64,000 nt of DNA from Brachybacterium kimchii (GTDB lineage Bacteria > Actinomycetota > Actinomycetes > Actinomycetales > Dermabacteraceae), in contig NZ_CP097218.1 of NCBI RefSeq assembly GCF_023373525.1, positions 1-64,000 of the forward strand, written 5' to 3'. The notes beneath the pieces are model-generated. The model had not been told where the DNA came from and searched no databases. It saw only the letters and a program-made list of their open reading frames with translations. This document shows positions 1 through 64,000 of this stretch, piece by piece. The translations under genes were made by a program, and so were the position numbers. The first letter of the stretch is position 1. The number at the start of each line of letters is the position of its first letter.

Positions 1-1287
1 GTGAAGAAGACTCCGTGGATCATCTCTGCGGCCGTGGCAGGGCTGCTGGTCGCCGGCGGCGGCGGCACCGCCTACGCGGTCTCCAACGAGGCCGGCGTGG
101 ACGTGTACGGCGAGCACAGCACCGTGCGCACCTTCAGCCCGACCGTGGGCGCGCTGCTCGAGGCGCAGGGCGTCACCGTGCGCTCGACGGACCTCGTGAT
201 CCCCTCCATCGACTCCGTCGTCACCGACGGCATCGATATCCAGGTCGTCCACCGCAACCCCGTCACCGTCACGGTCGACGGGAAGGCGCACGAGGTGCTC
301 ACGACCGGCGACACCGTGGCCGACGCCCTCGAGGAGGTCGACGTCGACACGAAGAAGGCGCACGTGAGCCCCGACCCGGAGACCTCGCTGAGCGCGGAGG
401 GCACCTCGGTCGAGGTGCAGACCGCGAAGTCCGTGACCTTCAAGGGCCAGTACGGCCACAAGACCTTGACCGTCTACTCCGACACCGTCGGCGAGGGCAT
501 GGAGGAGGTCCTGAAGAACATCGAGGACACCGACACCGCGAAGCCCGGTCGCGACGAGGAGCTGACCGACGGCATGACCGTCACGGTCCAGCGCGTGCGC
601 GAGAAGGAGTCGACGAAGAAGGAGTCCGTCGACTTCGAGACCACGACCAAGAAGTCCGACGAGCTCACCGAGGGCACCACGAAGGTGGAGACCGAGGGCC
701 GGAAGGGCACCAAGGAGACGAAGGTCCGCGAGACCATCGTCGACGGCGAGGTCACCAAGACGAAGGTCCTGGACGAGCAGGTCACGAAGGAGCCGGTCGA
801 CGAGGTCGTCCTCAAGGGCACCAAGAAGGCTCCCGAGCCCGAGGACACCTCGAGCGACGCGGACGACTCCTCGAGCTCCGCCGCGAAGGACGACGACTCC
901 TCGAGCGACAGCGACTCCTCGTCCTCGAAGACGACGTCCGCGAAGACCTCGGAGAAGAAGTCCCAGGCCTCCTCGGACTCGAAGAAGTCCACGAGCACCT
1001 CGAAGTCCTCCTCGAGCGCGAAGGCCCCCTCGGTCTCCGACGGCTCCGTCTGGGACACGATCGCCCAGTGCGAGTCGGGCGGCAACTGGTCCATCAACAC
1101 CGGCAACGGGTTCAAGGGCGGTCTGCAGTTCACCGATCAGTCCTGGAAGGCGTTCGGCGGCGGCGCCTACGCCTCCTCGGCCGACCAGGCATCCCGCGCG
1201 CAGCAGATCGCGGTCGCCAAGAAGGTCCAGGCCGCTCAGGGCTGGGGCGCATGGCCCGGCTGCACCTCGAAGCTCGGCATCGGCTGA
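1..1287 (+). CDS. RpfB-type resuscitation-promoting factor (DUF348-G5-transglycosylase)
   Basis: Secreted muralytic enzyme that cleaves peptidoglycan and stimulates regrowth of dormant cells in actinobacteria. The 428-aa product opens with a signal peptide (residues 1-26, ending AYA), then three DUF348-like repeats (about 27-196), a G5 domain (about 197-275), a Ser/Asp/Lys-rich linker (about 280-345) and a C-terminal Rpf transglycosylase-like domain (about 346-428) with VWDTIAQCESGGNW, the catalytic Glu being in CESGG. That order is RpfB; the long charged linker before the catalytic domain is an addition. The GTG is the first base of the window, so a start further upstream cannot be excluded, although the signal peptide looks complete. 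It precedes the str operon but has no translational link to it. Confidence 0.9.
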   Translation: MKKTPWIISAAVAGLLVAGGGGTAYAVSNEAGVDVYGEHSTVRTFSPTVGALLEAQGVTVRSTDLVIPSIDSVVTDGIDIQVVHRNPVTVTVDGKAHEVLTTGDTVADALEEVDVDTKKAHVSPDPETSLSAEGTSVEVQTAKSVTFKGQYGHKTLTVYSDTVGEGMEEVLKNIEDTDTAKPGRDEELTDGMTVTVQRVREKESTKKESVDFETTTKKSDELTEGTTKVETEGRKGTKETKVRETIVDGEVTKTKVLDEQVTKEPVDEVVLKGTKKAPEPEDTSSDADDSSSSAAKDDDSSSDSDSSSSKTTSAKTSEKKSQASSDSKKSTSTSKSSSSAKAPSVSDGSVWDTIAQCESGGNWSINTGNGFKGGLQFTDQSWKAFGGGAYASSADQASRAQQIAVAKKVQAAQGWGAWPGCTSKLGIG

Positions 1288-1314
1288 GCCGACGCCCGGG
1301 GCCCGATCGGACGG

Positions 1315-1336
1315 ACGACGCCCGATCGCGCGTCGT
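1315..1336 (+). terminator. weak hairpin after the rpf gene
   Basis: Seven-bp arms (ACGACGC / GCGTCGT) around an 8-nt loop, 28 nt after the stop codon. There is no T-tract. It could end the rpf transcript but is much weaker than the other terminators in this window. Confidence 0.35.
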
Positions 1337-1443
1337 GCAGGCATCGCGAGCGCATCACGGAGACCCGTGGTGCGCTCGCCGCGTCCCCGGGCCCCGTCGC
1401 GCTTCGTCGGGCATGTGATGTGCATCCGAAGGCACCCAGTCCT

Positions 1444-1473
1444 TTGACCCTCTGCACGCGGCGTCAGTAGACT
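1444..1473 (+). promoter_or_regulatory. str operon promoter (TTGACC-18-TAGACT)
   Basis: A near-consensus -35 TTGACC (1444-1449) and -10 TAGACT (1468-1473), spaced by 18 nt. Transcription from about 1480 would give a leader of roughly 310 nt before rpsL. The 503-nt gap between the rpf gene and rpsL holds only this promoter, the weak hairpin and that leader; no gene is seen there. Confidence 0.7.
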
Positions 1474-1790
1474 GTCAAGAGCGTCCGGAGTGCCCTCTGG
1501 TCGTGATCGGGACTTCTCCCGGGCTGTCGACTCGAACGCCCGGGTGTCCCCCGCGAGGAGCGGATCCTCGTGGCATGCCCGAATCCGGGCGACGGGCGCA
1601 TCCCCGCCCTCGTCCGCGGCGCGCGATCACGGTGCTCCGACGCACGGACGGCGCACGTCGTCCGCGCGGGTCGCCGTGCCCACTCCCGGGATGCAGGGGA
1701 GCGCACGACGGGTCGCCGGCCGCACCCGCGGCCACAAGATGGAGTTCCGAGGGGACCAACACTCCCGTCGGCAGAACAGGAAGAGTCGAA

Positions 1791-2165
1791 GTGCCCACTA
1801 TTCAGCAGTTGGTGCGCAAGGGGCGGACGGTCAAGTCCTCCGCTTCGAAGACCCCGGCGCTCAAGGGTTCGCCCCAGCGCCGCGGCGTCTGCACGCGCGT
1901 CTACACCCAGACCCCCAAGAAGCCGAACTCGGCGCTGCGCAAGATCGCGCGCGTGCGTCTGTCCACCGGCATCGAGGTGACGGCGTACATCCCCGGCGTC
2001 GGCCACAACCTGCAGGAGCACTCGATCGTGCTCGTGCGCGGCGGCCGTGTGAAGGACCTCCCGGGTGTCCGCTACAAGATCGTCCGCGGCTCCCTGGACA
2101 CCCAGGGCGTCAAGGGTCGCCAGCAGGCCCGCTCGCGGTACGGCGCGAAGAAGGAGAAGAAGTAA
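1791..2165 (+). CDS. rpsL: 30S ribosomal protein S12
   Basis: Decoding-centre protein of the small subunit, 124 aa, full length. The start is the GTG of [12 protein letters not shown], where the family normally begins; the open frame runs further upstream but that part is not S12-like. Lys43 (in TPKKPNS) and Lys88 (in GGRVKDL) are the wild-type residues whose substitution gives streptomycin resistance in other bacteria, so no resistance allele is seen. Asp89, the usual methylthiolation site, is present. The stop TAA overlaps the rpsG ATG (TAATG), indicating translational coupling. Confidence 0.97.
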
Positions 2166-2635
2166 TGCCTCGTAAGGGAGCAGCTCCCAAGCGCCAGCTC
2201 GTGGTGGACCCGGTCTACGGCTCCCCGCTGGTCACCCAGCTCATCAACAAGGTCCTCCTCGACGGCAAGAAGACCGTCGCCGAGTCGATCGTCTACGGCG
2301 CCCTCGAGGGCTGCCGCGAGAAGAACGGCCAGGACCCGGTCGCGACCCTCAAGAAGGCCCTGGACAACGTCAAGCCCAGCCTCGAGGTGCGTTCGCGCCG
2401 CGTCGGCGGTGCGACCTACCAGGTCCCCGTCGAGGTCAAGCCCGGTCGTTCGACGACGCTGGCCCTGCGCTGGCTCGTCAGCTACTCGCGCGCCCGCCGC
2501 GAGCACACGATGACCGAGCGGCTCATGAACGAGCTGCTCGACGCGTCCAACGGTCTCGGCGCCGCGGTCAAGCGCCGGGAGGACACGCACAAGATGGCCG
2601 AGGCCAACAAGGCCTTCGCGCACTACCGCTGGTGA
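2165..2635 (+). CDS. rpsG: 30S ribosomal protein S7
   Basis: Primary 16S rRNA-binding protein that nucleates assembly of the 30S head; 156 aa, the standard length. It starts [20 protein letters not shown] and contains the conserved [16 protein letters not shown]. It begins inside the rpsL stop codon. In E. coli S7 is the translational repressor of the str operon; whether it does so here cannot be read from the sequence. A strong hairpin separates it from fusA. Confidence 0.97.
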
Positions 2636-2642
2636 GACGGCA

Positions 2643-2684
2643 GGGCCCGCCCGCCGGATCCCCGGATCCGCGGCGGGCGGGCCC
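2643..2684 (+). terminator. GC-rich hairpin between rpsG and fusA
   Basis: Perfect 14-bp arms (2643-2656 and 2671-2684, GGGCCCGCCCGCCG and its complement) with a 14-nt loop. It starts 7 nt after the rpsG stop. It could terminate or attenuate transcription inside the str operon, or protect the 3' end of a processed rpsL-rpsG mRNA. Confidence 0.6.
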
Positions 2685-2734
2685 CGCCTCCCACCGCACT
2701 CCAGACCAGCAGCCCTCCAGAAAGGCCCAAGTCA

Positions 2735-4882
2735 GTGGCACTCGCAGTGCTCAGCGACCTCACCAAGGTCCGAAACATCGGCATCATGGCCCACATCGAT
2801 GCCGGTAAGACCACCACGACCGAGCGCATCCTCTACTACACCGGTGTCAACTACAAGATCGGCGAGACGCACGACGGCGCCGGCACGATGGACTGGATGG
2901 AGCAGGAGAAGGAGCGCGGCATCACCATCACGTCGGCCGCGACGACCTGCTACTGGCACGACAGCCAGATCAACATCATCGACACCCCCGGTCACGTCGA
3001 CTTCACCGTCGAGGTGGAGCGCTCGCTGCGCGTCCTCGACGGCGCCGTCGCCGTGTTCGACGGCAAGGAGGGCGTGGAGCCCCAGTCCGAGACGGTGTGG
3101 CGCCAGGCCGACAAGTACGACGTGCCCCGCATCTGCTTCGTCAACAAGATGGACAAGCTGGGCGCGGACTTCTTCTTCACCGTGCGCACCATCGTCGAGC
3201 GACTCGGCGCCAAGCCGCTGGTGATGCAGGTCCCGATCGGCGCGGAGAACGACTTCCGCGGCGTCGTCGACCTCGTCGAGATGAAGGCCTACGAGTGGCC
3301 GGACACGTTCCCCGAGGACGCCCCCGAGTTCGGCAAGAAGAAGGGCGATGCGGCGCTCGGCCAGTACCAGGCCGAGGTCCCGATCCCCGCGGAGCTCCAG
3401 GAGCAGGTCGACGAGTACCGGGCCAAGCTCGTCGAGGACGTCGCCGAGAGCACCGAGGAGCTCATGGAGGCCTACCTCGAGGAGGGCGACCTCACCGTCG
3501 ACCAGCTCAAGGCCGGCATCCGTCACCTCACGGTGAACTCCGAGGCCTACCCGGTCTTCGCCGGCTCCGCGTACAAGAACAAGGGCGTGCAGCCCATGCT
3601 CGACGCGGTCGTGGACTACCTCCCCTCGCCCCTCGACGTCCCGCCGATGGTCGGCCACGACGTCAAGGACGAGTCCAAGGAGCTCACGCGCAAGCCGTCG
3701 ACCGACGAGCCCTTCTCGGCCCTGGCCTTCAAGCTCGCGACCCACCCGTTCTTCGGCACGCTCACCTACGTGCGCGTGTACTCCGGTCACGTCAAGAGCG
3801 GCGACCAGGTCATGAACTCGACCTCGGGCAAGAAGGAGCGCGTCGGGAAGCTCTTCCAGATGCACTCCAACCAGGAGAACCCCGTGGACGAGGCCTTCGC
3901 CGGCCACATCTACGCGTTCATCGGCCTGAAGGACACCACCACCGGCGACACCCTGAGCGATCTGCAGAACCCGATCGCCCTGGAGTCGATGACCTTCCCC
4001 GAGCCCGTGATCTCCGTGGCCATCGAGCCCAAGACCAAGGGCGACCAGGAGAAGCTCTCCGCGGCGCTCCAGAAGTTCCTCAAGGAGGACCCGACCTACC
4101 AGGTCGAGCTGGACGACGAGACCGGCCAGACCGTCATCCGCGGCATGGGCGAGCTGCACCTCGACATCCTCGTGGACCGCATGCGCCGCGAGTTCAAGGT
4201 CGAGGCGAACATCGGCAAGCCGCAGGTCGCGTACCGCGAGACCATCAAGCGGACGGTCGAGAAGTTCGACTACACGCACAAGAAGCAGACCGGAGGCTCC
4301 GGCCAGTTCGGCAAGGTGCAGATCACCTACGCGCCCCTCGAGGACGCGGAGGAGGGCGTGTTCTACGAGTTCGAGAACCTCGTCACCGGTGGTCGCATCC
4401 CGCGTGAGTACATCCCGTCCATCGACGCGGGCATCCAGGACGCGCTGCAGTCCGGCGTCCTCGCCGGCTACCCGGTCGTGAACGTCCGGGCGCAGCTGAT
4501 CGACGGTGCGTACCACGACGTCGACTCCTCGGAGATGGCCTTCAAGATCGCCGGCTCCATGGCGACCAAGGAGGCCCTGCGCCTCGCGAACCCGGTCATC
4601 CTCGAGCCGCTCATGGCGGTCGAGGTCCGGACTCCCGAGGAGTACATGGGAGATGTCATCGGCGACCTGAACTCGCGTCGCGGGCAGGTCCAGTCGATGG
4701 AGGACGCGAGCGGGGTCAAGATCGTCCGTGCTCTCGTCCCGCTGTCGGAGATGTTCGGATACGTCGGCGACCTGCGGTCCAAGACCCAGGGTCGTGCGGT
4801 GTACTCGATGCAGTTCGACAGCTACGCGGAGGTCCCGAAGACCATCTCGGACGAGATCGTCGCGAAGACCCGGGGCGAGTGA
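2735..4882 (+). CDS. fusA: elongation factor G
   Basis: Translocation GTPase of the ribosome, 715 aa, full length. The G1 motif AHIDAGKT is at residues 19-26, followed by DTPGHVDF and NKMDKLG, then the domain II-V regions including [13 protein letters not shown] and the C-terminal [14 protein letters not shown]. It begins with GTG (MALAVLSDL), preceded by AGAAAGG. It follows rpsG by 99 nt containing a strong hairpin, and no separate promoter is obvious, so expression probably depends on readthrough from the str promoter. Confidence 0.97.
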
Positions 4883-4902
4883 GGCAGCGGAGGGGAGACG
4901 GG

Positions 4903-4908
4903 TACACT
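4903..4908 (+). promoter_or_regulatory. -10 box of an internal tuf promoter
   Basis: TACACT within ggTACACTcg, 20 nt after the fusA stop and about 100 nt before tuf. The same TACACT occurs upstream of rplN. No good -35 is visible. A separate tuf promoter would allow EF-Tu to be made in excess over EF-G. Confidence 0.4.
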
Positions 4909-5011
4909 CGATCCGCCTCTCCTCCGACCCCGCGGCGGAGGCCCGCAGGCCGGGCGCCCGCCGTCCCGAACCAGTAGTACCCAGATGAGACAGTCCTAGG
5001 AGGACACCACA

Positions 5012-6199
<1,188 letters not shown>

Positions 6200-6250
6200 T
6201 GATCGCGGGCGCGAGCCCGCAGACGTGAGCTGATCCCCCACGGGAGAGCT

Positions 6251-6300
6251 CGAAGGCCCCGGATCCATCCGCCGCACGGCGGGAGGATCCGGGGCCTTCG
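6251..6300 (+). terminator. tuf terminator
   Basis: Perfect 16-bp arms (6251-6266 CGAAGGCCCCGGATCC and its complement at 6285-6300) enclosing a smaller CCGCC/GGCGG stem, about 50 nt after tuf. It ends the str operon. Confidence 0.85.
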
Positions 6301-6502
6301 TCATGCCCGGCCGCCCCGAGCCTCCGCCGGGGGAGCAGAGGCCGGGACGCCGAGGCGAGAGCAGCCGGTCGCTCTCGCGTCCAGGCCGGCGCGTCGGGAT
6401 CGGGTCCACGTCACTGCGAGACCGTCCCCGCGATGGAGGTCGTGCCGTGCCCGGAGCTGTGCCCGGAGCCGCACCCACCTGAGTGTCTGCGCCCGCGCAC
6501 GT

Positions 6503-6540
6503 AGGCCCGCGCACCGCGTGGTGCAGCGGTGGGCGGGCCT
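6503..6540 (-). terminator. terminator of the general-stress protein gene
   Basis: Arms AGGCCCGC (6503-6510) / GCGGGCCT (6533-6540), continued inward by CACCGC/GCGGTG after one mismatch. It lies about 50 nt downstream of the minus-strand gene. The stretch 6301-6589 otherwise shows no gene. Confidence 0.55.
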
Positions 6541-6589
6541 GCGTCGTGGGGGAGCGGTGAGCGGGGTGCGCCCGGAGGAGCTCAGCGGC

Positions 6590-7513
6590 TCAGGGGCGCG
6601 GATCCCGGTGGGTTGCGTCGGTGGCGCCGTCGTCGTCGGTCTGCTCCGGATCCGCGGTCGGGGCCGACGCGGGCCTGCCGTACTGCGGCCGGGACGGGCT
6701 CGCGGCGGAGGCGCTGCGGGTGGGCGCGGGCGCCGCGGGCCTGCCGTACTGCGGGCGATTGCCCGCGGAGGGGGAGGCGTCGGCGCCGGTGGCGACTGAC
6801 GACGCGTCGTCGCTCCGGGTGCCCTCCGCGGCGTACGCGGATGACGGGGCGGAGGCGTCCTGGAGCCGCTGGGGACCGGTGCCGCCCGCGGATCCGGCGG
6901 CGCTCTGCGCACCGTAGTCGCCGTGCGGCGGGCGTACGGGCTGCGGGGAGCCCGCTGCGGCGGGCACGACGGGCGCGCCGTTCGCGCCGCGGCCGGCGCC
7001 CTGCGGCGCGGCGGGACCGGGCGGGGTCGCGCCCGCCGCGAGCAGAATGCTGCGGGCGGCCTGCGCGTGGCTGTGCTCGACCATCAGCTCGTACTGCATG
7101 GGGATGGTCGCGGTCATCGAGGTGAAGTCGCGGTTGCCGCCCGTGGCGGCGTAGCCGATCGCCGACCAGATGGTGAAGAAGACGACCCCGAACAGCACGC
7201 CCGAGATCACCGTCTGCAGCAGATGGCCGGAGAACAGGGCGAGCAGCAGCCCGATGAACAGACCCATCCAGACGCCGCTCAGCGCGCCGTTCAGCAGGAC
7301 CTTGCGCCACGTGCGGCGTCCCGTGACCCGCTCCATGAGCTTGAGGTCGGTGCCCACGATCATCGTGTTCTCCACCGGGAACTCGGCATCCGCGAGCGCA
7401 TCCACCACGGCCTGCACCTCGGCATAGGTGCTGTACGTGCCGAGCGAGCGCGGATACTCGAGCTTGTAGAGCCGCGCCGTCAGAGGTGAGGGCTGCTGCT
7501 GAGGCTGTGTCAT
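6590..7513 (-). CDS. general stress protein 17M/YflT-like membrane protein with Pro/Ala-rich tail
   Basis: The N-terminal region (about residues 13-65, KLEYPRSLGTYSTYAEVQAV to LKLMERVTG) matches the heat-induced stress protein YflT/GsiB-17M domain family. Two hydrophobic segments follow (about 72-122) and suggest membrane anchoring. Residues from about 150 to the end are Ala/Pro/Gly/Ser-rich and probably disordered, with the motif RPQYGRPA occurring twice. The product is 307 aa; homologues in Micrococcales have a similar layout, but their exact function is unknown. It is a single gene with its own downstream hairpin. Confidence 0.75.
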   Translation of the reverse strand: MTQPQQQPSPLTARLYKLEYPRSLGTYSTYAEVQAVVDALADAEFPVENTMIVGTDLKLMERVTGRRTWRKVLLNGALSGVWMGLFIGLLLALFSGHLLQTVISGVLFGVVFFTIWSAIGYAATGGNRDFTSMTATIPMQYELMVEHSHAQAARSILLAAGATPPGPAAPQGAGRGANGAPVVPAAAGSPQPVRPPHGDYGAQSAAGSAGGTGPQRLQDASAPSSAYAAEGTRSDDASSVATGADASPSAGNRPQYGRPAAPAPTRSASAASPSRPQYGRPASAPTADPEQTDDDGATDATHRDPRP

Positions 7514-7688
7514 GCACGCGAGCCTAGAGGACGGATCAGGGCGGCACCGAGGTATCGCCTGGACGTCCGCTGGATGTCGACGGGGTGCGCGCCCCGCACG
7601 GCCGCCCGGCGACGACCGACGACCGGGCCCGTTACGTGTTCGTGACCGACTGGGTGCTCAATCGATCAGATCTACGCAAGGTGCGCAT

Positions 7689-7694
7689 TATGAT
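7689..7694 (+). promoter_or_regulatory. -10 box upstream of the sugar importer operon
   Basis: TATGAT, close to consensus, about 95 nt before ngcE. No clear -35 is seen. AT-richer sequence just upstream (ATCGATCAGATCT) contains overlapping 6-bp palindromes that could bind a regulator. No DasR-type site (TGGTCTAGACCA-like) was found. Confidence 0.45.
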
Positions 7695-7786
7695 CGTGGC
7701 ACGAGGAACGCCGACGACGACGTCACGGCACCTCGCCTCGATGGTCCGACGACACCCTGTCCACTCAATGACGAAAGCAGGAGACC

Positions 7787-9244
7787 ATGGACTCCTCTCA
7801 GGACTCTTCCGACATGATGACACCTCTCGAGCGCCTCGCGGCCTCGCGGCGGAGCTTCCTCGCCCTCGCAGGGGCCGGCGGCGGCGCGGTCGCGCTCTCG
7901 GCCTGCGCGGGCGGCGGGGGAGGGGACGACTCCTCGTCCGGCGGCGATGCGGCCGACGGCGGCGGCGACAAGTCCGACGACAACCCGTTCGGCGTGAAGT
8001 CCGGATCCAGCGTGGACGTCGTCATCTTCGACGGCGGCTACGGCGACGACTACGCGAAGGACGCCGGCAAGGCGTTCGAGAAGCTCCACTCGGACATCAC
8101 CCCCAAGGTCTCCTCGACGGTGAACATCCAGCCCGAGCTGCAGCCGCGCTTCGTCGGCGGCAACCCGCCCGATCTCTTCGACAACTCCGGCGCCCAGTCC
8201 ATGAACGTCTCCGCGCTCATCAACCAGGGCGAGCTCGCCGATCTCCAGCCCCTGCTGGACGTGAAGGGCGTGGACGGCACGGCCATCAAGGACACCCTGC
8301 TGCCGGGCTCCACGGATCCGGGCACCTACTCGGGCAAGTTCCTGGCGATGAACTACGTGTACACGGTGTACGCCCTGTGGTTCTCGAAGAAGCAGTTCGA
8401 CGAGAAGGGCTGGTCGGCCCCCAAGACCTGGGACGACATGATGTCCCTCGGCGAGGAGATCAAGAAGACCAAGGCCTACCCGTTCTCCTACGGCGGCCAG
8501 AACGCGTCGAGCTACTACATGGAGCTCGCGCTCACCATGGCCATCAAGGAGGGCGGCGACGAGGTCCGCAAGAAGCTCGACTCCCTCGACGCCAAGGCCT
8601 TCGAGCAGGACGCCGTGGTCAAGGCGTACGCGGCCCTCGAGGACGCCGTGAAGGCCAAGTTCTTCGCCCCCGGCGGCGAGGGCATCAAGCACACCCAGGC
8701 CCAGACCGACTGGGTCACCGGCAAGTCGGTGCTCTACCCGTCGGGCTCGTGGATCGAGAACGAGCAGCGCGGCGTGACTCCGAAGGACTACGAGATGACG
8801 GCCGCGCCCGCGCCGACGCTGAGCTCCGGGGGGAAGATGCCCTACGAGGCGATCCACGGCACGGCCGGGGAGCCCTTCGTCGTCCCCTCGAAGGGCAAGA
8901 ACACCGCCGGGGGCATGGAGTTCCTCCGCGTGATGCTCTCGAAGGAGCAGGCCACGAACTTCACCACGCTGACGGGCTCGCCCACGGTCGTGAAGGATGC
9001 CGCCCCCTCGGACGAGGACGCCTCGACGGCTCTGCAGGCGACGCTGAAGATGATCAGCGACGCCGGGGAGAACGCGTTCACCTTCAACCTCATCGACTGG
9101 TACAACCTGGGTCCCGACACCGTGACGCAGTGGACCGAGTTCCTCTCGGGCAGGGTCGGCGCCGATGAGCTGCGCGAGAAGCAGCAGAAGATGATCGACA
9201 AGGTCCGGGAGGACGACTCCGTCGAGAAGTTCGACGTCAAGTGA
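7787..9244 (+). CDS. ngcE: NgcE-like sugar-binding lipoprotein (N-acetylglucosamine/chitobiose ABC importer)
   Basis: Extracytoplasmic solute receptor of a carbohydrate ABC importer, 485 aa. It has a Tat-type signal with twin arginines at 21-22 (SRRSFLAL) and a lipobox LSAC with Cys40, so it should be a Tat-exported lipoprotein. The mature part begins NPFGVK and continues DVVIFDGGYGDDYAKDAG and PPDLFDNSGAQ, segments I associate with NgcE of Streptomyces. AGGAG precedes the ATG at a short spacing. It overlaps the permease gene (TGATG). Assignment to N-acetylglucosamine rests on resemblance; another oligosaccharide remains possible. Confidence 0.8.
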   Translation: MDSSQDSSDMMTPLERLAASRRSFLALAGAGGGAVALSACAGGGGGDDSSSGGDAADGGGDKSDDNPFGVKSGSSVDVVIFDGGYGDDYAKDAGKAFEKLHSDITPKVSSTVNIQPELQPRFVGGNPPDLFDNSGAQSMNVSALINQGELADLQPLLDVKGVDGTAIKDTLLPGSTDPGTYSGKFLAMNYVYTVYALWFSKKQFDEKGWSAPKTWDDMMSLGEEIKKTKAYPFSYGGQNASSYYMELALTMAIKEGGDEVRKKLDSLDAKAFEQDAVVKAYAALEDAVKAKFFAPGGEGIKHTQAQTDWVTGKSVLYPSGSWIENEQRGVTPKDYEMTAAPAPTLSSGGKMPYEAIHGTAGEPFVVPSKGKNTAGGMEFLRVMLSKEQATNFTTLTGSPTVVKDAAPSDEDASTALQATLKMISDAGENAFTFNLIDWYNLGPDTVTQWTEFLSGRVGADELREKQQKMIDKVREDDSVEKFDVK

Positions 9245-10206
9245 TGGTCGCAGTCCCGACGACGGCGCCGACCTCGGAAGCTCCCCGCTCCCGAGGTCGG
9301 CGCCAGCGGCTCACGCTCGAGCGGGTGGTCTTCTTCGCGCTGTTCCTCGGCGTGCCCCTGCTCGTGTACGTGATGTTCGTGGTCTCGCCGTTCCTGCAGG
9401 CGTTCTACTACTCCCTGACCGACTGGCGGGGAGTCAGCGCGTCGCAGGAGTTCGTGGGCCTGAAGAACTACGTCACGCTGTTCGAGGACGAGAACTTCCG
9501 CACCGCTCTCTGGCACAACGCGATCCTGCTCGTCGTGCTGCCCCTGGTGACCATCACCCTGGCCTACGCGCTGGCCGTGCTGGTGACGATCGGCGGCGAC
9601 AGCCGCGGGGAGGTCAAGGGGATCCGGGGAGCGACGGTCTACCGGGTCATCAGCTTCTTCCCCTACGTGATCCCCGCGGTCGTCATCGGCATCCTGTTCG
9701 CGTTCATCTACGCCCCGGGCGGCGGGCTCCTCAACGGCGTGCTGGGGCTCGTCGGCATCGACTCGCAGATCGCCTGGCTCGGCGACCCGCGCTTCGCGAT
9801 GGCCGCGGTGATCATCGCCGTCGTGTGGAACATGGTCGGCTTCTACATGGTGCTGTTCGTGGCAGCGATCAAGGCCGTGCCCTCCGAGGTCATCGAGGCC
9901 GCGCGGCTCGACGGCGCGGGTCGCCTGCGCCTGTCGGTGCGGGTCGTGCTGCCGATGATCCGGGAGAACGTCTCCACCGCTCTGGTGTACATGGGAATCC
10001 TCGCCCTGGACATGTTCGTCTTCATCAACGTGATGACGCCCAACGGCGGCACGTCCAAGAGCACCGAGGTCGTCTCCCGGTACCTCTACGAGACGGCGTT
10101 CCAGAAGTCGAACTTCGGCCTCGCCTCGGCGATGGGCGTGGTGATGGCCGTGTTCACGATGATCATGGCCGTCATCGTGCTGCTGCTGAGCAGGAAGAAG
10201 GACTGA
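9244..10206 (+). CDS. ngcF: carbohydrate ABC transporter permease (NgcF-like)
   Basis: First of two MalF/MalG-type inner-membrane subunits, 320 aa, about six membrane segments. The EAA loop is near the C-terminal third (VIEAARLDGAGRLRLSVRVVLP), where the shared ATPase docks. The ATG overlaps the ngcE stop (TGATG); a GTG one codon upstream is an alternative start. The downstream permease gene overlaps by 4 nt, so the three genes form a tightly coupled operon. Specificity is inferred from the binding protein. Confidence 0.85.
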   Translation: MVAVPTTAPTSEAPRSRGRRQRLTLERVVFFALFLGVPLLVYVMFVVSPFLQAFYYSLTDWRGVSASQEFVGLKNYVTLFEDENFRTALWHNAILLVVLPLVTITLAYALAVLVTIGGDSRGEVKGIRGATVYRVISFFPYVIPAVVIGILFAFIYAPGGGLLNGVLGLVGIDSQIAWLGDPRFAMAAVIIAVVWNMVGFYMVLFVAAIKAVPSEVIEAARLDGAGRLRLSVRVVLPMIRENVSTALVYMGILALDMFVFINVMTPNGGTSKSTEVVSRYLYETAFQKSNFGLASAMGVVMAVFTMIMAVIVLLLSRKKD

Positions 10207-11132
10207 TGAGCACGACGCAGACGACACGGACGACGCGCGACGCCCGGCCCGCCCACGAGGACGGCGGCACGGCCGCGCCGGCTCCCCGGCGCCGGAAGCG
10301 GTCATCGGGGGACAGGGCCTTCGGCGCCGTCTCCCACACGATCCTGGTGCTCTGGGCCCTGGTCGTGATCCTCCCGCTGATCTGGACCGTCTTCAGCTCC
10401 TTCAAGGACTCCCGTTCGATCCTCGCGTCACCGTTCTCGCTCCCGAAGACCTGGAACTTCGACAACTTCGTGCGGGCCTGGACGACGGCGGGCATCGGCC
10501 GCTACTTCCTCAACACGATCATCGTGGTCGGATGCTCGCTGATCCTGGTCATGATGCTGGGGGCCATGTGCGCGTACGTGCTCGCCCGCTTCCAGTTCCC
10601 CGGGCGGACGATCATCTACTACGCGCTGATCGCGGGGCTCACGTTCCCGCTCTTCCTCGCGGTGGTGCCGCTGTTCTTCGTGCTGAAGAACATGGGCCTC
10701 CAGGGCAACTACGCGGGACTGATCATCAGCTACGTGGGCTTCGCCCTGCCGTTCACGGTGTTCTTCCTCTACGCCTTCTTCCGGCAGCTGCCGGAGGAGA
10801 TCGGCGAGGCGGCGCAGATCGACGGCGCGGGCGATTTCCGCACCTTCTTCCAGGTGATGCTGCCGATGGCGAAGCCGGGCCTGGTCTCGATCGCGATCTT
10901 CAACTTCCTGGGTCTGTGGAACCAGTTCCTGCTGCCGATCGTGCTGAACACCGATCCCGACAAGTACGTGCTGGCCCAGGGCCTGGCGAACATGCAGGCG
11001 CAGCAGGGCTACCAGACGGACTGGTCCGCGATGTTCGCCTCCGTCACGATCACCATCATCCCGGTGCTGATCGTGTACGTGATCTTCCAGCGTCAGCTGC
11101 AGGGCGGCGTCGGGCCGAGCACGAACAAGTAG
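10206..11132 (+). CDS. ngcG: carbohydrate ABC transporter permease (NgcG-like)
   Basis: Second permease subunit, MalG type, 308 aa, with six predicted membrane segments and the EAA loop EEIGEAAQIDGAGDFRTFFQ. The ATG lies in the ngcF stop (ATGA). The N-terminal 45 residues are hydrophilic. No ATP-binding subunit follows; actinobacterial importers of this class typically use a shared MsiK-type ATPase encoded elsewhere. The operon ends at a very long palindrome 38 nt after the stop. Confidence 0.85.
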   Translation: MSTTQTTRTTRDARPAHEDGGTAAPAPRRRKRSSGDRAFGAVSHTILVLWALVVILPLIWTVFSSFKDSRSILASPFSLPKTWNFDNFVRAWTTAGIGRYFLNTIIVVGCSLILVMMLGAMCAYVLARFQFPGRTIIYYALIAGLTFPLFLAVVPLFFVLKNMGLQGNYAGLIISYVGFALPFTVFFLYAFFRQLPEEIGEAAQIDGAGDFRTFFQVMLPMAKPGLVSIAIFNFLGLWNQFLLPIVLNTDPDKYVLAQGLANMQAQQGYQTDWSAMFASVTITIIPVLIVYVIFQRQLQGGVGPSTNK

Positions 11133-11170
11133 GAGACCGACGCCCTGGTCATGGGCGCCCTGTCCTGGAA

Positions 11171-11224
11171 GGGCCGATGGTGGGGAGCCGTGGCGATATC
11201 GCCACGGCTCCCCACCATCGGCCC
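11171..11224 (+). terminator. 54-bp perfect palindrome after the sugar importer operon
   Basis: Two 27-nt arms (11171-11197 and 11198-11224) are exact reverse complements with no spacer, centred on GATATC. As RNA it folds into a very stable hairpin and probably terminates the ngcEFG transcript in either direction. No T-tract follows, as is common in high-GC actinobacteria. Confidence 0.75.
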
Positions 11225-11381
11225 GTCGACGTCATCAGCACCGGGCGCCGCCGCTCTGCTCCGGGCACCGGCGCCCTCACCTCTCGCGCGGGGTCGGTGC
11301 GATGTCGGTGCGACCTCCGCGGGCCGTCCCCGCGCTCGCAGACAGGACTGTGCCATGTGACTCGCTCCACCTGTCCTGCCC

Positions 11382-11410
11382 TCGACGGGGAGCATGCGGG
11401 ATGGCAGACT
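11382..11410 (+). promoter_or_regulatory. candidate S10 operon promoter
   Basis: TCGACG (11382-11387) and CAGACT (11405-11410) with 17-nt spacing resemble the str promoter TTGACC-18-TAGACT. The implied leader before rpsJ is about 260 nt. Between 11225 and 11680 I see no gene, only this promoter and a short GGGGC/GCCCC hairpin near 11592. Confidence 0.4.
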
Positions 11411-11680
11411 GGGGGAGTTGTCTGTGCGGGCCGACATGCCCGGTTCCGTTCTCCGCTCCCGCGCTCTGCGCGACGCGGCGAATGATCACCGGATGAGGCC
11501 CAGCCCCAGGATGCGAACGACGCCACCGCGTCGAGAGCGCATCGTGAAGAGGGAGAGCACGGACCAGCCGGCAACGGTCACTCGCCCATGGGGCTTCGCC
11601 CCCTAGGGAGTGCGACACGCCCGTCCTCGGGTACCGGTGCCGACTGCATGAATGTCCAGACGAGAGAGAGACAGGACGCC

Positions 11681-11989
11681 ATGGCGGGACAGAAGATCCG
11701 CATCAGGCTGAAGTCGTACGACCACGAGGTCATCGATAGCTCGGCGCGCAAGATCGTCGACACGGTGAGCCGTGCGGGTGCGACCGTTGTCGGCCCCGTG
11801 CCGCTGCCGACCGAGAAGAACGTGTTCTGCGTGATCCGTTCGCCCCACAAGTACAAGGACTCCCGCGAGCACTTCGAGATGCGCACGCACAAGCGTCTGA
11901 TCGACATCGTCGATCCCACGCCCAAGGCCGTGGACTCGCTGATGCGCCTCGATCTGCCGGCGGACGTCAACATCGAGATCAAGCTCTGA
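11681..11989 (+). CDS. rpsJ: 30S ribosomal protein S10
   Basis: 30S head protein (NusE) that also takes part in antitermination; 102 aa, standard. The start is the ATG of [20 protein letters not shown], preceded by ACAGGACGCC; the frame stays open upstream but that part is not conserved. It is the first gene of the S10 operon, which runs from here to rpsQ, and precedes rplC by 11 nt. Confidence 0.96.
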
Positions 11990-12000
11990 GGCAGGCCGAT

Positions 12001-12681
12001 ATGAGCAACGAACTGACAGGGCAGGCTGCCCGCGCCGTCGCCGGCGTGCTCGGCACCAAGCTCGGCATGACCCAGGTCTGGGACGAGAACGGCAAGCTCG
12101 TGCCGGTCACCGTCGTCCAGACCGACTCCAACGTCGTCACCCAGGTGCGCTCCGTGGAGGTCGACGGCTACGACGCGGTCCAGATCGCGTACGGCCAGAT
12201 CGATCCCCGCAAGGTGAGCAAGCCGCTCAAGGGCCACTTCGAGAAGGCCGGCGTGACCCCGCGCCGTCACCTCGCCGAGCTGCGCACCTCCGACGCCGGT
12301 GATTTCACCGTCGGCCAGGAGATCGACGCGTCGGTCTTCGAGGCCGGCCAGAAGGTCGACGTCGTCGGCACCACCAAGGGCAAGGGCACCGCGGGCGTCA
12401 TGAAGCGCCACGGGTTCGCCGGTGTCAGCGCCTCCCACGGTGCGCACCGCAACCACCGCAAGCCCGGCTCGATCGGCGGCGCCTCCACCCCTGGTCGCGT
12501 GTTCAAGGGCCTGCGCATGGCCGGCCGCATGGGCAACGTCCGCACCAGTGTCCAGAACCTGACCGTGCATGCGGTCGACGTCGAGAAGGGCCTCGTGCTC
12601 GTCAAGGGTGCCGTCCCCGGCCCCAAGGGCGGTCTCGTGCTGGTCCGCTCGGCCGTCAAGAGCCCCGTGAAGGAGGCCTGA
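12001..12681 (+). CDS. rplC: 50S ribosomal protein L3
   Basis: 23S rRNA-binding protein near the peptidyl-transferase centre, 226 aa. The family core begins at [13 protein letters not shown] after a 13-residue N-terminal extension. The glycine-rich loop region [21 protein letters not shown] contains the Gln/His-rich segment found in the family. It lies 5 nt before rplD. Confidence 0.96.
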
Positions 12682-12686
12682 GCCCG

Positions 12687-13385
12687 ATGGCAGAGAACCT
12701 GACCGTCGACGTCCTCGACCCGGCCGGGAAGAAGTCCGGCACGGCCGAGCTCCCCGCGTCGATCTTCGACGTGCAGACCAACGTCCCGCTCATCCACCAG
12801 GTCGTCGTCGCCCAGCTCGCGGCCGCCCGTCAGGGCACGCACAAGGCGAAGACCCGCGGCGAGGTGGCCGGCGGCGGCAAGAAGCCGTACAAGCAGAAGG
12901 GCACCGGCCGCGCTCGTCAGGGCTCGATCCGCGCTCCTCAGTTCGCCGGCGGCGGCATCGTCCACGGGCCGGTCCCGCGCGACTACAGCCAGCGCACCCC
13001 CAAGAAGATGAAGGCCGCCGCGCTGCGCGGCGCCCTCTCGGACCGGGCGCGCAACGGCCGCGTCCACGTCCTGAGCTCGCTGCTCGAGGGCGACGCGCCC
13101 TCGACGAAGGCCGCGCGCACCGCGCTGGGCCGCATCTCCGAGCGCGAGCACGTCCTCGTGGTGATCCGTCGCGACGACGAGCTGGGCGCCCTGAGCACCC
13201 GCAACCTGCCCACGGCGCATGTCCTGTTCGCCGACCAGCTGAACACCTACGACGTCATGCTGAGCGACGACGTCGTGTTCACCTCCGGCGGTCTCGAGGA
13301 CTTCGTCGCGCGCGCCACCCTGTCCCTGCCCACGTCCTCCTTCGCCGCGGCGAAGAACGCGGGCGTCGAGGAGGAGTCCAAGTGA
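12687..13385 (+). CDS. rplD: 50S ribosomal protein L4
   Basis: Lines the nascent-peptide exit tunnel; 232 aa. The tunnel loop [19 protein letters not shown] is intact. In E. coli L4 autoregulates the S10 operon; no equivalent leader structure was identified here. The stop overlaps the rplW GTG by 4 nt. Confidence 0.96.
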
Positions 13386-13684
13386 CCACGCTGAACAAGG
13401 ACCCGCGGGACATCGTCCTGGCCCCGATCGTCTCCGAGAAGAGCTACGGGCTGATGGACGAGGGCAAGTACACCTTCGAGGTGGACCCCCGCGCCAACAA
13501 GACCGAGATCAAGATCGCGATCGAGAAGATCTTCGACGTGAAGGTCGCCTCGGTGAACACGATCAACCGCCAGGGCAAGGCGCGCCGCACCCGCTACGGG
13601 ACCGGCAAGCGCAAGGACACCAAGCGCGCTGTCATCACCCTGACCGACGGAACCATCGACATCTTCGGAGGGTCGGTCGCCTGA
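13382..13684 (+). CDS. rplW: 50S ribosomal protein L23
   Basis: Exit-site protein that docks trigger factor and SRP; 100 aa. It starts with a GTG inside the rplD stop (GTGA). Conserved segments are [14 protein letters not shown] and [16 protein letters not shown], and the loop [16 protein letters not shown] binds 23S rRNA. Confidence 0.96.
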
Positions 13685-13730
13685 GCGACCGATCGCCGAG
13701 GATCCGAAGAGAGTCAGAGGGAAACCCACC

Positions 13731-14567
13731 ATGGGAATTCGCAAGCACAAGCCGACCACGCCGGGCCGTCGCGGCTCGAGCGTCGCCGACTTCGTCGAGA
13801 TCACTCGCAGTGAGCCCGAGAAGTCGCTGGTCCGCCCGCTCTCCAAGAGCGGCGGCCGCAACTCCAACGGTCGCATCACCTCGCGTCACCGCGGCGGTGG
13901 CCACAAGCGCGCCTACCGCGTGATCGACTTCCGCCGCGCCGACAAGGACGGCGTGAACGCCAAGGTCGCTCACATCGAGTACGACCCCAACCGCACCGCT
14001 CGCATCGCACTCCTGCACTACGCGGACGGCGACAAGCGCTACATCCTCGCACCCGCGAAGCTCCGTCAGGGCGACTGGGTCGAGAACGGCGCCGGCGCCG
14101 ACATCAAGCCGGGCAACAACCTGCCCCTGCGCAACATCCCGCTGGGCACCGTGGTGCACGCCATCGAGCTGCGCCCCGGCGGCGGAGCGAAGATCGCCCG
14201 TTCGGCCGGCGCCTCCGTGCAGCTGGTCGCCAAGGAGGGCCGCTTCGCGCAGCTGCGCATGCCCTCCGGCGAGATCCGCAACGTCGACGCGGACTGCCGC
14301 GCGACCATCGGCGAGGTCGGCAATGCCGAGCAGTCGAACATCAACTGGGGCAAGGCCGGCCGCATGCGCTGGAAGGGCAAGCGCCCGCACGTGCGCGGCG
14401 TGGTCATGAACCCGGTCGACCACCCGCACGGCGGCGGCGAGGGCCGCACCTCCGGCGGTCGTCACCCGGTGTCGCCCTGGGGCCAGCCCGAGGGCCGCAC
14501 CCGGCGTCCGAACAAGGAGAGCGAGAAGCTCATCGTCCGTCGTCGCCGCACGGGCAAGAAGCGCTGA
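13731..14567 (+). CDS. rplB: 50S ribosomal protein L2
   Basis: Required for subunit association and peptidyl transfer; 278 aa, standard. It starts [15 protein letters not shown] and contains the C-terminal [19 protein letters not shown], with the essential histidine of HPHGGGEG. The SD is AGAGGGAAA upstream of the ATG. Confidence 0.97.
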
Positions 14568-14582
14568 TAGGGAGCCAGAAGT

Positions 14583-14864
14583 ATGCCTCGCAGTATTGCC
14601 AAGGGCCCGTTCATCGACGACCACCTTCAGAAGAAGGTCGACGTCGCCAACGAGAAGGGCACCAAGAACGTCATCAAGACCTGGTCGCGTCGTTCGGTCA
14701 TCACACCGGACTTCCTCGGCCACACCTTCGCAGTGCATGACGGCCGCAAGCACGTCACGGTGTTCGTCACCGAGTCGATGGTGGGCCACAAGCTCGGCGA
14801 GTTCGCCCCCACGCGGACTTTCAAGGGCCACGAGAAGGACGACCGGAAGGGCCGTCGTCGCTGA
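14583..14864 (+). CDS. rpsS: 30S ribosomal protein S19
   Basis: 30S head protein that contacts the A-site tRNA; 93 aa, standard. It starts [18 protein letters not shown] and contains [24 protein letters not shown]. It follows rplB by 15 nt. Confidence 0.97.
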
Positions 14865-14908
14865 CGCGAGTCAGTGACGGCAGCACTTCTCTCGAAGAGA
14901 GGACAGCA

Positions 14909-15262
14909 ATGGAAGCCAAGGCGCAGGTGCGGTATCTCCGCATGTCGCCCATGAAGGCCCGGCGCGTTGTGGACCTGATTCGTGGCAAGAGCACGGTGGA
15001 GGCTCAGGACATCCTGCGGTTCGCACCGCAGGTGGCCTCCGAGCCCGTCCTGAAGCTCGTGCAGTCCGCGATCGCCAACGCCAGGGTGAAGGCCGATCAG
15101 GCGGGGGAGCGTTTCGATGAGCAGGAGCTCGTCGTCTCCGCCGCGTACGTCGACGAGGGTCCGACCATGAAGCGGTTCCAGCCGCGAGCTCAGGGTCGTG
15201 CCTTCCAGATCAAGAAGCGCACCAGCCACGTCACCGTGGTGGTCGCTCCCGTGAACAAGTAA
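14909..15262 (+). CDS. rplV: 50S ribosomal protein L22
   Basis: Exit-tunnel protein, 117 aa. It starts [20 protein letters not shown], with the tunnel hairpin region [20 protein letters not shown]. The SD is AGAGAGGAC. No sign of a macrolide-resistance insertion in the hairpin. Confidence 0.96.
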
Positions 15263-15272
15263 GGAGTCCCGT

Positions 15273-16106
15273 ATGGGCCAGAAGGTCAATCCCAATGGGT
15301 TCCGCCTCGGGATCACCACGGAGCACACCAGCCGGTGGTTCGCCGACTCCACCAAGGAGGGGCAGCGGTACCGCGACTACGTGAAGGAAGACGTCGCGAT
15401 CCGCAAGCTCATGTCCGAGGGGCTCGAGCGTGCCGGCATCTCCAAGGTCGAGATCGAGCGCACCCGTGATCGTGTCCGCGTCGACCTGCACACCGCCCGC
15501 CCGGGCATCGTGATCGGGCGCCGCGGTGCGGAGGCCGAGCGCCTCCGCGGCGAGCTCGAGAAGCTCACCGGCAAGCAGATCCAGCTGAACATCCTCGAGG
15601 TCAAGAACCCCGAGGCCGACTCGCAGCTGGTCGCGCAGGGCATCGCCGAGCAGCTCGCCGCTCGCGTGTCCTTCCGCCGTGCGATGCGCAAGGGCATGCA
15701 GTCCGCGCAGCGCGCCGGCGCCAAGGGCATCCGCGTGGCGGTCTCCGGCCGCCTCGGCGGCGCCGAGATGAGCCGCAGCGAGTTCTACCGCGAGGGTCGC
15801 GTGCCTCTGCACACCCTCCGCGCGAACATCGACTACGGCTTCTACGAGGCCCGCACCGCCTTCGGCCGCATCGGCGTGAAGGTGTGGATCTACAAGGGCG
15901 ACGTCACCGCCAAGGAGCTCGCGGCCCAGCAGGCCGCCTCGCAGGGTCCCCGCTCCGGTCGGGGCCCGCGTGCCGAGCGTCCGCGCGGCCGTCGCAACGA
16001 GCGCAACGCCGCCGCCCGTCAGCAGCGTCCCGAGCAGGCCGAGCAGGCCGCTCCCGCCGCCGCCGAGCAGAGCGCTGCGCCCGCTGAGTCCGGAACGGAG
16101 GCCTGA
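15273..16106 (+). CDS. rpsC: 30S ribosomal protein S3
   Basis: mRNA-entry protein with helicase role; 277 aa. The KH domain motif [12 protein letters not shown] and the C-terminal domain [20 protein letters not shown] are intact. The last 60 residues are an Ala/Gln/Arg/Glu-rich, probably disordered tail that is longer than the E. coli protein (233 aa). It lies 10 nt after rplV and 5 nt before rplP. Confidence 0.96.
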
Positions 16107-16111
16107 GGGAC

Positions 16112-16531
16112 ATGCTGATCCCCCGCAGGACCAAGCACCGCAAGCAGCACCACCCCACCCGCAGCGGCATGTCCAAGGGCGGCAATGATCTCGCGTTCGG
16201 CGAGTACGGCATCCAGGCGCTCGCGCCGGCGTACGTCACCAACCGCCAGATCGAGGCCGCGCGTATCGCCATGACCCGCTACATGAAGCGCGGCGGCAAG
16301 GTGTTCATCAACATCTACCCCGATCGACCGCTCACCAAGAAGCCTGCCGAGGTCCGCATGGGCTCGGGCAAGGGCTCCGTGGAGTGGTGGGTCGCCAACG
16401 TCAAGCCGGGCCGCGTCATGTTCGAGGTCGCCGGAGTGTCCGATGAGGTGGCTCGTGAGGCGCTGCGCCTGGCAGCGCACAAGCTGCCGATGAAGTGCCG
16501 CATCCTGAGCCGAGAGGGTGGTGACATCTGA
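16112..16531 (+). CDS. rplP: 50S ribosomal protein L16
   Basis: Positions A-site tRNA; 139 aa, standard. It starts [15 protein letters not shown] and contains [18 protein letters not shown]. The stop overlaps the rpmC ATG (TGATG). Confidence 0.97.
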
Positions 16532-16761
16532 TGGCAGCGACCAAGCTCACCGCCGAGGAGCTCGACAAGCTGGACGACCAGAAGCTGGCCGACGAGCTGT
16601 CGAAGGCCAAGGACGAGCTGTTCAAGCTCCGCTTCCAGTCCGCGACCGGCCAGCTGGAGAGCTCCGGCCGCCTGCGGTCCGTCAAGAAGGACATCGCGCG
16701 GATCTACACGATCCTGCGTGAGCGCGAGCTGGGGATCCGCCAGGCCCCGACCGCCGAGTGA
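16531..16761 (+). CDS. rpmC: 50S ribosomal protein L29
   Basis: Exit-site protein close to L23; 76 aa. It has [20 protein letters not shown] and the conserved [14 protein letters not shown]. It is translationally coupled to rplP by the overlapping stop/start. Confidence 0.95.
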
Positions 16762-16770
16762 CCGCGAAGC

Positions 16771-16776
16771 GAGGAG
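16771..16776 (+). promoter_or_regulatory. ribosome binding site that sets the rpsQ start
   Basis: GAGGAG lies 5 nt before the ATG at 16782. A GTG at 16758 in the same frame overlaps the rpmC stop but has no such site, so the ATG is preferred. Confidence 0.7.
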
Positions 16777-16781
16777 AACAC

Positions 16782-17090
16782 ATGAACGACAACGTCCACG
16801 AGGACGCAGCCGTCGAGGGGCACCACGCCTCCTCGCACGACCGTCCCTACCGCAAGACCCTGCGCGGGTACGTCGTCTCCGACAAGATGGACAAGACCAT
16901 CGTCGTCGAGGTCGAGGAGCGCGTGAAGCACTCCCTGTACGGCAAGGTCATGACCAAGACCAAGAAGTTCAAGGCGCACGACGAGGAGAACACCGCCGGC
17001 ATCGGCGACCAGGTCCTCCTCATGGAGACGCGCCCGCTCTCGGCGTCGAAGCACTGGCGCCTGGTCGAGATCATCGAGAAGGCCAAGTGA
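16782..17090 (+). CDS. rpsQ: 30S ribosomal protein S17
   Basis: Early-assembly 16S rRNA-binding protein, 102 aa from the ATG at 16782. The S17 core begins at [19 protein letters not shown] after an acidic/His-containing N-terminal extension of about 22 residues. It is the last gene of the S10 group; a terminator 40 nt downstream separates it from the transporter that follows, whereas rplN follows directly in most bacteria. Confidence 0.95.
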
Positions 17091-17130
17091 CCCTCTGATC
17101 CCTCGCGGATCACCGGCGTCATGCGCCGCT

Positions 17131-17165
17131 GAGGCCGGTCGCCCCCACCCGGGGCGGCCGGCCTC
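17131..17165 (+). terminator. S10 operon terminator
   Basis: Fifteen-bp arms (17131-17145 and 17151-17165) with one G-U pair and a 5-nt loop, 40 nt after rpsQ. Confidence 0.75.
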
Positions 17166-17315
17166 TCGCATGTCCGGGGGCGGCTGCCGGCGACCCGCGG
17201 CACCCGGCGGAGCACCCTGTGCGGTGCCCCCGGGAACCGTCCGGATGTGAAGCGCGACACGCCGTGTGAGACATCAGCGTATGCACTGGTCAACCCCCGC
17301 TTTCGAGAATCGATC

Positions 17316-17330
17316 CAGGTCATGGACCTG
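17316..17330. promoter_or_regulatory. candidate operator upstream of the MHS transporter
   Basis: CAGGTC-ATG-GACCTG, a perfect 6-bp inverted repeat about 165 nt before the transporter start. Nothing else is recognised between the S10 terminator and the gene. Confidence 0.25.
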
Positions 17331-17492
17331 ACATCGGGCTCGAAACCTGTTTTCCTGGTGCGCCGTGCCCGCTCCTCGGGACCTCCGACGGCTCGTCGCC
17401 GGATCTCCCCCGGGGCACGAGGAAGGAAGCGTCGGCCGCTCTCTCGGCAGAGCGACGACCCCTCGGCACCTCAGCCCCACGAAGGCAGGTCC

Positions 17493-19253
17493 ATGTCCTC
17501 TTCAGAGCCCTCATCTCTGCCCGGCGCCGAGCGCACGCTCGGTGCCGCCCCCCAGCTCGGCCCCGAGGCCGATGCGCAGCCCGAGGCCCGGTCGGACGGC
17601 GATCGTCCGGGCGGAGCGCGCCGCCCGGGCCGTCGGCTCCTCGGACGCAAGCCCAAGCAGCCGCGCCTCGAGGTCGATGACGTCCTCGTCGTCAAGGGCT
17701 CCAAGGTGCGCACCGCGATCGGCGGCACCGTGGTCGGGAACGTCATGGAGTGGTTCGACTTCGGCGTCTACGGCTACATGACGCTGATGCTGTCCGAGCT
17801 GTTCTTCCACACGGGCAGCAAGTCGCTCGACACCATCCTCACCCTCCTGGGCTTCGCCGTCAGCTTCCTGGTGCGTCCCTTCGGCGGCCTCGTGCTGGGC
17901 CCGCTCGGCGACAAGATCGGCCGCCAGAAGGTCCTCTTCTTCACGATGGCGATGATGGCGATCGCGACCGCCCTCATCGGCGTGCTGCCCACCCACGCGC
18001 AGATCGGCGTCTGGGCCGCCTTCCTCCTCTACGCCCTCAAGCTCGTCCAGGGCTTCTCGACGGGCGGCGAGTACGCGGGCGCCACGACGTACGTCTCGGA
18101 GTACGCGCCCGACAAGAAGCGCGGCTTCTACGCCTCCATGCTCGACGTGGGCTCGTACTTCGGGTTCGCGCTGGGCGCGGGCTCGGTGGCCCTCACCCAC
18201 CTCGTCACCTCGTCCGTCTGGGGCCCCGACGCCATGCTCGCCTGGGGATGGCGCGTGCCGTTCCTCATCGCGATCCCGCTGGGCGCCGTCGCCATCTGGT
18301 TCCGTGCCCGCATCCCCGAGACGCCCGCCTTCGAGGCCACCGAGGCCGAGCAGGAGGCCGAGGCCGAGCAGTCCCACGAGGACGCGAGCTCGGTGCACGC
18401 CCGCAAGGGTCCGATCGGCATCATCCGCTACCACTGGCGCGAGCTGCTGATCGCGGTCGCGATCGTGGCGGCGACGAACACCGCCGGCTACGCGCTCACG
18501 AGCTACATGCCCACCTACCTGGGCACCCAGTTCGGGTACAACGAGATGACGAGCGCCGCGACCACGATCCCCGCGCTGCTCATCCTGTGCGTCATGATCC
18601 CGTTCGCAGGGAAGGCGTCCGACCGCTTCGGCCGCCGCGCCGTCTACTTCACGGGCTCCGCGACCGCGGTGCTGCTGATGCTCCCGGCGTTCTGGCTCAT
18701 GCACCAGAGCTCGTTCCTGGAGATCCAGGTCGCCATGGTGATCGTCGCTCTGCCGGTCGCCATGTTCATCGGGCCCTCGGCCGCGGCGCTGCCCGCGCTG
18801 TTCCCGACGGCCGCCCGCTACGGCGCGATGGGGATCGCCTACAACATCTCGGTGTCCCTGTTCGGCGGCACCACCCCGGTGATCTCCCAGACGCTGATCA
18901 AGTGGACGGGCAACAGCTACATGCCCGCCCTCTGGATCATGTTCTTCGGTCTGGTCGCCGGCATCGCCGTGATCTTCATGCGCGAGAGCGCGAAGCGGCC
19001 GCTGCTGGGCTCCTTCCCCTCGGTGGAGACCGCCGAGGAGGCGCGGGAGCTCGTCGCCCACCAGGACGAGAACCCGCTGCTGAACACCTCGGAGATGCCC
19101 ATCGTGGTCGATCCCGAGATGGAGGCGGAGATCGAGGCCGCGATGGACGTCCCCGGTGCGGGGCTCCCCTCCGACGCGGACGCGGCTCCCGAGGACGAAG
19201 GCCGCGACGGCAGCGGCGCCTCGGGCGCGGATCGCGTGGGGGCGGGCTCCTGA
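17493..19253 (+). CDS. ProP-like MHS-family transporter (proline/betaine type)
   Basis: Twelve-segment major-facilitator protein, 586 aa, of the metabolite:H+ symporter branch. GNVMEWFDFGVYGYM, FLVRPFGGLVLGPLGDKIGR, LVQGFSTGGEYAGATTYV and AWGWRVPFLIAIPLG follow E. coli ProP closely, suggesting uptake of osmolytes such as proline or glycine betaine; dicarboxylate or shikimate specificity is possible. The N-terminus has about 70 hydrophilic residues and the C-terminus is acidic, ending in a Gly/Ala/Asp-rich tail. The ATG at 17493 follows GAAGGCAGG; the frame is open upstream. It sits alone, with terminators on both sides, between rpsQ and rplN. Confidence 0.85.
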   Translation: MSSSEPSSLPGAERTLGAAPQLGPEADAQPEARSDGDRPGGARRPGRRLLGRKPKQPRLEVDDVLVVKGSKVRTAIGGTVVGNVMEWFDFGVYGYMTLMLSELFFHTGSKSLDTILTLLGFAVSFLVRPFGGLVLGPLGDKIGRQKVLFFTMAMMAIATALIGVLPTHAQIGVWAAFLLYALKLVQGFSTGGEYAGATTYVSEYAPDKKRGFYASMLDVGSYFGFALGAGSVALTHLVTSSVWGPDAMLAWGWRVPFLIAIPLGAVAIWFRARIPETPAFEATEAEQEAEAEQSHEDASSVHARKGPIGIIRYHWRELLIAVAIVAATNTAGYALTSYMPTYLGTQFGYNEMTSAATTIPALLILCVMIPFAGKASDRFGRRAVYFTGSATAVLLMLPAFWLMHQSSFLEIQVAMVIVALPVAMFIGPSAAALPALFPTAARYGAMGIAYNISVSLFGGTTPVISQTLIKWTGNSYMPALWIMFFGLVAGIAVIFMRESAKRPLLGSFPSVETAEEARELVAHQDENPLLNTSEMPIVVDPEMEAEIEAAMDVPGAGLPSDADAAPEDEGRDGSGASGADRVGAGS

Positions 19254-19307
19254 CGGACCCCGTGCCCGACGCCCCGTGAAGGACGCGGGGGAGCGCACCT
19301 CCCGATC

Positions 19308-19345
19308 ATGGGCCCGGCCGACGAATGCTCGTCGGCCGGGCCCAT
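19308..19345 (+). terminator. terminator of the MHS transporter gene
   Basis: Perfect 17-bp arms (19308-19324 and 19329-19345) with the 4-nt loop ATGC, 55 nt after the stop. Confidence 0.85.
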
Positions 19346-19424
19346 CGGCGTCCTCGCGCGACGCATGAGCAAGGACACAGCCCTTTCGTCGCCGCCGCCC
19401 TTCCGCCGGAGCCCGCCCGGCCCG

Positions 19425-19430
19425 TACACT
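19425..19430 (+). promoter_or_regulatory. -10 box of the spc operon promoter
   Basis: TACACT in ccgTACACTtg, the same hexamer as before tuf; the upstream TTCCGC (19401-19406) is a weak -35. The leader to rplN would be about 260 nt. The gap 19254-19697 holds the terminator, this promoter and the leader, and no gene. Confidence 0.45.
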
Positions 19431-19697
19431 TGAACGGTTGCTGATCTCGTGCATGCCCTCGGGCGTGCACGGAGGATGCGGACCGCAGCGTCCATCCCCC
19501 GTCGGAGACCGCGCACCATCGGCCCCTCGTGAGCCCCGGGTGTGTCCGAGTCCGCCGGAGGGTTTTTTGATGCCCGCCGCGCTCCGCACCGTCATCCGGC
19601 CCTGGGGCCGGGTATCCGGGCAACGGTCCATATCCGTTCCGCAAGGCTGGCTCCCCGTCCCGGGTGGCGAGAACCGGCGAGACGACAGGAGTACTGA

Positions 19698-20066
19698 GTG
19701 ATTCAGCAGGAGTCGCGACTGAAGGTCGCCGACAACACGGGTGCGAAGGAGATCCTCTGCATCCGCGTTCTCGGTGGCTCCGGTCGCCGTTACGCAAGCA
19801 TCGGCGACACCATCGTGGCGACCGTCAAGGACGCCATCCCCGGTGGCAACGTCAAGAAGGGCGATGTCGTCAAGGCCGTCGTCGTGCGCACCACCAAGGA
19901 GCGCCGCCGCGCCGACGGTTCCTACATCCGTTTCGATGAGAATGCCGCCGTGATCCTCAAGACGGACGGCGAGCCGCGAGGCACGCGCATCTTCGGCCCC
20001 GTGGGCCGCGAGCTGCGCGACAAGCGGTTCATGAAGATCATCTCGCTGGCGCCGGAGGTGCTGTGA
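19698..20066 (+). CDS. rplN: 50S ribosomal protein L14
   Basis: Forms an intersubunit bridge and binds RsfS; 122 aa, standard. It starts with GTG ([18 protein letters not shown]) behind AGGAG. It is the first gene of the spc group, which here has its own promoter because a transporter gene separates it from rpsQ. It precedes rplX by 1 nt. Confidence 0.97.
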
Positions 20067-20067
20067 C

Positions 20068-20454
20068 ATGGCAGGCATGAAGATCAAGAAGGGTGACCTG
20101 GTCCAGGTCATCACCGGCCGCACGAGCGATGGCGACAAGGCCGCCAAGCGCGGGCTCGAGCCGGGCGACAAGGGCAAGCAGGGCCGTGTGCTCGAGGTGT
20201 TCACCGACACGCAGCGCGTGCTGGTGGAGGGCGTCAACCGCCGCACCCACCACCTGCGTCCGACCCAGCAGGGCGGCGCCGGTGGCATCGAGCAGCGCGA
20301 GGCTCCGATCCACGTCTCGAACGTGGCGCTCGTCGACCCCGAGGACAACCGTCCCACCAAGGTCGGCTACCGCGTGGAGACCCTCGAGCTCGAGAACGGC
20401 CGCACCAAGCAGGTCCGTGTGCGCTACGCCAAGCGCTCCGGGAAGGACATCTGA
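20068..20454 (+). CDS. rplX: 50S ribosomal protein L24
   Basis: Assembly initiator of the large subunit, 128 aa. The KOW motif is split by about 15 extra residues ([15 protein letters not shown]) between VITG and [12 protein letters not shown], compared with the compact form MAKIKKGDxVxVIxGKDKGKxGKV. The frame and codon use are unbroken, so this is an insertion in the loop rather than an error. The stop overlaps rplE (TGATG). Confidence 0.95.
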
Positions 20455-21023
20455 TGAGCACCGTGACGACCGAGGCGCCCACCCCGCGCCTGAAGAGCAC
20501 CTACCGTGACGACATCAAGGCCAAGCTCACCGAGCAGTTCGGCTACGAGAACGTCATGCTGGTCCCCGGCCTGACCAAGATCGTCGTGAACATGGGCGTC
20601 GGCGACGCCGCTCGCGACTCGAAGGTGATCGACGGCGCGATCCGCGACCTCGCCACCATCACCGGTCAGAAGCCCCAGGTGACCAAGGCCCGCAAGTCCA
20701 TCGCCCAGTTCAAGCTGCGCGAGGGCATGCCGATCGGCGCCCACGTGACGCTGCGCGGCGACCGCATGTGGGAGTTCCTGGACCGTCTGCTGTCCACCGC
20801 GCTGCCCCGCATCCGCGACTTCCGCGGTCTGTCGGCCAAGCAGTTCGACGGCAGCGGCAACTACACCTTCGGTCTCACGGAGCAGGTCATGTTCCATGAG
20901 ATCGACCAGGACGAGATCGACCGCGTCCGCGGCATGGACATCACGGTCGTGACCACCGCGAAGACCGACGACGAGGGACGCGCCCTGCTCAAGCTGCTCG
21001 GCTTCCCCTTCAAGGAGAACTGA
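20454..21023 (+). CDS. rplE: 50S ribosomal protein L5
   Basis: 5S rRNA-binding protein, 189 aa. It has [18 protein letters not shown], the [20 protein letters not shown] motif and the C-terminal [19 protein letters not shown]. It is coupled to rplX by overlapping stop and start. Confidence 0.97.
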
Positions 21024-21024
21024 C

Positions 21025-21210
21025 ATGGCAAAGACAGCGCTGATCAAGAAGCAGGAGCGCAAGCCGAAGTTCGGCGTGCGCGCCTACACCCGGTGCCAGC
21101 GGTGCGGTCGTCCGCACTCGGTGTACCGCAAGTTCGGGCTCTGCCGCGTGTGCCTGCGCGAGATGGCTCACCGCGGTGAGCTCCCCGGCGTCACGAAGAG
21201 CAGCTGGTAA
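21025..21210 (+). CDS. rpsN: 30S ribosomal protein S14, type Z
   Basis: Small zinc-binding form of S14, 61 aa, with Cys24, Cys27, Cys40 and Cys43 forming the ribbon (RCQRC and CRVC). It lies 1 nt after rplE, in the normal spc position. A cysteine-free S14 paralogue used in zinc starvation may exist elsewhere but is not in the window. Confidence 0.96.
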
Positions 21211-21286
21211 GGACTATCACCACAGGTCCTGCGAAGAGCGCCACGGCGCCGCGGCAGGAAACCAGGTGAGGAAGAAGCACTAAGAC

Positions 21287-21685
21287 ATGACCATGACCGA
21301 CCCGATCGCGGACATGCTGACGCGTGTCAGGAACGCCTCCGGCGCCTACCACGACTCCGTCACCATGCCGTACTCGAAGCTGAAGAGCGGCATCGCGAAC
21401 ATCCTGAAGTCCGAGGGCTACATCCTCGGCTGGCACGAGGAAGAGGCCGAGGTGGGCAAGAACCTCGTTCTCGAGCTCAAGTACGGCCAGAGCCGCGAGC
21501 GCGCCATCTCCGGCGTCCGTCGCATCTCGAAGCCGGGCCTTCGCGTGTACGCCAAGTCCACCAATCTGCCCAAGGTCCTCGGCGGCCTGGGCGTGGCGAT
21601 CCTGTCCACGTCCTCCGGCCTCCTGACCGACAAGCAGGCTGCCAAGAAGGGTGTGGGTGGGGAAGTCCTCGCCTACATCTGGTGA
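21287..21685 (+). CDS. rpsH: 30S ribosomal protein S8
   Basis: 16S rRNA-binding protein and, in E. coli, the translational repressor of the spc operon; 132 aa. It has [16 protein letters not shown] and the C-terminal [17 protein letters not shown]. Two ATGs (21287 and 21293) are possible; the second matches the usual N-terminus. Confidence 0.96.
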
Positions 21686-21706
21686 GCGGGAGAGGAGCAC
21701 ACCGAA

Positions 21707-22249
21707 ATGTCCCGCATCGGATTCCGACCGGTCCCCGTGCCGGCAGCCGTCCAGAACGTCACCATCGATGGCCGCACCGTCACGGCGACGGGTCCCAAGG
21801 GCGAGCTCTCGCACACCGTGCCTGAGCCCCTGACCATCGAGCGCAACGACGCCGGCGAGCTCGTCGTGCGCCGTCCCGACGACGAGCAGGAGAACCGTGC
21901 GCTGCACGGCCTCACCCGCACGCTCGTCAACAACATCCTCCTCGGCGTGACCGAGGGGTATGAGAAGAAGCTGGAGATCGTGGGCACGGGCTACCGTGTG
22001 ACCGCGAAGGGCACCGACCTCGAGTTCGCGCTCGGCTTCTCCCACCCCGTCATCGTGAAGGCCCCCCAGGGGATCTCCTTCTCCGTCGAGTCGCCCACCA
22101 AGTTCGCGGTGGCCGGCATCGACAAGCAGCAGGTGGGCCAGGTCGCAGCGAAGATCCGCGGCATCCGCCCGCCCGAGCCGTACAAGGGCAAGGGCGTGCG
22201 CTACGCGGACGAGGTCGTGCTGCGCAAGGCCGGAAAGGCTGGTAAGTGA
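21707..22249 (+). CDS. rplF: 50S ribosomal protein L6
   Basis: Large-subunit protein near the factor-binding site; 180 aa, standard. It starts [20 protein letters not shown] and contains [20 protein letters not shown] and [17 protein letters not shown]. It overlaps the likely rplR GTG by 4 nt. Confidence 0.96.
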
Positions 22250-22638
22250 TCATGGGTTACGCAGAGAAGCACACGACCGGCTCCCGCGGCAGCCGCCTGC
22301 GCGCCCGCGGCCGTCGCCACCTGCGCGTGCGCCGCCGCATCGTCGGCTCCGCCGAGCGCCCCCGTCTGGTGGTCACCCGCTCGCAGCGCCACATGTTCGT
22401 CCAGGTCGTGGACGACGCCAAGGGCATCACCCTGGCGTCGGCCTCCACCATGGAGCAGGACCTGCGCGGGGCCGAGGGCACCAAGTCGGACAAGGCCCGC
22501 ACCGTCGGGACCCTCGTCGCCGAGCGCGCCAAGGCCGCCGGCATCGACGCGGTCGTCTTCGACCGCGGTGGCAACAAGTACCACGGCCGCGTGGCCGCCG
22601 TCGCCGACGGCGCTCGCGAGGCCGGCCTGGCACTGTGA
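22246..22638 (+). CDS. rplR: 50S ribosomal protein L18
   Basis: 5S rRNA-binding protein, 130 aa from the GTG. GGAAAGG is 7 nt upstream of the GTG at 22246, which overlaps the rplF stop (GTGA); an ATG at 22252 is the alternative start. The conserved C-terminal part is [24 protein letters not shown]. Confidence 0.94.
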
Positions 22639-22674
22639 TCGCCCCCCGGACACAGGACGAGAAGAGGAACTGAT

Positions 22675-23373
22675 ATGGCTGCACAGCAGCGGAACAGCGG
22701 TCCCGCGGCCTCCGGCCGTCGGGGCGAGAACTCCAACAACGATTCGCGCAGCGGCGGCAACGACCGCGGGCGCGGTGGGCGTCGCGGCGAGGGCCGCGGC
22801 CGCCAGCAGGAAGCGGAGAAGTCCGCGTTCCTCGAGCGCGTGGTGAACATCAACCGCGTCTCGAAGGTCGTCAAGGGCGGCCGCCGCTTCTCCTTCACCG
22901 CTCTCGTGGTGGTGGGCGATGGCGACGGCACCGTCGGCGTCGGCTACGGCAAGGCCAAGGAGGTCCCCTCGGCGATCTCCAAGGGTGTCGAGGAGGCGAA
23001 GAAGAACTTCTTCCGCGTCCCCCGCATCCAGGGCACCGTCGTGCACCAGGTCCAGGGCCACGACGCTGCAGGCACCGTCCTGCTGCGTCCTGCCGCCCCC
23101 GGCACCGGTGTGATCGCCGGCGGCCCGGTCCGCGCCGTCCTCGAGTGCGCGGGAGTGAACGACGTGCTCTCGAAGTCGCTCGGGTCGAGCAACCAGATCA
23201 ACATCGTGCGTGCGACCATCGACGCGCTCAAGCAGCTCGAGGAGCCGGAGGCCGTCGCGGCCCGTCGCGGCCTCCCGGTCGAGGACGTCGTCCCCGCCCC
23301 GCTGCTGCGCGCCCAGGCCGCAGGCCGCGCCGCCGCTCGCGAGGCCAAGGCCTCCGAGAAGGTGGGTGCGTGA
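22675..23373 (+). CDS. rpsE: 30S ribosomal protein S5
   Basis: 30S fidelity protein, 232 aa. The first 48 residues are an Asn/Gly/Arg-rich, probably disordered extension. The double-stranded RNA-binding core starts at [20 protein letters not shown], and the S5 C-terminal domain ends near residue 205 before a short Ala-rich tail. It overlaps rpmD (TGATG). Confidence 0.96.
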
Positions 23374-23552
23374 TGCAGCTGAAGGTGACCCAGACCCGAT
23401 CCCTCATCGGCGAGAACCAGATCCAGCGTGCGACCCTGCGCGGCCTCGGCCTCAAGCGCATCGGCGACACGGTGGTGAAGGAGGACCGCCCTGAGATCCG
23501 CGGCATGATCCGCGCCGTCACCCACCTGGTGACGGTCGAAGAGGTGGACTGA
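23373..23552 (+). CDS. rpmD: 50S ribosomal protein L30
   Basis: Small large-subunit protein, 59 aa. It starts [20 protein letters not shown] with its ATG in the rpsE stop, and contains [15 protein letters not shown], typical of the family. It lies 3 nt before rplO. Confidence 0.94.
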
Positions 23553-23555
23553 CAC

Positions 23556-24011
23556 ATGACTGATTCGCAGAACCCGATGAAGCTCCACGACCTGCGCCCC
23601 GCGCCCGGTTCCAAGACCGCGCGCACCCGCGTCGGCCGTGGTGAGGCCTCGAAGGGCAAGACCGCCGGCCGCGGCACCAAGGGCACCAAGGCCCGCTACC
23701 AGGTGCCCGCGGGCTTCGAGGGCGGCCAGATGCCCCTGCACATGCGGCTCCCGAAGCTGCGCGGCTTCACCAACCCCTTCCGCGTCGAGTACCAGGTCGT
23801 GAACCTGGCGACCCTGTCCGAGCTGTTCCCCGAGGGCGGCACGGTCACGGTCGAGGATCTCGTCGCCAAGGGCGCCGTGCGCAAGAACCAGCCCGTGAAG
23901 GTGCTGGGGACGGGCGACGTGAGCGTGAAGCTCGACGTCACCGCGCAGAAGTTCTCCGCCTCGGCGGAGCAGAAGATCACGGCGGCTGGCGGGACGGCCC
24001 GCACCGCGTGA
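23556..24011 (+). CDS. rplO: 50S ribosomal protein L15
   Basis: Late-assembly large-subunit protein, 151 aa. The Gly-rich N-terminal half ([20 protein letters not shown]) and the [18 protein letters not shown] motif are present. It ends the ribosomal part of the spc operon; a hairpin and a new promoter follow before secY. Confidence 0.96.
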
Positions 24012-24027
24012 GCGCGCTCGCGCTTCT

Positions 24028-24057
24028 TTGACGGGGCGCCGCAGGGGGAAATACTCT
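24028..24057 (+). promoter_or_regulatory. secY operon promoter (TTGACG-18-TACTCT)
   Basis: TTGACG at 24028-24033 and TACTCT at 24052-24057, spaced by 18 nt. Expected start near 24064, about 55 nt before secY. A hairpin is nested over the -10 box. Confidence 0.65.
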
Positions 24058-24070
24058 TCCTGCGGTGCCC
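24034..24070 (+). terminator. hairpin overlapping the secY promoter
   Basis: Twelve-bp arms (24034-24045 and 24059-24070, one G-U pair) with a 13-nt loop that contains the -10 hexamer TACTCT. In the rplO transcript it would act as terminator or attenuator; as DNA it is part of the secY promoter. Confidence 0.5.
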
Positions 24071-24118
24071 TGTCGGCATGTCCGGGCCCCATCGACGGGC
24101 CCCTGAGAAGGGAGTCAC

Positions 24119-25420
24119 GTGAACGCGTTCGTCCGAGCGTTTCGCACCCCCGAGCTGCGGGCGAAGATCTTCTTCACCCTGGCTCTGATGGCGATCTACC
24201 GGCTCGGTGTCTTCGTGCCCACCCCCGGGTTCGACTACACCAACGTCACCGCGTGCGCCGAGCAGGCCTCCACGGGCAGCGGCAGCGTCCTGGGGATGGT
24301 GAACCTGTTCTCGGGCGGCGCGCTGCTGCAGATGTCGGTGTTCTCCCTGGGCGTCATGCCCTACATCACCGCCTCGATCATCATCCAGCTGCTGCGCGTG
24401 GTGATCCCGCGGTTCGAGGAGCTGCACAAGGAGGGCCAGGCGGGCACCGCCAAGCTCACCCAGTACACGCGCTACCTCACCATCGGCCTCGCCGTGCTGC
24501 AGGCCACCACGATCATCACCATGGTGCGCACCGGCAGCTTCTTCGCCGGCTGCAACCTCCAGGTCATCCCCGACCAGGCGATCCTGACGCTGGTCCTGAT
24601 GGTGCTCACGATGACCGTCGGCACCGTGCTGATCATGTGGATGGGCGAGCTCATCACCGAGCGCGGCATCGGCAACGGCATGTCCCTGCTGATCTTCACC
24701 TCGATCGCCGCGGCGTTCCCGTCCTCCATGGGCCAGATCTGGCAGCTGCAGGGCTGGATGACCTTCTCGCTGATCATCCTCGTCGCGCTCGTCGTGATGG
24801 TGGGCGTCGTCTTCGTGGAGCAGTCCCAGCGCCGCATCCCCGTCCAGTACGCCAAGCGCATGGTGGGCCGGCGCATGTACGGCGGCACCTCCACCTACAT
24901 CCCGGTCAAGGTCAACCAGGCCGGCGTGATCCCGGTGATCTTCGCGAGCTCCATCCTCGCCCTCCCGCAACTGATCTCCTCGTTCGGGGACCCGTCGGCC
25001 GGATGGGTGCAGTGGGTCAACGCCCACCTCGTGATGGGCGCGACCTTCTCCTGGATCTACGCGACGGTCTACGTGGCGCTCATCGTCTTCTTCGCGTTCT
25101 TCTACACCTCGATCACCTTCAACGCGGAGGAGATCGCCGACAACATGAAGAAGTACGGCGGCTTCGTGCCGGGCGTGCGCGCGGGCAAGCCCACGGAGCG
25201 CTACCTGCAGTACGTCATCAACCGCATCCAGACCCCGGGCGCCGTCTACCTCGCGGTGATCTCCCTGATCCCGCTGTTCGCGCTCGTCTACCTGGGCGCC
25301 AACCAGAACTTCCCGCTCGGCGGCGCGTCCCTGCTCATCATCATCGGCGTCGGCCTCGACACCGTGAAGCAGGTCGACGCGAAGCTCCAGCAGCACCACT
25401 ACGAAGGGATCCTCCGATGA
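24119..25420 (+). CDS. secY: Sec translocon subunit SecY
   Basis: Channel-forming subunit of the SecYEG protein-conducting channel; 433 aa, ten membrane segments. It starts with GTG (MNAFVRAFRTPELRAKIFFT) behind AAGGGAG. YRLGVFVPTPG, SGGALLQMSVFSLGVMPYI and the cytoplasmic loop YAKRMVGRRMYGGTSTYIP, which contacts SecA and the ribosome, are conserved. It overlaps adk by 4 nt. Confidence 0.97.
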   Translation: MNAFVRAFRTPELRAKIFFTLALMAIYRLGVFVPTPGFDYTNVTACAEQASTGSGSVLGMVNLFSGGALLQMSVFSLGVMPYITASIIIQLLRVVIPRFEELHKEGQAGTAKLTQYTRYLTIGLAVLQATTIITMVRTGSFFAGCNLQVIPDQAILTLVLMVLTMTVGTVLIMWMGELITERGIGNGMSLLIFTSIAAAFPSSMGQIWQLQGWMTFSLIILVALVVMVGVVFVEQSQRRIPVQYAKRMVGRRMYGGTSTYIPVKVNQAGVIPVIFASSILALPQLISSFGDPSAGWVQWVNAHLVMGATFSWIYATVYVALIVFFAFFYTSITFNAEEIADNMKKYGGFVPGVRAGKPTERYLQYVINRIQTPGAVYLAVISLIPLFALVYLGANQNFPLGGASLLIIIGVGLDTVKQVDAKLQQHHYEGILR

Positions 25421-26052
25421 CCGATCAGCCCACCACGAGCGCGCAGGGCTCCTCCCCGGAGACGTCGGCCGCCGCGGCCGGCGCCCGCCGCCTGCTGATC
25501 ATCGGCGCCCCCGGTGCGGGCAAGGGCACCCAGGCGGGCCGGATCGCCGACGCGCTCGGCATCCCCGCCATCTCCACGGGCGACATCTTCCGCGCGAACG
25601 TCTCCCAGGAGACCGAGCTCGGGAAGCTCGCGAAGTCGTACATGGACAAGGGCGAGTACGTCCCCGACTCCGTCACCAACGACATGGTGCGCTCCCGCCT
25701 CGCGGAGAGCGACGCCCGCGGCGGCTTCCTCCTGGACGGCTACCCGCGCACGCTCGACCAGGTCGAGGCGCTCGACGGCATCCTCGAGGACGGCGAGGGC
25801 GGCGTCGACGCGGTGCTCATGCTCGAGGTCGACTACGACGCCGTCATCCAGCGGCTCGTCGCGCGCGGCGCCGAGCAGGGCCGCTCCGACGACACCGAGG
25901 ACACCATCCGCCGCCGCCTCGAGGTCTACGCGGAGCAGACGACGCCCCTCGTCGATGTCTACGAGCGGCGCGGCATCCTGCACCGGGTGAACGGTATGCG
26001 CTCCATCGACGAGGTCACCGAGGAGCTGCTGAGCGTCCTCGGCGCCCGCTGA
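25417..26052 (+). CDS. adk: adenylate kinase
   Basis: Converts ATP + AMP to two ADP; 211 aa. The P-loop GAPGAGKGT (30-38) follows a 23-residue hydrophilic extension. STGDIFRAN and FLLDGYPRT are the AMP-binding segments. It is the short-LID form without zinc cysteines, as in other actinobacteria. The ATG overlaps the secY stop (ATGA), the normal secY-adk-map order. Confidence 0.96.
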   Translation: MTDQPTTSAQGSSPETSAAAAGARRLLIIGAPGAGKGTQAGRIADALGIPAISTGDIFRANVSQETELGKLAKSYMDKGEYVPDSVTNDMVRSRLAESDARGGFLLDGYPRTLDQVEALDGILEDGEGGVDAVLMLEVDYDAVIQRLVARGAEQGRSDDTEDTIRRRLEVYAEQTTPLVDVYERRGILHRVNGMRSIDEVTEELLSVLGAR

Positions 26053-26080
26053 GCCCGCGCATCGGAGCCGGGGCGACCCG

Positions 26081-26923
26081 ATGAGCCTCCTGCGCCGCGA
26101 ACGCCCGGAGATCAAGACCCCGGAGCAGATCTCCCTCATGCGGCGCAGCGGTCTGCTGCTCTCGCGCGTGCACGACATGCTCGCCGACCACATCCGCCCG
26201 GGCGTCACCACCGGCGAGCTCGACCGCCTCGCCGAGGAGATGATCCGCGACGAGGGCGCGCTGCCGAACTTCAAGGGGTACCAGGGGTACCCCGCCACCG
26301 TGTGCATCAGCGTGAACGAGGTGATCGTCCACGGCATCCCGGGCGCCCAGGTGCTCCAGGAGGGCGACCTGGTCTCGATCGACGGCGGCTGCATCGTCGA
26401 GGGCTGGCACTCGGATGCCGCTCGGACCCACGTGGTCGGGGAGTTCCGCTCCGAGGCCGATCGGCACCTCGTCGAGGTGACCCGCGAGGCACTCTGGCAG
26501 GGCATCGTCGCTCTCGCGAGCGCGCGCCGGGTCGGCGAGATCGGCGCCGCCATCGAGGACCACGTGGACGCCGAGGCGCTCGGCGAGCTCTGCCACCTCG
26601 AGGAGTTCGGCGGCCACGGCATCGGCACGGCCATGCACCAGGCCCCCGACGTCATGAACTTCCGCACCCGCGACCGCGGTCCGAGGATCGTCCCCGGGAT
26701 GTGCCTCGCGATCGAGCCGATGCTCGTCCAGGGCCCGGCGGAGTGGGAGATGCTCGCCGACGACTGGACGGTGCGTGCGACAGGCGGCGGCCGCGCCGCC
26801 CACGTCGAGCACTCGACCGCGGTCACCGAGCAGGGGATCGTGGTCCTCACCGCGGCCGACGGCGGCGCCTCCGAGCTCGCCGCCCGCGGGGTGGCCGCCG
26901 CGCCGGATCCGCTCGGGGCCTGA
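26081..26923 (+). CDS. map: type I methionine aminopeptidase
   Basis: Removes the initiator methionine from nascent proteins; 280 aa. All five metal ligands are present: Asp101, Asp112, His179, Glu212 and Glu243 (in SIDGGC, HSDAAR, GGHGIG, IEPML and VEHSTAV). There is no SH3-like N-terminal linker domain. It follows adk by 28 nt. Confidence 0.96.
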
Positions 26924-27008
26924 CCCGGACCTGCTCCGCGCCCGACCCGCGCCCGCGGCGTGACGGGGTTCATCCCCTCCGCCCCTCGGTCCTGCGCGAG
27001 TTCGACGG

Positions 27009-27014
27009 TAGGAT
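27009..27014 (+). promoter_or_regulatory. -10 box of an infA promoter
   Basis: TAGGAT in cggTAGGATgg, about 145 nt before infA and 85 nt after map. No convincing -35 is present. Confidence 0.35.
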
Positions 27015-27159
27015 GGTCGATCGGGTGTGCTCCGTTCGCGTTCGGGCGCGCCCAGGCGCCTCTCACCGGAACCGGGTCCGCCCGGTCCGTGTGCGATGCG
27101 CCCGGAGACCGACGCGAAACCCCGCCCCGCGACCGCGGCGGCGAGGAGATAGGGGAGGC

Positions 27160-27381
27160 ATGGCCAAGAAGGACGGCGTGATCGAGGTCGAAGGCACGGT
27201 CAAGGAGGCGCTCGCCAACGCGCGTTTCCGGGTCGAGCTGGACAACGGGCACAAGGTGCTTGCGCACATCTCCGGGAAGATGCGGCAGCACTACATCCGC
27301 ATCCTGCCCGAGGACCGCGTGGTCGTCGAGCTCAGCCCCTATGACCTCGACAAGGGCCGCATCGTCTACCGCTACAAGTGA
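27160..27381 (+). CDS. infA: translation initiation factor IF-1
   Basis: OB-fold protein that occupies the ribosomal A site during initiation; 73 aa. It starts [20 protein letters not shown] with AGGGGAGG directly upstream and ends [15 protein letters not shown], typical of the family. Only the last 73 codons of a much longer open frame are IF-1. Confidence 0.97.
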
Positions 27382-27454
27382 TCCCGGCGCCGCGCACCCG
27401 TGCGCGGTCCGCCGGGTGGGGAAGAGATTCCCCTGAACCCGCGAGAAGGAAGTC

Positions 27455-27568
27455 ATGAAGGTCAAGCCGAGCGTGAAGCCGATCTGTGACAGCTGCAAGG
27501 TGATCCGTCGCCACAGCGTGGTCATGGTCATCTGCAAGAACCCGCGGCACAAGCAGCGTCAGGGCTGA
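27455..27568 (+). CDS. rpmJ: 50S ribosomal protein L36
   Basis: Smallest large-subunit protein, 37 aa, [19 protein letters not shown] and onward. It is the zinc-binding (C+) form: Cys11, Cys14, Cys27 and His32. The SD is GAGAAGGAAG. It lies between infA and rpsM, the normal order. Confidence 0.95.
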
Positions 27569-27843
27569 TCGGGTCCCCCGAGAATCCCTGGCCGCGCGAG
27601 CAGCCGCGCCCGCGCCGCGTCCCGAGATCCGCTGTCCTGCGGATCGACGAGGGAGGCGAGCGGGCATCCCGGTGATCCGGGAGTCCCGGAGCATCCGGGG
27701 CACGGGGCCACGGCCCCGACACAACAGAAGAGCCGGCACCGCCGACGGGGGAGACCCCGACGGACACCCGCAGACGGAGGCTGCGGCGCACCACGGGTGC
27801 GAGGTGTCGTCTCAGGCCTCCGAGACAGTAGGAGAACTGCACC

Positions 27844-28218
27844 ATGGCACGTCTGGTTGGCGTTGACCTGCCGCGCGACAAGCGCGTCGAGGTCGCCCTG
27901 ACGTACATCTTCGGAATCGGGCGCACCCGCGCCCTCGAGACCATCGCCGCCACCGGCGTGGACCCGAGCATCCGTGTGCGCGACCTCAGCGACGAGGACC
28001 TCGTCAAGCTGCGCGATCACATCGAGGCGAACTACCAGCACGAGGGCGATCTGCGCCGCGAGATCGCCGCGGACATCCGCCGCAAGGTCGAGATCGGCAG
28101 CTACCAGGGCCTGCGCCACCGTCGTGGCCTGCCCGTGCACGGCCAGCGCACGAAGACCAACGCGCGCACCCGCAAGGGCCCCAAGCGCACCGTGGCCGGC
28201 AAGAAGAAGGCCCGCTGA
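27844..28218 (+). CDS. rpsM: 30S ribosomal protein S13
   Basis: 30S head protein that contacts the P-site tRNA; 124 aa. It starts [20 protein letters not shown] and ends in the basic tail [17 protein letters not shown]. It is preceded by a 275-nt leader after rpmJ in which no gene is seen; AGTAGGAG precedes the ATG. Confidence 0.97.
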
Positions 28219-28304
28219 TCAGCGCCCCGCGCGCCCTGCAGCAACTCCGCGCCGCCTCTTCACGGCGCATCGATCACCTGAACTGAACCGAGGAGCTCCG
28301 CCTC

Positions 28305-28709
28305 ATGGCTACGAAGACCCGCCAGGCGGCGGCGCGCAAGCCGCGCCGCAAGTCCAACAAGAACATCGTGAACGGCCAGGCTCACATCAAGAGCACGTTC
28401 AACAACACCATCGTCTCCATCACCGACCCCACCGGCGCCGTGATCTCCTGGGCCTCCGCGGGCCAGGTCGGCTTCAAGGGCTCGCGCAAGTCCACCCCCT
28501 ACGCCGCGCAGATGGCCGCCGAGGCCGCCGCCCGCCGCGCGCAGGAGCACGGCCTGAAGAAGGTCGACGTCTTCGTGAAGGGCCCGGGCTCGGGCCGCGA
28601 GACCGCGATCCGCTCGCTCACCGCGACCGGCCTCGAGGTCGGCTCCATCCAGGACGTCACCCCCCAGGCCCACAACGGCACCCGCCCCCCGAAGCGTCGT
28701 CGCGTCTGA
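28305..28709 (+). CDS. rpsK: 30S ribosomal protein S11
   Basis: Platform protein, 134 aa. It contains [19 protein letters not shown] and the C-terminal [18 protein letters not shown]. In many actinobacteria rpsD follows; here rpoA follows directly, so rpsD must lie elsewhere in the genome. Confidence 0.97.
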
Positions 28710-28821
28710 TGCAGCCGTCGTTCCCGCGCGCTCCCGGTGAGGGAGTGCGCAGGGACGACGACCCGTGGTCATCCACCCCTCATGAGCGTCATATGGCGGA
28801 CGCTCGCAGAAAGGACACACC

Positions 28822-29817
28822 GTGCTCATTGCACAGCGCCCCACGCTGACCGAAGAGGTCGTGTCGGAGTACCGCTCCCGGTTCGTCATCGAGCCGCTCG
28901 AGCCCGGGTTCGGCTACACGCTCGGCAACTCGCTGCGCCGCACCCTCCTGTCCTCGATCCCCGGTGCCGCGGTCACCTCGATCCGCATCGACGGCGTGCT
29001 GCACGAGTTCAGCACCGTCCCCGGGGTCAAGGAGGACATCACCGAGGTCATCCTCAACATCAAGGGCCTGGTCGTCTCCTCGGAGAACGACGAGCCCGTC
29101 GTGATGTACCTGCGCAAGGAGGGTGAGGGCGACGTGACCGCCGCCGACATCACCCCGCCGGCCGGAGTCGAGATCCACAACCCGGATCTGCACATCGCGA
29201 CCCTCTCCTCGAAGGGCCGCCTGGAGATCGAGCTGGTCGTCGAGCGCGGCCGCGGCTACGTCTCCGCCGCGCAGAACAAGGGCGTGGACGCCGAGATCGG
29301 CCGCGTGCCGGTCGACTCGATCTACTCGCCCGTGCTCAAGGTGACCTACAAGGTCGAGGCGACCCGCGTCGAGCAGCGCACCGACTTCGACCGTCTCATC
29401 GTGGACGTCGAGACCAAGCCGGCCATCTCCCCGCGCGACGCCCTGGCGTCGGCCGGGAAGACCCTGGTCGAGCTGTTCGGCCTGGCCCACGAGCTGAACA
29501 ACGAGGCGGAGGGCATCGAGATCGGCCCCTCGCCGACGGACCAGGCGCTCGCGCAGGACCTCGCCCTGCCGATCAGCGACCTGAACCTCACGGTCCGCTC
29601 GTACAACTGCCTCATGCGCGAGGGCGTGCACACCGTCGGTGAGCTCACCTCCCGCTCCGAGGCCGATCTGCTGGACATCCGCAACTTCGGGCAGAAGTCC
29701 ATCGACGAGGTCAAGGCGAAGCTCGCCGACCTCGGTCTGTCGCTCAAGGACTCGCCGGCCGGCTTCGATCCCTCGGCCATCGCGACCTACGACGACGACT
29801 ACGGCGACCAGTACTGA
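28822..29817 (+). CDS. rpoA: RNA polymerase subunit alpha
   Basis: Assembly platform of RNA polymerase; 331 aa. It starts with GTG ([20 protein letters not shown]). The N-terminal dimerisation domain has [20 protein letters not shown]. The C-terminal DNA-binding domain (about residues 250-310) includes [16 protein letters not shown] and [19 protein letters not shown]. It is full length and 33 nt before rplQ. Confidence 0.97.
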
Positions 29818-29850
29818 CCTTCCGTCTTTCCATCTTCTAGGAGAACGACC

Positions 29851-30516
29851 ATGCCTGCTCCCACCAAGGGTGCTCGCCTCGGTGGATCCCCCGCCCACGA
29901 GCGGATGATCCTCGCGAGCCTCGCGACCGAGCTGTTCCGTCACAAGTCCATCACCACCACCGAGACCAAGGCGAAGCGGCTGCGCCCGTACGCCGAGCGT
30001 CTGGTGACCTTCGCGAAGAAGGGCGACCTGGCCGCGCGCCGTCGCGTCATGCGCACCATCCGCGACCGCGGCGTCGTGCACGTGCTCTTCGAGGAGATCG
30101 CCCCGACCCTCGCTGAGCGTCCCGGCGGCTACACCCGCATCACCAAGGTCGGCCCCCGCAAGGGCGACAACGCCCCGATGGCCGTCATCGAGCTGGTCAG
30201 CGAGGCGTACTCGCCGAAGCAGGCCGTCGTGAAGGAGGCCGAGGGCGCCGCCAAGGGCGCTGCCAAGGCCGACGCCGCGAAGGCCGACGAGGCCGCGACC
30301 GAGGCCCCCTACGGCGAGGACTCCTTCCGCGGGGAGAACCCGCCCGAGGGCTTCGACATCAAGGGCAACGAGGACTCGATGAAGTTCCACGCCCCGGACT
30401 CGCCCTGGTACGGCCGCACCGTCGCCGAGGTCTGGTTCCGCACCGCCGAGGCCGCCGAGAAGGCCGGCTTCGTCAACGCGGTGAAGAGCGCCGACGAGGA
30501 GTCCGAGGAGGCCTGA
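29851..30516 (+). CDS. rplQ: 50S ribosomal protein L17 with C-terminal extension domain
   Basis: Large-subunit protein at the exit site. The L17 core covers about residues 1-120 ([20 protein letters not shown] to MAVIELV). An Ala/Lys/Glu linker (about 125-150) then leads to a roughly 55-residue module with [17 protein letters not shown] and [20 protein letters not shown], making 221 aa against about 127 in E. coli. I have seen similar tails on L17 of related Actinobacteria, but I do not know their role. A strong terminator follows. Confidence 0.95.
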
Positions 30517-30549
30517 TCCAGGCCATCCGGACTCCGCGTCGTCCGACGC

Positions 30550-30589
30550 ACGAAGGGCCCGCCGAGCAGCTGCTCGGCGGGCCCTTCGT
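30550..30589 (+). terminator. alpha operon terminator
   Basis: A 40-bp perfect palindrome (30550-30589), 33 nt after rplQ, centred on CAGCTG. It ends the ribosomal super-cluster. Confidence 0.85.
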
Positions 30590-30645
30590 CATCCCGGGCC
30601 CGTCCGCGGTCGTCCCAGGGGCGGCGCCGCGTCGCCCGCATCCGC

Positions 30646-30651
30646 TAGCGT
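30646..30651 (+). promoter_or_regulatory. -10 box of the amidase gene
   Basis: TAGCGT, about 44 nt before the ATG, in a context (cgcTAGCGTggg) resembling other TAGNNT boxes here. No clear -35. Confidence 0.35.
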
Positions 30652-30694
30652 GGGCGGCGTCCGAGCCGGAACCCTTCCCCCCAGGAGACCTGCC

Positions 30695-32197
30695 ATGACC
30701 CCGCGATCCACGACCCCGCGCCCCACGATCCCAGAGCCCACGACGCAGGACATCGACCGCCGCGGTCTGCTGCGCGCCGGCGCCCTCACCCTCCCCCTCG
30801 CACTCGCCGGCGGCGGCGCCCTCGCCCTCGCCGCGCCGGTCCACGCCGACCCCTCGGTCACGGGCGGCGAGACCCGTACGCGCGACGTGCCCCTCGCGGA
30901 TCTGCCCCGACGCGCGAGCGACCAGGGCGCCCGAGCCCGCGTGATCGAGGATGCCGCCGGAACGATGGTCGGCGCCAGCTGGAGCGGCACGGAGCCCGAC
31001 GTCCTGCGGGTGCGCGGCCGCGCGAGCGGGGCGGAGTGGACCTCCTGGTTCCCGCTCGAGATCGCCGAGGATCCCGAGGACGGGACGTCCCTCGGCGCCG
31101 CGGAGCCCGCCTGGCTGGGCGCGGCCGACGAGATCGAACTGGTCGCGGTCCGCGACGGCGAGGATGTCAGCGATGAGCTCACCGCCCATGTCCTCACCAC
31201 CTCCCCGCGCGAGGAGGAGAAGGACGGCGCCGCCTCGTCGGCCCTTCAGCGCATGAGCACCCGGGCGGTCGCCGCCGGCGACGCCGTCGAGCTCGGACCC
31301 GGCGCCCCCACGATCGTGCGCCGCAGCGCCTGGGGCGCCGACGAGTCGCTCGTGGGCTCGGTGAGCTCCGCGAGCGAGCTGCGGGCCGTCGTCGTCCACC
31401 ACACCGCGGGCTCGAACTCGTACGCGAAGGCCGATGCGCCCCAGCTCCTGCGGGGCATCCTGAGCTACCACACGAAGACGCTGGGCTGGGCGGACATCGG
31501 CTACAACCTGCTCGTCGACAGGTACGGCACGATCTACGAGGGGCGCCACGGCGGGCTGCACAAGCACATCATCGGGGCGCACGCCTACGGCTTCAACACC
31601 TTCAGCTGCGGGGTCAGCGTGATGGGCACCTTCACCTCGAGCGCGCCGCCCAGCGCAGCGATCTCCGCGGTGCAGAAGGTCGCCGCCTGGAAGCTGCTCG
31701 GCGCCTTCCGCACGAACGCGAGCCAGCAGTTCGACTGGGTCTCCACCGTGACCGGCGGCGGCAGCCTGTACGACGAGGGCGAGACGGCGCACCTGCGGCG
31801 CATCTTCGGCCATCGGGACGTGAACGCGACCGAATGCCCGGGCAACGCGTTCTACCCGAAGCTCTCGGGGATGCGCAGCAACACGACCTCCGCGATCTCG
31901 AGCGCGTGGAGGCTGCACCTGGACGCCTTCGCGAGCCCGGGGGAGAAGACGCTGGGCACCGTCACCCAGCTCGTCCACGTCGAGGGGGCGTACTACGTCA
32001 CGCGGCTGACCAAGGGCTTCGTCATCTCCAGCGCGTCCGGCGCGAAGGATGCCCGCGCGACCCAGTTCCGCACCTGGACCACGGCATGGGGTCTCCCGCT
32101 CGCCGCCTCGCGGGTCGTGGACGGCCGCCGCATCCAGGACTTCTCGAACGGTCAGGCCGTGCGCGAGGACGGCGAGGAGACGTTCACCCGCTCCTGA
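30695..32197 (+). CDS. Tat-exported N-acetylmuramoyl-L-alanine amidase (PGRP/amidase_2 type)
   Basis: Secreted peptidoglycan amidase, 500 aa. A Tat signal with Arg22-Arg23 (DRRGLLRAG) is followed by a hydrophobic stretch ending PVHA. The PGRP-like domain spans about 205-395; zinc-site candidates are His235/His236 (VVVHHTAG), His373 (FGHRDVNATECPG) and Cys381. The C-terminus (about 400-495) contains an LGFP-like repeat (WGLPLAASRVVDGRRIQDF), which may bind cell envelope. The ATG at 30695 is chosen because AGGAG lies 7 nt upstream. It converges on the ribokinase gene. Confidence 0.88.
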   Translation: MTPRSTTPRPTIPEPTTQDIDRRGLLRAGALTLPLALAGGGALALAAPVHADPSVTGGETRTRDVPLADLPRRASDQGARARVIEDAAGTMVGASWSGTEPDVLRVRGRASGAEWTSWFPLEIAEDPEDGTSLGAAEPAWLGAADEIELVAVRDGEDVSDELTAHVLTTSPREEEKDGAASSALQRMSTRAVAAGDAVELGPGAPTIVRRSAWGADESLVGSVSSASELRAVVVHHTAGSNSYAKADAPQLLRGILSYHTKTLGWADIGYNLLVDRYGTIYEGRHGGLHKHIIGAHAYGFNTFSCGVSVMGTFTSSAPPSAAISAVQKVAAWKLLGAFRTNASQQFDWVSTVTGGGSLYDEGETAHLRRIFGHRDVNATECPGNAFYPKLSGMRSNTTSAISSAWRLHLDAFASPGEKTLGTVTQLVHVEGAYYVTRLTKGFVISSASGAKDARATQFRTWTTAWGLPLAASRVVDGRRIQDFSNGQAVREDGEETFTRS

Positions 32198-32223
32198 GCC
32201 GAGCGCAGGGGCGCCGGGGCGAC

Positions 32224-32263
32224 CCGGGGCCGGGTCCAGGCGCAGGCCCGGGCCCGGCCCCGG
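32224..32263. terminator. bidirectional terminator between amidase and ribokinase genes
   Basis: Perfect 11-bp arms (CCGGGGCCGGG and its complement) with an 18-nt loop, between convergent stop codons. Confidence 0.65.
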
Positions 32264-32267
32264 TACA

Positions 32268-33164
32268 TCAGGCCCACGCGTAGGAGGACTGCGTGCCCTG
32301 GCGGGTGACCGAGTCCGCCGCGTAGGCGGTGCCGGCGCGGATCGCCTCGGCGACGTCACGGGTGCGCACCCACTGCGTCGCGAAGCAGCCGATGAACGCG
32401 TCGCCGGCGCCCGTCGTGTCCACGGCCCGCACCGCGGGGGCGGCGATGAGCTCGCGACCGCCCTCGTGGATCCACAGGGCGCCGCGCGCACCGAGGGTGA
32501 CGATGACGTTGCGGATGCCCGCGGCGAGCAGGACCTCGGCGGCGCGCTGGATGTCCTCGATCCCGTCGACCGGCATCCCGGTGAGCAGCTCGAGCTCCGA
32601 CTCGTTGGGCACCAGGAACTCGACCCCGGTGATGCGGGAGAGGTCCAGGTCGGGGGAGGCGGGAGCGGGGTTCAGCAGCACGGGGATGTCGAGCTCGGCC
32701 CCCAGCGCCATCGCGGCCGCGACCGTCTCCAGCGGGATCTCCAGCTGGAGGACGATGAGCTCGCAGCGCGCGATCGCGTCCCGCGCCTCCTCGACGTCCT
32801 GCGGGGTGAGCAGGGCGTTCGCCCCCTTGATGATGAGGATCGAGTTGCGCGACTCGGGGTCCACGAAGATCGGGGCGACCCCGGAGGAGGCCCGTGTGCG
32901 CAGCACGTGCTCGGTGCCGATGCGGTTGTCCTCGAAGTTCTTCAGCGTGGTCTCGGCGAAGACGTCATCGCCCACGCGCGTGACCATCACGACCTCGGAC
33001 CCCAGCCGCGCCGCGGCCACCGCCTGGTTCGCGCCCTTGCCGCCGCAGCCCATGCGGAAGTCCGGCGCCTCGACCGTCTCGCCCTCGCCGGGCATCCGGT
33101 GGATGTAGGAGATGAGGTCGACCATGTTCGAGCCGACGACGGCGATCCTCGTCGCGTGCGCCAT
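32268..33164 (-). CDS. rbsK: PfkB-family ribokinase-like sugar kinase
   Basis: Phosphorylates a pentose, most likely ribose or deoxyribose, with ATP; 298 aa. It shows the N-terminal substrate motif GCGGKGANQAVAAARLG and the C-terminal DTTGAGDAFIG with the catalytic Asp. Its ATG is 1 nt after the transporter stop, so transporter and kinase are co-expressed. A ribokinase beside a FucP-family carrier and a SorC regulator recalls deoK-deoP of enterobacteria as well as ribose systems; the sequence alone does not separate these. Confidence 0.85.
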   Translation of the reverse strand: MAHATRIAVVGSNMVDLISYIHRMPGEGETVEAPDFRMGCGGKGANQAVAAARLGSEVVMVTRVGDDVFAETTLKNFEDNRIGTEHVLRTRASSGVAPIFVDPESRNSILIIKGANALLTPQDVEEARDAIARCELIVLQLEIPLETVAAAMALGAELDIPVLLNPAPASPDLDLSRITGVEFLVPNESELELLTGMPVDGIEDIQRAAEVLLAAGIRNVIVTLGARGALWIHEGGRELIAAPAVRAVDTTGAGDAFIGCFATQWVRTRDVAEAIRAGTAYAADSVTRQGTQSSYAWA

Positions 33165-33165
33165 C

Positions 33166-34551
33166 TCAGATCTCCTCGCCGGTCGTCGTCCGTCGGCCGC
33201 GCCGACGCAGGATCAGGAAGTACACGAGCACCGCGGCGAAGCAGAACAGGTTCACGATGAAGCTGAAGCGCATCGAGCCCGTGGTGTCGGAGATCAGCCC
33301 CTGCACGGCGGGGATCACGGCGCCGCCGATGATCGACATGACGATGATCGCGCCGCCGGTCTCGGTGAAGCGCTTGTCCTCGATGACGTCGAGGTTGCGG
33401 GCGAAGATCGTCGCCCAGCACGGGCCCAGCAGCGCGGAGGCGACGATCGCCGCGTACACCGAGGTGAAGTTCGGGGCCGCGACCACGTACAGGATGGTCG
33501 CCATGCCGAGCGCCGAGTAGATGATGAGCACGAGGTCCTCGTCGAAGCGCGTCATCAGCAGGTTCGCGACGAACTTGCCGACGAAGAAGGCGATGAACGC
33601 GGCGATCAGGTACGAGGCGGCCGCGCGCTCGTTGAGGGAGTCGTCGAGCACCAGGGCCAGTCGGATGGTGAAGGACCACAGGGCGGTCTGCATGCCCACG
33701 TACAGGAACTGGGTCACGATGCCCGCGCAGAAGATCCGGTTGCGCAGAAGGTAGGCGAGGGTCTCGCCGATCGAGGCCTTCTGCTCGGTCGCGTCCTCGC
33801 GCAGCGGCTTGGAGTGCGGGTACTGGGTGATGGCGATGAGCGCCACGAGCACGAGCAGCAGCACGAGGATCACCTTGTACGGCTCGAGCGTGCGGCCGAG
33901 CGCCTCCGAGGTGATCGCGAGGCGCTCGGACTCCGAGGAGGCGCTGGCGACGCGCTCGTGCAGGGCGTCCCCGTCGGTGAAGACGAGGAACTTGCCCAGC
34001 AGCGCGCCGCCCAGGAAGCCGAAGGCGGTGAAGGTCTGGGAGATGTTCAGCCGCAGCGTCGCGCGGCGCCGGGGACCGATCATCGAGGAATAGGTGTTCG
34101 CCGAGGTCTCGAGGAACGACAGTCCGATGGCGATCGCGAACAGCGAGCACAGGAACACCGAGTACGTCGCGACCTGCGAGGCGGGGAAGAACAGCACGCA
34201 GCCCAGCACGTAGACGCTGAGCCCGACCAGCAGACCCGTCTTGTAGCTGGTGCGGCGGATGACCCGGCTGGCGGGGATCGCGACCAGGAAGTAGCCGCCG
34301 TAGAACGCCGACTGCACGAAGGCGGAGGCGAAGTCCGAGAGCGTGAAGACGGCCTTGAACTGGGTGATGAGGATGTCGTTCATGCTGGCCGCCATGCCCC
34401 ACATGGGGAAGCAGATCGACAGCAGGATGAACTGGAACAGCGGCGTGCGGTCGAGGTAGCCGTCCTTCAGCTGACGGGAGCGATCCTTGATGACGCCCCA
34501 GGACGTGTTGGGCACGCCCTCCTCGCCCACGGCGGTCTTCGCGGTGGTCAT
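33166..34551 (-). CDS. FucP-family MFS sugar transporter
   Basis: Twelve-segment sugar:H+ symporter, 461 aa, resembling the L-fucose permease branch (SICFPMWGMAASMNDILITQF, SAFYGGYFLVAIPASRVIRR, FLETSANTYSSMIGP). The ATG at 34551 has AAAGGAG about 6 nt upstream; the frame is open further but that part is not FucP-like. Together with the downstream kinase it probably brings in and traps a pentose or deoxy-sugar. Confidence 0.85.
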   Translation of the reverse strand: MTTAKTAVGEEGVPNTSWGVIKDRSRQLKDGYLDRTPLFQFILLSICFPMWGMAASMNDILITQFKAVFTLSDFASAFVQSAFYGGYFLVAIPASRVIRRTSYKTGLLVGLSVYVLGCVLFFPASQVATYSVFLCSLFAIAIGLSFLETSANTYSSMIGPRRRATLRLNISQTFTAFGFLGGALLGKFLVFTDGDALHERVASASSESERLAITSEALGRTLEPYKVILVLLLVLVALIAITQYPHSKPLREDATEQKASIGETLAYLLRNRIFCAGIVTQFLYVGMQTALWSFTIRLALVLDDSLNERAAASYLIAAFIAFFVGKFVANLLMTRFDEDLVLIIYSALGMATILYVVAAPNFTSVYAAIVASALLGPCWATIFARNLDVIEDKRFTETGGAIIVMSIIGGAVIPAVQGLISDTTGSMRFSFIVNLFCFAAVLVYFLILRRRGRRTTTGEEI

Positions 34552-34566
34552 TCCAACTCCTTTGTT

Positions 34567-34590
34567 CGGACACCTCAGTGAAGGTGTCCG
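34567..34590. promoter_or_regulatory. inverted repeat upstream of the FucP-like gene
   Basis: CGGACACCT-6 nt-AGGTGTCCG, perfect 9-bp arms, immediately upstream of the ribosome binding site of the transporter gene. Candidate operator for the adjacent SorC-type regulator. Confidence 0.45.
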
Positions 34591-34614
34591 GTGCCGCACG
34601 GCGCAACGTCGAGA

Positions 34615-34630
34615 CGGCACATATGTGCCG
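34615..34630. promoter_or_regulatory. 16-bp perfect palindrome in the regulator-transporter gap
   Basis: CGGCACATATGTGCCG, in the 105-nt gap between the SorC-type gene and the transporter. Second candidate operator; it is AT-rich in the centre, unlike its surroundings. Confidence 0.45.
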
Positions 34631-34656
34631 ATGCGGGGGAGCGGGTGTCGGAGTCG

Positions 34657-35682
34657 TCAGTCGTCGTCGGTCATGAGACGCCGGGCCGTGGCGAGGTCCG
34701 TGACCAGGTGGTTCGCGTAGCGTCGGGCGAGCGCCGCCCGGATCGCGCCGAGCTGCTCGGCCCCGCCCGCGACGAGCACCGTGCGGCCGGTCCTGCGCAG
34801 CGCGGTGAGGGTGGGGCCCGAGGTGCGCTGGCTGAGCGTGGGGGCGACGATCCGCCCGTCGGGGTCGAGGAAACGGCCGCAGATCCGGCCGACGGAGCGC
34901 TCCCGGATCTGCGCGCGCTCCGCGTCCGTGAGGAGCCCGGGGCACGTCAGCGCGAGCGGGTCCGCGGGAGCGGCGCCGAACAGGAGGACGCCCGCCCCGT
35001 GGACGAGCGCCTCGTGCCCCCGGGCGTCCGCCTGCTCCTCGCGGGCGATCTGTGCGGCGAGCGACGCGTGGACGGTGGGCGCGGGCGCGCGATGGACGGG
35101 GACCGCGGTGCGGCCGGCGAAGGCCTCGAACGCGGGGTCGGGGCCGCCGGGCCGGTCCTGGCCGCCGAGGACGACGAGGGCGCCGGGCCGCACGCGCAGG
35201 CGACCGAGAGCCGACTCGAGGGTCGACCGCACGGCGCTCGACCACCACACGGCGAGCGTCGCACCCTCCATGGCGCCTGCGGCGTCGAGCATCTCGGCGG
35301 CGCCGTGGCCCAGTGCCTGGTCCAGATCGGAGGGGCCGCGGCCCGCGGGCACCACGAGGCGCACGTCGCTCAGGCCGAAGCGCTCGCGCAGGCCGTGGGT
35401 GAGGGCGCGGTCGGACTCCCGGGGGTCGAGCACGAGGGTGCGCACGAACCCCTTCGCGCGCGCTGTCGTCAGGAGCTTCGAGACCTGCGGACGGGAGACG
35501 TGCAGGGCCTCGGCGATCCGCTGCTGGGAGAGCCCGCGGCCGTGGGCGAGCTTGGCCGCGTCCAGGGCGAGGGCGTCGCGCGTGCTCAGCGGCAGCTGCT
35601 CCCGATCGACCTCCCCGACGGGCGGGGCTCCGCCGTCGGGCGCCCCGCCGTCGCCCGGTGCCCTGTCGGGCGCCTCGTGCAT
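34657..35682 (-). CDS. SorC-family sugar-binding transcriptional regulator
   Basis: DNA-binding regulator that senses a phosphorylated sugar; 341 aa. A helix-turn-helix lies at about 51-70 (LSQQRIAEALHVSRPQVSKL) and the rest resembles the sugar-isomerase-like sensor domain of SorC/CggR proteins. It probably controls the downstream transporter and kinase. The ATG at 35682 lies only 5 nt after the purL stop, so it may be read from purL mRNA. Confidence 0.85.
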   Translation of the reverse strand: MHEAPDRAPGDGGAPDGGAPPVGEVDREQLPLSTRDALALDAAKLAHGRGLSQQRIAEALHVSRPQVSKLLTTARAKGFVRTLVLDPRESDRALTHGLRERFGLSDVRLVVPAGRGPSDLDQALGHGAAEMLDAAGAMEGATLAVWWSSAVRSTLESALGRLRVRPGALVVLGGQDRPGGPDPAFEAFAGRTAVPVHRAPAPTVHASLAAQIAREEQADARGHEALVHGAGVLLFGAAPADPLALTCPGLLTDAERAQIRERSVGRICGRFLDPDGRIVAPTLSQRTSGPTLTALRRTGRTVLVAGGAEQLGAIRAALARRYANHLVTDLATARRLMTDDD

Positions 35683-35687
35683 CGTGC

Positions 35688-38042
35688 TCAGCCGAAGTGC
35701 TGCGGCAGCGTCCCCTCGCGCAGGGAGCGCAGCTCGGCGAGGGGGAGGGCCTCGAGAGAGGCGATCGAGAGGTCCTCGCCGCCCGTGCTGCCGATGACCA
35801 GCGCCGGCACGCCGTGCTCGCCCGCGAGGTCGAGCAGCTCGCTCTCGCGCGCGGCGTCGACGGCCACGAGGGCCCGGGCCTGGGACTCGGAGACGAGGGC
35901 CGTGAACAGGTCGATCCCGTCGCGCGCGAGCACGTCCGCGAGATCGACCTGCGCGCCGACGCCGAACCGGGTGGTCGCCTCGACGAGCGCCTGGGCGAGG
36001 CCGCCCTCGGAGAGGTCGTGCGCGGCGGTCGCGAGGCCGCTCGTGCCGGCGGCGATCAGCACCTCCGCCAGTGCGCGCTCGGCCTCGAGGTCGACCTGCG
36101 GGGGCATGCCGCCCAGATGGCCGTGCGCGACCTGTGCCCACGCCGACCCCGAGAGCTCCTCACGGGTGGCGCCCAGCAGCACGACGGAGTGACCGGTCTC
36201 GTGCCAGCCCGAGGGGGTGCGCGCGGTGACGTCGTCCATCACGCCGAGCACGCCGACGACGGGCGTCGGGTGGATCGCGGAGTCGATGCGCCCCGCCTCT
36301 CCGGTCGAGTTGTACAGGGAGACGTTGCCCCCGGTCACGGGGACGCCGAGCGTCTCGCAGGCCTCGGCGAGCCCGTGGATCGCCTCGACCAGCTGCCACA
36401 TGGGGCCCGGGTCCTCGGGGGAGCCGAAGTTCAGGCAGTCCGTCACCGCGAGCGGCCGTGCGCCCACGGTCGCGACGTTGCGGTAGGCCTCCGCGAGGGC
36501 GAGGCGCGCACCCGTGCGGGGGTCGAGCTTCGTGTAGCGGCCGTTCGCATCGGTCGCGATCGCGACCCCGCGGTGCGTGGTCTCGTCCACGCGCAGCACG
36601 CCCGCGTCGTCGGGCATGGCGAGCGCCGTCTGCCCGCCCACGTAGCGGTCGTACTGGTCGGTGACCCAGTGGGAGGAGGCGAGGTTCGGGGAGGCGACGA
36701 GCGCGCGCAGCGCGCCGCCGATCTCCTCGGCCGAGGCGGGGCGCGCCAGCTCCTCGGCGCGGTCGGCCTGCAGCGCGTCCTGCCAGTCGGGGCGGGCGAA
36801 CGGGCGGTCGTAGGTCGGGCCGCCGTGCGCGACCGTCACGGGATCGACGTCGACGATGCGGCGACCGTGGTGGTCGATGGTGAGGCGGCCGTCGCCCGTG
36901 ACCTCGCCGATCACCGCCGTCTCCACGTCCCACTTCGCGGTGATCGCGAGGAACGCCTCGAGGTTCTCGGGCGTCACCACCGCCATCATGCGCTCCTGCG
37001 ACTCGCTCATGAGGATCTCACCGGCGTTCAGCGTGGGGTCGCGCAGCAGCACGTTCTCGAGGTCCACGTGCATGCCGGAGCCGCCGTTGGAGGCGAGCTC
37101 GCTGGTCGCGCACGAGATGCCCGCCGCACCGAGGTCCTGGATGCCCTCGACCACTCCGCCGTGGAACAGCTCGAGGCAGCACTCGATGAGGACCTTCTCC
37201 ATGAAGGGGTCGCCCACCTGCACGCTCGGGCGCTTCACGGGTCCGCCCTCCTCGAAGGTCTCCGAGGCGAGGATCGAGGCGCCGCCGATGCCGTCCCCGC
37301 CCGTGCGGGCGCCGAACAGCACCACCTTGTTGCCGCTGCCGGTGGCGGACGCCAGGTGGATGTCCTCGTGGCGCAGCACGCCCACGGCGAGCGCGTTCAC
37401 GAGCGGGTTCGTCTGGTAGGCGGCGTCGAACACCGTCTCCCCGCCGATGTTCGGCAGGCCCAGGGAGTTGCCGTAGCCGCCCACGCCGGAGACCACGCCG
37501 TGCACCACGCGCGCGGTGTCCGGGTGGTCGATCGCGCCGAAGCGCAGCTGGTCCATGACGGCGACGGGCCGCGCGCCCATGGCGATGATGTCCCGCACGA
37601 TGCCGCCCACGCCCGTGGCCGCGCCCTGGTGGGGCTCGACGTAGGAGGGGTGGTTGTGGGACTCGACCTTGAAGGTCACCGCCCAGCCGTCGCCGATGTC
37701 GACGACGCCCGCGTTCTCGCCCATGCCCACCAGCAGGTGCTCCGTCATGGCGGGCGTGATGTGGTCGCCGAAGGTCTTGAGGTGGATCTTCGAGGACTTG
37801 TACGAGCAGTGCTCGGACCACATGACCGAGTACATGGCGAGCTCGGCGTTGGTGGGACGGCGGCCCAGGATCTCCCGGATGCGCGCGTACTCGTCGTCCT
37901 TCAGGCCGAGAGCCGCGAACGGCTGCTCCTGCGCGGGCGTCGCGATCGCGTCGTCGACGGTGTCGATGTCGGAGCGGGCGTCGGCCGCATCGAGCGGGTC
38001 GTGCGGGTCGTGGTGCTCGGAGAGGGGTGCTGGGGCGGTCAT
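35688..38042 (-). CDS. purL: phosphoribosylformylglycinamidine synthase subunit PurL
   Basis: Synthase subunit of FGAM synthase, the fourth step of purine biosynthesis: FGAR + ATP + ammonia from PurQ gives FGAM. At 784 aa it is the small PurL type that needs PurS and PurQ, both present at 49118-50100. The N-terminus has [20 protein letters not shown], and the domains continue through [12 protein letters not shown] to the C-terminal [17 protein letters not shown]. The ATG at 38042 is chosen as the first Met before conserved sequence. It is separated from purSQ by about 11 kb. Confidence 0.95.
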
Positions 38043-38089
38043 CGCTTCGTCTGCGTCCGTTCGTCGCGCACGGTGGGTGGAACCGGGCC

Positions 38090-38095
38090 AGTCTA
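38090..38095 (-). promoter_or_regulatory. -10 box of the purL promoter
   Basis: TAGACT on the minus strand, identical to the rpsL -10, about 48 nt before the purL ATG. No good -35, because the preceding bases form a GC-rich hairpin. Confidence 0.45.
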
Positions 38096-38096
38096 C

Positions 38097-38123
38097 GGGC
38101 GCGCCCGTGCGGCGGGCGCGCCC
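38097..38123 (-). terminator. terminator of the acyl-CoA oxidase gene
   Basis: Perfect 11-bp arms (GGGCGCGCCCG / CGGGCGCGCCC) with a 5-nt loop, 37 nt after the oxidase stop on the minus strand and directly upstream of the purL -10 box. Confidence 0.6.
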
Positions 38124-38160
38124 GCCCACCGCACGGGATCGGTCTCCTGCGCGGCCCGCC

Positions 38161-40377
38161 TCAGCGCCGGGCGCTCTTGGGCGCCTGCTTGTCCCGGGCC
38201 TTCTTCTCGGCCTTCTCCTTCGCGCGCAGCGCCTTCTCGCTCACCGGCGCATCGGCCGACGCGCGCTGCGCGCGGAAGAAGGCCGCCGCCTCGTCCTGGC
38301 GCTCCTGCTCCGCGCCCAGCGCGATGGGGGCGCGCACGTGGCCGGGTCGCACGTCGAAGGCGTCGACGAGGTCCAGCGCGTGCGGGCGCAGGCGCCACAG
38401 CAGACGCTTGATGTCCGCCGAGACCTGCCGGCCGCGCTGGGCGGAGAGCTGGCCGTTCAGCAGGTACCAGGCCAGATCGTCCTGCAGGAGGGAGAGGCCG
38501 AACAGGTCGCGCACGTCGGTGAGGACCTCTCGCGATCCCTCGTCCTCGACGGACTCGATGCCCGCGGTGAAGGCGCGCCAGCGCACGAGGTCCGCGTGGG
38601 CGCGCGCCGCGTCGAGCATCTCGACCTGGTGCTTGTTCACGAGTGCAGCGGCGTCGGCCGGCGCCATCCGCGCGCCCGCGCGCAGGGCGAGCGCGACCTC
38701 CTCGACCTTCACGCGTGCGCGCTCGGCCAGCAGGTGCTCCTGGACGTCCGCCTGCCGCAGCGTCTCGGAGGACCTCCGTGCGTTGCCCGCGTCCGAGGCG
38801 GTCTGCACGAGGCGCCCCCAGGGGGTGTGGCGGTGGGCGAGGACGTCGGCCCGCTGCGCGATGAAGCGGCCGATCCCGGCGCGGTCGATGCTGCGCAGCT
38901 CGCTCGTGTAATCGGCGAGCAGGCGCTTGGCGACCAGCTGCAGCAGCACCGTGTTGTCGCCCTCGAAGGTCGCGTACACGTCGAGGTCCTGGTGGAGCCC
39001 CACCAGCTGGTTCTCGGCCATGAAGCCCTGCCCGCCGCACGCCTCGCGGCACTCCTGGATGGTGTCCAGGGCGAGCCTCGTGGAGGTCGGCTTGAGGGCG
39101 GCCGCGAGGGTCTCCAGGTCCTCGCGCCCCTCGGGGGTGTCCCCGCGGCCCGAGAAGACGTCGTCGAAGGCCTGCAGCAGCTGCTCGTGGGCGAAGGCCC
39201 CCGCGTAGGTCGCGGCGAGCTTGGGGAGCAGCCGCGCGAGGTGGCTCTGGTAGTCCAGCAGCACCGTCTCCTGGGTGGGCGAGGCGGCCGTGAACTGCCG
39301 ACGCTGGGAGGCGTAGGTCAGCGCGATCGTGAGCGCGAGCTGGCTCGCCCGGTTCGCCGAGCCGTCGAGGGAGACCCTGCCCTGGACGAGCGTGCCGAGC
39401 ATCGTGAAGAAGCGCCGGCCGGGCGACTCGATGGGGGAGGAGTAGGTGCCGTCGGCCGCGACGTCCCCGTAGCGGTTCAGCAGGTTCGTGCGGGGCACGC
39501 GGACGTGGTCGAAGGCGAGGCGGCCGTTGTCGATGCCGTTGAGGCCGCCCTTCTCGCCGTCGTCCTCGCTGCGCACGCCGGGGAGCATCTCGCCCTTCTC
39601 GTCGCGCACGGGCACGTAGAAGCAGTGCACCCCGTGGTCGACGCCGCGGGTGATCAGGCGCGCGAACACGGTCGCGGCCCGCGCGTTGACCGCCGCGTTG
39701 CCGAGGTAGTCCTTGGTGGCGGCGCGGAAGGGCGTGTGGATCACCCATTCCCCGTCGTCCCCGCCCTCGGGGTCGAAGGTCGCGGTGGTCCCCAGCGACT
39801 GCACGTCCGAGCCGTGGCCGATCTCCGTCATCGCGAACGCGCCGGGGATCTCCAGGCTCATGGCGTCGGGCACCCAGCGTCGCTGCTGGTCCTCGTCGCC
39901 GAGCTGGACGATCGCCGAGGTGAACAGGCCCCACTGCACGCCGGCCTTGATCTGCAGGGACGGGTCGGCGACGACGAGCTCCTCGAAGCCCGCGACGTTC
40001 GCCCCGTTGTCGTTGGGGCCGCCCAGGTGCTCGGGGAGCATGGGCAGCGAGACCTGCTCCTCGGCGAGGGTCCGCAGCTGCCCGAACACGCGGTCACGGT
40101 GCTCGGCGACGCTCGCATCCAGCGGCCGGTGCATCTCCGGGCGCGCCGCCCGCTCGCGGGCCTCGAGGCGCGTCTCCGCCCACTTCCCGAGCAGGGCCCG
40201 GGTCACGGCGTCGACGTCGAGGCGCGGGTCGCCCTCGCGGGGGACCGGGATCGGCCCCGTCGGCGTGGTGGACCGCGTCGCCGCGCGGCCCGGCGTCGGG
40301 CCGGCGGTCGAGCCCGGGGCCTGGTCCTGGGTGGGGTCCGTGGGGTTCTGAGCGTGGTTCTGGGTCGAGGTGGTCAT
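38161..40377 (-). CDS. acyl-CoA oxidase/dehydrogenase family protein
   Basis: FAD enzyme for the first step of fatty-acid beta-oxidation, 738 aa. [20 protein letters not shown] is the central flavin/substrate motif. [11 protein letters not shown] and [20 protein letters not shown] match the acyl-CoA oxidase branch, where the Glu of TFEG(E/D)NTV is the catalytic base, rather than the shorter dehydrogenases. Hydrogen peroxide production is expected if it is a true oxidase. A Lys/Ala-rich basic tail ends the protein. The ATG overlaps the TetR stop (ATGA), so regulator and enzyme are coupled. Confidence 0.85.
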
Positions 40378-41069
40378 CGCATGCCCTTCATCAGCCATGT
40401 CACGAGGTGGTCGGAGAGGTCGTCGGCGCTGGGACGGGAGTCGTCCTCGCCGCGCATCCAGCGGTCCACGGCGCGCTCGACGAAGCCGACGGCGCCGGCC
40501 GCCCAGATGCCGGGAGCGGGGTGGCCCGCGGGGAGCGCGGCGGCGGCGAGGCGCGTCGCGGAGTCCAGGAAATGGTTCAGCCCGTCGCTGGGCCGGGTGA
40601 CGAACGCGTAGACGTGCGGGGATCGCTGCGCGGTGTCGACGTAGGTGGAGATCATCGCCCGCAGATGGGCCTCGGGGGAGACGCCCCGCCCGCCCGCGCT
40701 CGCCGCGGTGCTCGCGAGCTCCCGCACCTCCTCGGTGAGGCGCTTCTGCATCGCGCTGAGGATGTGCAGGCCCAGCGCCCGCTGCAGATGGGCCTTGTCG
40801 GAGAAGTAGCGGTAGATGATGGACTTCGAGGTCCCCGAGGCCGACGCGATCTCCTCCATGGTCACGTCGGGCCCGCGCTCGTGGATGAGGTGGCGGGCGA
40901 CGTCGAGCAGGTCGGCGCGGCGCTGCTCGCGATGGCGCGCCCAGCGGGCCGTGCGCCCGTCGCTCTCCGCCGGGGCCGACGGGGAGTCGACCGACGGAGA
41001 GCCGGCCGACGGGGAGTCCGCGGCGGCCGGGGCCGTCGGGATCGTCGTGGCGGCGTCGGCCGCGTGCAT
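40374..41069 (-). CDS. TetR-family transcriptional regulator
   Basis: 231 aa from the ATG at 41069. An Ala/Pro/Ser-rich leader (about residues 8-40, with repeated SPSA-like units) precedes the DNA-binding domain RADLLDVARHLIHERG, whose helix-turn-helix is at about 70-90 (VTMEEIASASGTSKSIIYRY). It probably represses the oxidase gene, with which it overlaps, and the divergent thiolase operon, responding to acyl-CoA. An ATG at 41114 is an alternative start; neither has a strong ribosome binding site. Confidence 0.82.
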   Translation of the reverse strand: MHAADAATTIPTAPAAADSPSAGSPSVDSPSAPAESDGRTARWARHREQRRADLLDVARHLIHERGPDVTMEEIASASGTSKSIIYRYFSDKAHLQRALGLHILSAMQKRLTEEVRELASTAASAGGRGVSPEAHLRAMISTYVDTAQRSPHVYAFVTRPSDGLNHFLDSATRLAAAALPAGHPAPGIWAAGAVGFVERAVDRWMRGEDDSRPSADDLSDHLVTWLMKGMR

Positions 41070-41084
41070 CCTTGCGTTCACGAA

Positions 41085-41105
41085 ACCAAAGGTATCAAGT
41101 ACCGG
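41085..41105. promoter_or_regulatory. intergenic control region of the divergent beta-oxidation genes
   Basis: An AT-richer island in the gap between the TetR gene and the thiolase gene. It includes GGTA-TCAAG-TACC (partial dyad) and, on the minus strand, TTTACA-16-TGATAC as a possible promoter. Position suggests operator function; the dyad is weak. Confidence 0.3.
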
Positions 41106-41202
41106 CGGTTGCATGTAAAGTCTTCGTCGAGGCGCAGCGGGGCGGACCCTCGTCCGCCCGCGACAGCGCCGCTCCCGACTCGCAGACCCGAAGAGGTGTC
41201 CC

Positions 41203-42570
41203 GTGACCGACGCTCCCGCGTCCCCGACCGACTCCACCCGCACCGACCCCGGCACCGCCGGGTCCCCGCGCGACGCCGTGGTCCTCGGCGGCAACCGCCT
41301 GCCCTTCGCCCGCTCCGGCGGCGCCTACGCGGGCGTCTCCGAGCAGGACATGCTCACCGCCGCGCTCGACGGGCTCGTCGCCCGCTTCGGCCTCCAGGGC
41401 GCGCAGCTCGGCGAGGTCGCCGGCGGCGCCGTGCTCAAGCTCGCCGGGGACCTCAACCTCACGCGCGAGTGCGTGCTGGGCACGCCGCTCGACGCGCGCA
41501 CCCCCGCCGTCGACATGTCGAAGGCGTGCGCGACGGGCCTGGAGACGGTGATGCACGTGAGCAACCGGATCCGGCTCGGACAGATCGACGTGGGCGTGGC
41601 CTGCGGCGTCGACTCCGCGTCCGACGCGCCCATCGAGGTCTCGGTGCGCCTGCGCCGCCTGCTGCACCGCCTCAGCCGCGCCCGCACGCCCATGCAGCGC
41701 GCGAAGACCCTGGCGGCGCTGCGCCCCGGCGATCTCGCGCCGCTGCCTCCGCGCAACGCCGAGCCGCGCACCGGCATGTCGATGGGCGAGCACCAGGCCA
41801 TCACCACCTCGCAGTGGGGCATCACCCGCGAGGCGCAGGACGAGCTCGCGCTCGCCAGCCATCGGAACCTCGCCGCCGCGTACCAGGCGGGGCTGCTCGA
41901 CGACCTGGTCACGGGCTACCGCGGACTGGGACGCGACGAGAACCTGCGCCCCGACTCCTCGATGGAGAAGCTCGCGAAGCTGAAGCCCGTCTTCGGCACC
42001 TCGAACCCCGCCGTGGCCGAGCCGACGATGACCGCCGGCAACTCCACGCCCCTGTCCGACGGCGCCTCGAGCGTGCTGGTCTCCAGCCGCGAATGGGCGG
42101 CCGAGCACGGGCACACGCCGCTGGCGCGGATCGTCGACACGCGCGCCGCCGCCGTCGACTACGTGCACGGCGACGAGGGCCTGCTCATGGCCCCCGCCTA
42201 TGCCGTCCCCGCCCTGCTCGACGCGCACGGTCTGGGCCTCGACGACCTCGACCTGATCGAGATCCACGAGGCCTTCGCCTCGACGGTCCTGACCACCCTC
42301 GCCGCCTGGGAGTCCGAGGAGTTCGGGCGCGAGCGCCTCGGCCGCGACGGCGCCTACGGCACCGTGGACCGCAGCCGGCTGAACATCGCCGGATCCTCCC
42401 TCGCCGCCGGCCACCCCTTCGCCGCGACCGGCGGCCGCATCATCGCGACCCTCGCGAAGCTCCTGCACGCCCGCGCCCGCGAGAAGGGCGCCGTCCAGCG
42501 GGGCCTCGTCTCCGTGTGCGCCGCCGGCGGGCAGGGGACCGTGGTCCTGCTCGAGTCCGACGGCGAGTGA
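41203..42570 (+). CDS. thiolase (acetyl-CoA acyltransferase, FadA2-like)
   Basis: Cleaves 3-ketoacyl-CoA with CoA to acetyl-CoA and a shortened acyl-CoA; 455 aa. The nucleophile is Cys109 in VDMSKACATGLE. The His of GSSLAAGHPFAATGG and the C-terminal Cys of SVCAAGGQG complete the active site. About 25 N-terminal residues are low-complexity. It starts the plus-strand operon thiolase-fabG-maoC and is divergent from TetR/oxidase, an arrangement resembling fadA2-fabG4-htdX with fadE5 in mycobacteria. Confidence 0.9.
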   Translation: MTDAPASPTDSTRTDPGTAGSPRDAVVLGGNRLPFARSGGAYAGVSEQDMLTAALDGLVARFGLQGAQLGEVAGGAVLKLAGDLNLTRECVLGTPLDARTPAVDMSKACATGLETVMHVSNRIRLGQIDVGVACGVDSASDAPIEVSVRLRRLLHRLSRARTPMQRAKTLAALRPGDLAPLPPRNAEPRTGMSMGEHQAITTSQWGITREAQDELALASHRNLAAAYQAGLLDDLVTGYRGLGRDENLRPDSSMEKLAKLKPVFGTSNPAVAEPTMTAGNSTPLSDGASSVLVSSREWAAEHGHTPLARIVDTRAAAVDYVHGDEGLLMAPAYAVPALLDAHGLGLDDLDLIEIHEAFASTVLTTLAAWESEEFGRERLGRDGAYGTVDRSRLNIAGSSLAAGHPFAATGGRIIATLAKLLHARAREKGAVQRGLVSVCAAGGQGTVVLLESDGE

Positions 42571-42598
42571 CCCGCCCCGCACAGAGAGGAGAGCGTCG

Positions 42599-43939
42599 AT
42601 GACCGACGCCTACACCCGATTCACCCGCTCCCCCCTGGGGCGACCGCTCGTCAAGCGGACGGGCCTGCCGAACCCGCCGCGCCTCCCGCGCCACGCCGAT
42701 CGACCGCAGCCGGTCCTCGGTCCCGTCGTCGTCCTCGGCGCCTCGCCCGGGGCCGACGAGGTCGCGGCTCTGCTCCTGGACTGGGGCGCCGACGTGCGTC
42801 GACGCTTCGAGGAGACCTCGACCGTCGGCTCCGTGGTCGTGGTGCTCGACGACCTGGCGAAGCCCGCCGACCTCGGCACGACCGTGCTGCCCCTGGCGGG
42901 CGCCATGCGCTCTCTGCTGCCCGGCTCGCGGGTGGTGACGATCTCGCGCCCGCCGACGGGCGAGGACCTCGCCCGGGATGCCGTGCGCGGCGGCGTCGAG
43001 GGGTTCGTGCGCACGCTCGGCCACGAGATGCGCAAGGGCGGCACCGCGAACGGCATCCAGGTCGCCGACGGGGTGCCGCTGACGGCCCCCGGAGTGGTGA
43101 GCACCCTGCGCTTCCTGCTCTCGGCCCGCAGCGCCTTCGTCGACGGGCAGATCGTCGGCGTCGCGCGCCAGGACGGCGCCCTCCCGGAGGACTGGGAACG
43201 ACCCCTCGCGGGACGCACCGCGCTGGTCACCGGGGCCGCGCGCGGCATCGGCGCGGCCATCTCCCGCACCCTCGCCGGACTCGGCGCCGAGCTCGTGCTC
43301 CTGGACGTGCCCGCCTCCGGCAGCGAGCTGAGCGGTGTCGCGAACGAGCTGCGCGCGACCCCGCTGCAGCTCGACGTGACCTCGGCGCAGGCCGGCGACC
43401 GCGTCATCGCCTTCCTGCGCGAGCGCGGCATCGTGCTCGACGTGCTCGTGCTCAACGCGGGCATCACCCGCGACAAGATGTTCGCGAACATGACGGCGGA
43501 CCGCTGGGACGCCGTGATCGCCGTCAACATCTCGAGCCAGATCGCCCTCGCCGAGGCGCTGCTGTCCAGCGACGAGCCCGTCGTCGGGTCCGATCTCCGG
43601 GTCGTCTCGCTGGCCTCGACGAGCGGCATCGCGGGCAATCGCGGACAGGCGAACTACGCGACCTCGAAGGCCGGCGTGATGGCCTTCGTCGACGCCCTCG
43701 CGCGCCGGCTCGGCGAGCGCGGGACCGCGAACGCCGTCGCGCCGGGCTTCATCGAGACCGACATGACCGCGAAGATCCCGCCGCTGCAGCGCGAGATCGC
43801 CCGGCGTGCGAACTCGCTGCAGCAGGGCGGCCTCCCGCTCGACGTGGCCGAGACCATCGGCTTCCTCGCCTCGCCCGGCGCGGGCGGCGTGCGCGGGCAG
43901 ACCGTGCGCGTGTGCGGCCAGAACCTGGTGGGCCGATGA
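42599..43939 (+). CDS. fabG: high-molecular-weight FabG4-like 3-oxoacyl reductase / 3-hydroxyacyl-CoA dehydrogenase
   Basis: 446-aa short-chain dehydrogenase of two Rossmann-like halves. The N-terminal half (about 1-200) lacks a clear catalytic set, as in mycobacterial FabG4. The C-terminal half binds NAD(H) through TGAARGIG (211-218) and has NAG, the catalytic Ser340, Tyr353 and Lys357 (NYATSKAG). In this operon it most likely oxidises 3-hydroxyacyl-CoA during beta-oxidation. AGAGAGGAGAG precedes the ATG. The stop overlaps the maoC ATG by 4 nt. Confidence 0.88.
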   Translation: MTDAYTRFTRSPLGRPLVKRTGLPNPPRLPRHADRPQPVLGPVVVLGASPGADEVAALLLDWGADVRRRFEETSTVGSVVVVLDDLAKPADLGTTVLPLAGAMRSLLPGSRVVTISRPPTGEDLARDAVRGGVEGFVRTLGHEMRKGGTANGIQVADGVPLTAPGVVSTLRFLLSARSAFVDGQIVGVARQDGALPEDWERPLAGRTALVTGAARGIGAAISRTLAGLGAELVLLDVPASGSELSGVANELRATPLQLDVTSAQAGDRVIAFLRERGIVLDVLVLNAGITRDKMFANMTADRWDAVIAVNISSQIALAEALLSSDEPVVGSDLRVVSLASTSGIAGNRGQANYATSKAGVMAFVDALARRLGERGTANAVAPGFIETDMTAKIPPLQREIARRANSLQQGGLPLDVAETIGFLASPGAGGVRGQTVRVCGQNLVGR

Positions 43940-44961
43940 GCAGGGAGAACACCGAGAGCGCGGGGAGCGTCGAGCGCACGGGGAGCACCGGGAGCACCGC
44001 GCGGAAGGGAAAGGACGCCCTGCAGCAGGGGGAGAGGATCCGGGACCTCGCCGACGTCCCCTCGTTCCCCGCCGTCTACGCGGCGGCGCTGAGCCGTCGG
44101 CCCGGCGCCCGGCGCTCGCGCGAGCTGCCCGAGGTCGCCCACCGCGTGCGCCGCGTGCGGATCGATCCGGCGCGGGCCGCGGCCTTCGACCACCTGATGG
44201 GCGGAGCCGCGACCGACCTCGTCCACCCGGGCGTGCTCCACGTGCTCGCCTTCCCCGTGAGCCTCTCGCTGATGGCCCGCTCGGACTTCCCCGTGGGCCT
44301 GCTCGGGCTCGTGCACACCGAGAACCGCCTGCTGCAGCATCGGCCTGTGCGGGTCGGGGAGCTCGTGGACGTCGAGTGCCGCACCCGCGATCTGCGGCCC
44401 CACCGCAGGGGCCGCACCTTCGAGGCGGTGACGACGTTCCTCTCCGCGGACGGCGAGATCGTCGCGACCGACGTCTCGACGTACCTGGCCAAGGGCGGGG
44501 GCGAGGGCTCGGGATCCGGCGAGGGGGCGGGACCGGGGAGCCGGTCGGGATCGGGCGAGGGCTCCTCCGGCCGTTCGCGCCGCGACTTCGTCCCGCCGGC
44601 CCCGACGGGCCGCTGGCACCTGGATGCGGGCACGGGCCGCCGTTATGCGGAGGTCTCGGGCGACGCGAACCCGATCCACATGTCCGCGCTCTCGGCACGC
44701 GCCTTCGGGTTCCCCCGCGCGATCGCCCACGGGATGTTCACGGCCTCGCGCGCCTTCACCGAGTCGCGCCCCGACCTCACCCGACCCCTGCAGTGGGACG
44801 TGCGCTTCGAGGCGCCCGTGACGCTGCCCGGCACCGTGCTCGTGCGCTACGAGGACGACGAGGACGGCACCACCCGCTGCGTGGGCTGGAAGTCGGCGCG
44901 CAGCGGGAAGCCCGCCCGTCGGCACTTCACCCTCGAGGTGAGCCCGGCCGACCGCGGGTGA
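43936..44961 (+). CDS. MaoC-like (R)-enoyl-CoA hydratase (double hotdog, HtdX-like)
   Basis: Hydrates 2-enoyl-CoA; 341 aa. The C-terminal hotdog carries the catalytic Asp/His of YAEVSGDANPIHMSALSARA and the following AIAHGMFTASRAF. The N-terminal hotdog (about 30-180) lacks this motif. The halves are joined by a Gly/Ser/Glu linker of about 30 residues (near 178-210). With the oxidase, FabG-like reductase and thiolase it completes a beta-oxidation spiral. It overlaps fabG (ATGA). Confidence 0.87.
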   Translation: MSRENTESAGSVERTGSTGSTARKGKDALQQGERIRDLADVPSFPAVYAAALSRRPGARRSRELPEVAHRVRRVRIDPARAAAFDHLMGGAATDLVHPGVLHVLAFPVSLSLMARSDFPVGLLGLVHTENRLLQHRPVRVGELVDVECRTRDLRPHRRGRTFEAVTTFLSADGEIVATDVSTYLAKGGGEGSGSGEGAGPGSRSGSGEGSSGRSRRDFVPPAPTGRWHLDAGTGRRYAEVSGDANPIHMSALSARAFGFPRAIAHGMFTASRAFTESRPDLTRPLQWDVRFEAPVTLPGTVLVRYEDDEDGTTRCVGWKSARSGKPARRHFTLEVSPADRG

Positions 44962-45035
44962 GTGCCTGAGCACCTCCGGCCGGCGGTCGGGCCGCGGGAG
45001 TGGACCGGGGTGCATCGAGGCGACAGACTGACCGG

Positions 45036-46328
45036 ATGGACTCCACCTCTCCCGCACCTGCTGCATCGCCTGCCCCCGGCGACGACCGCGCCGACCAGAC
45101 CGATCGCGTCATCCTCGAGAGCGCCCGTGCGGAGCTGGGACCGCTCGACCGCGGCGACCTGGTGATCCTGGACGACGCCACCGGCGCGCTGACCTCCGCC
45201 GCCCTGGAGGAGGTCGCGAGCGGCCCCTCCCGGGTCCTCGTGCACGAGGCCTCCGCACAGCGGGCGCTCGCGCTCGCCGAGGCGCACGCGGAAGCGCGCA
45301 GGGAGGGGCGGCTCGTGATCGCGGGACTCGACGGCACTCCCGAGGACATCGGCGGGCTGCTCGAGGGGAGCACCCCGCAGGTTGCCCTGGCGCGACTGCC
45401 CAAGGCGCTCGCCGCCCTGGACCATCGCGCGCACGCGCTCGCCCGCGCCGGAGTGCCCGCCCTCGTCGCGGGAGGGCGCGTCAAGCACATGACGCGCACC
45501 CAGAACGACGTCCTGGCCGGCGCGTTCGACGAGGTCCACGCGACGCGCGGGATCGGCAAGTCCCGGGCTCTGGTCGCTCGTGCTCCGCGCGCCGAGGGAC
45601 GGTCGGCGCCCGTCCACGAGGGCGGCGCCGACGTCCTCGTCCGCGGCGAGCAGGTCCGGGTCCCGCTGCGCGGCATCGGCGGGGTGTTCGGGGGAGCGTC
45701 GGCCGACGCGGGCAGCCTGCTGCTGCTCGACGCCCTCGATCGCGCGGTGCTCGCGGGCGAGGTCGCCGGGGCGGCGGCCGCGGAGGGCGCGGGAGACGCG
45801 CCGGGAACGCGGGGCACGGCAGACATGTCGGGCGCTGTCGGCGGCGGTGCTCTCGCCGCCGTGGATCTGGGCTGCGGCAACGGGCTGCTGACCGCCTACC
45901 TGCGGCGTGCGTTCCCCGAGGCGCGAGTCCTCGCGACCGACGACGACCTCGACGCCGTCGCCTCCACGCGCGCGACGCTCGATGCGGATGCGGATGCGGA
46001 CGCGGGTGCGGCCGGCGATGAAGGCGCAGGCGAAGAGGCAGGGCCTGCTGTGCGCGTGCTCTGGGAGTCCTCGCTCGCGGGCCAGGCGGCGGGCAGCGCG
46101 GACCTCGTGCTGCTGAACCCGCCGTTCCACGACGGCACCGCCGTGGACGCGACGCTCGTGCACGGTCTGCTCGACGCCGTGGCCCGCGTGCTGCGTCCCG
46201 GCGGCGAGCTGTGGTTCGTCCACAACTCCCATCTGCGCTACCGCAGCGAGCTCGAGCATCGCGTCGGCCCCGTCCGCCAGCGCGCTCGGGACCGGCGTTT
46301 CACCGTGCTGCAGTCCACGCGGGGCTGA
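45036..46328 (+). CDS. RlmG/RsmC-like rRNA guanine-N2 methyltransferase
   Basis: Class I SAM-dependent methyltransferase, 430 aa. The N-terminal half resembles the inactive domain of RsmC/RlmG and contains GGRVKHMTRTQNDVLAGAF. The C-terminal half has the SAM motif VDLGCGNGLLTAYLRR and the catalytic NPPFHDGTAV, followed by FVHNSHLRYRSEL. The target (16S G1207 or 23S G1835) cannot be fixed from sequence. Two Ala/Asp/Glu-rich inserts (about 240-265 and 315-340) are unlike the enterobacterial enzymes. The ATG at 45036 is preferred over a GTG 12 codons upstream. Confidence 0.8.
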   Translation: MDSTSPAPAASPAPGDDRADQTDRVILESARAELGPLDRGDLVILDDATGALTSAALEEVASGPSRVLVHEASAQRALALAEAHAEARREGRLVIAGLDGTPEDIGGLLEGSTPQVALARLPKALAALDHRAHALARAGVPALVAGGRVKHMTRTQNDVLAGAFDEVHATRGIGKSRALVARAPRAEGRSAPVHEGGADVLVRGEQVRVPLRGIGGVFGGASADAGSLLLLDALDRAVLAGEVAGAAAAEGAGDAPGTRGTADMSGAVGGGALAAVDLGCGNGLLTAYLRRAFPEARVLATDDDLDAVASTRATLDADADADAGAAGDEGAGEEAGPAVRVLWESSLAGQAAGSADLVLLNPPFHDGTAVDATLVHGLLDAVARVLRPGGELWFVHNSHLRYRSELEHRVGPVRQRARDRRFTVLQSTRG

Positions 46329-46402
46329 GTGGACCTGCGGGGCTGAGCAGAGCGCGGGCGAGACGGCGCGGCTGAACGGAGCACGGGGAGGACCGGCGCA
46401 GT

Positions 46403-47365
46403 TCAGGCGCCGAAGCGCGCCCGGAGCACCGCCAGCAGGTGCGCGACGAAGCAGTCCGCGTCGACCTCGGTCATCACGTCGACGTTCGGCTCCCTGCCCC
46501 AGCGGCCCAGCCAGTCGCCGACGGTCTGGCCCCGGGTCAGCGTGCCCTCGAGCTCGACGTCGACGGCGAGCGGAGCCGTCCTCGCGAGCTCCGGCACGAG
46601 GGCGTGCGCCGCGACCAGCGGGTCGTGCACGTGCGCCATCCAGCCGAAGCCGTCGGCCTCGTGGAACTCGAAGTACCAGCGCAGCGCCTCGGCGAGGGCC
46701 GCGATCACCGGATGATCGGAGATCGCCCGCAGGGCGTCGAGGGTCTCCTGCGTGAAGCGCACCGACTCGGTCGCGTCGAGCGGCGCGAGCACGGGTCTCC
46801 GGGGCGCCGAGGAGAAGGCCGCGAGCACCCGCTGGGCGGCCTCGGGGTCCACGGCGATGTTCCACTCGGTGGTGGGCAGGGTGTTGCCGCGATGGTTGAT
46901 CGCACCGCCCATGATGTGCAGGCGCGAGAGCAGCTGCGGCAGCTCGGGCTCGATCTCGAGGGCGAGCGCGAGGTTCGTGTGCGGGCCGAGGACCAGGCCG
47001 ACGAGCGCTCCGGGACGCGCGCGTGCCGCGTCGACCCAGAGCTGCGCGCCGCTGCGGGGATCGGCCGAGCGGGTCGTCGCGGGCAGCTGCGCGTGGCCCA
47101 TGCCGGTGGGGCCGTGGGTGTCCTCGGCCGTCATCAGCTCCTGCACGAGCGGTGCGTCGGCCCCGCGGGCCACCGGGGCATCGAGCCCGAGCATGTCGGC
47201 GAGCGCGAGATTGTTGTCGAGCACGTGCTCCGTGGTCACGTTCCCCGCCGTCGAGACGATGCCCGCGAACTCGACCTCCGGCCTGCTGGCCAGGTACGTC
47301 AGGGCGATGGCGTCGTCGATGCCGGTGTCGCAGTCGAGCAGGAGCGGGATGCGCGGGGAGGTCAC
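46403..47365 (-). CDS. inosine-uridine preferring nucleoside hydrolase
   Basis: Hydrolyses ribonucleosides to base and ribose; 320 aa. The calcium-binding signature DCDTGIDDAIAL gives Asp11, Asp13, Asp17 and Asp18. The start is the GTG of MTSPRIPLLLDCD; the upstream frame is not conserved. No ribosome binding site is seen, and TACGAT sits about 6 nt upstream, so the mRNA may be leaderless. It could supply ribose to the kinase at 32268-33164, although the two are far apart. Confidence 0.87.
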   Translation of the reverse strand: MTSPRIPLLLDCDTGIDDAIALTYLASRPEVEFAGIVSTAGNVTTEHVLDNNLALADMLGLDAPVARGADAPLVQELMTAEDTHGPTGMGHAQLPATTRSADPRSGAQLWVDAARARPGALVGLVLGPHTNLALALEIEPELPQLLSRLHIMGGAINHRGNTLPTTEWNIAVDPEAAQRVLAAFSSAPRRPVLAPLDATESVRFTQETLDALRAISDHPVIAALAEALRWYFEFHEADGFGWMAHVHDPLVAAHALVPELARTAPLAVDVELEGTLTRGQTVGDWLGRWGREPNVDVMTEVDADCFVAHLLAVLRARFGA

Positions 47366-47453
47366 CGGGTCATCGTACGGGCCGCCCCTCGGGGCCCCGG
47401 AACGGAGCCCCGAGGGGTGCGGAGACGGCACCCGCACAAGGGTCGGGTCTTCA

Positions 47454-47490
47454 GAAAGTACTTGACGAAATGGAAAGTACTTGATGTGAT
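47454..47490 (+). promoter_or_regulatory. promoter with two AAGTACTT operator boxes
   Basis: GAAAGTACTTGA occurs twice, at 47454-47465 and 47473-47484, 19 nt apart. Each contains the 8-bp palindrome AAGTACTT. The -35 TTGACG (47462-47467) overlaps the first box, the second lies in the 17-nt spacer, and TGTGAT (47485-47490) is a -10. A dimeric repressor bound here would block RNA polymerase; the winged-helix protein at 48096 is the obvious candidate. Confidence 0.65.
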
Positions 47491-47577
47491 GTGTGCATCG
47501 GCGGTCGAGAGGCCCCGAGCGATGACGCCGCAGCCCCGACCCAGGGCGCGGGAGGACCACGACGAGAGGAACCCGCC

Positions 47578-48099
47578 ATGAGCACCGCGAACGACAGGAC
47601 CCCGGACCCCGTCCCGAGCGACGCGCCGGGCGCACCCGACGACCACCAGGCCCGCCGGCTCCTCGCCGAGGCCGAGGGGCGCTCCCGCACCCTCCCGGCC
47701 GCCATCCCGGCGGCCTTCATCACCTTCGGCATGCTGTGCGTGATCGGCGCCTTCGCGGTGATCGGCCTGCACCTGGCGGCGCTCGTGCCCGAGTCGACCG
47801 ACTTCTCCCCGAACCTGCTCGTGCTCGTGTTCTCCCTGGTCTGGGTGGGCGTCGCGATTGTCCCGCTGTGGATCTTCCGCGACCGCTGGCGTCGCGGACT
47901 GGGGCGTCGCTGGGTCGCGCTGATGGCGGTCTGGGGCGTGCTCTGGATCGCCGGGATGATCCTCGCGACCACGACGCTCGCCTTCGTCATCGCCCCGCTG
48001 TTCTTCGTCCTGTTCGTCATCGCCGTCACCGGCGAGGCCGCGGCCCTCAAGACGCGCGGCCGCCGGGGAGCAGGGCGCGAGGAGGTGCAGGCGCGATGA
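47578..48099 (+). CDS. four-helix membrane protein of unknown function, paired with a winged-helix regulator
   Basis: 173 aa. A hydrophilic N-terminus (about 1-35) is followed by four likely membrane segments, near 38-63, 75-96, 110-130 and 132-155. I do not recognise a family. AGAGGAAC precedes the ATG. Its stop overlaps the regulator ATG (ATGA) and the operon is headed by a promoter with twin palindromes, so it is probably the regulated partner of a small sensor-type system. Confidence 0.7.
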   Translation: MSTANDRTPDPVPSDAPGAPDDHQARRLLAEAEGRSRTLPAAIPAAFITFGMLCVIGAFAVIGLHLAALVPESTDFSPNLLVLVFSLVWVGVAIVPLWIFRDRWRRGLGRRWVALMAVWGVLWIAGMILATTTLAFVIAPLFFVLFVIAVTGEAAALKTRGRRGAGREEVQAR

Positions 48100-48413
48100 G
48101 CGCGACCGCGAAGGACCACCCCCGCTTCCACCTCGAGTCCGAGCTCGCGCATCCGGTCCGGTTCTCGATCGTCGCGGCTCTCGCGCCCGTCGAGTCGATC
48201 GCCTTCGGCGAGCTGCGCGACGAGCTGCAGGTCAGTGACTCGGTGCTCTCCAAACAGATCACCGAGCTCGAAGGGGCGGGGTTCGTGAAGGCCGCGAAGG
48301 GATTCGTGGGCAAGCGTCCGCGCACCACCCTCTCGCTCACCAAGGACGGGCTGCGCCGCTGGCGCGATCACCTGGCGAACCTGAGGGCGATCGCGGGGCC
48401 GCCCGCGGAGTGA
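48096..48413 (+). CDS. winged-helix transcriptional regulator
   Basis: 105-aa protein of the small winged-helix class (MarR/ArsR-like fold). The recognition region is about 30-60 (SIAFGELRDELQVSDSVLSK), followed by a wing segment GFVGKRPRTTLSLTKDGLR. There is no separate ligand domain. It is coupled to the upstream membrane-protein gene and is likely to bind the twin AAGTACTT boxes, repressing its own operon. Confidence 0.82.
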   Translation: MSATAKDHPRFHLESELAHPVRFSIVAALAPVESIAFGELRDELQVSDSVLSKQITELEGAGFVKAAKGFVGKRPRTTLSLTKDGLRRWRDHLANLRAIAGPPAE

Positions 48414-48553
48414 CGCGGGGCCCGCGCCGACCGGGCCCCGGTCCCGGTCCGGATCCCGGTCCCCATACCGGGCCGATCGACCGCTGCCGGCGCCTGCTCC
48501 GCTAGGGTGCTGGGCAGCATGCTCGCAGCCCGTCCGAACCGGAGGATCGATCC

Positions 48554-49102
48554 GTGAACCGACCTGTCCCGAAGCGCGTCGCAGCGCAGCTCGACCGGCC
48601 CGTGCACGTGTCCGGACCGATCCGGGCGCTCTCGCGGATGGTGGGGAACTTCGCGACGTTCTCCGGGCGCGCGAGCCGCTCGGAGTTCTGGTGGGCCCAG
48701 CTCGCGGTGCTCCTGCTGTTCGTCATCCCCGTGCTGCTGTGCGTCATCGGGGGAGTGGTCGGCAGCGCGTGGGTCGAGCAGAAGGCGAAGGAGACGGAGG
48801 CGGGAGGAGAGCCCGCGTTCATGGGCCCCACTTTCGGGGACAGCCCGGGCATGGCGCTGGTGGTGTTCGGCGTGATGCTGGTGGTGATGCTCGTGATCGC
48901 CCTGATCGTGCCGAGCCTGTCCCTGCAGTGCCGGCGTCTGCGCGACGCCGGTTTCTCGGGCCTCTTCCTGCTGCTGAACCTGATCCCGTACCTCGGCCCG
49001 CTCGTCCTTCTCGTCTTCGCATTCCTGCCGAGCGCACCGGAGGGTGCACGGTACGACGTCCCGCAGCGACGAGCGGCGACGCAGGTCGCTGCGGGATCCT
49101 AA
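48554..49102 (+). CDS. DUF805 membrane protein
   Basis: 182 aa, starting with GTG. The DUF805 pattern is visible: FSGRASRSEFWWAQL, hydrophobic segments near 50-70 and 100-120, then CRRLRDAGFSGLFLLLNLIP and a last segment. The family is widespread, membrane-bound and of unknown role. TAGGGT at 48503-48508 may be its -10. It converges on purQ with a 15-nt gap. Confidence 0.85.
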   Translation: MNRPVPKRVAAQLDRPVHVSGPIRALSRMVGNFATFSGRASRSEFWWAQLAVLLLFVIPVLLCVIGGVVGSAWVEQKAKETEAGGEPAFMGPTFGDSPGMALVVFGVMLVVMLVIALIVPSLSLQCRRLRDAGFSGLFLLLNLIPYLGPLVLLVFAFLPSAPEGARYDVPQRRAATQVAAGS

Positions 49103-49117
49103 GCGCGATCGCGCAGG

Positions 49118-49843
49118 TCAGGCGACCAGCGACCCCAGCACCGAGGTGAAGAAGCGGCGCCCGTCGGTACCGGTGCGGGTGCCGCGGCCGGGCTCGTCGG
49201 GGCCGAAGCCAGGCTCGACCGCGTGCTCGGGATGCGGCATGAGGCCGACGACGTTCCCGCGCTCGTTGCGGACCCCGGCGATGTCGTGCCGGGAGCCGTT
49301 GGGGTTCTCCTCGAATCCCGCGGGCCCGTGCGTGGCGCCGGCGACGTAGCGGAAGACGACGCGGCCCTCCTCCTCGAGCTGGGCGAGGGTGCGCTCGTCG
49401 GCCACGTACTGGCCGTCCTGGTTCTTCAGCGGGATGCGGATGACCTCGCCCTCGGCGAACTCCGAGGTCCACGCGCTCGCCGTGCTCTCCACGCGCAGCG
49501 GCTGGTCGCGGCAGATGAAGGCGCGGTGGGCGTTCTTGATCATCGAGCCGGGCAGAAGGTGCGTCTCGCAGAGGATCTGGAAGCCGTTGCAGATGCCGAG
49601 GACCGGCATGCCGCCGTTCGCGGCGTCGACCACGCGGTCCATGACCGGGGCGAAGCGGCTGATGGCGCCCGCGCGCAGGTAGTCGCCGTAGGAGAAGCCC
49701 CCGGGCAGGACCACGGCGTCGACGTCCCGCAGGGAGTCCTCGCCGTGCCAGAGGGCGACGGGATCGCCGCCCACCTGCGCGATCGCGCGCAGCGCGTCGC
49801 GGTCGTCCAGAGTGCCCGGGAAGGTGACGACGCCGATGCGCAT
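49118..49843 (-). CDS. purQ: phosphoribosylformylglycinamidine synthase subunit PurQ
   Basis: Class I glutamine amidotransferase that supplies ammonia to PurL; 241 aa. The nucleophile is Cys85 in [10 protein letters not shown], with the His/Glu pair in PHPEHAVEP near the C-terminus. The ATG lies in the purS stop (ATGA). Confidence 0.95.
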
Positions 49844-50100
49844 CAGGCCTGCTCCTCGACGGTCTCGACGGCGACGACGTCCTCGATGACGGGGTTCGAC
49901 AGCAGCGTCTCGGCGGCCTCGCGCACCCGCGCGAGCGCGGCCTCGTCGGCCGGGCCCTCGAGCTCGAGCTCGAATCGCTTGCCCTGTCGCACGGAGGCGA
50001 TCCGCTCGAAGCCCAGCCGGGGGAGCGCGGCGGCGACCGCCTTGCCCTGGGGGTCCAGGATCTCGGGCTTCGGCATGACGTGGACCACGACGCGTGGCAT
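49843..50100 (-). CDS. purS: phosphoribosylformylglycinamidine synthase subunit PurS
   Basis: Small bridging subunit of the PurLQS complex, 85 aa: [20 protein letters not shown], then [22 protein letters not shown] precedes the ATG. The open frame extends 17 codons further, into non-conserved sequence. It is translationally coupled to purQ. Confidence 0.94.
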
Positions 50101-50183
50101 GGGTTCTCCTGTCGGGGTGGCGGGCTCCGGCGGACCAGCGAGAGCGCGCACGTGCGCGCCCGCGCGACGGTGTGCGAGCCTTC

Positions 50184-50189
50184 ATCCTA
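50184..50189 (-). promoter_or_regulatory. -10 box of the purSQ promoter
   Basis: TAGGAT on the minus strand, about 85 nt before purS, in the gap shared with the divergent hydrolase gene. No clear -35. Confidence 0.4.
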
Positions 50190-50257
50190 GAGGCGCACGG
50201 ACCGCGGATGCGCACGGTGTCCGCGGGGCGTCCGCCAGAACGTCGAAGGAGCGCATG

Positions 50258-50974
50258 ATGAAGATCCGTCACCTGGGACATTCCTGCCTCGCGGTCGAGG
50301 CCGCGGGTCTGCGGCTGCTCGTGGACCCCGGGTCGTTCAGCGACCCGGACGCGGTGCTCGCCGCGGGGCCCTACGACGCGGTCGCCATCACCCACCAGCA
50401 CGCCGACCATGTCGCGCCCGCGCTGCTCGCCCGCGTGCTCGAGGCCTCGCCCGAGGCTCGCGTGCTGGCGGAGCCGCAGACCGCGGCGGGGCTGCGCGGG
50501 GAGCGGGAGCTGCCGGGAGGGGCGTTCGAGGGTGCGCTCGGTGCCGATCAGCTGGTCGAGCTGCCCGCGGGAGCACTGGAGCGGGTCGGCGCGGTCGAGG
50601 TGGGGGCCGTCGGCGGGGAGCATGCGATCATCCACCCGGACATCCCTCGGGTCGGCAACTCGGGCCTCGTCATCTCCGCCCCGGGCGAGCCGCTGCTCGG
50701 CGTGACCGGTGATTCCCTCGAGGTGGTGCCGGAGTTCGCGGGCATCGACGTGCTCGCGTTCGCCGTGGTCGCCCCCTGGTCGAAGATGCAGGAGACCATC
50801 GACTTCCTGCGTGCGGTCCGTCCGGTGCTCGCGCTGCCGGTGCACGACAACGTCGTCAGCACGCAGGGTCGGACGATCTTCATCGCCCAGTCCACCAACC
50901 TCGCACCCGAGGGCACCGAGGTCCGCGACTGGCCGGAGGGTGAGCGAGTCGTGGAGGTCGCTGCCGCGGGGTGA
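50258..50974 (+). CDS. metallo-beta-lactamase-fold hydrolase (UlaG-like)
   Basis: 238 aa. It starts [20 protein letters not shown], has the metal motif HQHADH in [12 protein letters not shown] and later a conserved GDS and VHDN, like the UlaG/YcjX-type L-ascorbate-6-phosphate lactonase superfamily. The substrate is unknown. Of two adjacent ATGs, the second (50258) has AAGGA at better spacing. It is divergent from purS and converges on the HNH gene. Confidence 0.8.
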
Positions 50975-51033
50975 CGGGACCTCGGGGCGCGCCCGGGTCG
51001 CGGGGCGGGTGTCCTCGGCCGGCGTCGCGTCGT

Positions 51034-53238
51034 TCAGCCGGCGTCGCGTCGTCGGGCGCACGTGCTGGGCTCCGGAGCCGACGCGCTGGGCGCTCGGACC
51101 GACGAGCGGAGGCCTCCCAGGTCTTCGTCGGGCCGGCCGAGGGCGTCGAGCCGGTCGAACTCATCGAGGATGTCGAACTCGTCCCAGTCGACATCGCAGC
51201 CGGAGAAGGCTGGGCCGAAGGCGTCCATCGCTGCCTGGTGCATGCGGTCCTCGTCGGAGGCGGAGCGCCCCGCGCAGGGGTCGCGTGCGATGAGGTCCTC
51301 GACGGGCTCGAGCTCGGGCTCCTCGATGAGGAGGCGCAGGTGGGAGCGGCCTTTCCCGCGGGTCTGGCCGTCGACCGCGTCGCGATCGAACCAGGACCGG
51401 GGATCTGCGTCCAGCGCGTGCGCCTGCACGGCGGTCCGCGACATCGGAAGCCCGGTCTGGGCGCCGGGCGTCACGGTCGCCGTGGCGCCGAGGCGGGAGG
51501 TCCAGGTGACGCGGTGGCTGCCGTCCTCGGCGGGAACATGCTCGGCGCTGCCCAGCGTCTCCTTGGTCAGGTTGCAGTGCGCGCACAGCGCCTGCCCGTT
51601 GAGCGCGCTGGTCAGCCCGCCCTCGGCGTGGGGGCGGATGTGGTCCGCATGCCGGATCGAGGCGTCGCAGTACGGCCCGCCGCAGAGGATCTCGCGGATA
51701 CGCATGTAGCGAGCGAGACCCTGTGGGAAGGCGCGTGAGCGCGACTCCATCGCCACCAGTTCACCCGTGGTGGGATGCGTGAACAGCCGGCGCAGCTCGT
51801 CGGCCATCCCCTCCTCGGCCTCCAGCAGCTGCAGCGCGCGCCGGTACCGCTCGCCGGGGCTGAGCCCGGCGGCACCGGTGCCGGAGCGGCCCGCGTCCGG
51901 ATGCGAAGCGTCGGAGGGGGAGGGGAGGTCGTTCGACGGCTCCGTCGTCGACGAGCCCGACCCTGGTGGGCCCTGGGCCCGCAGATCCTCCGCGGGCGGG
52001 GCGCCCCGCGCCGCGCGCAGGTGCGCCGTGATCGCGTCGACCTGCTGCGTGCGGCGCTGCGCGGGCGTCTCGAGGTCCACGAGGTCCGCGATCGCGTCCG
52101 GCAGCGGGAGGTCCTCGTCGAGGGTCGGCTTCGCGGGCTCGGCCTGCGGCGGGTCGCCGAGCAGGGAGTGGTGCGCCCGCTCGCGTCGGGTATCGATGTC
52201 CTGGCCGAGCACGTGGTCGCGCACCTGGCCGGCGTCGATCACCCCGTAGCCCTCGATCGTCGCCGGCTCGCCGTGCGCGGGGGAGAAGAGCGCGCGCTCG
52301 GAGATGACGACGCCGATCTGCAGGGTCACGGGATCGACGGCGCCGTGGCGGCCCAGGATCGTGTCGGAGAGCAGATCGGCCATGAGCTGGCCGTGGGTGC
52401 GGTCCTCGCCGGCGGCGCGCATCTTCTCCGCCTCGAGGGACAGCCGCCGACGGATCGCCTGGCAGTCGAGTCCCGAGAGATGGGCCGTCACGGTGCCCAT
52501 CCCGTGCGCTCCGGCGCGCACGGTCACGGATCGCTCCTGCTCGGCGCAACGGTGGCGGCGCGGAGCGCCCTGCGGGTCGAGGGTCTGTGCGAGCGCATCG
52601 ACCTCCCGGGACCAGCGCGAGGTGCTCGCGCCCTCGAGGTCCGGCAGGTGCTGGTCAAGGACCTCGTCGACCTCTGAGCGGAGATCCGGCTGGACCGGAC
52701 CGGCCGCACGACCGATCGCGTAGGCCGCCTCGGAGGTGATCGCACCGGACGCGAGGGCCTCGAACATGCGCGGCATCTCCCGGACCAGGCGCTCTCCGGC
52801 GCGCAGGCGGCGGGAGGCCAGGGCGGGGGAGATGCGCGATGCCATCCGGACTTCGTCGGCGGTGCGGCGGCCCTGGTCACGGGCGGGCGCGCCCTCGGCG
52901 ATATCTTGACCGCGCACGGCCGTGTCGAGTGCCGTCATGGTCCGCATCTCGAGCGCGGAGAGCGCCGAGTGCGCGCGGTCGATCACGGACAGGACCTGCG
53001 AGAGCGCTGCGGCATCGAGGCCGGATCCGGCGCCCGTGAAGGACGCGTCGGTCGAGAGCGCGACCCGGCCGAGCGCGTCGGCGACGGCACCGAGGTCGAG
53101 GAGCTCGTCACGGATGGGAGAGTCCGCGTCGGCGGTCGACGGAGCACCAGCTGAGGGGACATCGGCAGAGGCGACAGGACGGGGATGCAGGAGGACCCGA
53201 CCATCGGCCGTGACCGAAGCCGAGGTGGCGGTGGTCAT
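51034..53238 (-). CDS. DUF222 and HNH endonuclease domain protein (13E12 repeat family)
   Basis: 734 aa. The N-terminal DUF222 region (about 40-330) precedes a low-complexity acidic/Pro/Ser linker. An HNH nuclease motif follows near residue 545 ([19 protein letters not shown] and [11 protein letters not shown]), with paired cysteines for zinc. An acidic C-terminus ends the protein. This family is multicopy in many actinobacteria and related to the M. tuberculosis REP13E12 repeats; its role is not established. The ATG at 53238 has GAGGAG 7 nt upstream; one at 53292 is also possible. It lies between purC and the purSQ region. Confidence 0.8.
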
Positions 53239-53245
53239 CCCGCCG

Positions 53246-53251
53246 CTCCTC
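53246..53251 (-). promoter_or_regulatory. ribosome binding site supporting the HNH gene start
   Basis: GAGGAG on the minus strand, 7 nt from the ATG at 53238. The 302-nt gap to purC contains no gene. Confidence 0.55.
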
Positions 53252-53540
53252 GGTGCCCGCGCGGTCGCCGCGCCCCGGTCTTCCTCGTCCATGCACCCAT
53301 GCTCCTCGGGGGCACCGACATTCGAAGCGCTGAGGAGCCGGATGTGGAAAGTGAACTGGGTCACATTCCGGACGGGTGCCGAAGAGGAGCGACGAGGGAG
53401 GGCGAGGCGGTACGAGGCAGGAGGGAGCGAGCGCGGAACGAGCGGTGGAATCGAGGGAAGCGGAGCACGCGGGGCTGAGGAGGTGACGCGGGCCGGCGGC
53501 CCGAGGATTCAGACTCTCGCCACCCCACATCCCGCATGAC

Positions 53541-54506
53541 TCATCCCTCGGGGTCGAACTCCCGCCCGGTCAGGCGCTCGAACGCCTCGATGTAGCGGTC
53601 GCGGGTCTGCGCGACCACGTCGGGCGGCAGCTCCGGAGGCTCCTGGCCCGAGGTCCGGTCCCAGCCCGAGGCGTCGGACGTCAGCCAGTCGCGCACGAAC
53701 TGCTTGTCGAGGCTGGGCTGGGCGACGCCCTCGCGATAGGCGTCGGCCGACCAGAAGCGCGAGGAATCAGGGGTGAGCACCTCGTCTCCGAGCGTGAGCG
53801 TGCCGTCGGCCCGCGAGAAGCCGAACTCGAGCTTCGTGTCCGCGAGCAGGATCCCGCGCTCGGCAGCGATCTGCTGCGCGCGCACGTAGACGGCGCGCGT
53901 GAGCTCGTCCAGGCGGTCGACGAGGTCGCCGCCCAGGCGCTCACGTGCCTGGTCGACGGTGATGTTCTCGTCGTGCTCCCCCTGCTCGGCCTTGGTCGAC
54001 GGGGTGAACAGGGGGCGCGGCAGGCGCGAGGCCTCCACGAGACCCGCGGGCAGCGTGTGGCCGCCGACGGCGCCGTCGCGCTCGTAGTCCGCGCGGCCCG
54101 AGCCCGTGAGATAGCCGCGCACCACGCACTCGAGCGGGATCATGTCGAGCGCCCGGCAGCGCAGCGCCCGGCCGCGCACCTGCTCGGGGACGTCATCGGC
54201 CGAGATCACATGGTTCGGGACGATGTCCGCCAGCTGCTCGAACCAGAACAGCGAGATGCCCGTGAGCACGCGTCCCTTGTCGGGGATGCCGGGGGCGAGG
54301 GAGAAGTCGTACGCGCTGATGCGGTCGGTCGCGACGACGAGCACTTCGCGGGCGCCCGCGAGGTCCTCGCCAGCGGGCACGTAGAGCTCGCGGACCTTGC
54401 CGCTCACCGCGTGGTCCCATCCCGGCAGGGCGGGGGCGGTGATCAGGGGCGCGGAGCGCGGCTCGCGGTCCGGGGCCGACGGGACGTCCGGGCTCGCCGG
54501 GCTCAT
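53541..54506 (-). CDS. purC: phosphoribosylaminoimidazolesuccinocarboxamide (SAICAR) synthase
   Basis: Joins aspartate to CAIR with ATP in purine synthesis; 321 aa. [18 protein letters not shown] and [15 protein letters not shown] are family signatures, as is [10 protein letters not shown]. The ATG overlaps the purD stop (ATGA). Confidence 0.95.
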
Positions 54507-55801
54507 GCCCCGGCCGCCTCTGACCCGGCCGCCTCATCCGCAGCTGCCTGCTGCGCGATGTCCGTGCGGTGGTGCGAGCCGGGGAGGTCGATCCGATCGA
54601 TGCCCGCGTAGGCGAGCGTCCTCGCGGCCTCGAGGGTCGGGCCGACGCCGACGACCGAGAGCACGCGCCCGCCGGAGCTCACGAGGTGGCCCTCGGGGTC
54701 GACGTCGGTGCCGGCGTGGATCACGACGGCGCCCTGCGCGGCGGCCTCGTCGAAGCCGGAGATGTGGTCACCGGTGCGGGGCCGGCGGGGATAGCCGGGG
54801 GCCGCGAGGACCACTGTGACCGCGGCGTCGTCCGACCAGGTGGGCACGGCGACGGCGCTCAGGTCGCCGCGCGCGGCCGCGAGCAGCAGCTCGCCGAAGG
54901 GGCTGGTGAGGCGCTCGAGGACGACCTGCGTCTCGGGGTCGCCGAAGCGCGCGTTGAACTCGACCACGCGCACGCCGCGCGCGGTGAGCGCGAGGCCGCA
55001 GTAGAGGATGCCGACGAAGGGCGTGCCGCGCCGGGCGAGCTCGTCGATCGTGGGCTGGGCGACGGCGGCGACGACCTCGCGGGCGAGGTCCGCGTCCGCC
55101 CAGGGCAGGGGCGAGTAGGCGCCCATGCCGCCCGTGTTCGGGCCCTCGTCGCCGTCGAGGGCGCGCTTGAAGTCCTGCGCGGGGGCGAGCGGCACCACGC
55201 GCGTCCCGTCGCTCACGCAGAAGAGGGAGACCTCGGGGCCGTCGAGGTACTCCTCGACGACGACGGATCCGCCCGCGCCGATGACGGCGCGGCCGTGCGC
55301 GATCGCGTGCTCGATGTCGTCGGTGACCACGACGCCCTTGCCCGCGGCGAGGCCGTCGGCCTTCACCACGAAGGGCACGTCGCGCAGCGGGTTCACCCGG
55401 TCCAGGCCGGCGAGCACCGCGTCGCCGGAGGAGACGGACACGGAGCGGGCCGTGGGCACGGCCGCGGCCTCCATGATCTCCTTCGCCCAGGTCTTCGACC
55501 CCTCGAGGCGGGCCGCCTCGGCCGACGGCCCGAAGACGGCGATGCCGTCCTCGCGCAGCACGTCCGCGAGGCCCGCGACCAGCGGCGCCTCGGGTCCCAC
55601 GACGACCAGGTCGACCGCGAGCTCGCGAGCGAGGGCCAGGAGGCCCTCGTGGTCGTCGAGCGCGACGTCGTGGCAGGTCGCGTGGTCGCCGATGCCGGGG
55701 TTCCCGGGAGCGGCGTGGAGGACCGGGGCAGGGGAGTCGCGGGAGAGGCGGCGCACGATGGCGTGCTCGCGGCCCCCGGAGCCGATGACGAGGATCTTCA
55801 C
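54503..55801 (-). CDS. purD: phosphoribosylamine-glycine ligase
   Basis: ATP-grasp enzyme that makes GAR from phosphoribosylamine and glycine; 432 aa from the GTG at 55801. It begins [20 protein letters not shown] and has [27 protein letters not shown] and the C-terminal domain. A GTG three codons upstream is possible, but TAGGGT lies 7 nt before 55801, which fits a leaderless mRNA starting at this GTG. It overlaps purC by 4 nt. Confidence 0.95.
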
Positions 55802-55808
55802 GCGGCAC

Positions 55809-55814
55809 ACCCTA
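55809..55814 (-). promoter_or_regulatory. -10 box of leaderless purD
   Basis: TAGGGT on the minus strand, ending 7 nt before the purD GTG, so that transcription would begin at or beside the start codon. Confidence 0.5.
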
Positions 55815-55862
55815 CCGGCCGACCGGTGACCGGCCCGGGGCGGTGCCGGGGAGCGGGACGAC

Positions 55863-55868
55863 TACGCT
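55863..55868 (+). promoter_or_regulatory. -10 box of leaderless truA
   Basis: TACGCT, 7 nt before the truA ATG, mirroring the divergent purD promoter 48 bp away. No ribosome binding site precedes truA. Confidence 0.5.
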
Positions 55869-55875
55869 CGCTCCC

Positions 55876-56730
55876 ATGCGTCTGCGCCTCGATCTCGCCT
55901 ACGACGGCACCGACTTCCACGGATGGGCCGCCCAGCCCGGGCAGCGCACCGTGCAGGGAGTGCTCGAGGAGGCGCTGCAGCGCGTGACGCGCACCGACGT
56001 CCGGGTCACCGTCGCCGGACGCACCGACGCGGGGGTCCACGCCCGGGGCCAGGTCACCCACCTCGACCTCCCGGACCGGGCGGTCGCCGTGCTTCCCGGG
56101 CGCAGCGACCGCTCTCCCGCCGACGCCCTCGTCGCGCGACTGGGCGGCGTGCTGCCGGCGGATGTCGTCGTCCGCTCCGCGCGAGAGGTCCCCGAGGCCT
56201 TCGACGCGCGCTTCGGGGCGATCGCCCGGACGTACCGCTACCGCATCTCCGACGGGCCGCTCGTCCACGACCCGCTGCGGCGCGACGTGCTGCGCCATCG
56301 CCGCCCGCTCGACGTCAGCGCGATGGGGGAGGCGAGCGCCGCACTCCTGGGCGAGCACGACTTCCTGTCCTTCTGCCGCCCGCGCGAGGGCGCGACCACG
56401 ATCCGCACCCTGCGCGAGCTGTCCTGGCAGCGCCCCGGCGAGGGCAGGCGCGACGAGCACCTGGTGGTCGCGACCGTGAGGGCCGACGCCTTCTGCCACC
56501 ACATGGTCCGCTCCCTGGTGGGCGCGATGCTCGCCGTCGGCGAGGGCCGACGGGGCAGCGACCGTCCGCTCGAGATCCTGCGCGCCCGCACCCGCGAGGC
56601 CGCGACCCGCACGACGCCCGGCGCCGCCCCGATGGCGCCGCCGGAGGGGCTCACGCTCGAGAGCGTCGAGTACCCGGCCGACGGCGATCTCGCCGCGCAG
56701 GCGGAGGCGGCCCGGCGGCTGCGCGGGTGA
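55876..56730 (+). CDS. truA: tRNA pseudouridine(38-40) synthase TruA
   Basis: Isomerises U38-40 in the tRNA anticodon arm; 284 aa. It starts MRLRLDLAYDGTDFHGWAAQ; the catalytic Asp51 is in GRTDAGVHARGQV. FCHHMVRSLVGAMLAVGEGR is also conserved. In most actinobacteria truA follows rplQ; here it is about 25 kb away but still upstream of rplM-rpsI. Its last codons lie in a 23-bp tandem repeat. Confidence 0.94.
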   Translation: MRLRLDLAYDGTDFHGWAAQPGQRTVQGVLEEALQRVTRTDVRVTVAGRTDAGVHARGQVTHLDLPDRAVAVLPGRSDRSPADALVARLGGVLPADVVVRSAREVPEAFDARFGAIARTYRYRISDGPLVHDPLRRDVLRHRRPLDVSAMGEASAALLGEHDFLSFCRPREGATTIRTLRELSWQRPGEGRRDEHLVVATVRADAFCHHMVRSLVGAMLAVGEGRRGSDRPLEILRARTREAATRTTPGAAPMAPPEGLTLESVEYPADGDLAAQAEAARRLRG

Positions 56731-56781
56731 CGGCTCGGCGGCTGCCCGGGTGACGGCCCGGCGGCCGCGCGGGCGAGAGGT
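56713..56781. repeat. three tandem 23-bp repeats across the truA stop codon
   Basis: Degenerate copies of CGGCGGCTGCGCGGGTGACGG at 56713-56735, 56736-56758 and 56759-56781. The truA TGA is within the first copy; copies decay with distance. Probably replication slippage. Confidence 0.75.
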
Positions 56782-56836
56782 CGGAGTGGAATCGACCACA
56801 GCGAGCGTTCCCGCAGGTCGGCAGGCACGGGCGGCA

Positions 56837-56866
56837 TTGACCGACCTCTGTCCGCCCGGCTATCAT
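56837..56866 (+). promoter_or_regulatory. rplM-rpsI promoter (TTGACC-18-TATCAT)
   Basis: TTGACC (56837-56842) and TATCAT (56861-56866) with 18-nt spacing, one of the best promoters in the window. The leader to rplM is about 275 nt. The 416-nt gap after truA holds the tandem repeat, this promoter and the leader, and no gene. Confidence 0.7.
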
Positions 56867-57146
56867 GACGAGTCGTCGTGCCCAGATGTGCACCCGAACC
56901 GCAGCCGAAGCTCACGCCGGCGCGAGCAGGGTTCCTCACACACATCGAGGGTCTCACCGTCAGCAGCGATCCGCGCTTCATCACCGCGGCCCGCGACCGA
57001 CGGGCCGAGGTCCAGGCGCGACGAGACGGCCATGCTTTAACCGAAGGAAGCGTGTCCACGGTCCAGATCGAATCGTGCCCCCAGGGGCGTGCATCCGCGC
57101 GCCCCTGATCCATGCGGGGCACACACGACGAGAGAAGAAGGCACGA

Positions 57147-57590
57147 GTGCGTACGTTCACCCCGAAGCCCGACGATGTCGAGCGCTCCTGGTACGTCATC
57201 GACGCAACGGATGTCGTCCTCGGCCGGCTCGCTTCCCAGGCTGCTCAGCTCCTGCGGGGAAAGCACAAGCCGGTCTTCGCACCCCACGTGGATGCAGGCG
57301 ACTTCGTCATCATCATCAACGCTGACAAGGTTGCCCTGACCGGCAACAAGCGCGAGGCCAAGCTGGCATACCGCCACTCCGGCTACCCGGGCGGCCTCCG
57401 CGCCATCCCCTACTCCGAGCTCCTCGAGACCTACCCCGAGCGCGCGGTCGAGAAGGCTGTCCGCGGGATGCTCCCGAAGAACAAGCTGGCGACCCAGCAG
57501 CTCAAGAAGCTCAAGGTCTACGCCGGCCCGGAGCACCCCCACAAGGCACAGCAGCCCACCGAATTCACCTTCGACCAGGTGGCGCAGTAA
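57147..57590 (+). CDS. rplM: 50S ribosomal protein L13
   Basis: Early-assembly large-subunit protein, 147 aa. It starts with GTG ([20 protein letters not shown]) behind AGAAGAAGG and contains [19 protein letters not shown] and [17 protein letters not shown]. It heads the two-gene rplM-rpsI operon. Confidence 0.97.
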
Positions 57591-57641
57591 GCGGGCGCGC
57601 CCCGCGCTCGCCCTGCCGCACGGAACATACTGAGGAGAACC

Positions 57642-58133
57642 GTGACAGAGACCACCGAGACCGTCGAGACCCTCGACGAGACTCCGACCAACTTCACGAC
57701 CGAGTCCACCGCTGAGGCGACTGTCGGCACCGGCCAGTCGATCACCGCACCCGGTGGCGGCACCGGTCGCCGCAAGCAGGCCGTCGCCCGCGTCCGCCTG
57801 GTGCCCGGCACCGGCACCTGGACCGTGAACGGCCGCAGCCTCGAGGAGTACTTCCCGAACAAGGTGCACCAGCAGGAGGTCAACGAGCCCTTCAAGGTGC
57901 TCGACCTCCAGGGCCGCTTCGACGTCGTCGCCCGCATCAACGGCGGCGGCGCCTCCGGCCAGGCCGGCGCCCTGCGCCTGGGCGTGGCCCGCGCGCTCAA
58001 CGAGATCGACCGGGACAACAACCGTCCCGCGCTCAAGAAGGCCGGCTTCCTGAGCCGCGACGCCCGCGTCATCGAGCGCAAGAAGGCCGGTCTCAAGAAG
58101 GCCCGCAAGGCCCCGCAGTACTCGAAGCGCTGA
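57642..58133 (+). CDS. rpsI: 30S ribosomal protein S9
   Basis: Its C-terminal tail contacts the P-site tRNA; 163 aa. The first 40 residues are Thr/Glu-rich and precede the S9 core at [17 protein letters not shown]. The tail [12 protein letters not shown] ends with the universal SKR. It starts with GTG behind GAGGAG. Confidence 0.97.
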
Positions 58134-58153
58134 TCGACCCGATCACGTCTTCT

Positions 58154-58192
58154 CACAGGACCCCGGCACCGCATCGGTGCCGGGGTCCTGTG
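58154..58192. terminator. rplM-rpsI terminator
   Basis: Perfect 17-bp arms (58154-58170 and 58176-58192) with a 5-nt loop, 20 nt after rpsI. It is 70 nt downstream of the minus-strand NRPS operon end and may serve both. Confidence 0.85.
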
Positions 58193-58261
58193 CGTCCGGC
58201 GACGGTGGACCGGTGCGGGCGAGAACGAGCCGCGCGTGCGGGGCAGTGCACCTGCGGCCGG

Positions 58262-58987
58262 TCATCGTGCCGCGGGCAGGAGCGGGCCGAGGTCGTGCGC
58301 GCGCATCGGCCGACGGCTGTCGGCGCTCGTCGCGAGCGCACAGGGGACCTCCCCGGGCAGGTCCTCGACGACGAGACCGAGGGTCGGGCGGGGAGAGCAC
58401 TCGTGCACTGCCCACTGCCGCACGCCGCGCGTTAGGCGGGGCACGAGGCGGAGCCGGTGCGGATCGATGCGGAGGCCGACGCCCGCGGCCTTCAGGACGG
58501 CCTCCTTGCGGGTCCACAGATCCACGCGGGCCCGCGTACCAGCGGGTTCCGTGAGGTGCTCGTCCGGGTGCAGGACCGCGGCGTCGAAGCCGTCCCACAG
58601 CGTCCGCGGCAGCTCCTGGATGTCCACGCCGAGCGGAGGCGGTTCCTCCGCGCCGTCCTCGCACGCCGCCACGGCGACGAGGACATGCGGGCCGGAGGCG
58701 GATCCGGAGAGAGCGGCACCGGCTGTCCTGGGCCGGCCATGGGGTTCGCCGCACACGTCGCATGTGCGCTCGATCGGCAGCAGCGGCGCCTCCGCAGCTG
58801 GAGCGCCCAGCACGTGCGCGAGCAGAAGACGCAGCGCGACGCGACCGGCCAGGGTGCGCTCGGCATGGGCCCCTTGCCGTGCGCCCGCTGCGACGAGGTC
58901 CTCGGGCGCGGCGAGCGACGGCAGGCCGCCGAGGGGGAGCGCAGCCTCCGCGACGGCGCCGACCGTGGTCCCCAGCGTGGCGATCAC
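58262..58987 (-). CDS. Sfp-type 4'-phosphopantetheinyl transferase
   Basis: Loads the phosphopantetheine arm onto carrier domains; 241 aa. The magnesium-binding GVDIQEL and the WTRKEAVLKAAG motif are present. The start is a GTG in the stop of the permease gene (GTGA); the frame is open upstream but only by overlap. As the last gene of the NRPS operon it presumably activates the carrier domain encoded at its other end. Confidence 0.85.
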   Translation of the reverse strand: MIATLGTTVGAVAEAALPLGGLPSLAAPEDLVAAGARQGAHAERTLAGRVALRLLLAHVLGAPAAEAPLLPIERTCDVCGEPHGRPRTAGAALSGSASGPHVLVAVAACEDGAEEPPPLGVDIQELPRTLWDGFDAAVLHPDEHLTEPAGTRARVDLWTRKEAVLKAAGVGLRIDPHRLRLVPRLTRGVRQWAVHECSPRPTLGLVVEDLPGEVPCALATSADSRRPMRAHDLGPLLPAAR

Positions 58988-59781
58988 CGACGGCCGATGC
59001 TCCGATAGCGCACGACCGCCAGGGGCGCGAACACCGCGATGAGGGCGACGCAGCACAGCGTCGCGTAGAGGGCGGGATGTTCCGCCGGCCAGCCGCCGGG
59101 CGCCACGAAGCCCGCAGGGGCCGAGTTCCCGAAGCCCTCTCGTGCGGCGGTCGCGACCGCCGTGACGGGGTTCCAGCGGGCAACGGCCTGCAGCGCGGAG
59201 GGGAGCATGTCGGCCGAGACGAACGCGCCCGAGACGAAGCACACGGGGAACAGCCACAGCAGGCCCACGCTCTGGGCGACCTCCACCGAGCGCGCCGTCA
59301 GGGCGATCAGCGCACCCACCCAGGAGACCGCGAAGGCGAACAGCATCAGCAGGGCGCAGGTGAGCAGGATCGAGCCGATCCCACTGGTGGGTCGCCAGCC
59401 GATGGCGAGCCCGCAGACGAGGATGACGAGGACCGAGATGGCACTCGTGGCGAGGTCCGAGACGGTCCTGCCCAGGATGACCCCGACGCGCGACATGGGC
59501 AGGGCGCGGAATCGGTCGATCAGGCCGGACTGCAGATCCTTCGCGAGGTACACCGCGGTGAACGACGAGTTGAAGGTGAGGGTCTGCGCGAGGATCCCGC
59601 CGATCAGGAACTCGCGGTACTGATCGCCGCCGAGCGCGCCACCGAACACGAAGGCGAGGATGAGCACGAAGAGGATCGGCTGCGCGATCCCGGTGACGAG
59701 GGCGCCCGGCGTGCGCCGCAGACCGATGAGGTTGCGCCGGGCGATGACCCCGCCGTCGCCGAGGGCTCTCAGGGCCCTCAT
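58984..59781 (-). CDS. ABC-2 type exporter permease (DrrB-like)
   Basis: Membrane half of a drug/peptide exporter, 265 aa, six membrane segments. Conserved ABC-2 segments are GLRRTPGALVTGIAQPILFV, DRFRALPMSRVGVILGRT and LLWLFPVCFVSGAFVSADML, then WNPVTAVATAAREGF. The ATG overlaps the ATPase stop (ATGA). It probably exports the peptide made by the upstream NRPS, or confers self-resistance. Confidence 0.88.
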   Translation of the reverse strand: MRALRALGDGGVIARRNLIGLRRTPGALVTGIAQPILFVLILAFVFGGALGGDQYREFLIGGILAQTLTFNSSFTAVYLAKDLQSGLIDRFRALPMSRVGVILGRTVSDLATSAISVLVILVCGLAIGWRPTSGIGSILLTCALLMLFAFAVSWVGALIALTARSVEVAQSVGLLWLFPVCFVSGAFVSADMLPSALQAVARWNPVTAVATAAREGFGNSAPAGFVAPGGWPAEHPALYATLCCVALIAVFAPLAVVRYRSIGRR

Positions 59782-60761
59782 CGTGCGGGCTCCGATTCCG
59801 GCGACCGCCGCGAGCCGCTCGGACGGCCGCCCGACTCCTGGTCCCCGGTCAGGGCGAGGAAGACCTCGTCGAGCGTGGGCTGTCGCAGGGACGCCTCCTC
59901 GACGTCGATGCCTGCTTCCTCGAGAGCGCGGAGCACGCGGCCGAGGCCGCCGACGCCCTCCTCCGTGCTCAGGGTGAGCCGATGCCCGCGGTCGTCCGCG
60001 TCGGCCTCGAGACCGTGCCGGGAGAGCGCCGTGCGGGCGGTGCGCACCTGGTCGACCCTCGTGCACGAGACGTCGATGCGCGAGCCCCCGGCGCGGGACT
60101 TGAGCTCCCTGGCCGACCCCTCCGCGACGATGCGGCCCCGGTCGATCACCGAGATCGAGTCGGCGAGCCGGTCCGCCTCCTCGAGGTACTGGGTGGTCAG
60201 CAGGACCGTCACCCCGTCCGCCGTGAGGGAGTCCACCGCATCCCACGTGTCGCGCCGCCCTCGCGGGTCCAGGCCCGTCGTGGGCTCGTCGAGGATGACC
60301 ACCGGCGGGCGCGCGATCACCGCACCGGCGAGGTCGAGGCGTCGGCGCATGCCACCGGAGTACTGGCCGGCCAGCAGCGTGTCGGCGACGTCCTCGAGGC
60401 GGAAGTCGGCCAGCAGTCCCCGGGCCCGCTCGACGGCCGTGCGCCGGGGCATGCCGTAGAGCCGTGCCACCATCCGCAGGTTCTCGAAGCCGGTGAGGCG
60501 CTCGTCGACCGCGGCGTACTGGCCGGAGACGCCGAGACTGCGCCGCACGTCGTCGGGATGCGAACGCACGGAGCGGCCGGCGACGAGGGCGTCGCCGGCG
60601 TCCGGGGAGAGGAGCGTCGTCAGGACCCGCACGATCGTGGTCTTGCCCGCGCCGTTGGGCCCCAGCAGGCCGTGCACCGTGCCGGCGGGGACCTCGAGGT
60701 CGACGCCGTCCAGTGCCGTCCGCCCGCCGAACCGTTTGACGAGGCCGTGCAGGGCGATCAC
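59778..60761 (-). CDS. ABC exporter ATP-binding protein (DrrA-like)
   Basis: 327 aa. Walker A GPNGAGKTT, signature YSGGMRRRLDLA, Walker B VVILDEPTTGLDPRG and the switch His replaced by Gln in LLTTQYLEEADRL, as is usual in DrrA proteins. The C-terminal regulatory domain ends QPTLDEVFLALTG. The GTG start lies in the mbtH stop (GTGA). Confidence 0.9.
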   Translation of the reverse strand: MIALHGLVKRFGGRTALDGVDLEVPAGTVHGLLGPNGAGKTTIVRVLTTLLSPDAGDALVAGRSVRSHPDDVRRSLGVSGQYAAVDERLTGFENLRMVARLYGMPRRTAVERARGLLADFRLEDVADTLLAGQYSGGMRRRLDLAGAVIARPPVVILDEPTTGLDPRGRRDTWDAVDSLTADGVTVLLTTQYLEEADRLADSISVIDRGRIVAEGSARELKSRAGGSRIDVSCTRVDQVRTARTALSRHGLEADADDRGHRLTLSTEEGVGGLGRVLRALEEAGIDVEEASLRQPTLDEVFLALTGDQESGGRPSGSRRSPESEPAR

Positions 60762-60973
60762 GAGGCCTCTCGCGCTCCGTCGTCGGACCGGGCGGGAGTG
60801 ATGTCGGACCAGGAGGCCGAGACGTGGCCGAGGCAGTCGGCGCGCGAGCCGGGCCCGAAGACCGCGACCCAGCCGCGGGGGAGGTCCGCGGACTCGGGCC
60901 ACAGCGAGTGCTGGCCGCGCTCGTTCACGAGAACTCGGAAGGTGCCGTCGGGGTCGTCGAAGGGGTTGGTCAT
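60758..60973 (-). CDS. MbtH-like protein
   Basis: Small activator of NRPS adenylation domains, 71 aa. VNERGQHSLWPESADLPRGW and the Cys-Leu followed by WSDITP correspond to the MbtH signature (WSDITP in place of the common WTDMRP). The ATG lies in the NRPS stop (ATGA), so it is made in step with the synthetase it should bind. Confidence 0.92.
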   Translation of the reverse strand: MTNPFDDPDGTFRVLVNERGQHSLWPESADLPRGWVAVFGPGSRADCLGHVSASWSDITPARSDDGAREAS

Positions 60974-63900
60974 CGTGCGCTTCCTCTGCCGTCGTCAGGT
61001 CGGGTTCGAGAGTGGTTCGGAGCGCTCGGCGATCCGGTTCGGTGCGATTCCGCGCCGGGGATGATCGAGTCGAGCCACGCCGCGACCTCGCGCGCCGCCG
61101 GATCGGACAGGAGATCGGAATGCCGTGAGGCGACCCGCTCGACGGTCACGGCCCCACGGACGTACGGAGCCCACGCCTCCGGTGCGGGTCGGCCCTGCGG
61201 CACCTGGGCGGTGGCCTCGATCAGCTCCAGGTCGCCGTCGACGACCGGCAGGGCGGCGTCGTCCAGGAGCGCCGCCACCTGCGGGAAGCGGGCCGCCATG
61301 CGCCGGGCCGCCGCGGCGGGGACGTTCCCCAGGGCATTGCCGGCCGCCCTGAGGGTCGCGAGGACGGTGGAGACGTCCAGTCGGCCCTCCGGTATCGGCG
61401 TCCCCTGGGCGTCGAGGAAGGCGCGCCAGCGCTCCTGCTCGTCGCGGACGCCGTGCAGCGCGTCCTGACCCGGGTAGGCGTCGAGGACCGCGAGGAGGGC
61501 GACCTCCTCGCCGGCGCTCTGCAGGCGGGCGGCGATCCGATGGGCGATGCGCCCTCCGAGCGAATACCCCAGCAGGTGGTACGGGCCGTGGCTCTGGACG
61601 GATCGGATGGCGCGCAGATAGTGGTCCAGCAGGTCGTCGAGGGTCTCGTCGGCGTCCGTCGCGTCGTCCCCGTCGGCCGACGGGGCGAGGCCCGGGAGCT
61701 GCAGTCCGATCACCGGCCGGGTCGTGCTCAGATGGGGCAGGAGACCGGAGAAGGCCCACGCGAGACCGCTGGCCGGATGGACGGCGAACAGCGGATCGCC
61801 CCGGCCGTCGGGCCGCAGCGGCAGCACGACGCCGAGCGCGTCGACCTCGGCCGCGTGCCCTGTGGCGGGCTCGGCGGCGTCGAGCGCCGCGGCGAGTCCC
61901 GCCACGGTCGGGGTGCGCAGGAGGGCGTGGATCGGGACCTCGCGCCCCAGCGCCCTGCCGATCGCCGCCGTCGCAGGACGGGCGACGAAGGAGTGCCCTC
62001 CCAGTGCGAAGAAGGAGTCGTCGGCCCGGACGTCCTCGACCTCCAGCACGTCGGCGAACGCCTCGGCGATCACGGTCTCGGTGCCCGGCCGCGGGGCGCG
62101 CCCCGCACCGACGGCGGACGTCGGCCCGGGAAGGGCGCGCGCGTCCACCTTCCCGTTCGACGTCAGCGGGATGTCCTGGATCGCAGTGATCGACGAGGGG
62201 AGCATGTACTCGGGCAGCCGCGCGGCGAGCGCCTGCTCGAGCCGGCCGCGCAGTCCGTCGGCCTCCACGCCGGGCGCCGGCACCACCCAGGCGGCGAGCG
62301 CGGTGCCGCGGGCGCCGTCGACCGTGCGCACGATCGCCTGCGCGACGGTGTGCTGCGCCGTGATGACGGCGGCGATCTCGCCGGGCTCGATCCGATGCCC
62401 GCGGATCTTCACCTGGTCGTCGATGCGCCCGAGGGCGATGACGGGCGCTCTGCGCCCCGGTTCCGCGTCCCGCACGGAGACGAGATCGCCGGTGCGGTAC
62501 ATGCGGCTGCCGTCCCCCGCGAACGGGTCCGCGACGAAGCGCCCGGCGGTCGCGGCCGGATCGCCCAGGTATCCGTCGGCGAGCTGAGGGCCGCTGAGCC
62601 AGAGCTCGCCGATGCTGCCGACGGGCACCGGACGCAGATCCGCGTCCAGGACCCGGGCGACGGTCCCGCAGGTGGGCGCTCCGAGGACGGGCCGCATGCT
62701 GTCGGCGAGGGGCGCGACCAGGGTGTCGACCCCTGCCTCGGTGGGCCCGTAGAGGTTCCACCCCTGGACCGCGCGGCGCTCGCGCACCCAGTCCCACAGG
62801 CCGGGGTCGACGGGCTCCCCGCCCAGCAGCAGGAGGAAGGGATCCTCCGGGTCCCCGCCATCGAGCAGGTCGGTGAGCCCGGTCTGCCCGCGCAGGGCGT
62901 CGACATGGCCCGGGGTGGCCTCCCAGGCGTCGATCCGCTCCCGCGCGAACAGGGCGACAAGGGCCTCGGGGTCCCTGCGCACGAGCTCGTCGACCACATG
63001 GACCTCGTGCCCCGCGACGCACCACAGGACGGGATCGAGCGAGGCGTCGAAGCCGACTCCCGTGGTGTGGGCGAGCCGCAGACGGCGGCGCGCGGGATCG
63101 GGCAGGAGGGTCGAGCGGTGGCTGGTCAGGAGTCGCGTGAGGGCGCGGTGGGGAACCCGGACGCCCTTCGGCGTCCCGGTGGTGCCCGAGGTGAAGATGA
63201 TGTAGGCGCCGTCCTCGGGACCCGGCAGGTGCTGCGGAGGCTCCCCGGCGGGGAGGCCGTCGATCGTCAGGATGCGGTCGGCGTCGAGCCCCGACGCACG
63301 CGCGCTCGCCGCGGCGTCCTGCTCGTCCGCATGTCCGGTGTGCAGCAGAAGGCGTGGCGCCGATGCGCGCATCATGGCCATCACCCGCTCGGCGGGCAGG
63401 CCGATGTCGAGCGGGACCGCGACCCCGCCCGCCCTCCAGATGCCGAGCATCCCGGCGACGGAGTCGCTGCCGCGGCGCACGGCCAGAGCGACGCGGTCCC
63501 CGGTCCCGACTCCGGCGGCTCGGAGGCCTCCGGCGATCCCGTCGACGCGAGCGGCGAGCTCGGCGGTCGTCAGGGCTCGATCCGGGCCGACGAGCGCCGA
63601 CGCGTCCGGGCGCGAGGCGGCGGAGTCCGCGAGAGCCGCGAGCACGCTCTGCGCGGGTGCCGTCGCGGGCCACGGAGTCAGAGGCGTCGACGGCGGCCCC
63701 GCGGGGACCCTGCCGACGCACGCCCCGGGGTCCCCGGCGATGCCGCCGAGGAAGGCGAGCCAGCGGTCGATGAGACCGCGAGCGGCCAGGTCGCTGAACA
63801 GCTCGGCGTCGTACTCGAGGATCCCTTCCATGCCGCCCTCGGCGTCCGGTCGGAGCGTGAACGAGAGGTCGACCTTGGCCGCGCCCGTCGTCTCGGGGGC

Positions 63901-64000
63901 GCCGCGGGTGACGGCGACGCCCGGCAGGTCCAGGACGGCCCCGTCCGTCTCCTCGAGGGAGAGCATGGTCTGGAACAGCGGATGGCGCCCGAAGCGGCGT
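60970..64000 (-). CDS. non-ribosomal peptide synthetase, terminal module C-A-T-TE (5' end beyond window)
   Basis: The frame is open to the window end, and conserved condensation-domain residues (RRFGRHPLFQT) precede the first Met at 63966, so the gene continues beyond 64000. Numbering from that Met: end of a C domain to about 95; A domain about 100-615 with IIFTSGTTGTPKG (256-268), NLYGPTEAG (404-412), YRTGDLV (490-496) and SNGKVDARALP (603-613); carrier domain with Ser659 in LGGHSF; thioesterase about 720-998 with Ser802 in GYSLGG, Asp829 and a C-terminal His. It adds the last amino acid and releases the peptide. Confidence 0.93.
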   Translation of the reverse strand, partial: RRFGRHPLFQTMLSLEETDGAVLDLPGVAVTRGAPETTGAAKVDLSFTLRPDAEGGMEGILEYDAELFSDLAARGLIDRWLAFLGGIAGDPGACVGRVPAGPPSTPLTPWPATAPAQSVLAALADSAASRPDASALVGPDRALTTAELAARVDGIAGGLRAAGVGTGDRVALAVRRGSDSVAGMLGIWRAGGVAVPLDIGLPAERVMAMMRASAPRLLLHTGHADEQDAAASARASGLDADRILTIDGLPAGEPPQHLPGPEDGAYIIFTSGTTGTPKGVRVPHRALTRLLTSHRSTLLPDPARRRLRLAHTTGVGFDASLDPVLWCVAGHEVHVVDELVRRDPEALVALFARERIDAWEATPGHVDALRGQTGLTDLLDGGDPEDPFLLLLGGEPVDPGLWDWVRERRAVQGWNLYGPTEAGVDTLVAPLADSMRPVLGAPTCGTVARVLDADLRPVPVGSIGELWLSGPQLADGYLGDPAATAGRFVADPFAGDGSRMYRTGDLVSVRDAEPGRRAPVIALGRIDDQVKIRGHRIEPGEIAAVITAQHTVAQAIVRTVDGARGTALAAWVVPAPGVEADGLRGRLEQALAARLPEYMLPSSITAIQDIPLTSNGKVDARALPGPTSAVGAGRAPRPGTETVIAEAFADVLEVEDVRADDSFFALGGHSFVARPATAAIGRALGREVPIHALLRTPTVAGLAAALDAAEPATGHAAEVDALGVVLPLRPDGRGDPLFAVHPASGLAWAFSGLLPHLSTTRPVIGLQLPGLAPSADGDDATDADETLDDLLDHYLRAIRSVQSHGPYHLLGYSLGGRIAHRIAARLQSAGEEVALLAVLDAYPGQDALHGVRDEQERWRAFLDAQGTPIPEGRLDVSTVLATLRAAGNALGNVPAAAARRMAARFPQVAALLDDAALPVVDGDLELIEATAQVPQGRPAPEAWAPYVRGAVTVERVASRHSDLLSDPAAREVAAWLDSIIPGAESHRTGSPSAPNHSRTRPDDGRGSAR

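Follow-up and report, generated by a model that had tools for sequence, protein, structure and literature searches.

A nonribosomal peptide synthetase operon in Brachybacterium and its relatives carries a linked small peptide gene and a SigK-type promoter element

By extending the sequence past the window (the whole stretch of 64,000 nucleotides that was analysed, positions 1-64000 of contig G000:C1 in a 4.3-Mb Brachybacterium genome that continues beyond it), our work here places five genes at the window's end within a larger unit that begins with a small secreted peptide and is preceded by a SigK-type promoter element. The five-gene tail with its overlapping junctions is ordinary; what is new is the full unit, with an undescribed and invariably linked peptide and a SigK-type promoter.

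Results

The sequence-only reading of this DNA had named five minus-strand genes, for a nonribosomal peptide synthetase (NRPS), an MbtH-like protein, an ABC ATPase, a permease and an Sfp-type phosphopantetheinyl transferase (PPTase), and had placed the upstream part of the operon outside the window. ORFs and domain searches confirm the five genes and their coordinates, and extension past position 64000 indeed puts the NRPS start at G000:C1 71517, with the first gene beyond it. The five names therefore stand, whereas the peptide gene at the operon's 5' end and the SigK-type promoter had gone unnoticed. The features, in window or contig positions, are:

58154..58192, minus strand: perfect 18-bp hairpin separating the operon from convergent rpsI (fold z-score -4.2)
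58262..58987, minus strand: 4'-phosphopantetheinyl transferase, Sfp-like superfamily (PF01648, 34.7 bits); start within the permease stop (GTGA)
58984..59781, minus strand: ABC-2 type permease, DrrB-like (PF01061, 1e-31); start within the ATPase stop (ATGA)
59778..60761, minus strand: ABC exporter ATPase, DrrA type (TIGR01188, 324 bits); start within the mbtH stop (GTGA)
60758..60973, minus strand: MbtH-like protein, 71 aa (PF03621, 9e-26); start within the NRPS stop (ATGA)
60970..64000, minus strand: C-terminal part of the NRPS (A-T-TE and the end of a C domain), from Pfam domains and ORF extension
G000:C1 60970-71517, minus strand: full NRPS ORF, 3515 aa, (C-A-T)x3-TE, GTG start, from ORF extension and Pfam
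G000:C1 71573-71785, minus strand: first gene, 70-aa secreted peptide; ORF 55 bp upstream of the NRPS start
G000:C1 71855-71881, upstream of the first gene: SigK-type promoter element, by sequence match
G000:C1 3,514,001-3,533,000: predicted SigK locus (L147), ycnI (DUF1775)-copCD-sigK-rskA and CHRD-sortase, with a CMATCC..CGAA element ahead of each

Under the joint explanation that we consider probable, which includes SigK control, the operon comprises six genes: secreted peptide, trimodular NRPS, mbtH, DrrA-type ATPase, permease and PPTase. The earlier proposal of a single transcription unit that makes, activates and exports a peptide is supported. No sigma-70-like promoter was found inside the five-gene tail, and no characterised cluster with the same genes turned up in the open literature searched. 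The hairpin 3' of the PPTase gene is a probable bidirectional terminator without a U-run.

The complete coupling of the tail, which had been offered as its notable feature, did not hold up as such. All four junctions do overlap by 4 nt, with the words ATGA, GTGA, ATGA and GTGA as claimed, and three other copies in the genus share this arrangement (L033, L035 and L036, not the fourth, L037), while junctions in copies from other families are looser. Elsewhere in the window the exact 4-nt overlap occurs at 8 of 53 same-strand neighbours and at 8 of the 23 spaced by 20 nt or less, and the probability of four out of four given such tight spacing is about 0.015. Because these overlaps are common in the genome and are not strictly kept among relatives, where spacing differs and some junctions are retained and others lost, we judge the coupling ordinary. 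The PPTase stop (58262-58265) also reads ATGA and opens a 40-aa ORF running into the terminator hairpin, which is probably due to chance and shows how common such words are here.

The full NRPS combines condensation, adenylation and carrier modules with a terminal thioesterase in one chain and is thus a multimodular NRPS: Pfam finds three AMP-binding, three PP-binding and one Thioesterase domain, along with Condensation matches in four stretches that we read as three domains. No other protein of the genome has condensation domains. The operon is present in six Brachybacterium genomes, the closest named relatives among the loci found being Brachybacterium subflavum and B. endophyticum, and it occupies at least three chromosomal locations within the genus. 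Here it sits between rpsI and the helicase/glmM region (58133-71972, past the window end); G001 likewise has it near rpsI, and in G005, G009 and G020 it lies elsewhere on the chromosome (loci L035, L036, L037 and L038). These differing places suggest repeated transfer or transposition of the operon.

The first gene encodes a 70-aa peptide with a signal peptide (MFHRFRR...SSSLVQGPLIDGPLIDIDGLLETLQLGQFQQ) and the C-terminus LGQFQQ; other copies end in IGQFQ or LGQFQ. A peptide ORF precedes the operon in all six Brachybacterium operon genomes, at whatever chromosomal site, and an order-wide profile of the peptide matches other families, where the same NRPS-MbtH-ATPase-permease set adjoins the peptide at the loci read. 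Conversely, when 396 genomes of the order are searched with a permease HMM (limit 1e-95), 20 contain an orthologue, none scoring below 457 bits. Beside the NRPS, all 20 encode a small peptide whose sequence ends in GQFQ or GQFQQ (19 by HMM; G196 by reading the locus, its peptide, missed by the profile, ending GPFQIGQFQ; the linkage in G337 inferred from two contig ends). Weak profile matches in operon-less genomes (E 3e-5 to 8e-4) align to about the first 55 residues, the signal peptide, and were counted as chance.

Conservation lies in the C-terminal part, (L/I)xxGPL(I/V)xGPL...(I/L)GQFQ. Between diverged genus pairs the last 31 codons have dN of about 0.15 and dS of about 0.7, against dN of about 0.45 in the N-terminal part; the C-terminal part is under purifying selection, stronger than that on the N-terminal part. 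In families f9 and f13 the peptide is 33 aa long and signal-less, behind a good ribosome-binding site (L067, L068, L073, L075), so that it is not always exported by Sec. Searches of Pfam-A gave no match and searches of NCBIfam only 14-bit chance matches; the family is undescribed in both.

Outside the order, searching the whole class for the permease brings up the operon in Streptomyces and in family f35 as well, the genus name resting on a plasmid copy in S. anulatus and, for the other copies, on kinship and the same arrangement. A class-wide search with the GQFQ profile returns our own genome only; the operon copies of the class sample carry other peptide types. A divergently transcribed small secreted peptide with two repeats of the type QGxN(F/L)CLL(S/A)xC accompanies all nine Streptomyces chromosomal copies read and also the one on the S. 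anulatus plasmid, and in both copies from f35 the peptide is co-directional and contains IGNYQ. These types are alike in position, size and secretion signal; the f58 copy shows no recognisable small peptide. In S. anulatus the operon is carried by a linear, mobilizable plasmid (NZ_CP109126.1, L102), where it adjoins genes for fasciclin, sortase, DUF4331 and a molybdopterin oxidoreductase. Four tetramodular f22 synthetases of about 4500 aa (L098-L101) have a related exporter and different adenylation pockets, and were excluded from the family.

The main rival reading takes the small ORF to encode a cis-acting leader peptide that controls NRPS translation by nascent-chain arrest or attenuation and has no extracellular function of its own. 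The ORF's place is consistent with this, first in the operon and, in most copies, 46-121 nt ahead of the NRPS, as are the concentration of conservation in the final ~31 residues, a stretch roughly as long as the ribosomal tunnel, and the short signal-less versions in f9 and f13. Folding of the peptide-NRPS junction, however, reveals no RNA structure beyond chance (z -0.29) and a consensus fold without gain from covariation (+1.56), and an RNA attenuator at this place was accordingly rejected. Moreover, the Streptomyces secreted peptide, which resembles the GQFQ peptide in position, size and secretion signal, could not act in cis because it is encoded on the opposite strand, sometimes behind a SigK-type element of its own, and in f35 peptide and NRPS are at least 300 nt apart. 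We therefore see a leader as a possibility that carries some weight and is nonetheless rather unlikely.

Upstream of the peptide gene, within 150 bases, a repeated element CC(A/C)ATCC-N-YCGAA is seen. In the form CMATCC-N15-17-YCGAA it precedes 22 of 36 operon copies on the same strand and a further 5 on the opposite strand, whereas each of seven other spacings used as a control occurs in 0 of 36. Roughly one copy in four lacks the strict pattern, and near matches occur in some of these. Some Streptomyces copies carry the element in both directions, one facing the NRPS and one the peptide, and the fasciclin gene adjoining the S. anulatus copy has its own. The element resembles the SigK (mpt70/mpt83) promoter, whose consensus we take to be CCATCC-N-CCGAAT; we did not find this consensus in print in the open literature.

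A related pattern has six matches in our own genome. One is at the operon, three belong to copies of a single identical sequence, and the remaining two, the only clean sites besides that of the operon, are about 5 kb apart and flank a sigK-rskA locus that has ycnI-copCD-sigK-rskA at one side and CHRD-sortase at the other. The best solved relative of the sigma factor is M. tuberculosis SigK (4NQW, 167 bits; the next scores 71), and the anti-sigma factor is of the RskA type (PF10099 RskA_C, 75 bits versus 29). The genome thus encodes a SigK orthologue together with RskA and holds the CCATCC-N-CCGAA element that we presume to be its target. Among the excluded tetramodular relatives, L101 has a sigma factor and an RskA-type anti-sigma factor directly downstream of the operon. 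SigK orthologues recognise conserved sites across Actinobacteria (PMC7509140). From the element counts, the sites flanking sigK-rskA and the copper genes, this conservation of SigK sites and the sigma-RskA pair in f22, the predicted control of the operon by SigK is well supported at the level of sequence.

What the NRPS makes can be predicted from its adenylation pockets. The three pockets of our NRPS read D-A-D-E-(A/L)-G-L-V-D, and family modules across orders have a near-identical code (overall DADE-xG-x-VD, or DADE(A/L)G(L/F)VD); in nearly all readable modules of 18 operon copies D235, E278 and V/I-D at 330-331 are common. The pocket register, at positions 299 and 301, was set by hand against EntF and GrsA motifs as we take them to be. 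Acidic residues at 278 and 331 are typical for basic substrates. In a published code for ornithine, DVGEIGSIDK (PMC3992020), E and I-D fall at the same positions, and the open literature yielded no exact published match for DADE(A/L)G(L/F)VD. Together these features suggest that the NRPS would use three basic amino acids, ornithine, lysine, arginine or similar. The N-terminal, starter-position condensation domain likewise suggests an N-capped product; no enzyme supplying a starter acyl group is found in the operon.

These predictions bear on a second alternative, in which the operon makes a metal chelator (a siderophore or chalkophore) and SigK control together with the CopCD/YcnI genes points to copper. 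The EntF-like starter condensation domain fits such a product, as does the EntF-like best equivalog match of the part of the NRPS inside the window, and this is the genome's only NRPS with condensation domains; in addition, ycnI-copCD-sigK-rskA stands behind the same element, with a metal P-type ATPase next to it. Like the catecholate synthetases EntF and DhbF with their MbtH proteins, the operon NRPS has C-A-T organisation, a starter C domain, a terminal thioesterase and an MbtH partner. In contrast to them, it has three near-identical pockets that are not of the serine/threonine type, and across six genomes with the operon the top score for a DHB-AMP ligase (TIGR02275) is 195 bits, short of the family cut-off of 724 (163 in our own genome), which makes a DHB product unlikely; a catecholate was rejected on these scores. 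Nor does the operon contain a monooxygenase, including the ornithine/lysine N-monooxygenase of a hydroxamate siderophore system, or an isonitrile or uptake gene, and the pockets predict unmodified basic residues. A chelator is, in our view, unlikely.

The exporter genes are related to DrrAB-type ABC-2 exporters to different degrees. The ATPase exceeds the DrrA subfamily cut-off (TIGR01188, 324 bits against 312), whereas the permease falls far below that of DrrB (TIGR01247, 74 bits against 223) and forms a highly conserved group of its own tied to the operon, 70-83% identical among copies from several families. From their linkage we infer that the pair probably exports the NRPS product. Exporters of this type also serve self-resistance in antibiotic clusters, yet an ordinary antibiotic-type NRPS cluster with promoter element and small ORF as incidental neighbours is very improbable, because the linkage of peptide, promoter and NRPS is kept across several families and at unrelated chromosomal sites.

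At 241 aa and with an ACPS domain (PF01648, 34.7 bits against a cut-off of 25), the last protein has the domain and the chain length (~200-250 aa) of a predicted Sfp-type PPTase. A weakly conserved homologue lies 3' of the permease in every copy from the order Micrococcales whose 3' side was read, and we therefore count the PPTase as part of the unit. The further suggestion that the locus is self-contained, with a transferase of its own, finds no support, since the genome encodes a second Sfp-like PPTase (G000:C1 about 2,000,700) and an AcpS-type enzyme adjoining glmS, and since Streptomyces operon copies have no PPTase. The short second PPTase (L032:16682-17206) is close to a 1298-aa Pls/PosA-family nonribosomal synthetase (L032:11320-15216; G000:C1 about 1.995-2.001 Mb), a possible amino-acid homopolymer maker. 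The operon NRPS resembles such homopolymer synthetases in its predicted repeated use of one amino acid type, but differs from the Pls architecture in being multimodular, with condensation and thioesterase domains.

Discussion

On balance we favour a SigK-controlled unit of peptide, NRPS, MbtH, ABC exporter and PPTase as the best, and a reasonably probable, reading of the locus. We posit that triggering of the SigK-RskA system would lead to transcription of the six genes from the SigK (ECF18/19)-type promoter, whereupon the PPTase would arm the three carrier domains of the NRPS and MbtH would assist its adenylation domains. The NRPS with its terminal thioesterase would then release a short, probably N-capped, tribasic peptide, to be secreted by the ABC exporter. 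In parallel, the first-gene peptide would be exported, via Sec where it has a signal peptide, and would act extracellularly or at the envelope together with the nonribosomal product, both peptides being part of a SigK envelope or copper response. The ribosomal peptide is usually acidic, and the parallel secretion that we envisage of this peptide and a tribasic nonribosomal one under a SigK-type promoter suggests a role in such a response; our confidence in the copper part is low. More speculatively, and we give the idea little weight, the two could function as a single unit, perhaps covalently joined or assembled into an extracellular complex, giving a SigK-triggered two-part secretion in which the ribosomal partner is lineage-specific (GQFQ, IGNYQ or CLLSxC) and the tribasic partner the same.

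The predicted regulon shares several features with the M. tuberculosis SigK-RskA regulon (mpt70/mpt83; ECF18/ECF19), namely a SigK orthologue, RskA and a bipartite element, as we take its consensus to be, as well as the fasciclin gene with its own element next to the S. anulatus operon copy. It differs in including an NRPS operon and a copper operon. The SigK found here is also without the two cysteines of the M. tuberculosis protein that are discussed in PMC7509140.

SigK governs major antigens in both M. tuberculosis and M. bovis, and the signal that activates it is described as not yet known (PMC7509140). A conserved biosynthetic operon with a SigK-type promoter in non-pathogenic relatives would offer a tractable route to that signal. 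Beyond this, an undescribed peptide family tied without exception to one type of NRPS across the order suggests a two-part secreted product, of a kind that genome-mining tools may overlook because the peptide gene is so short.
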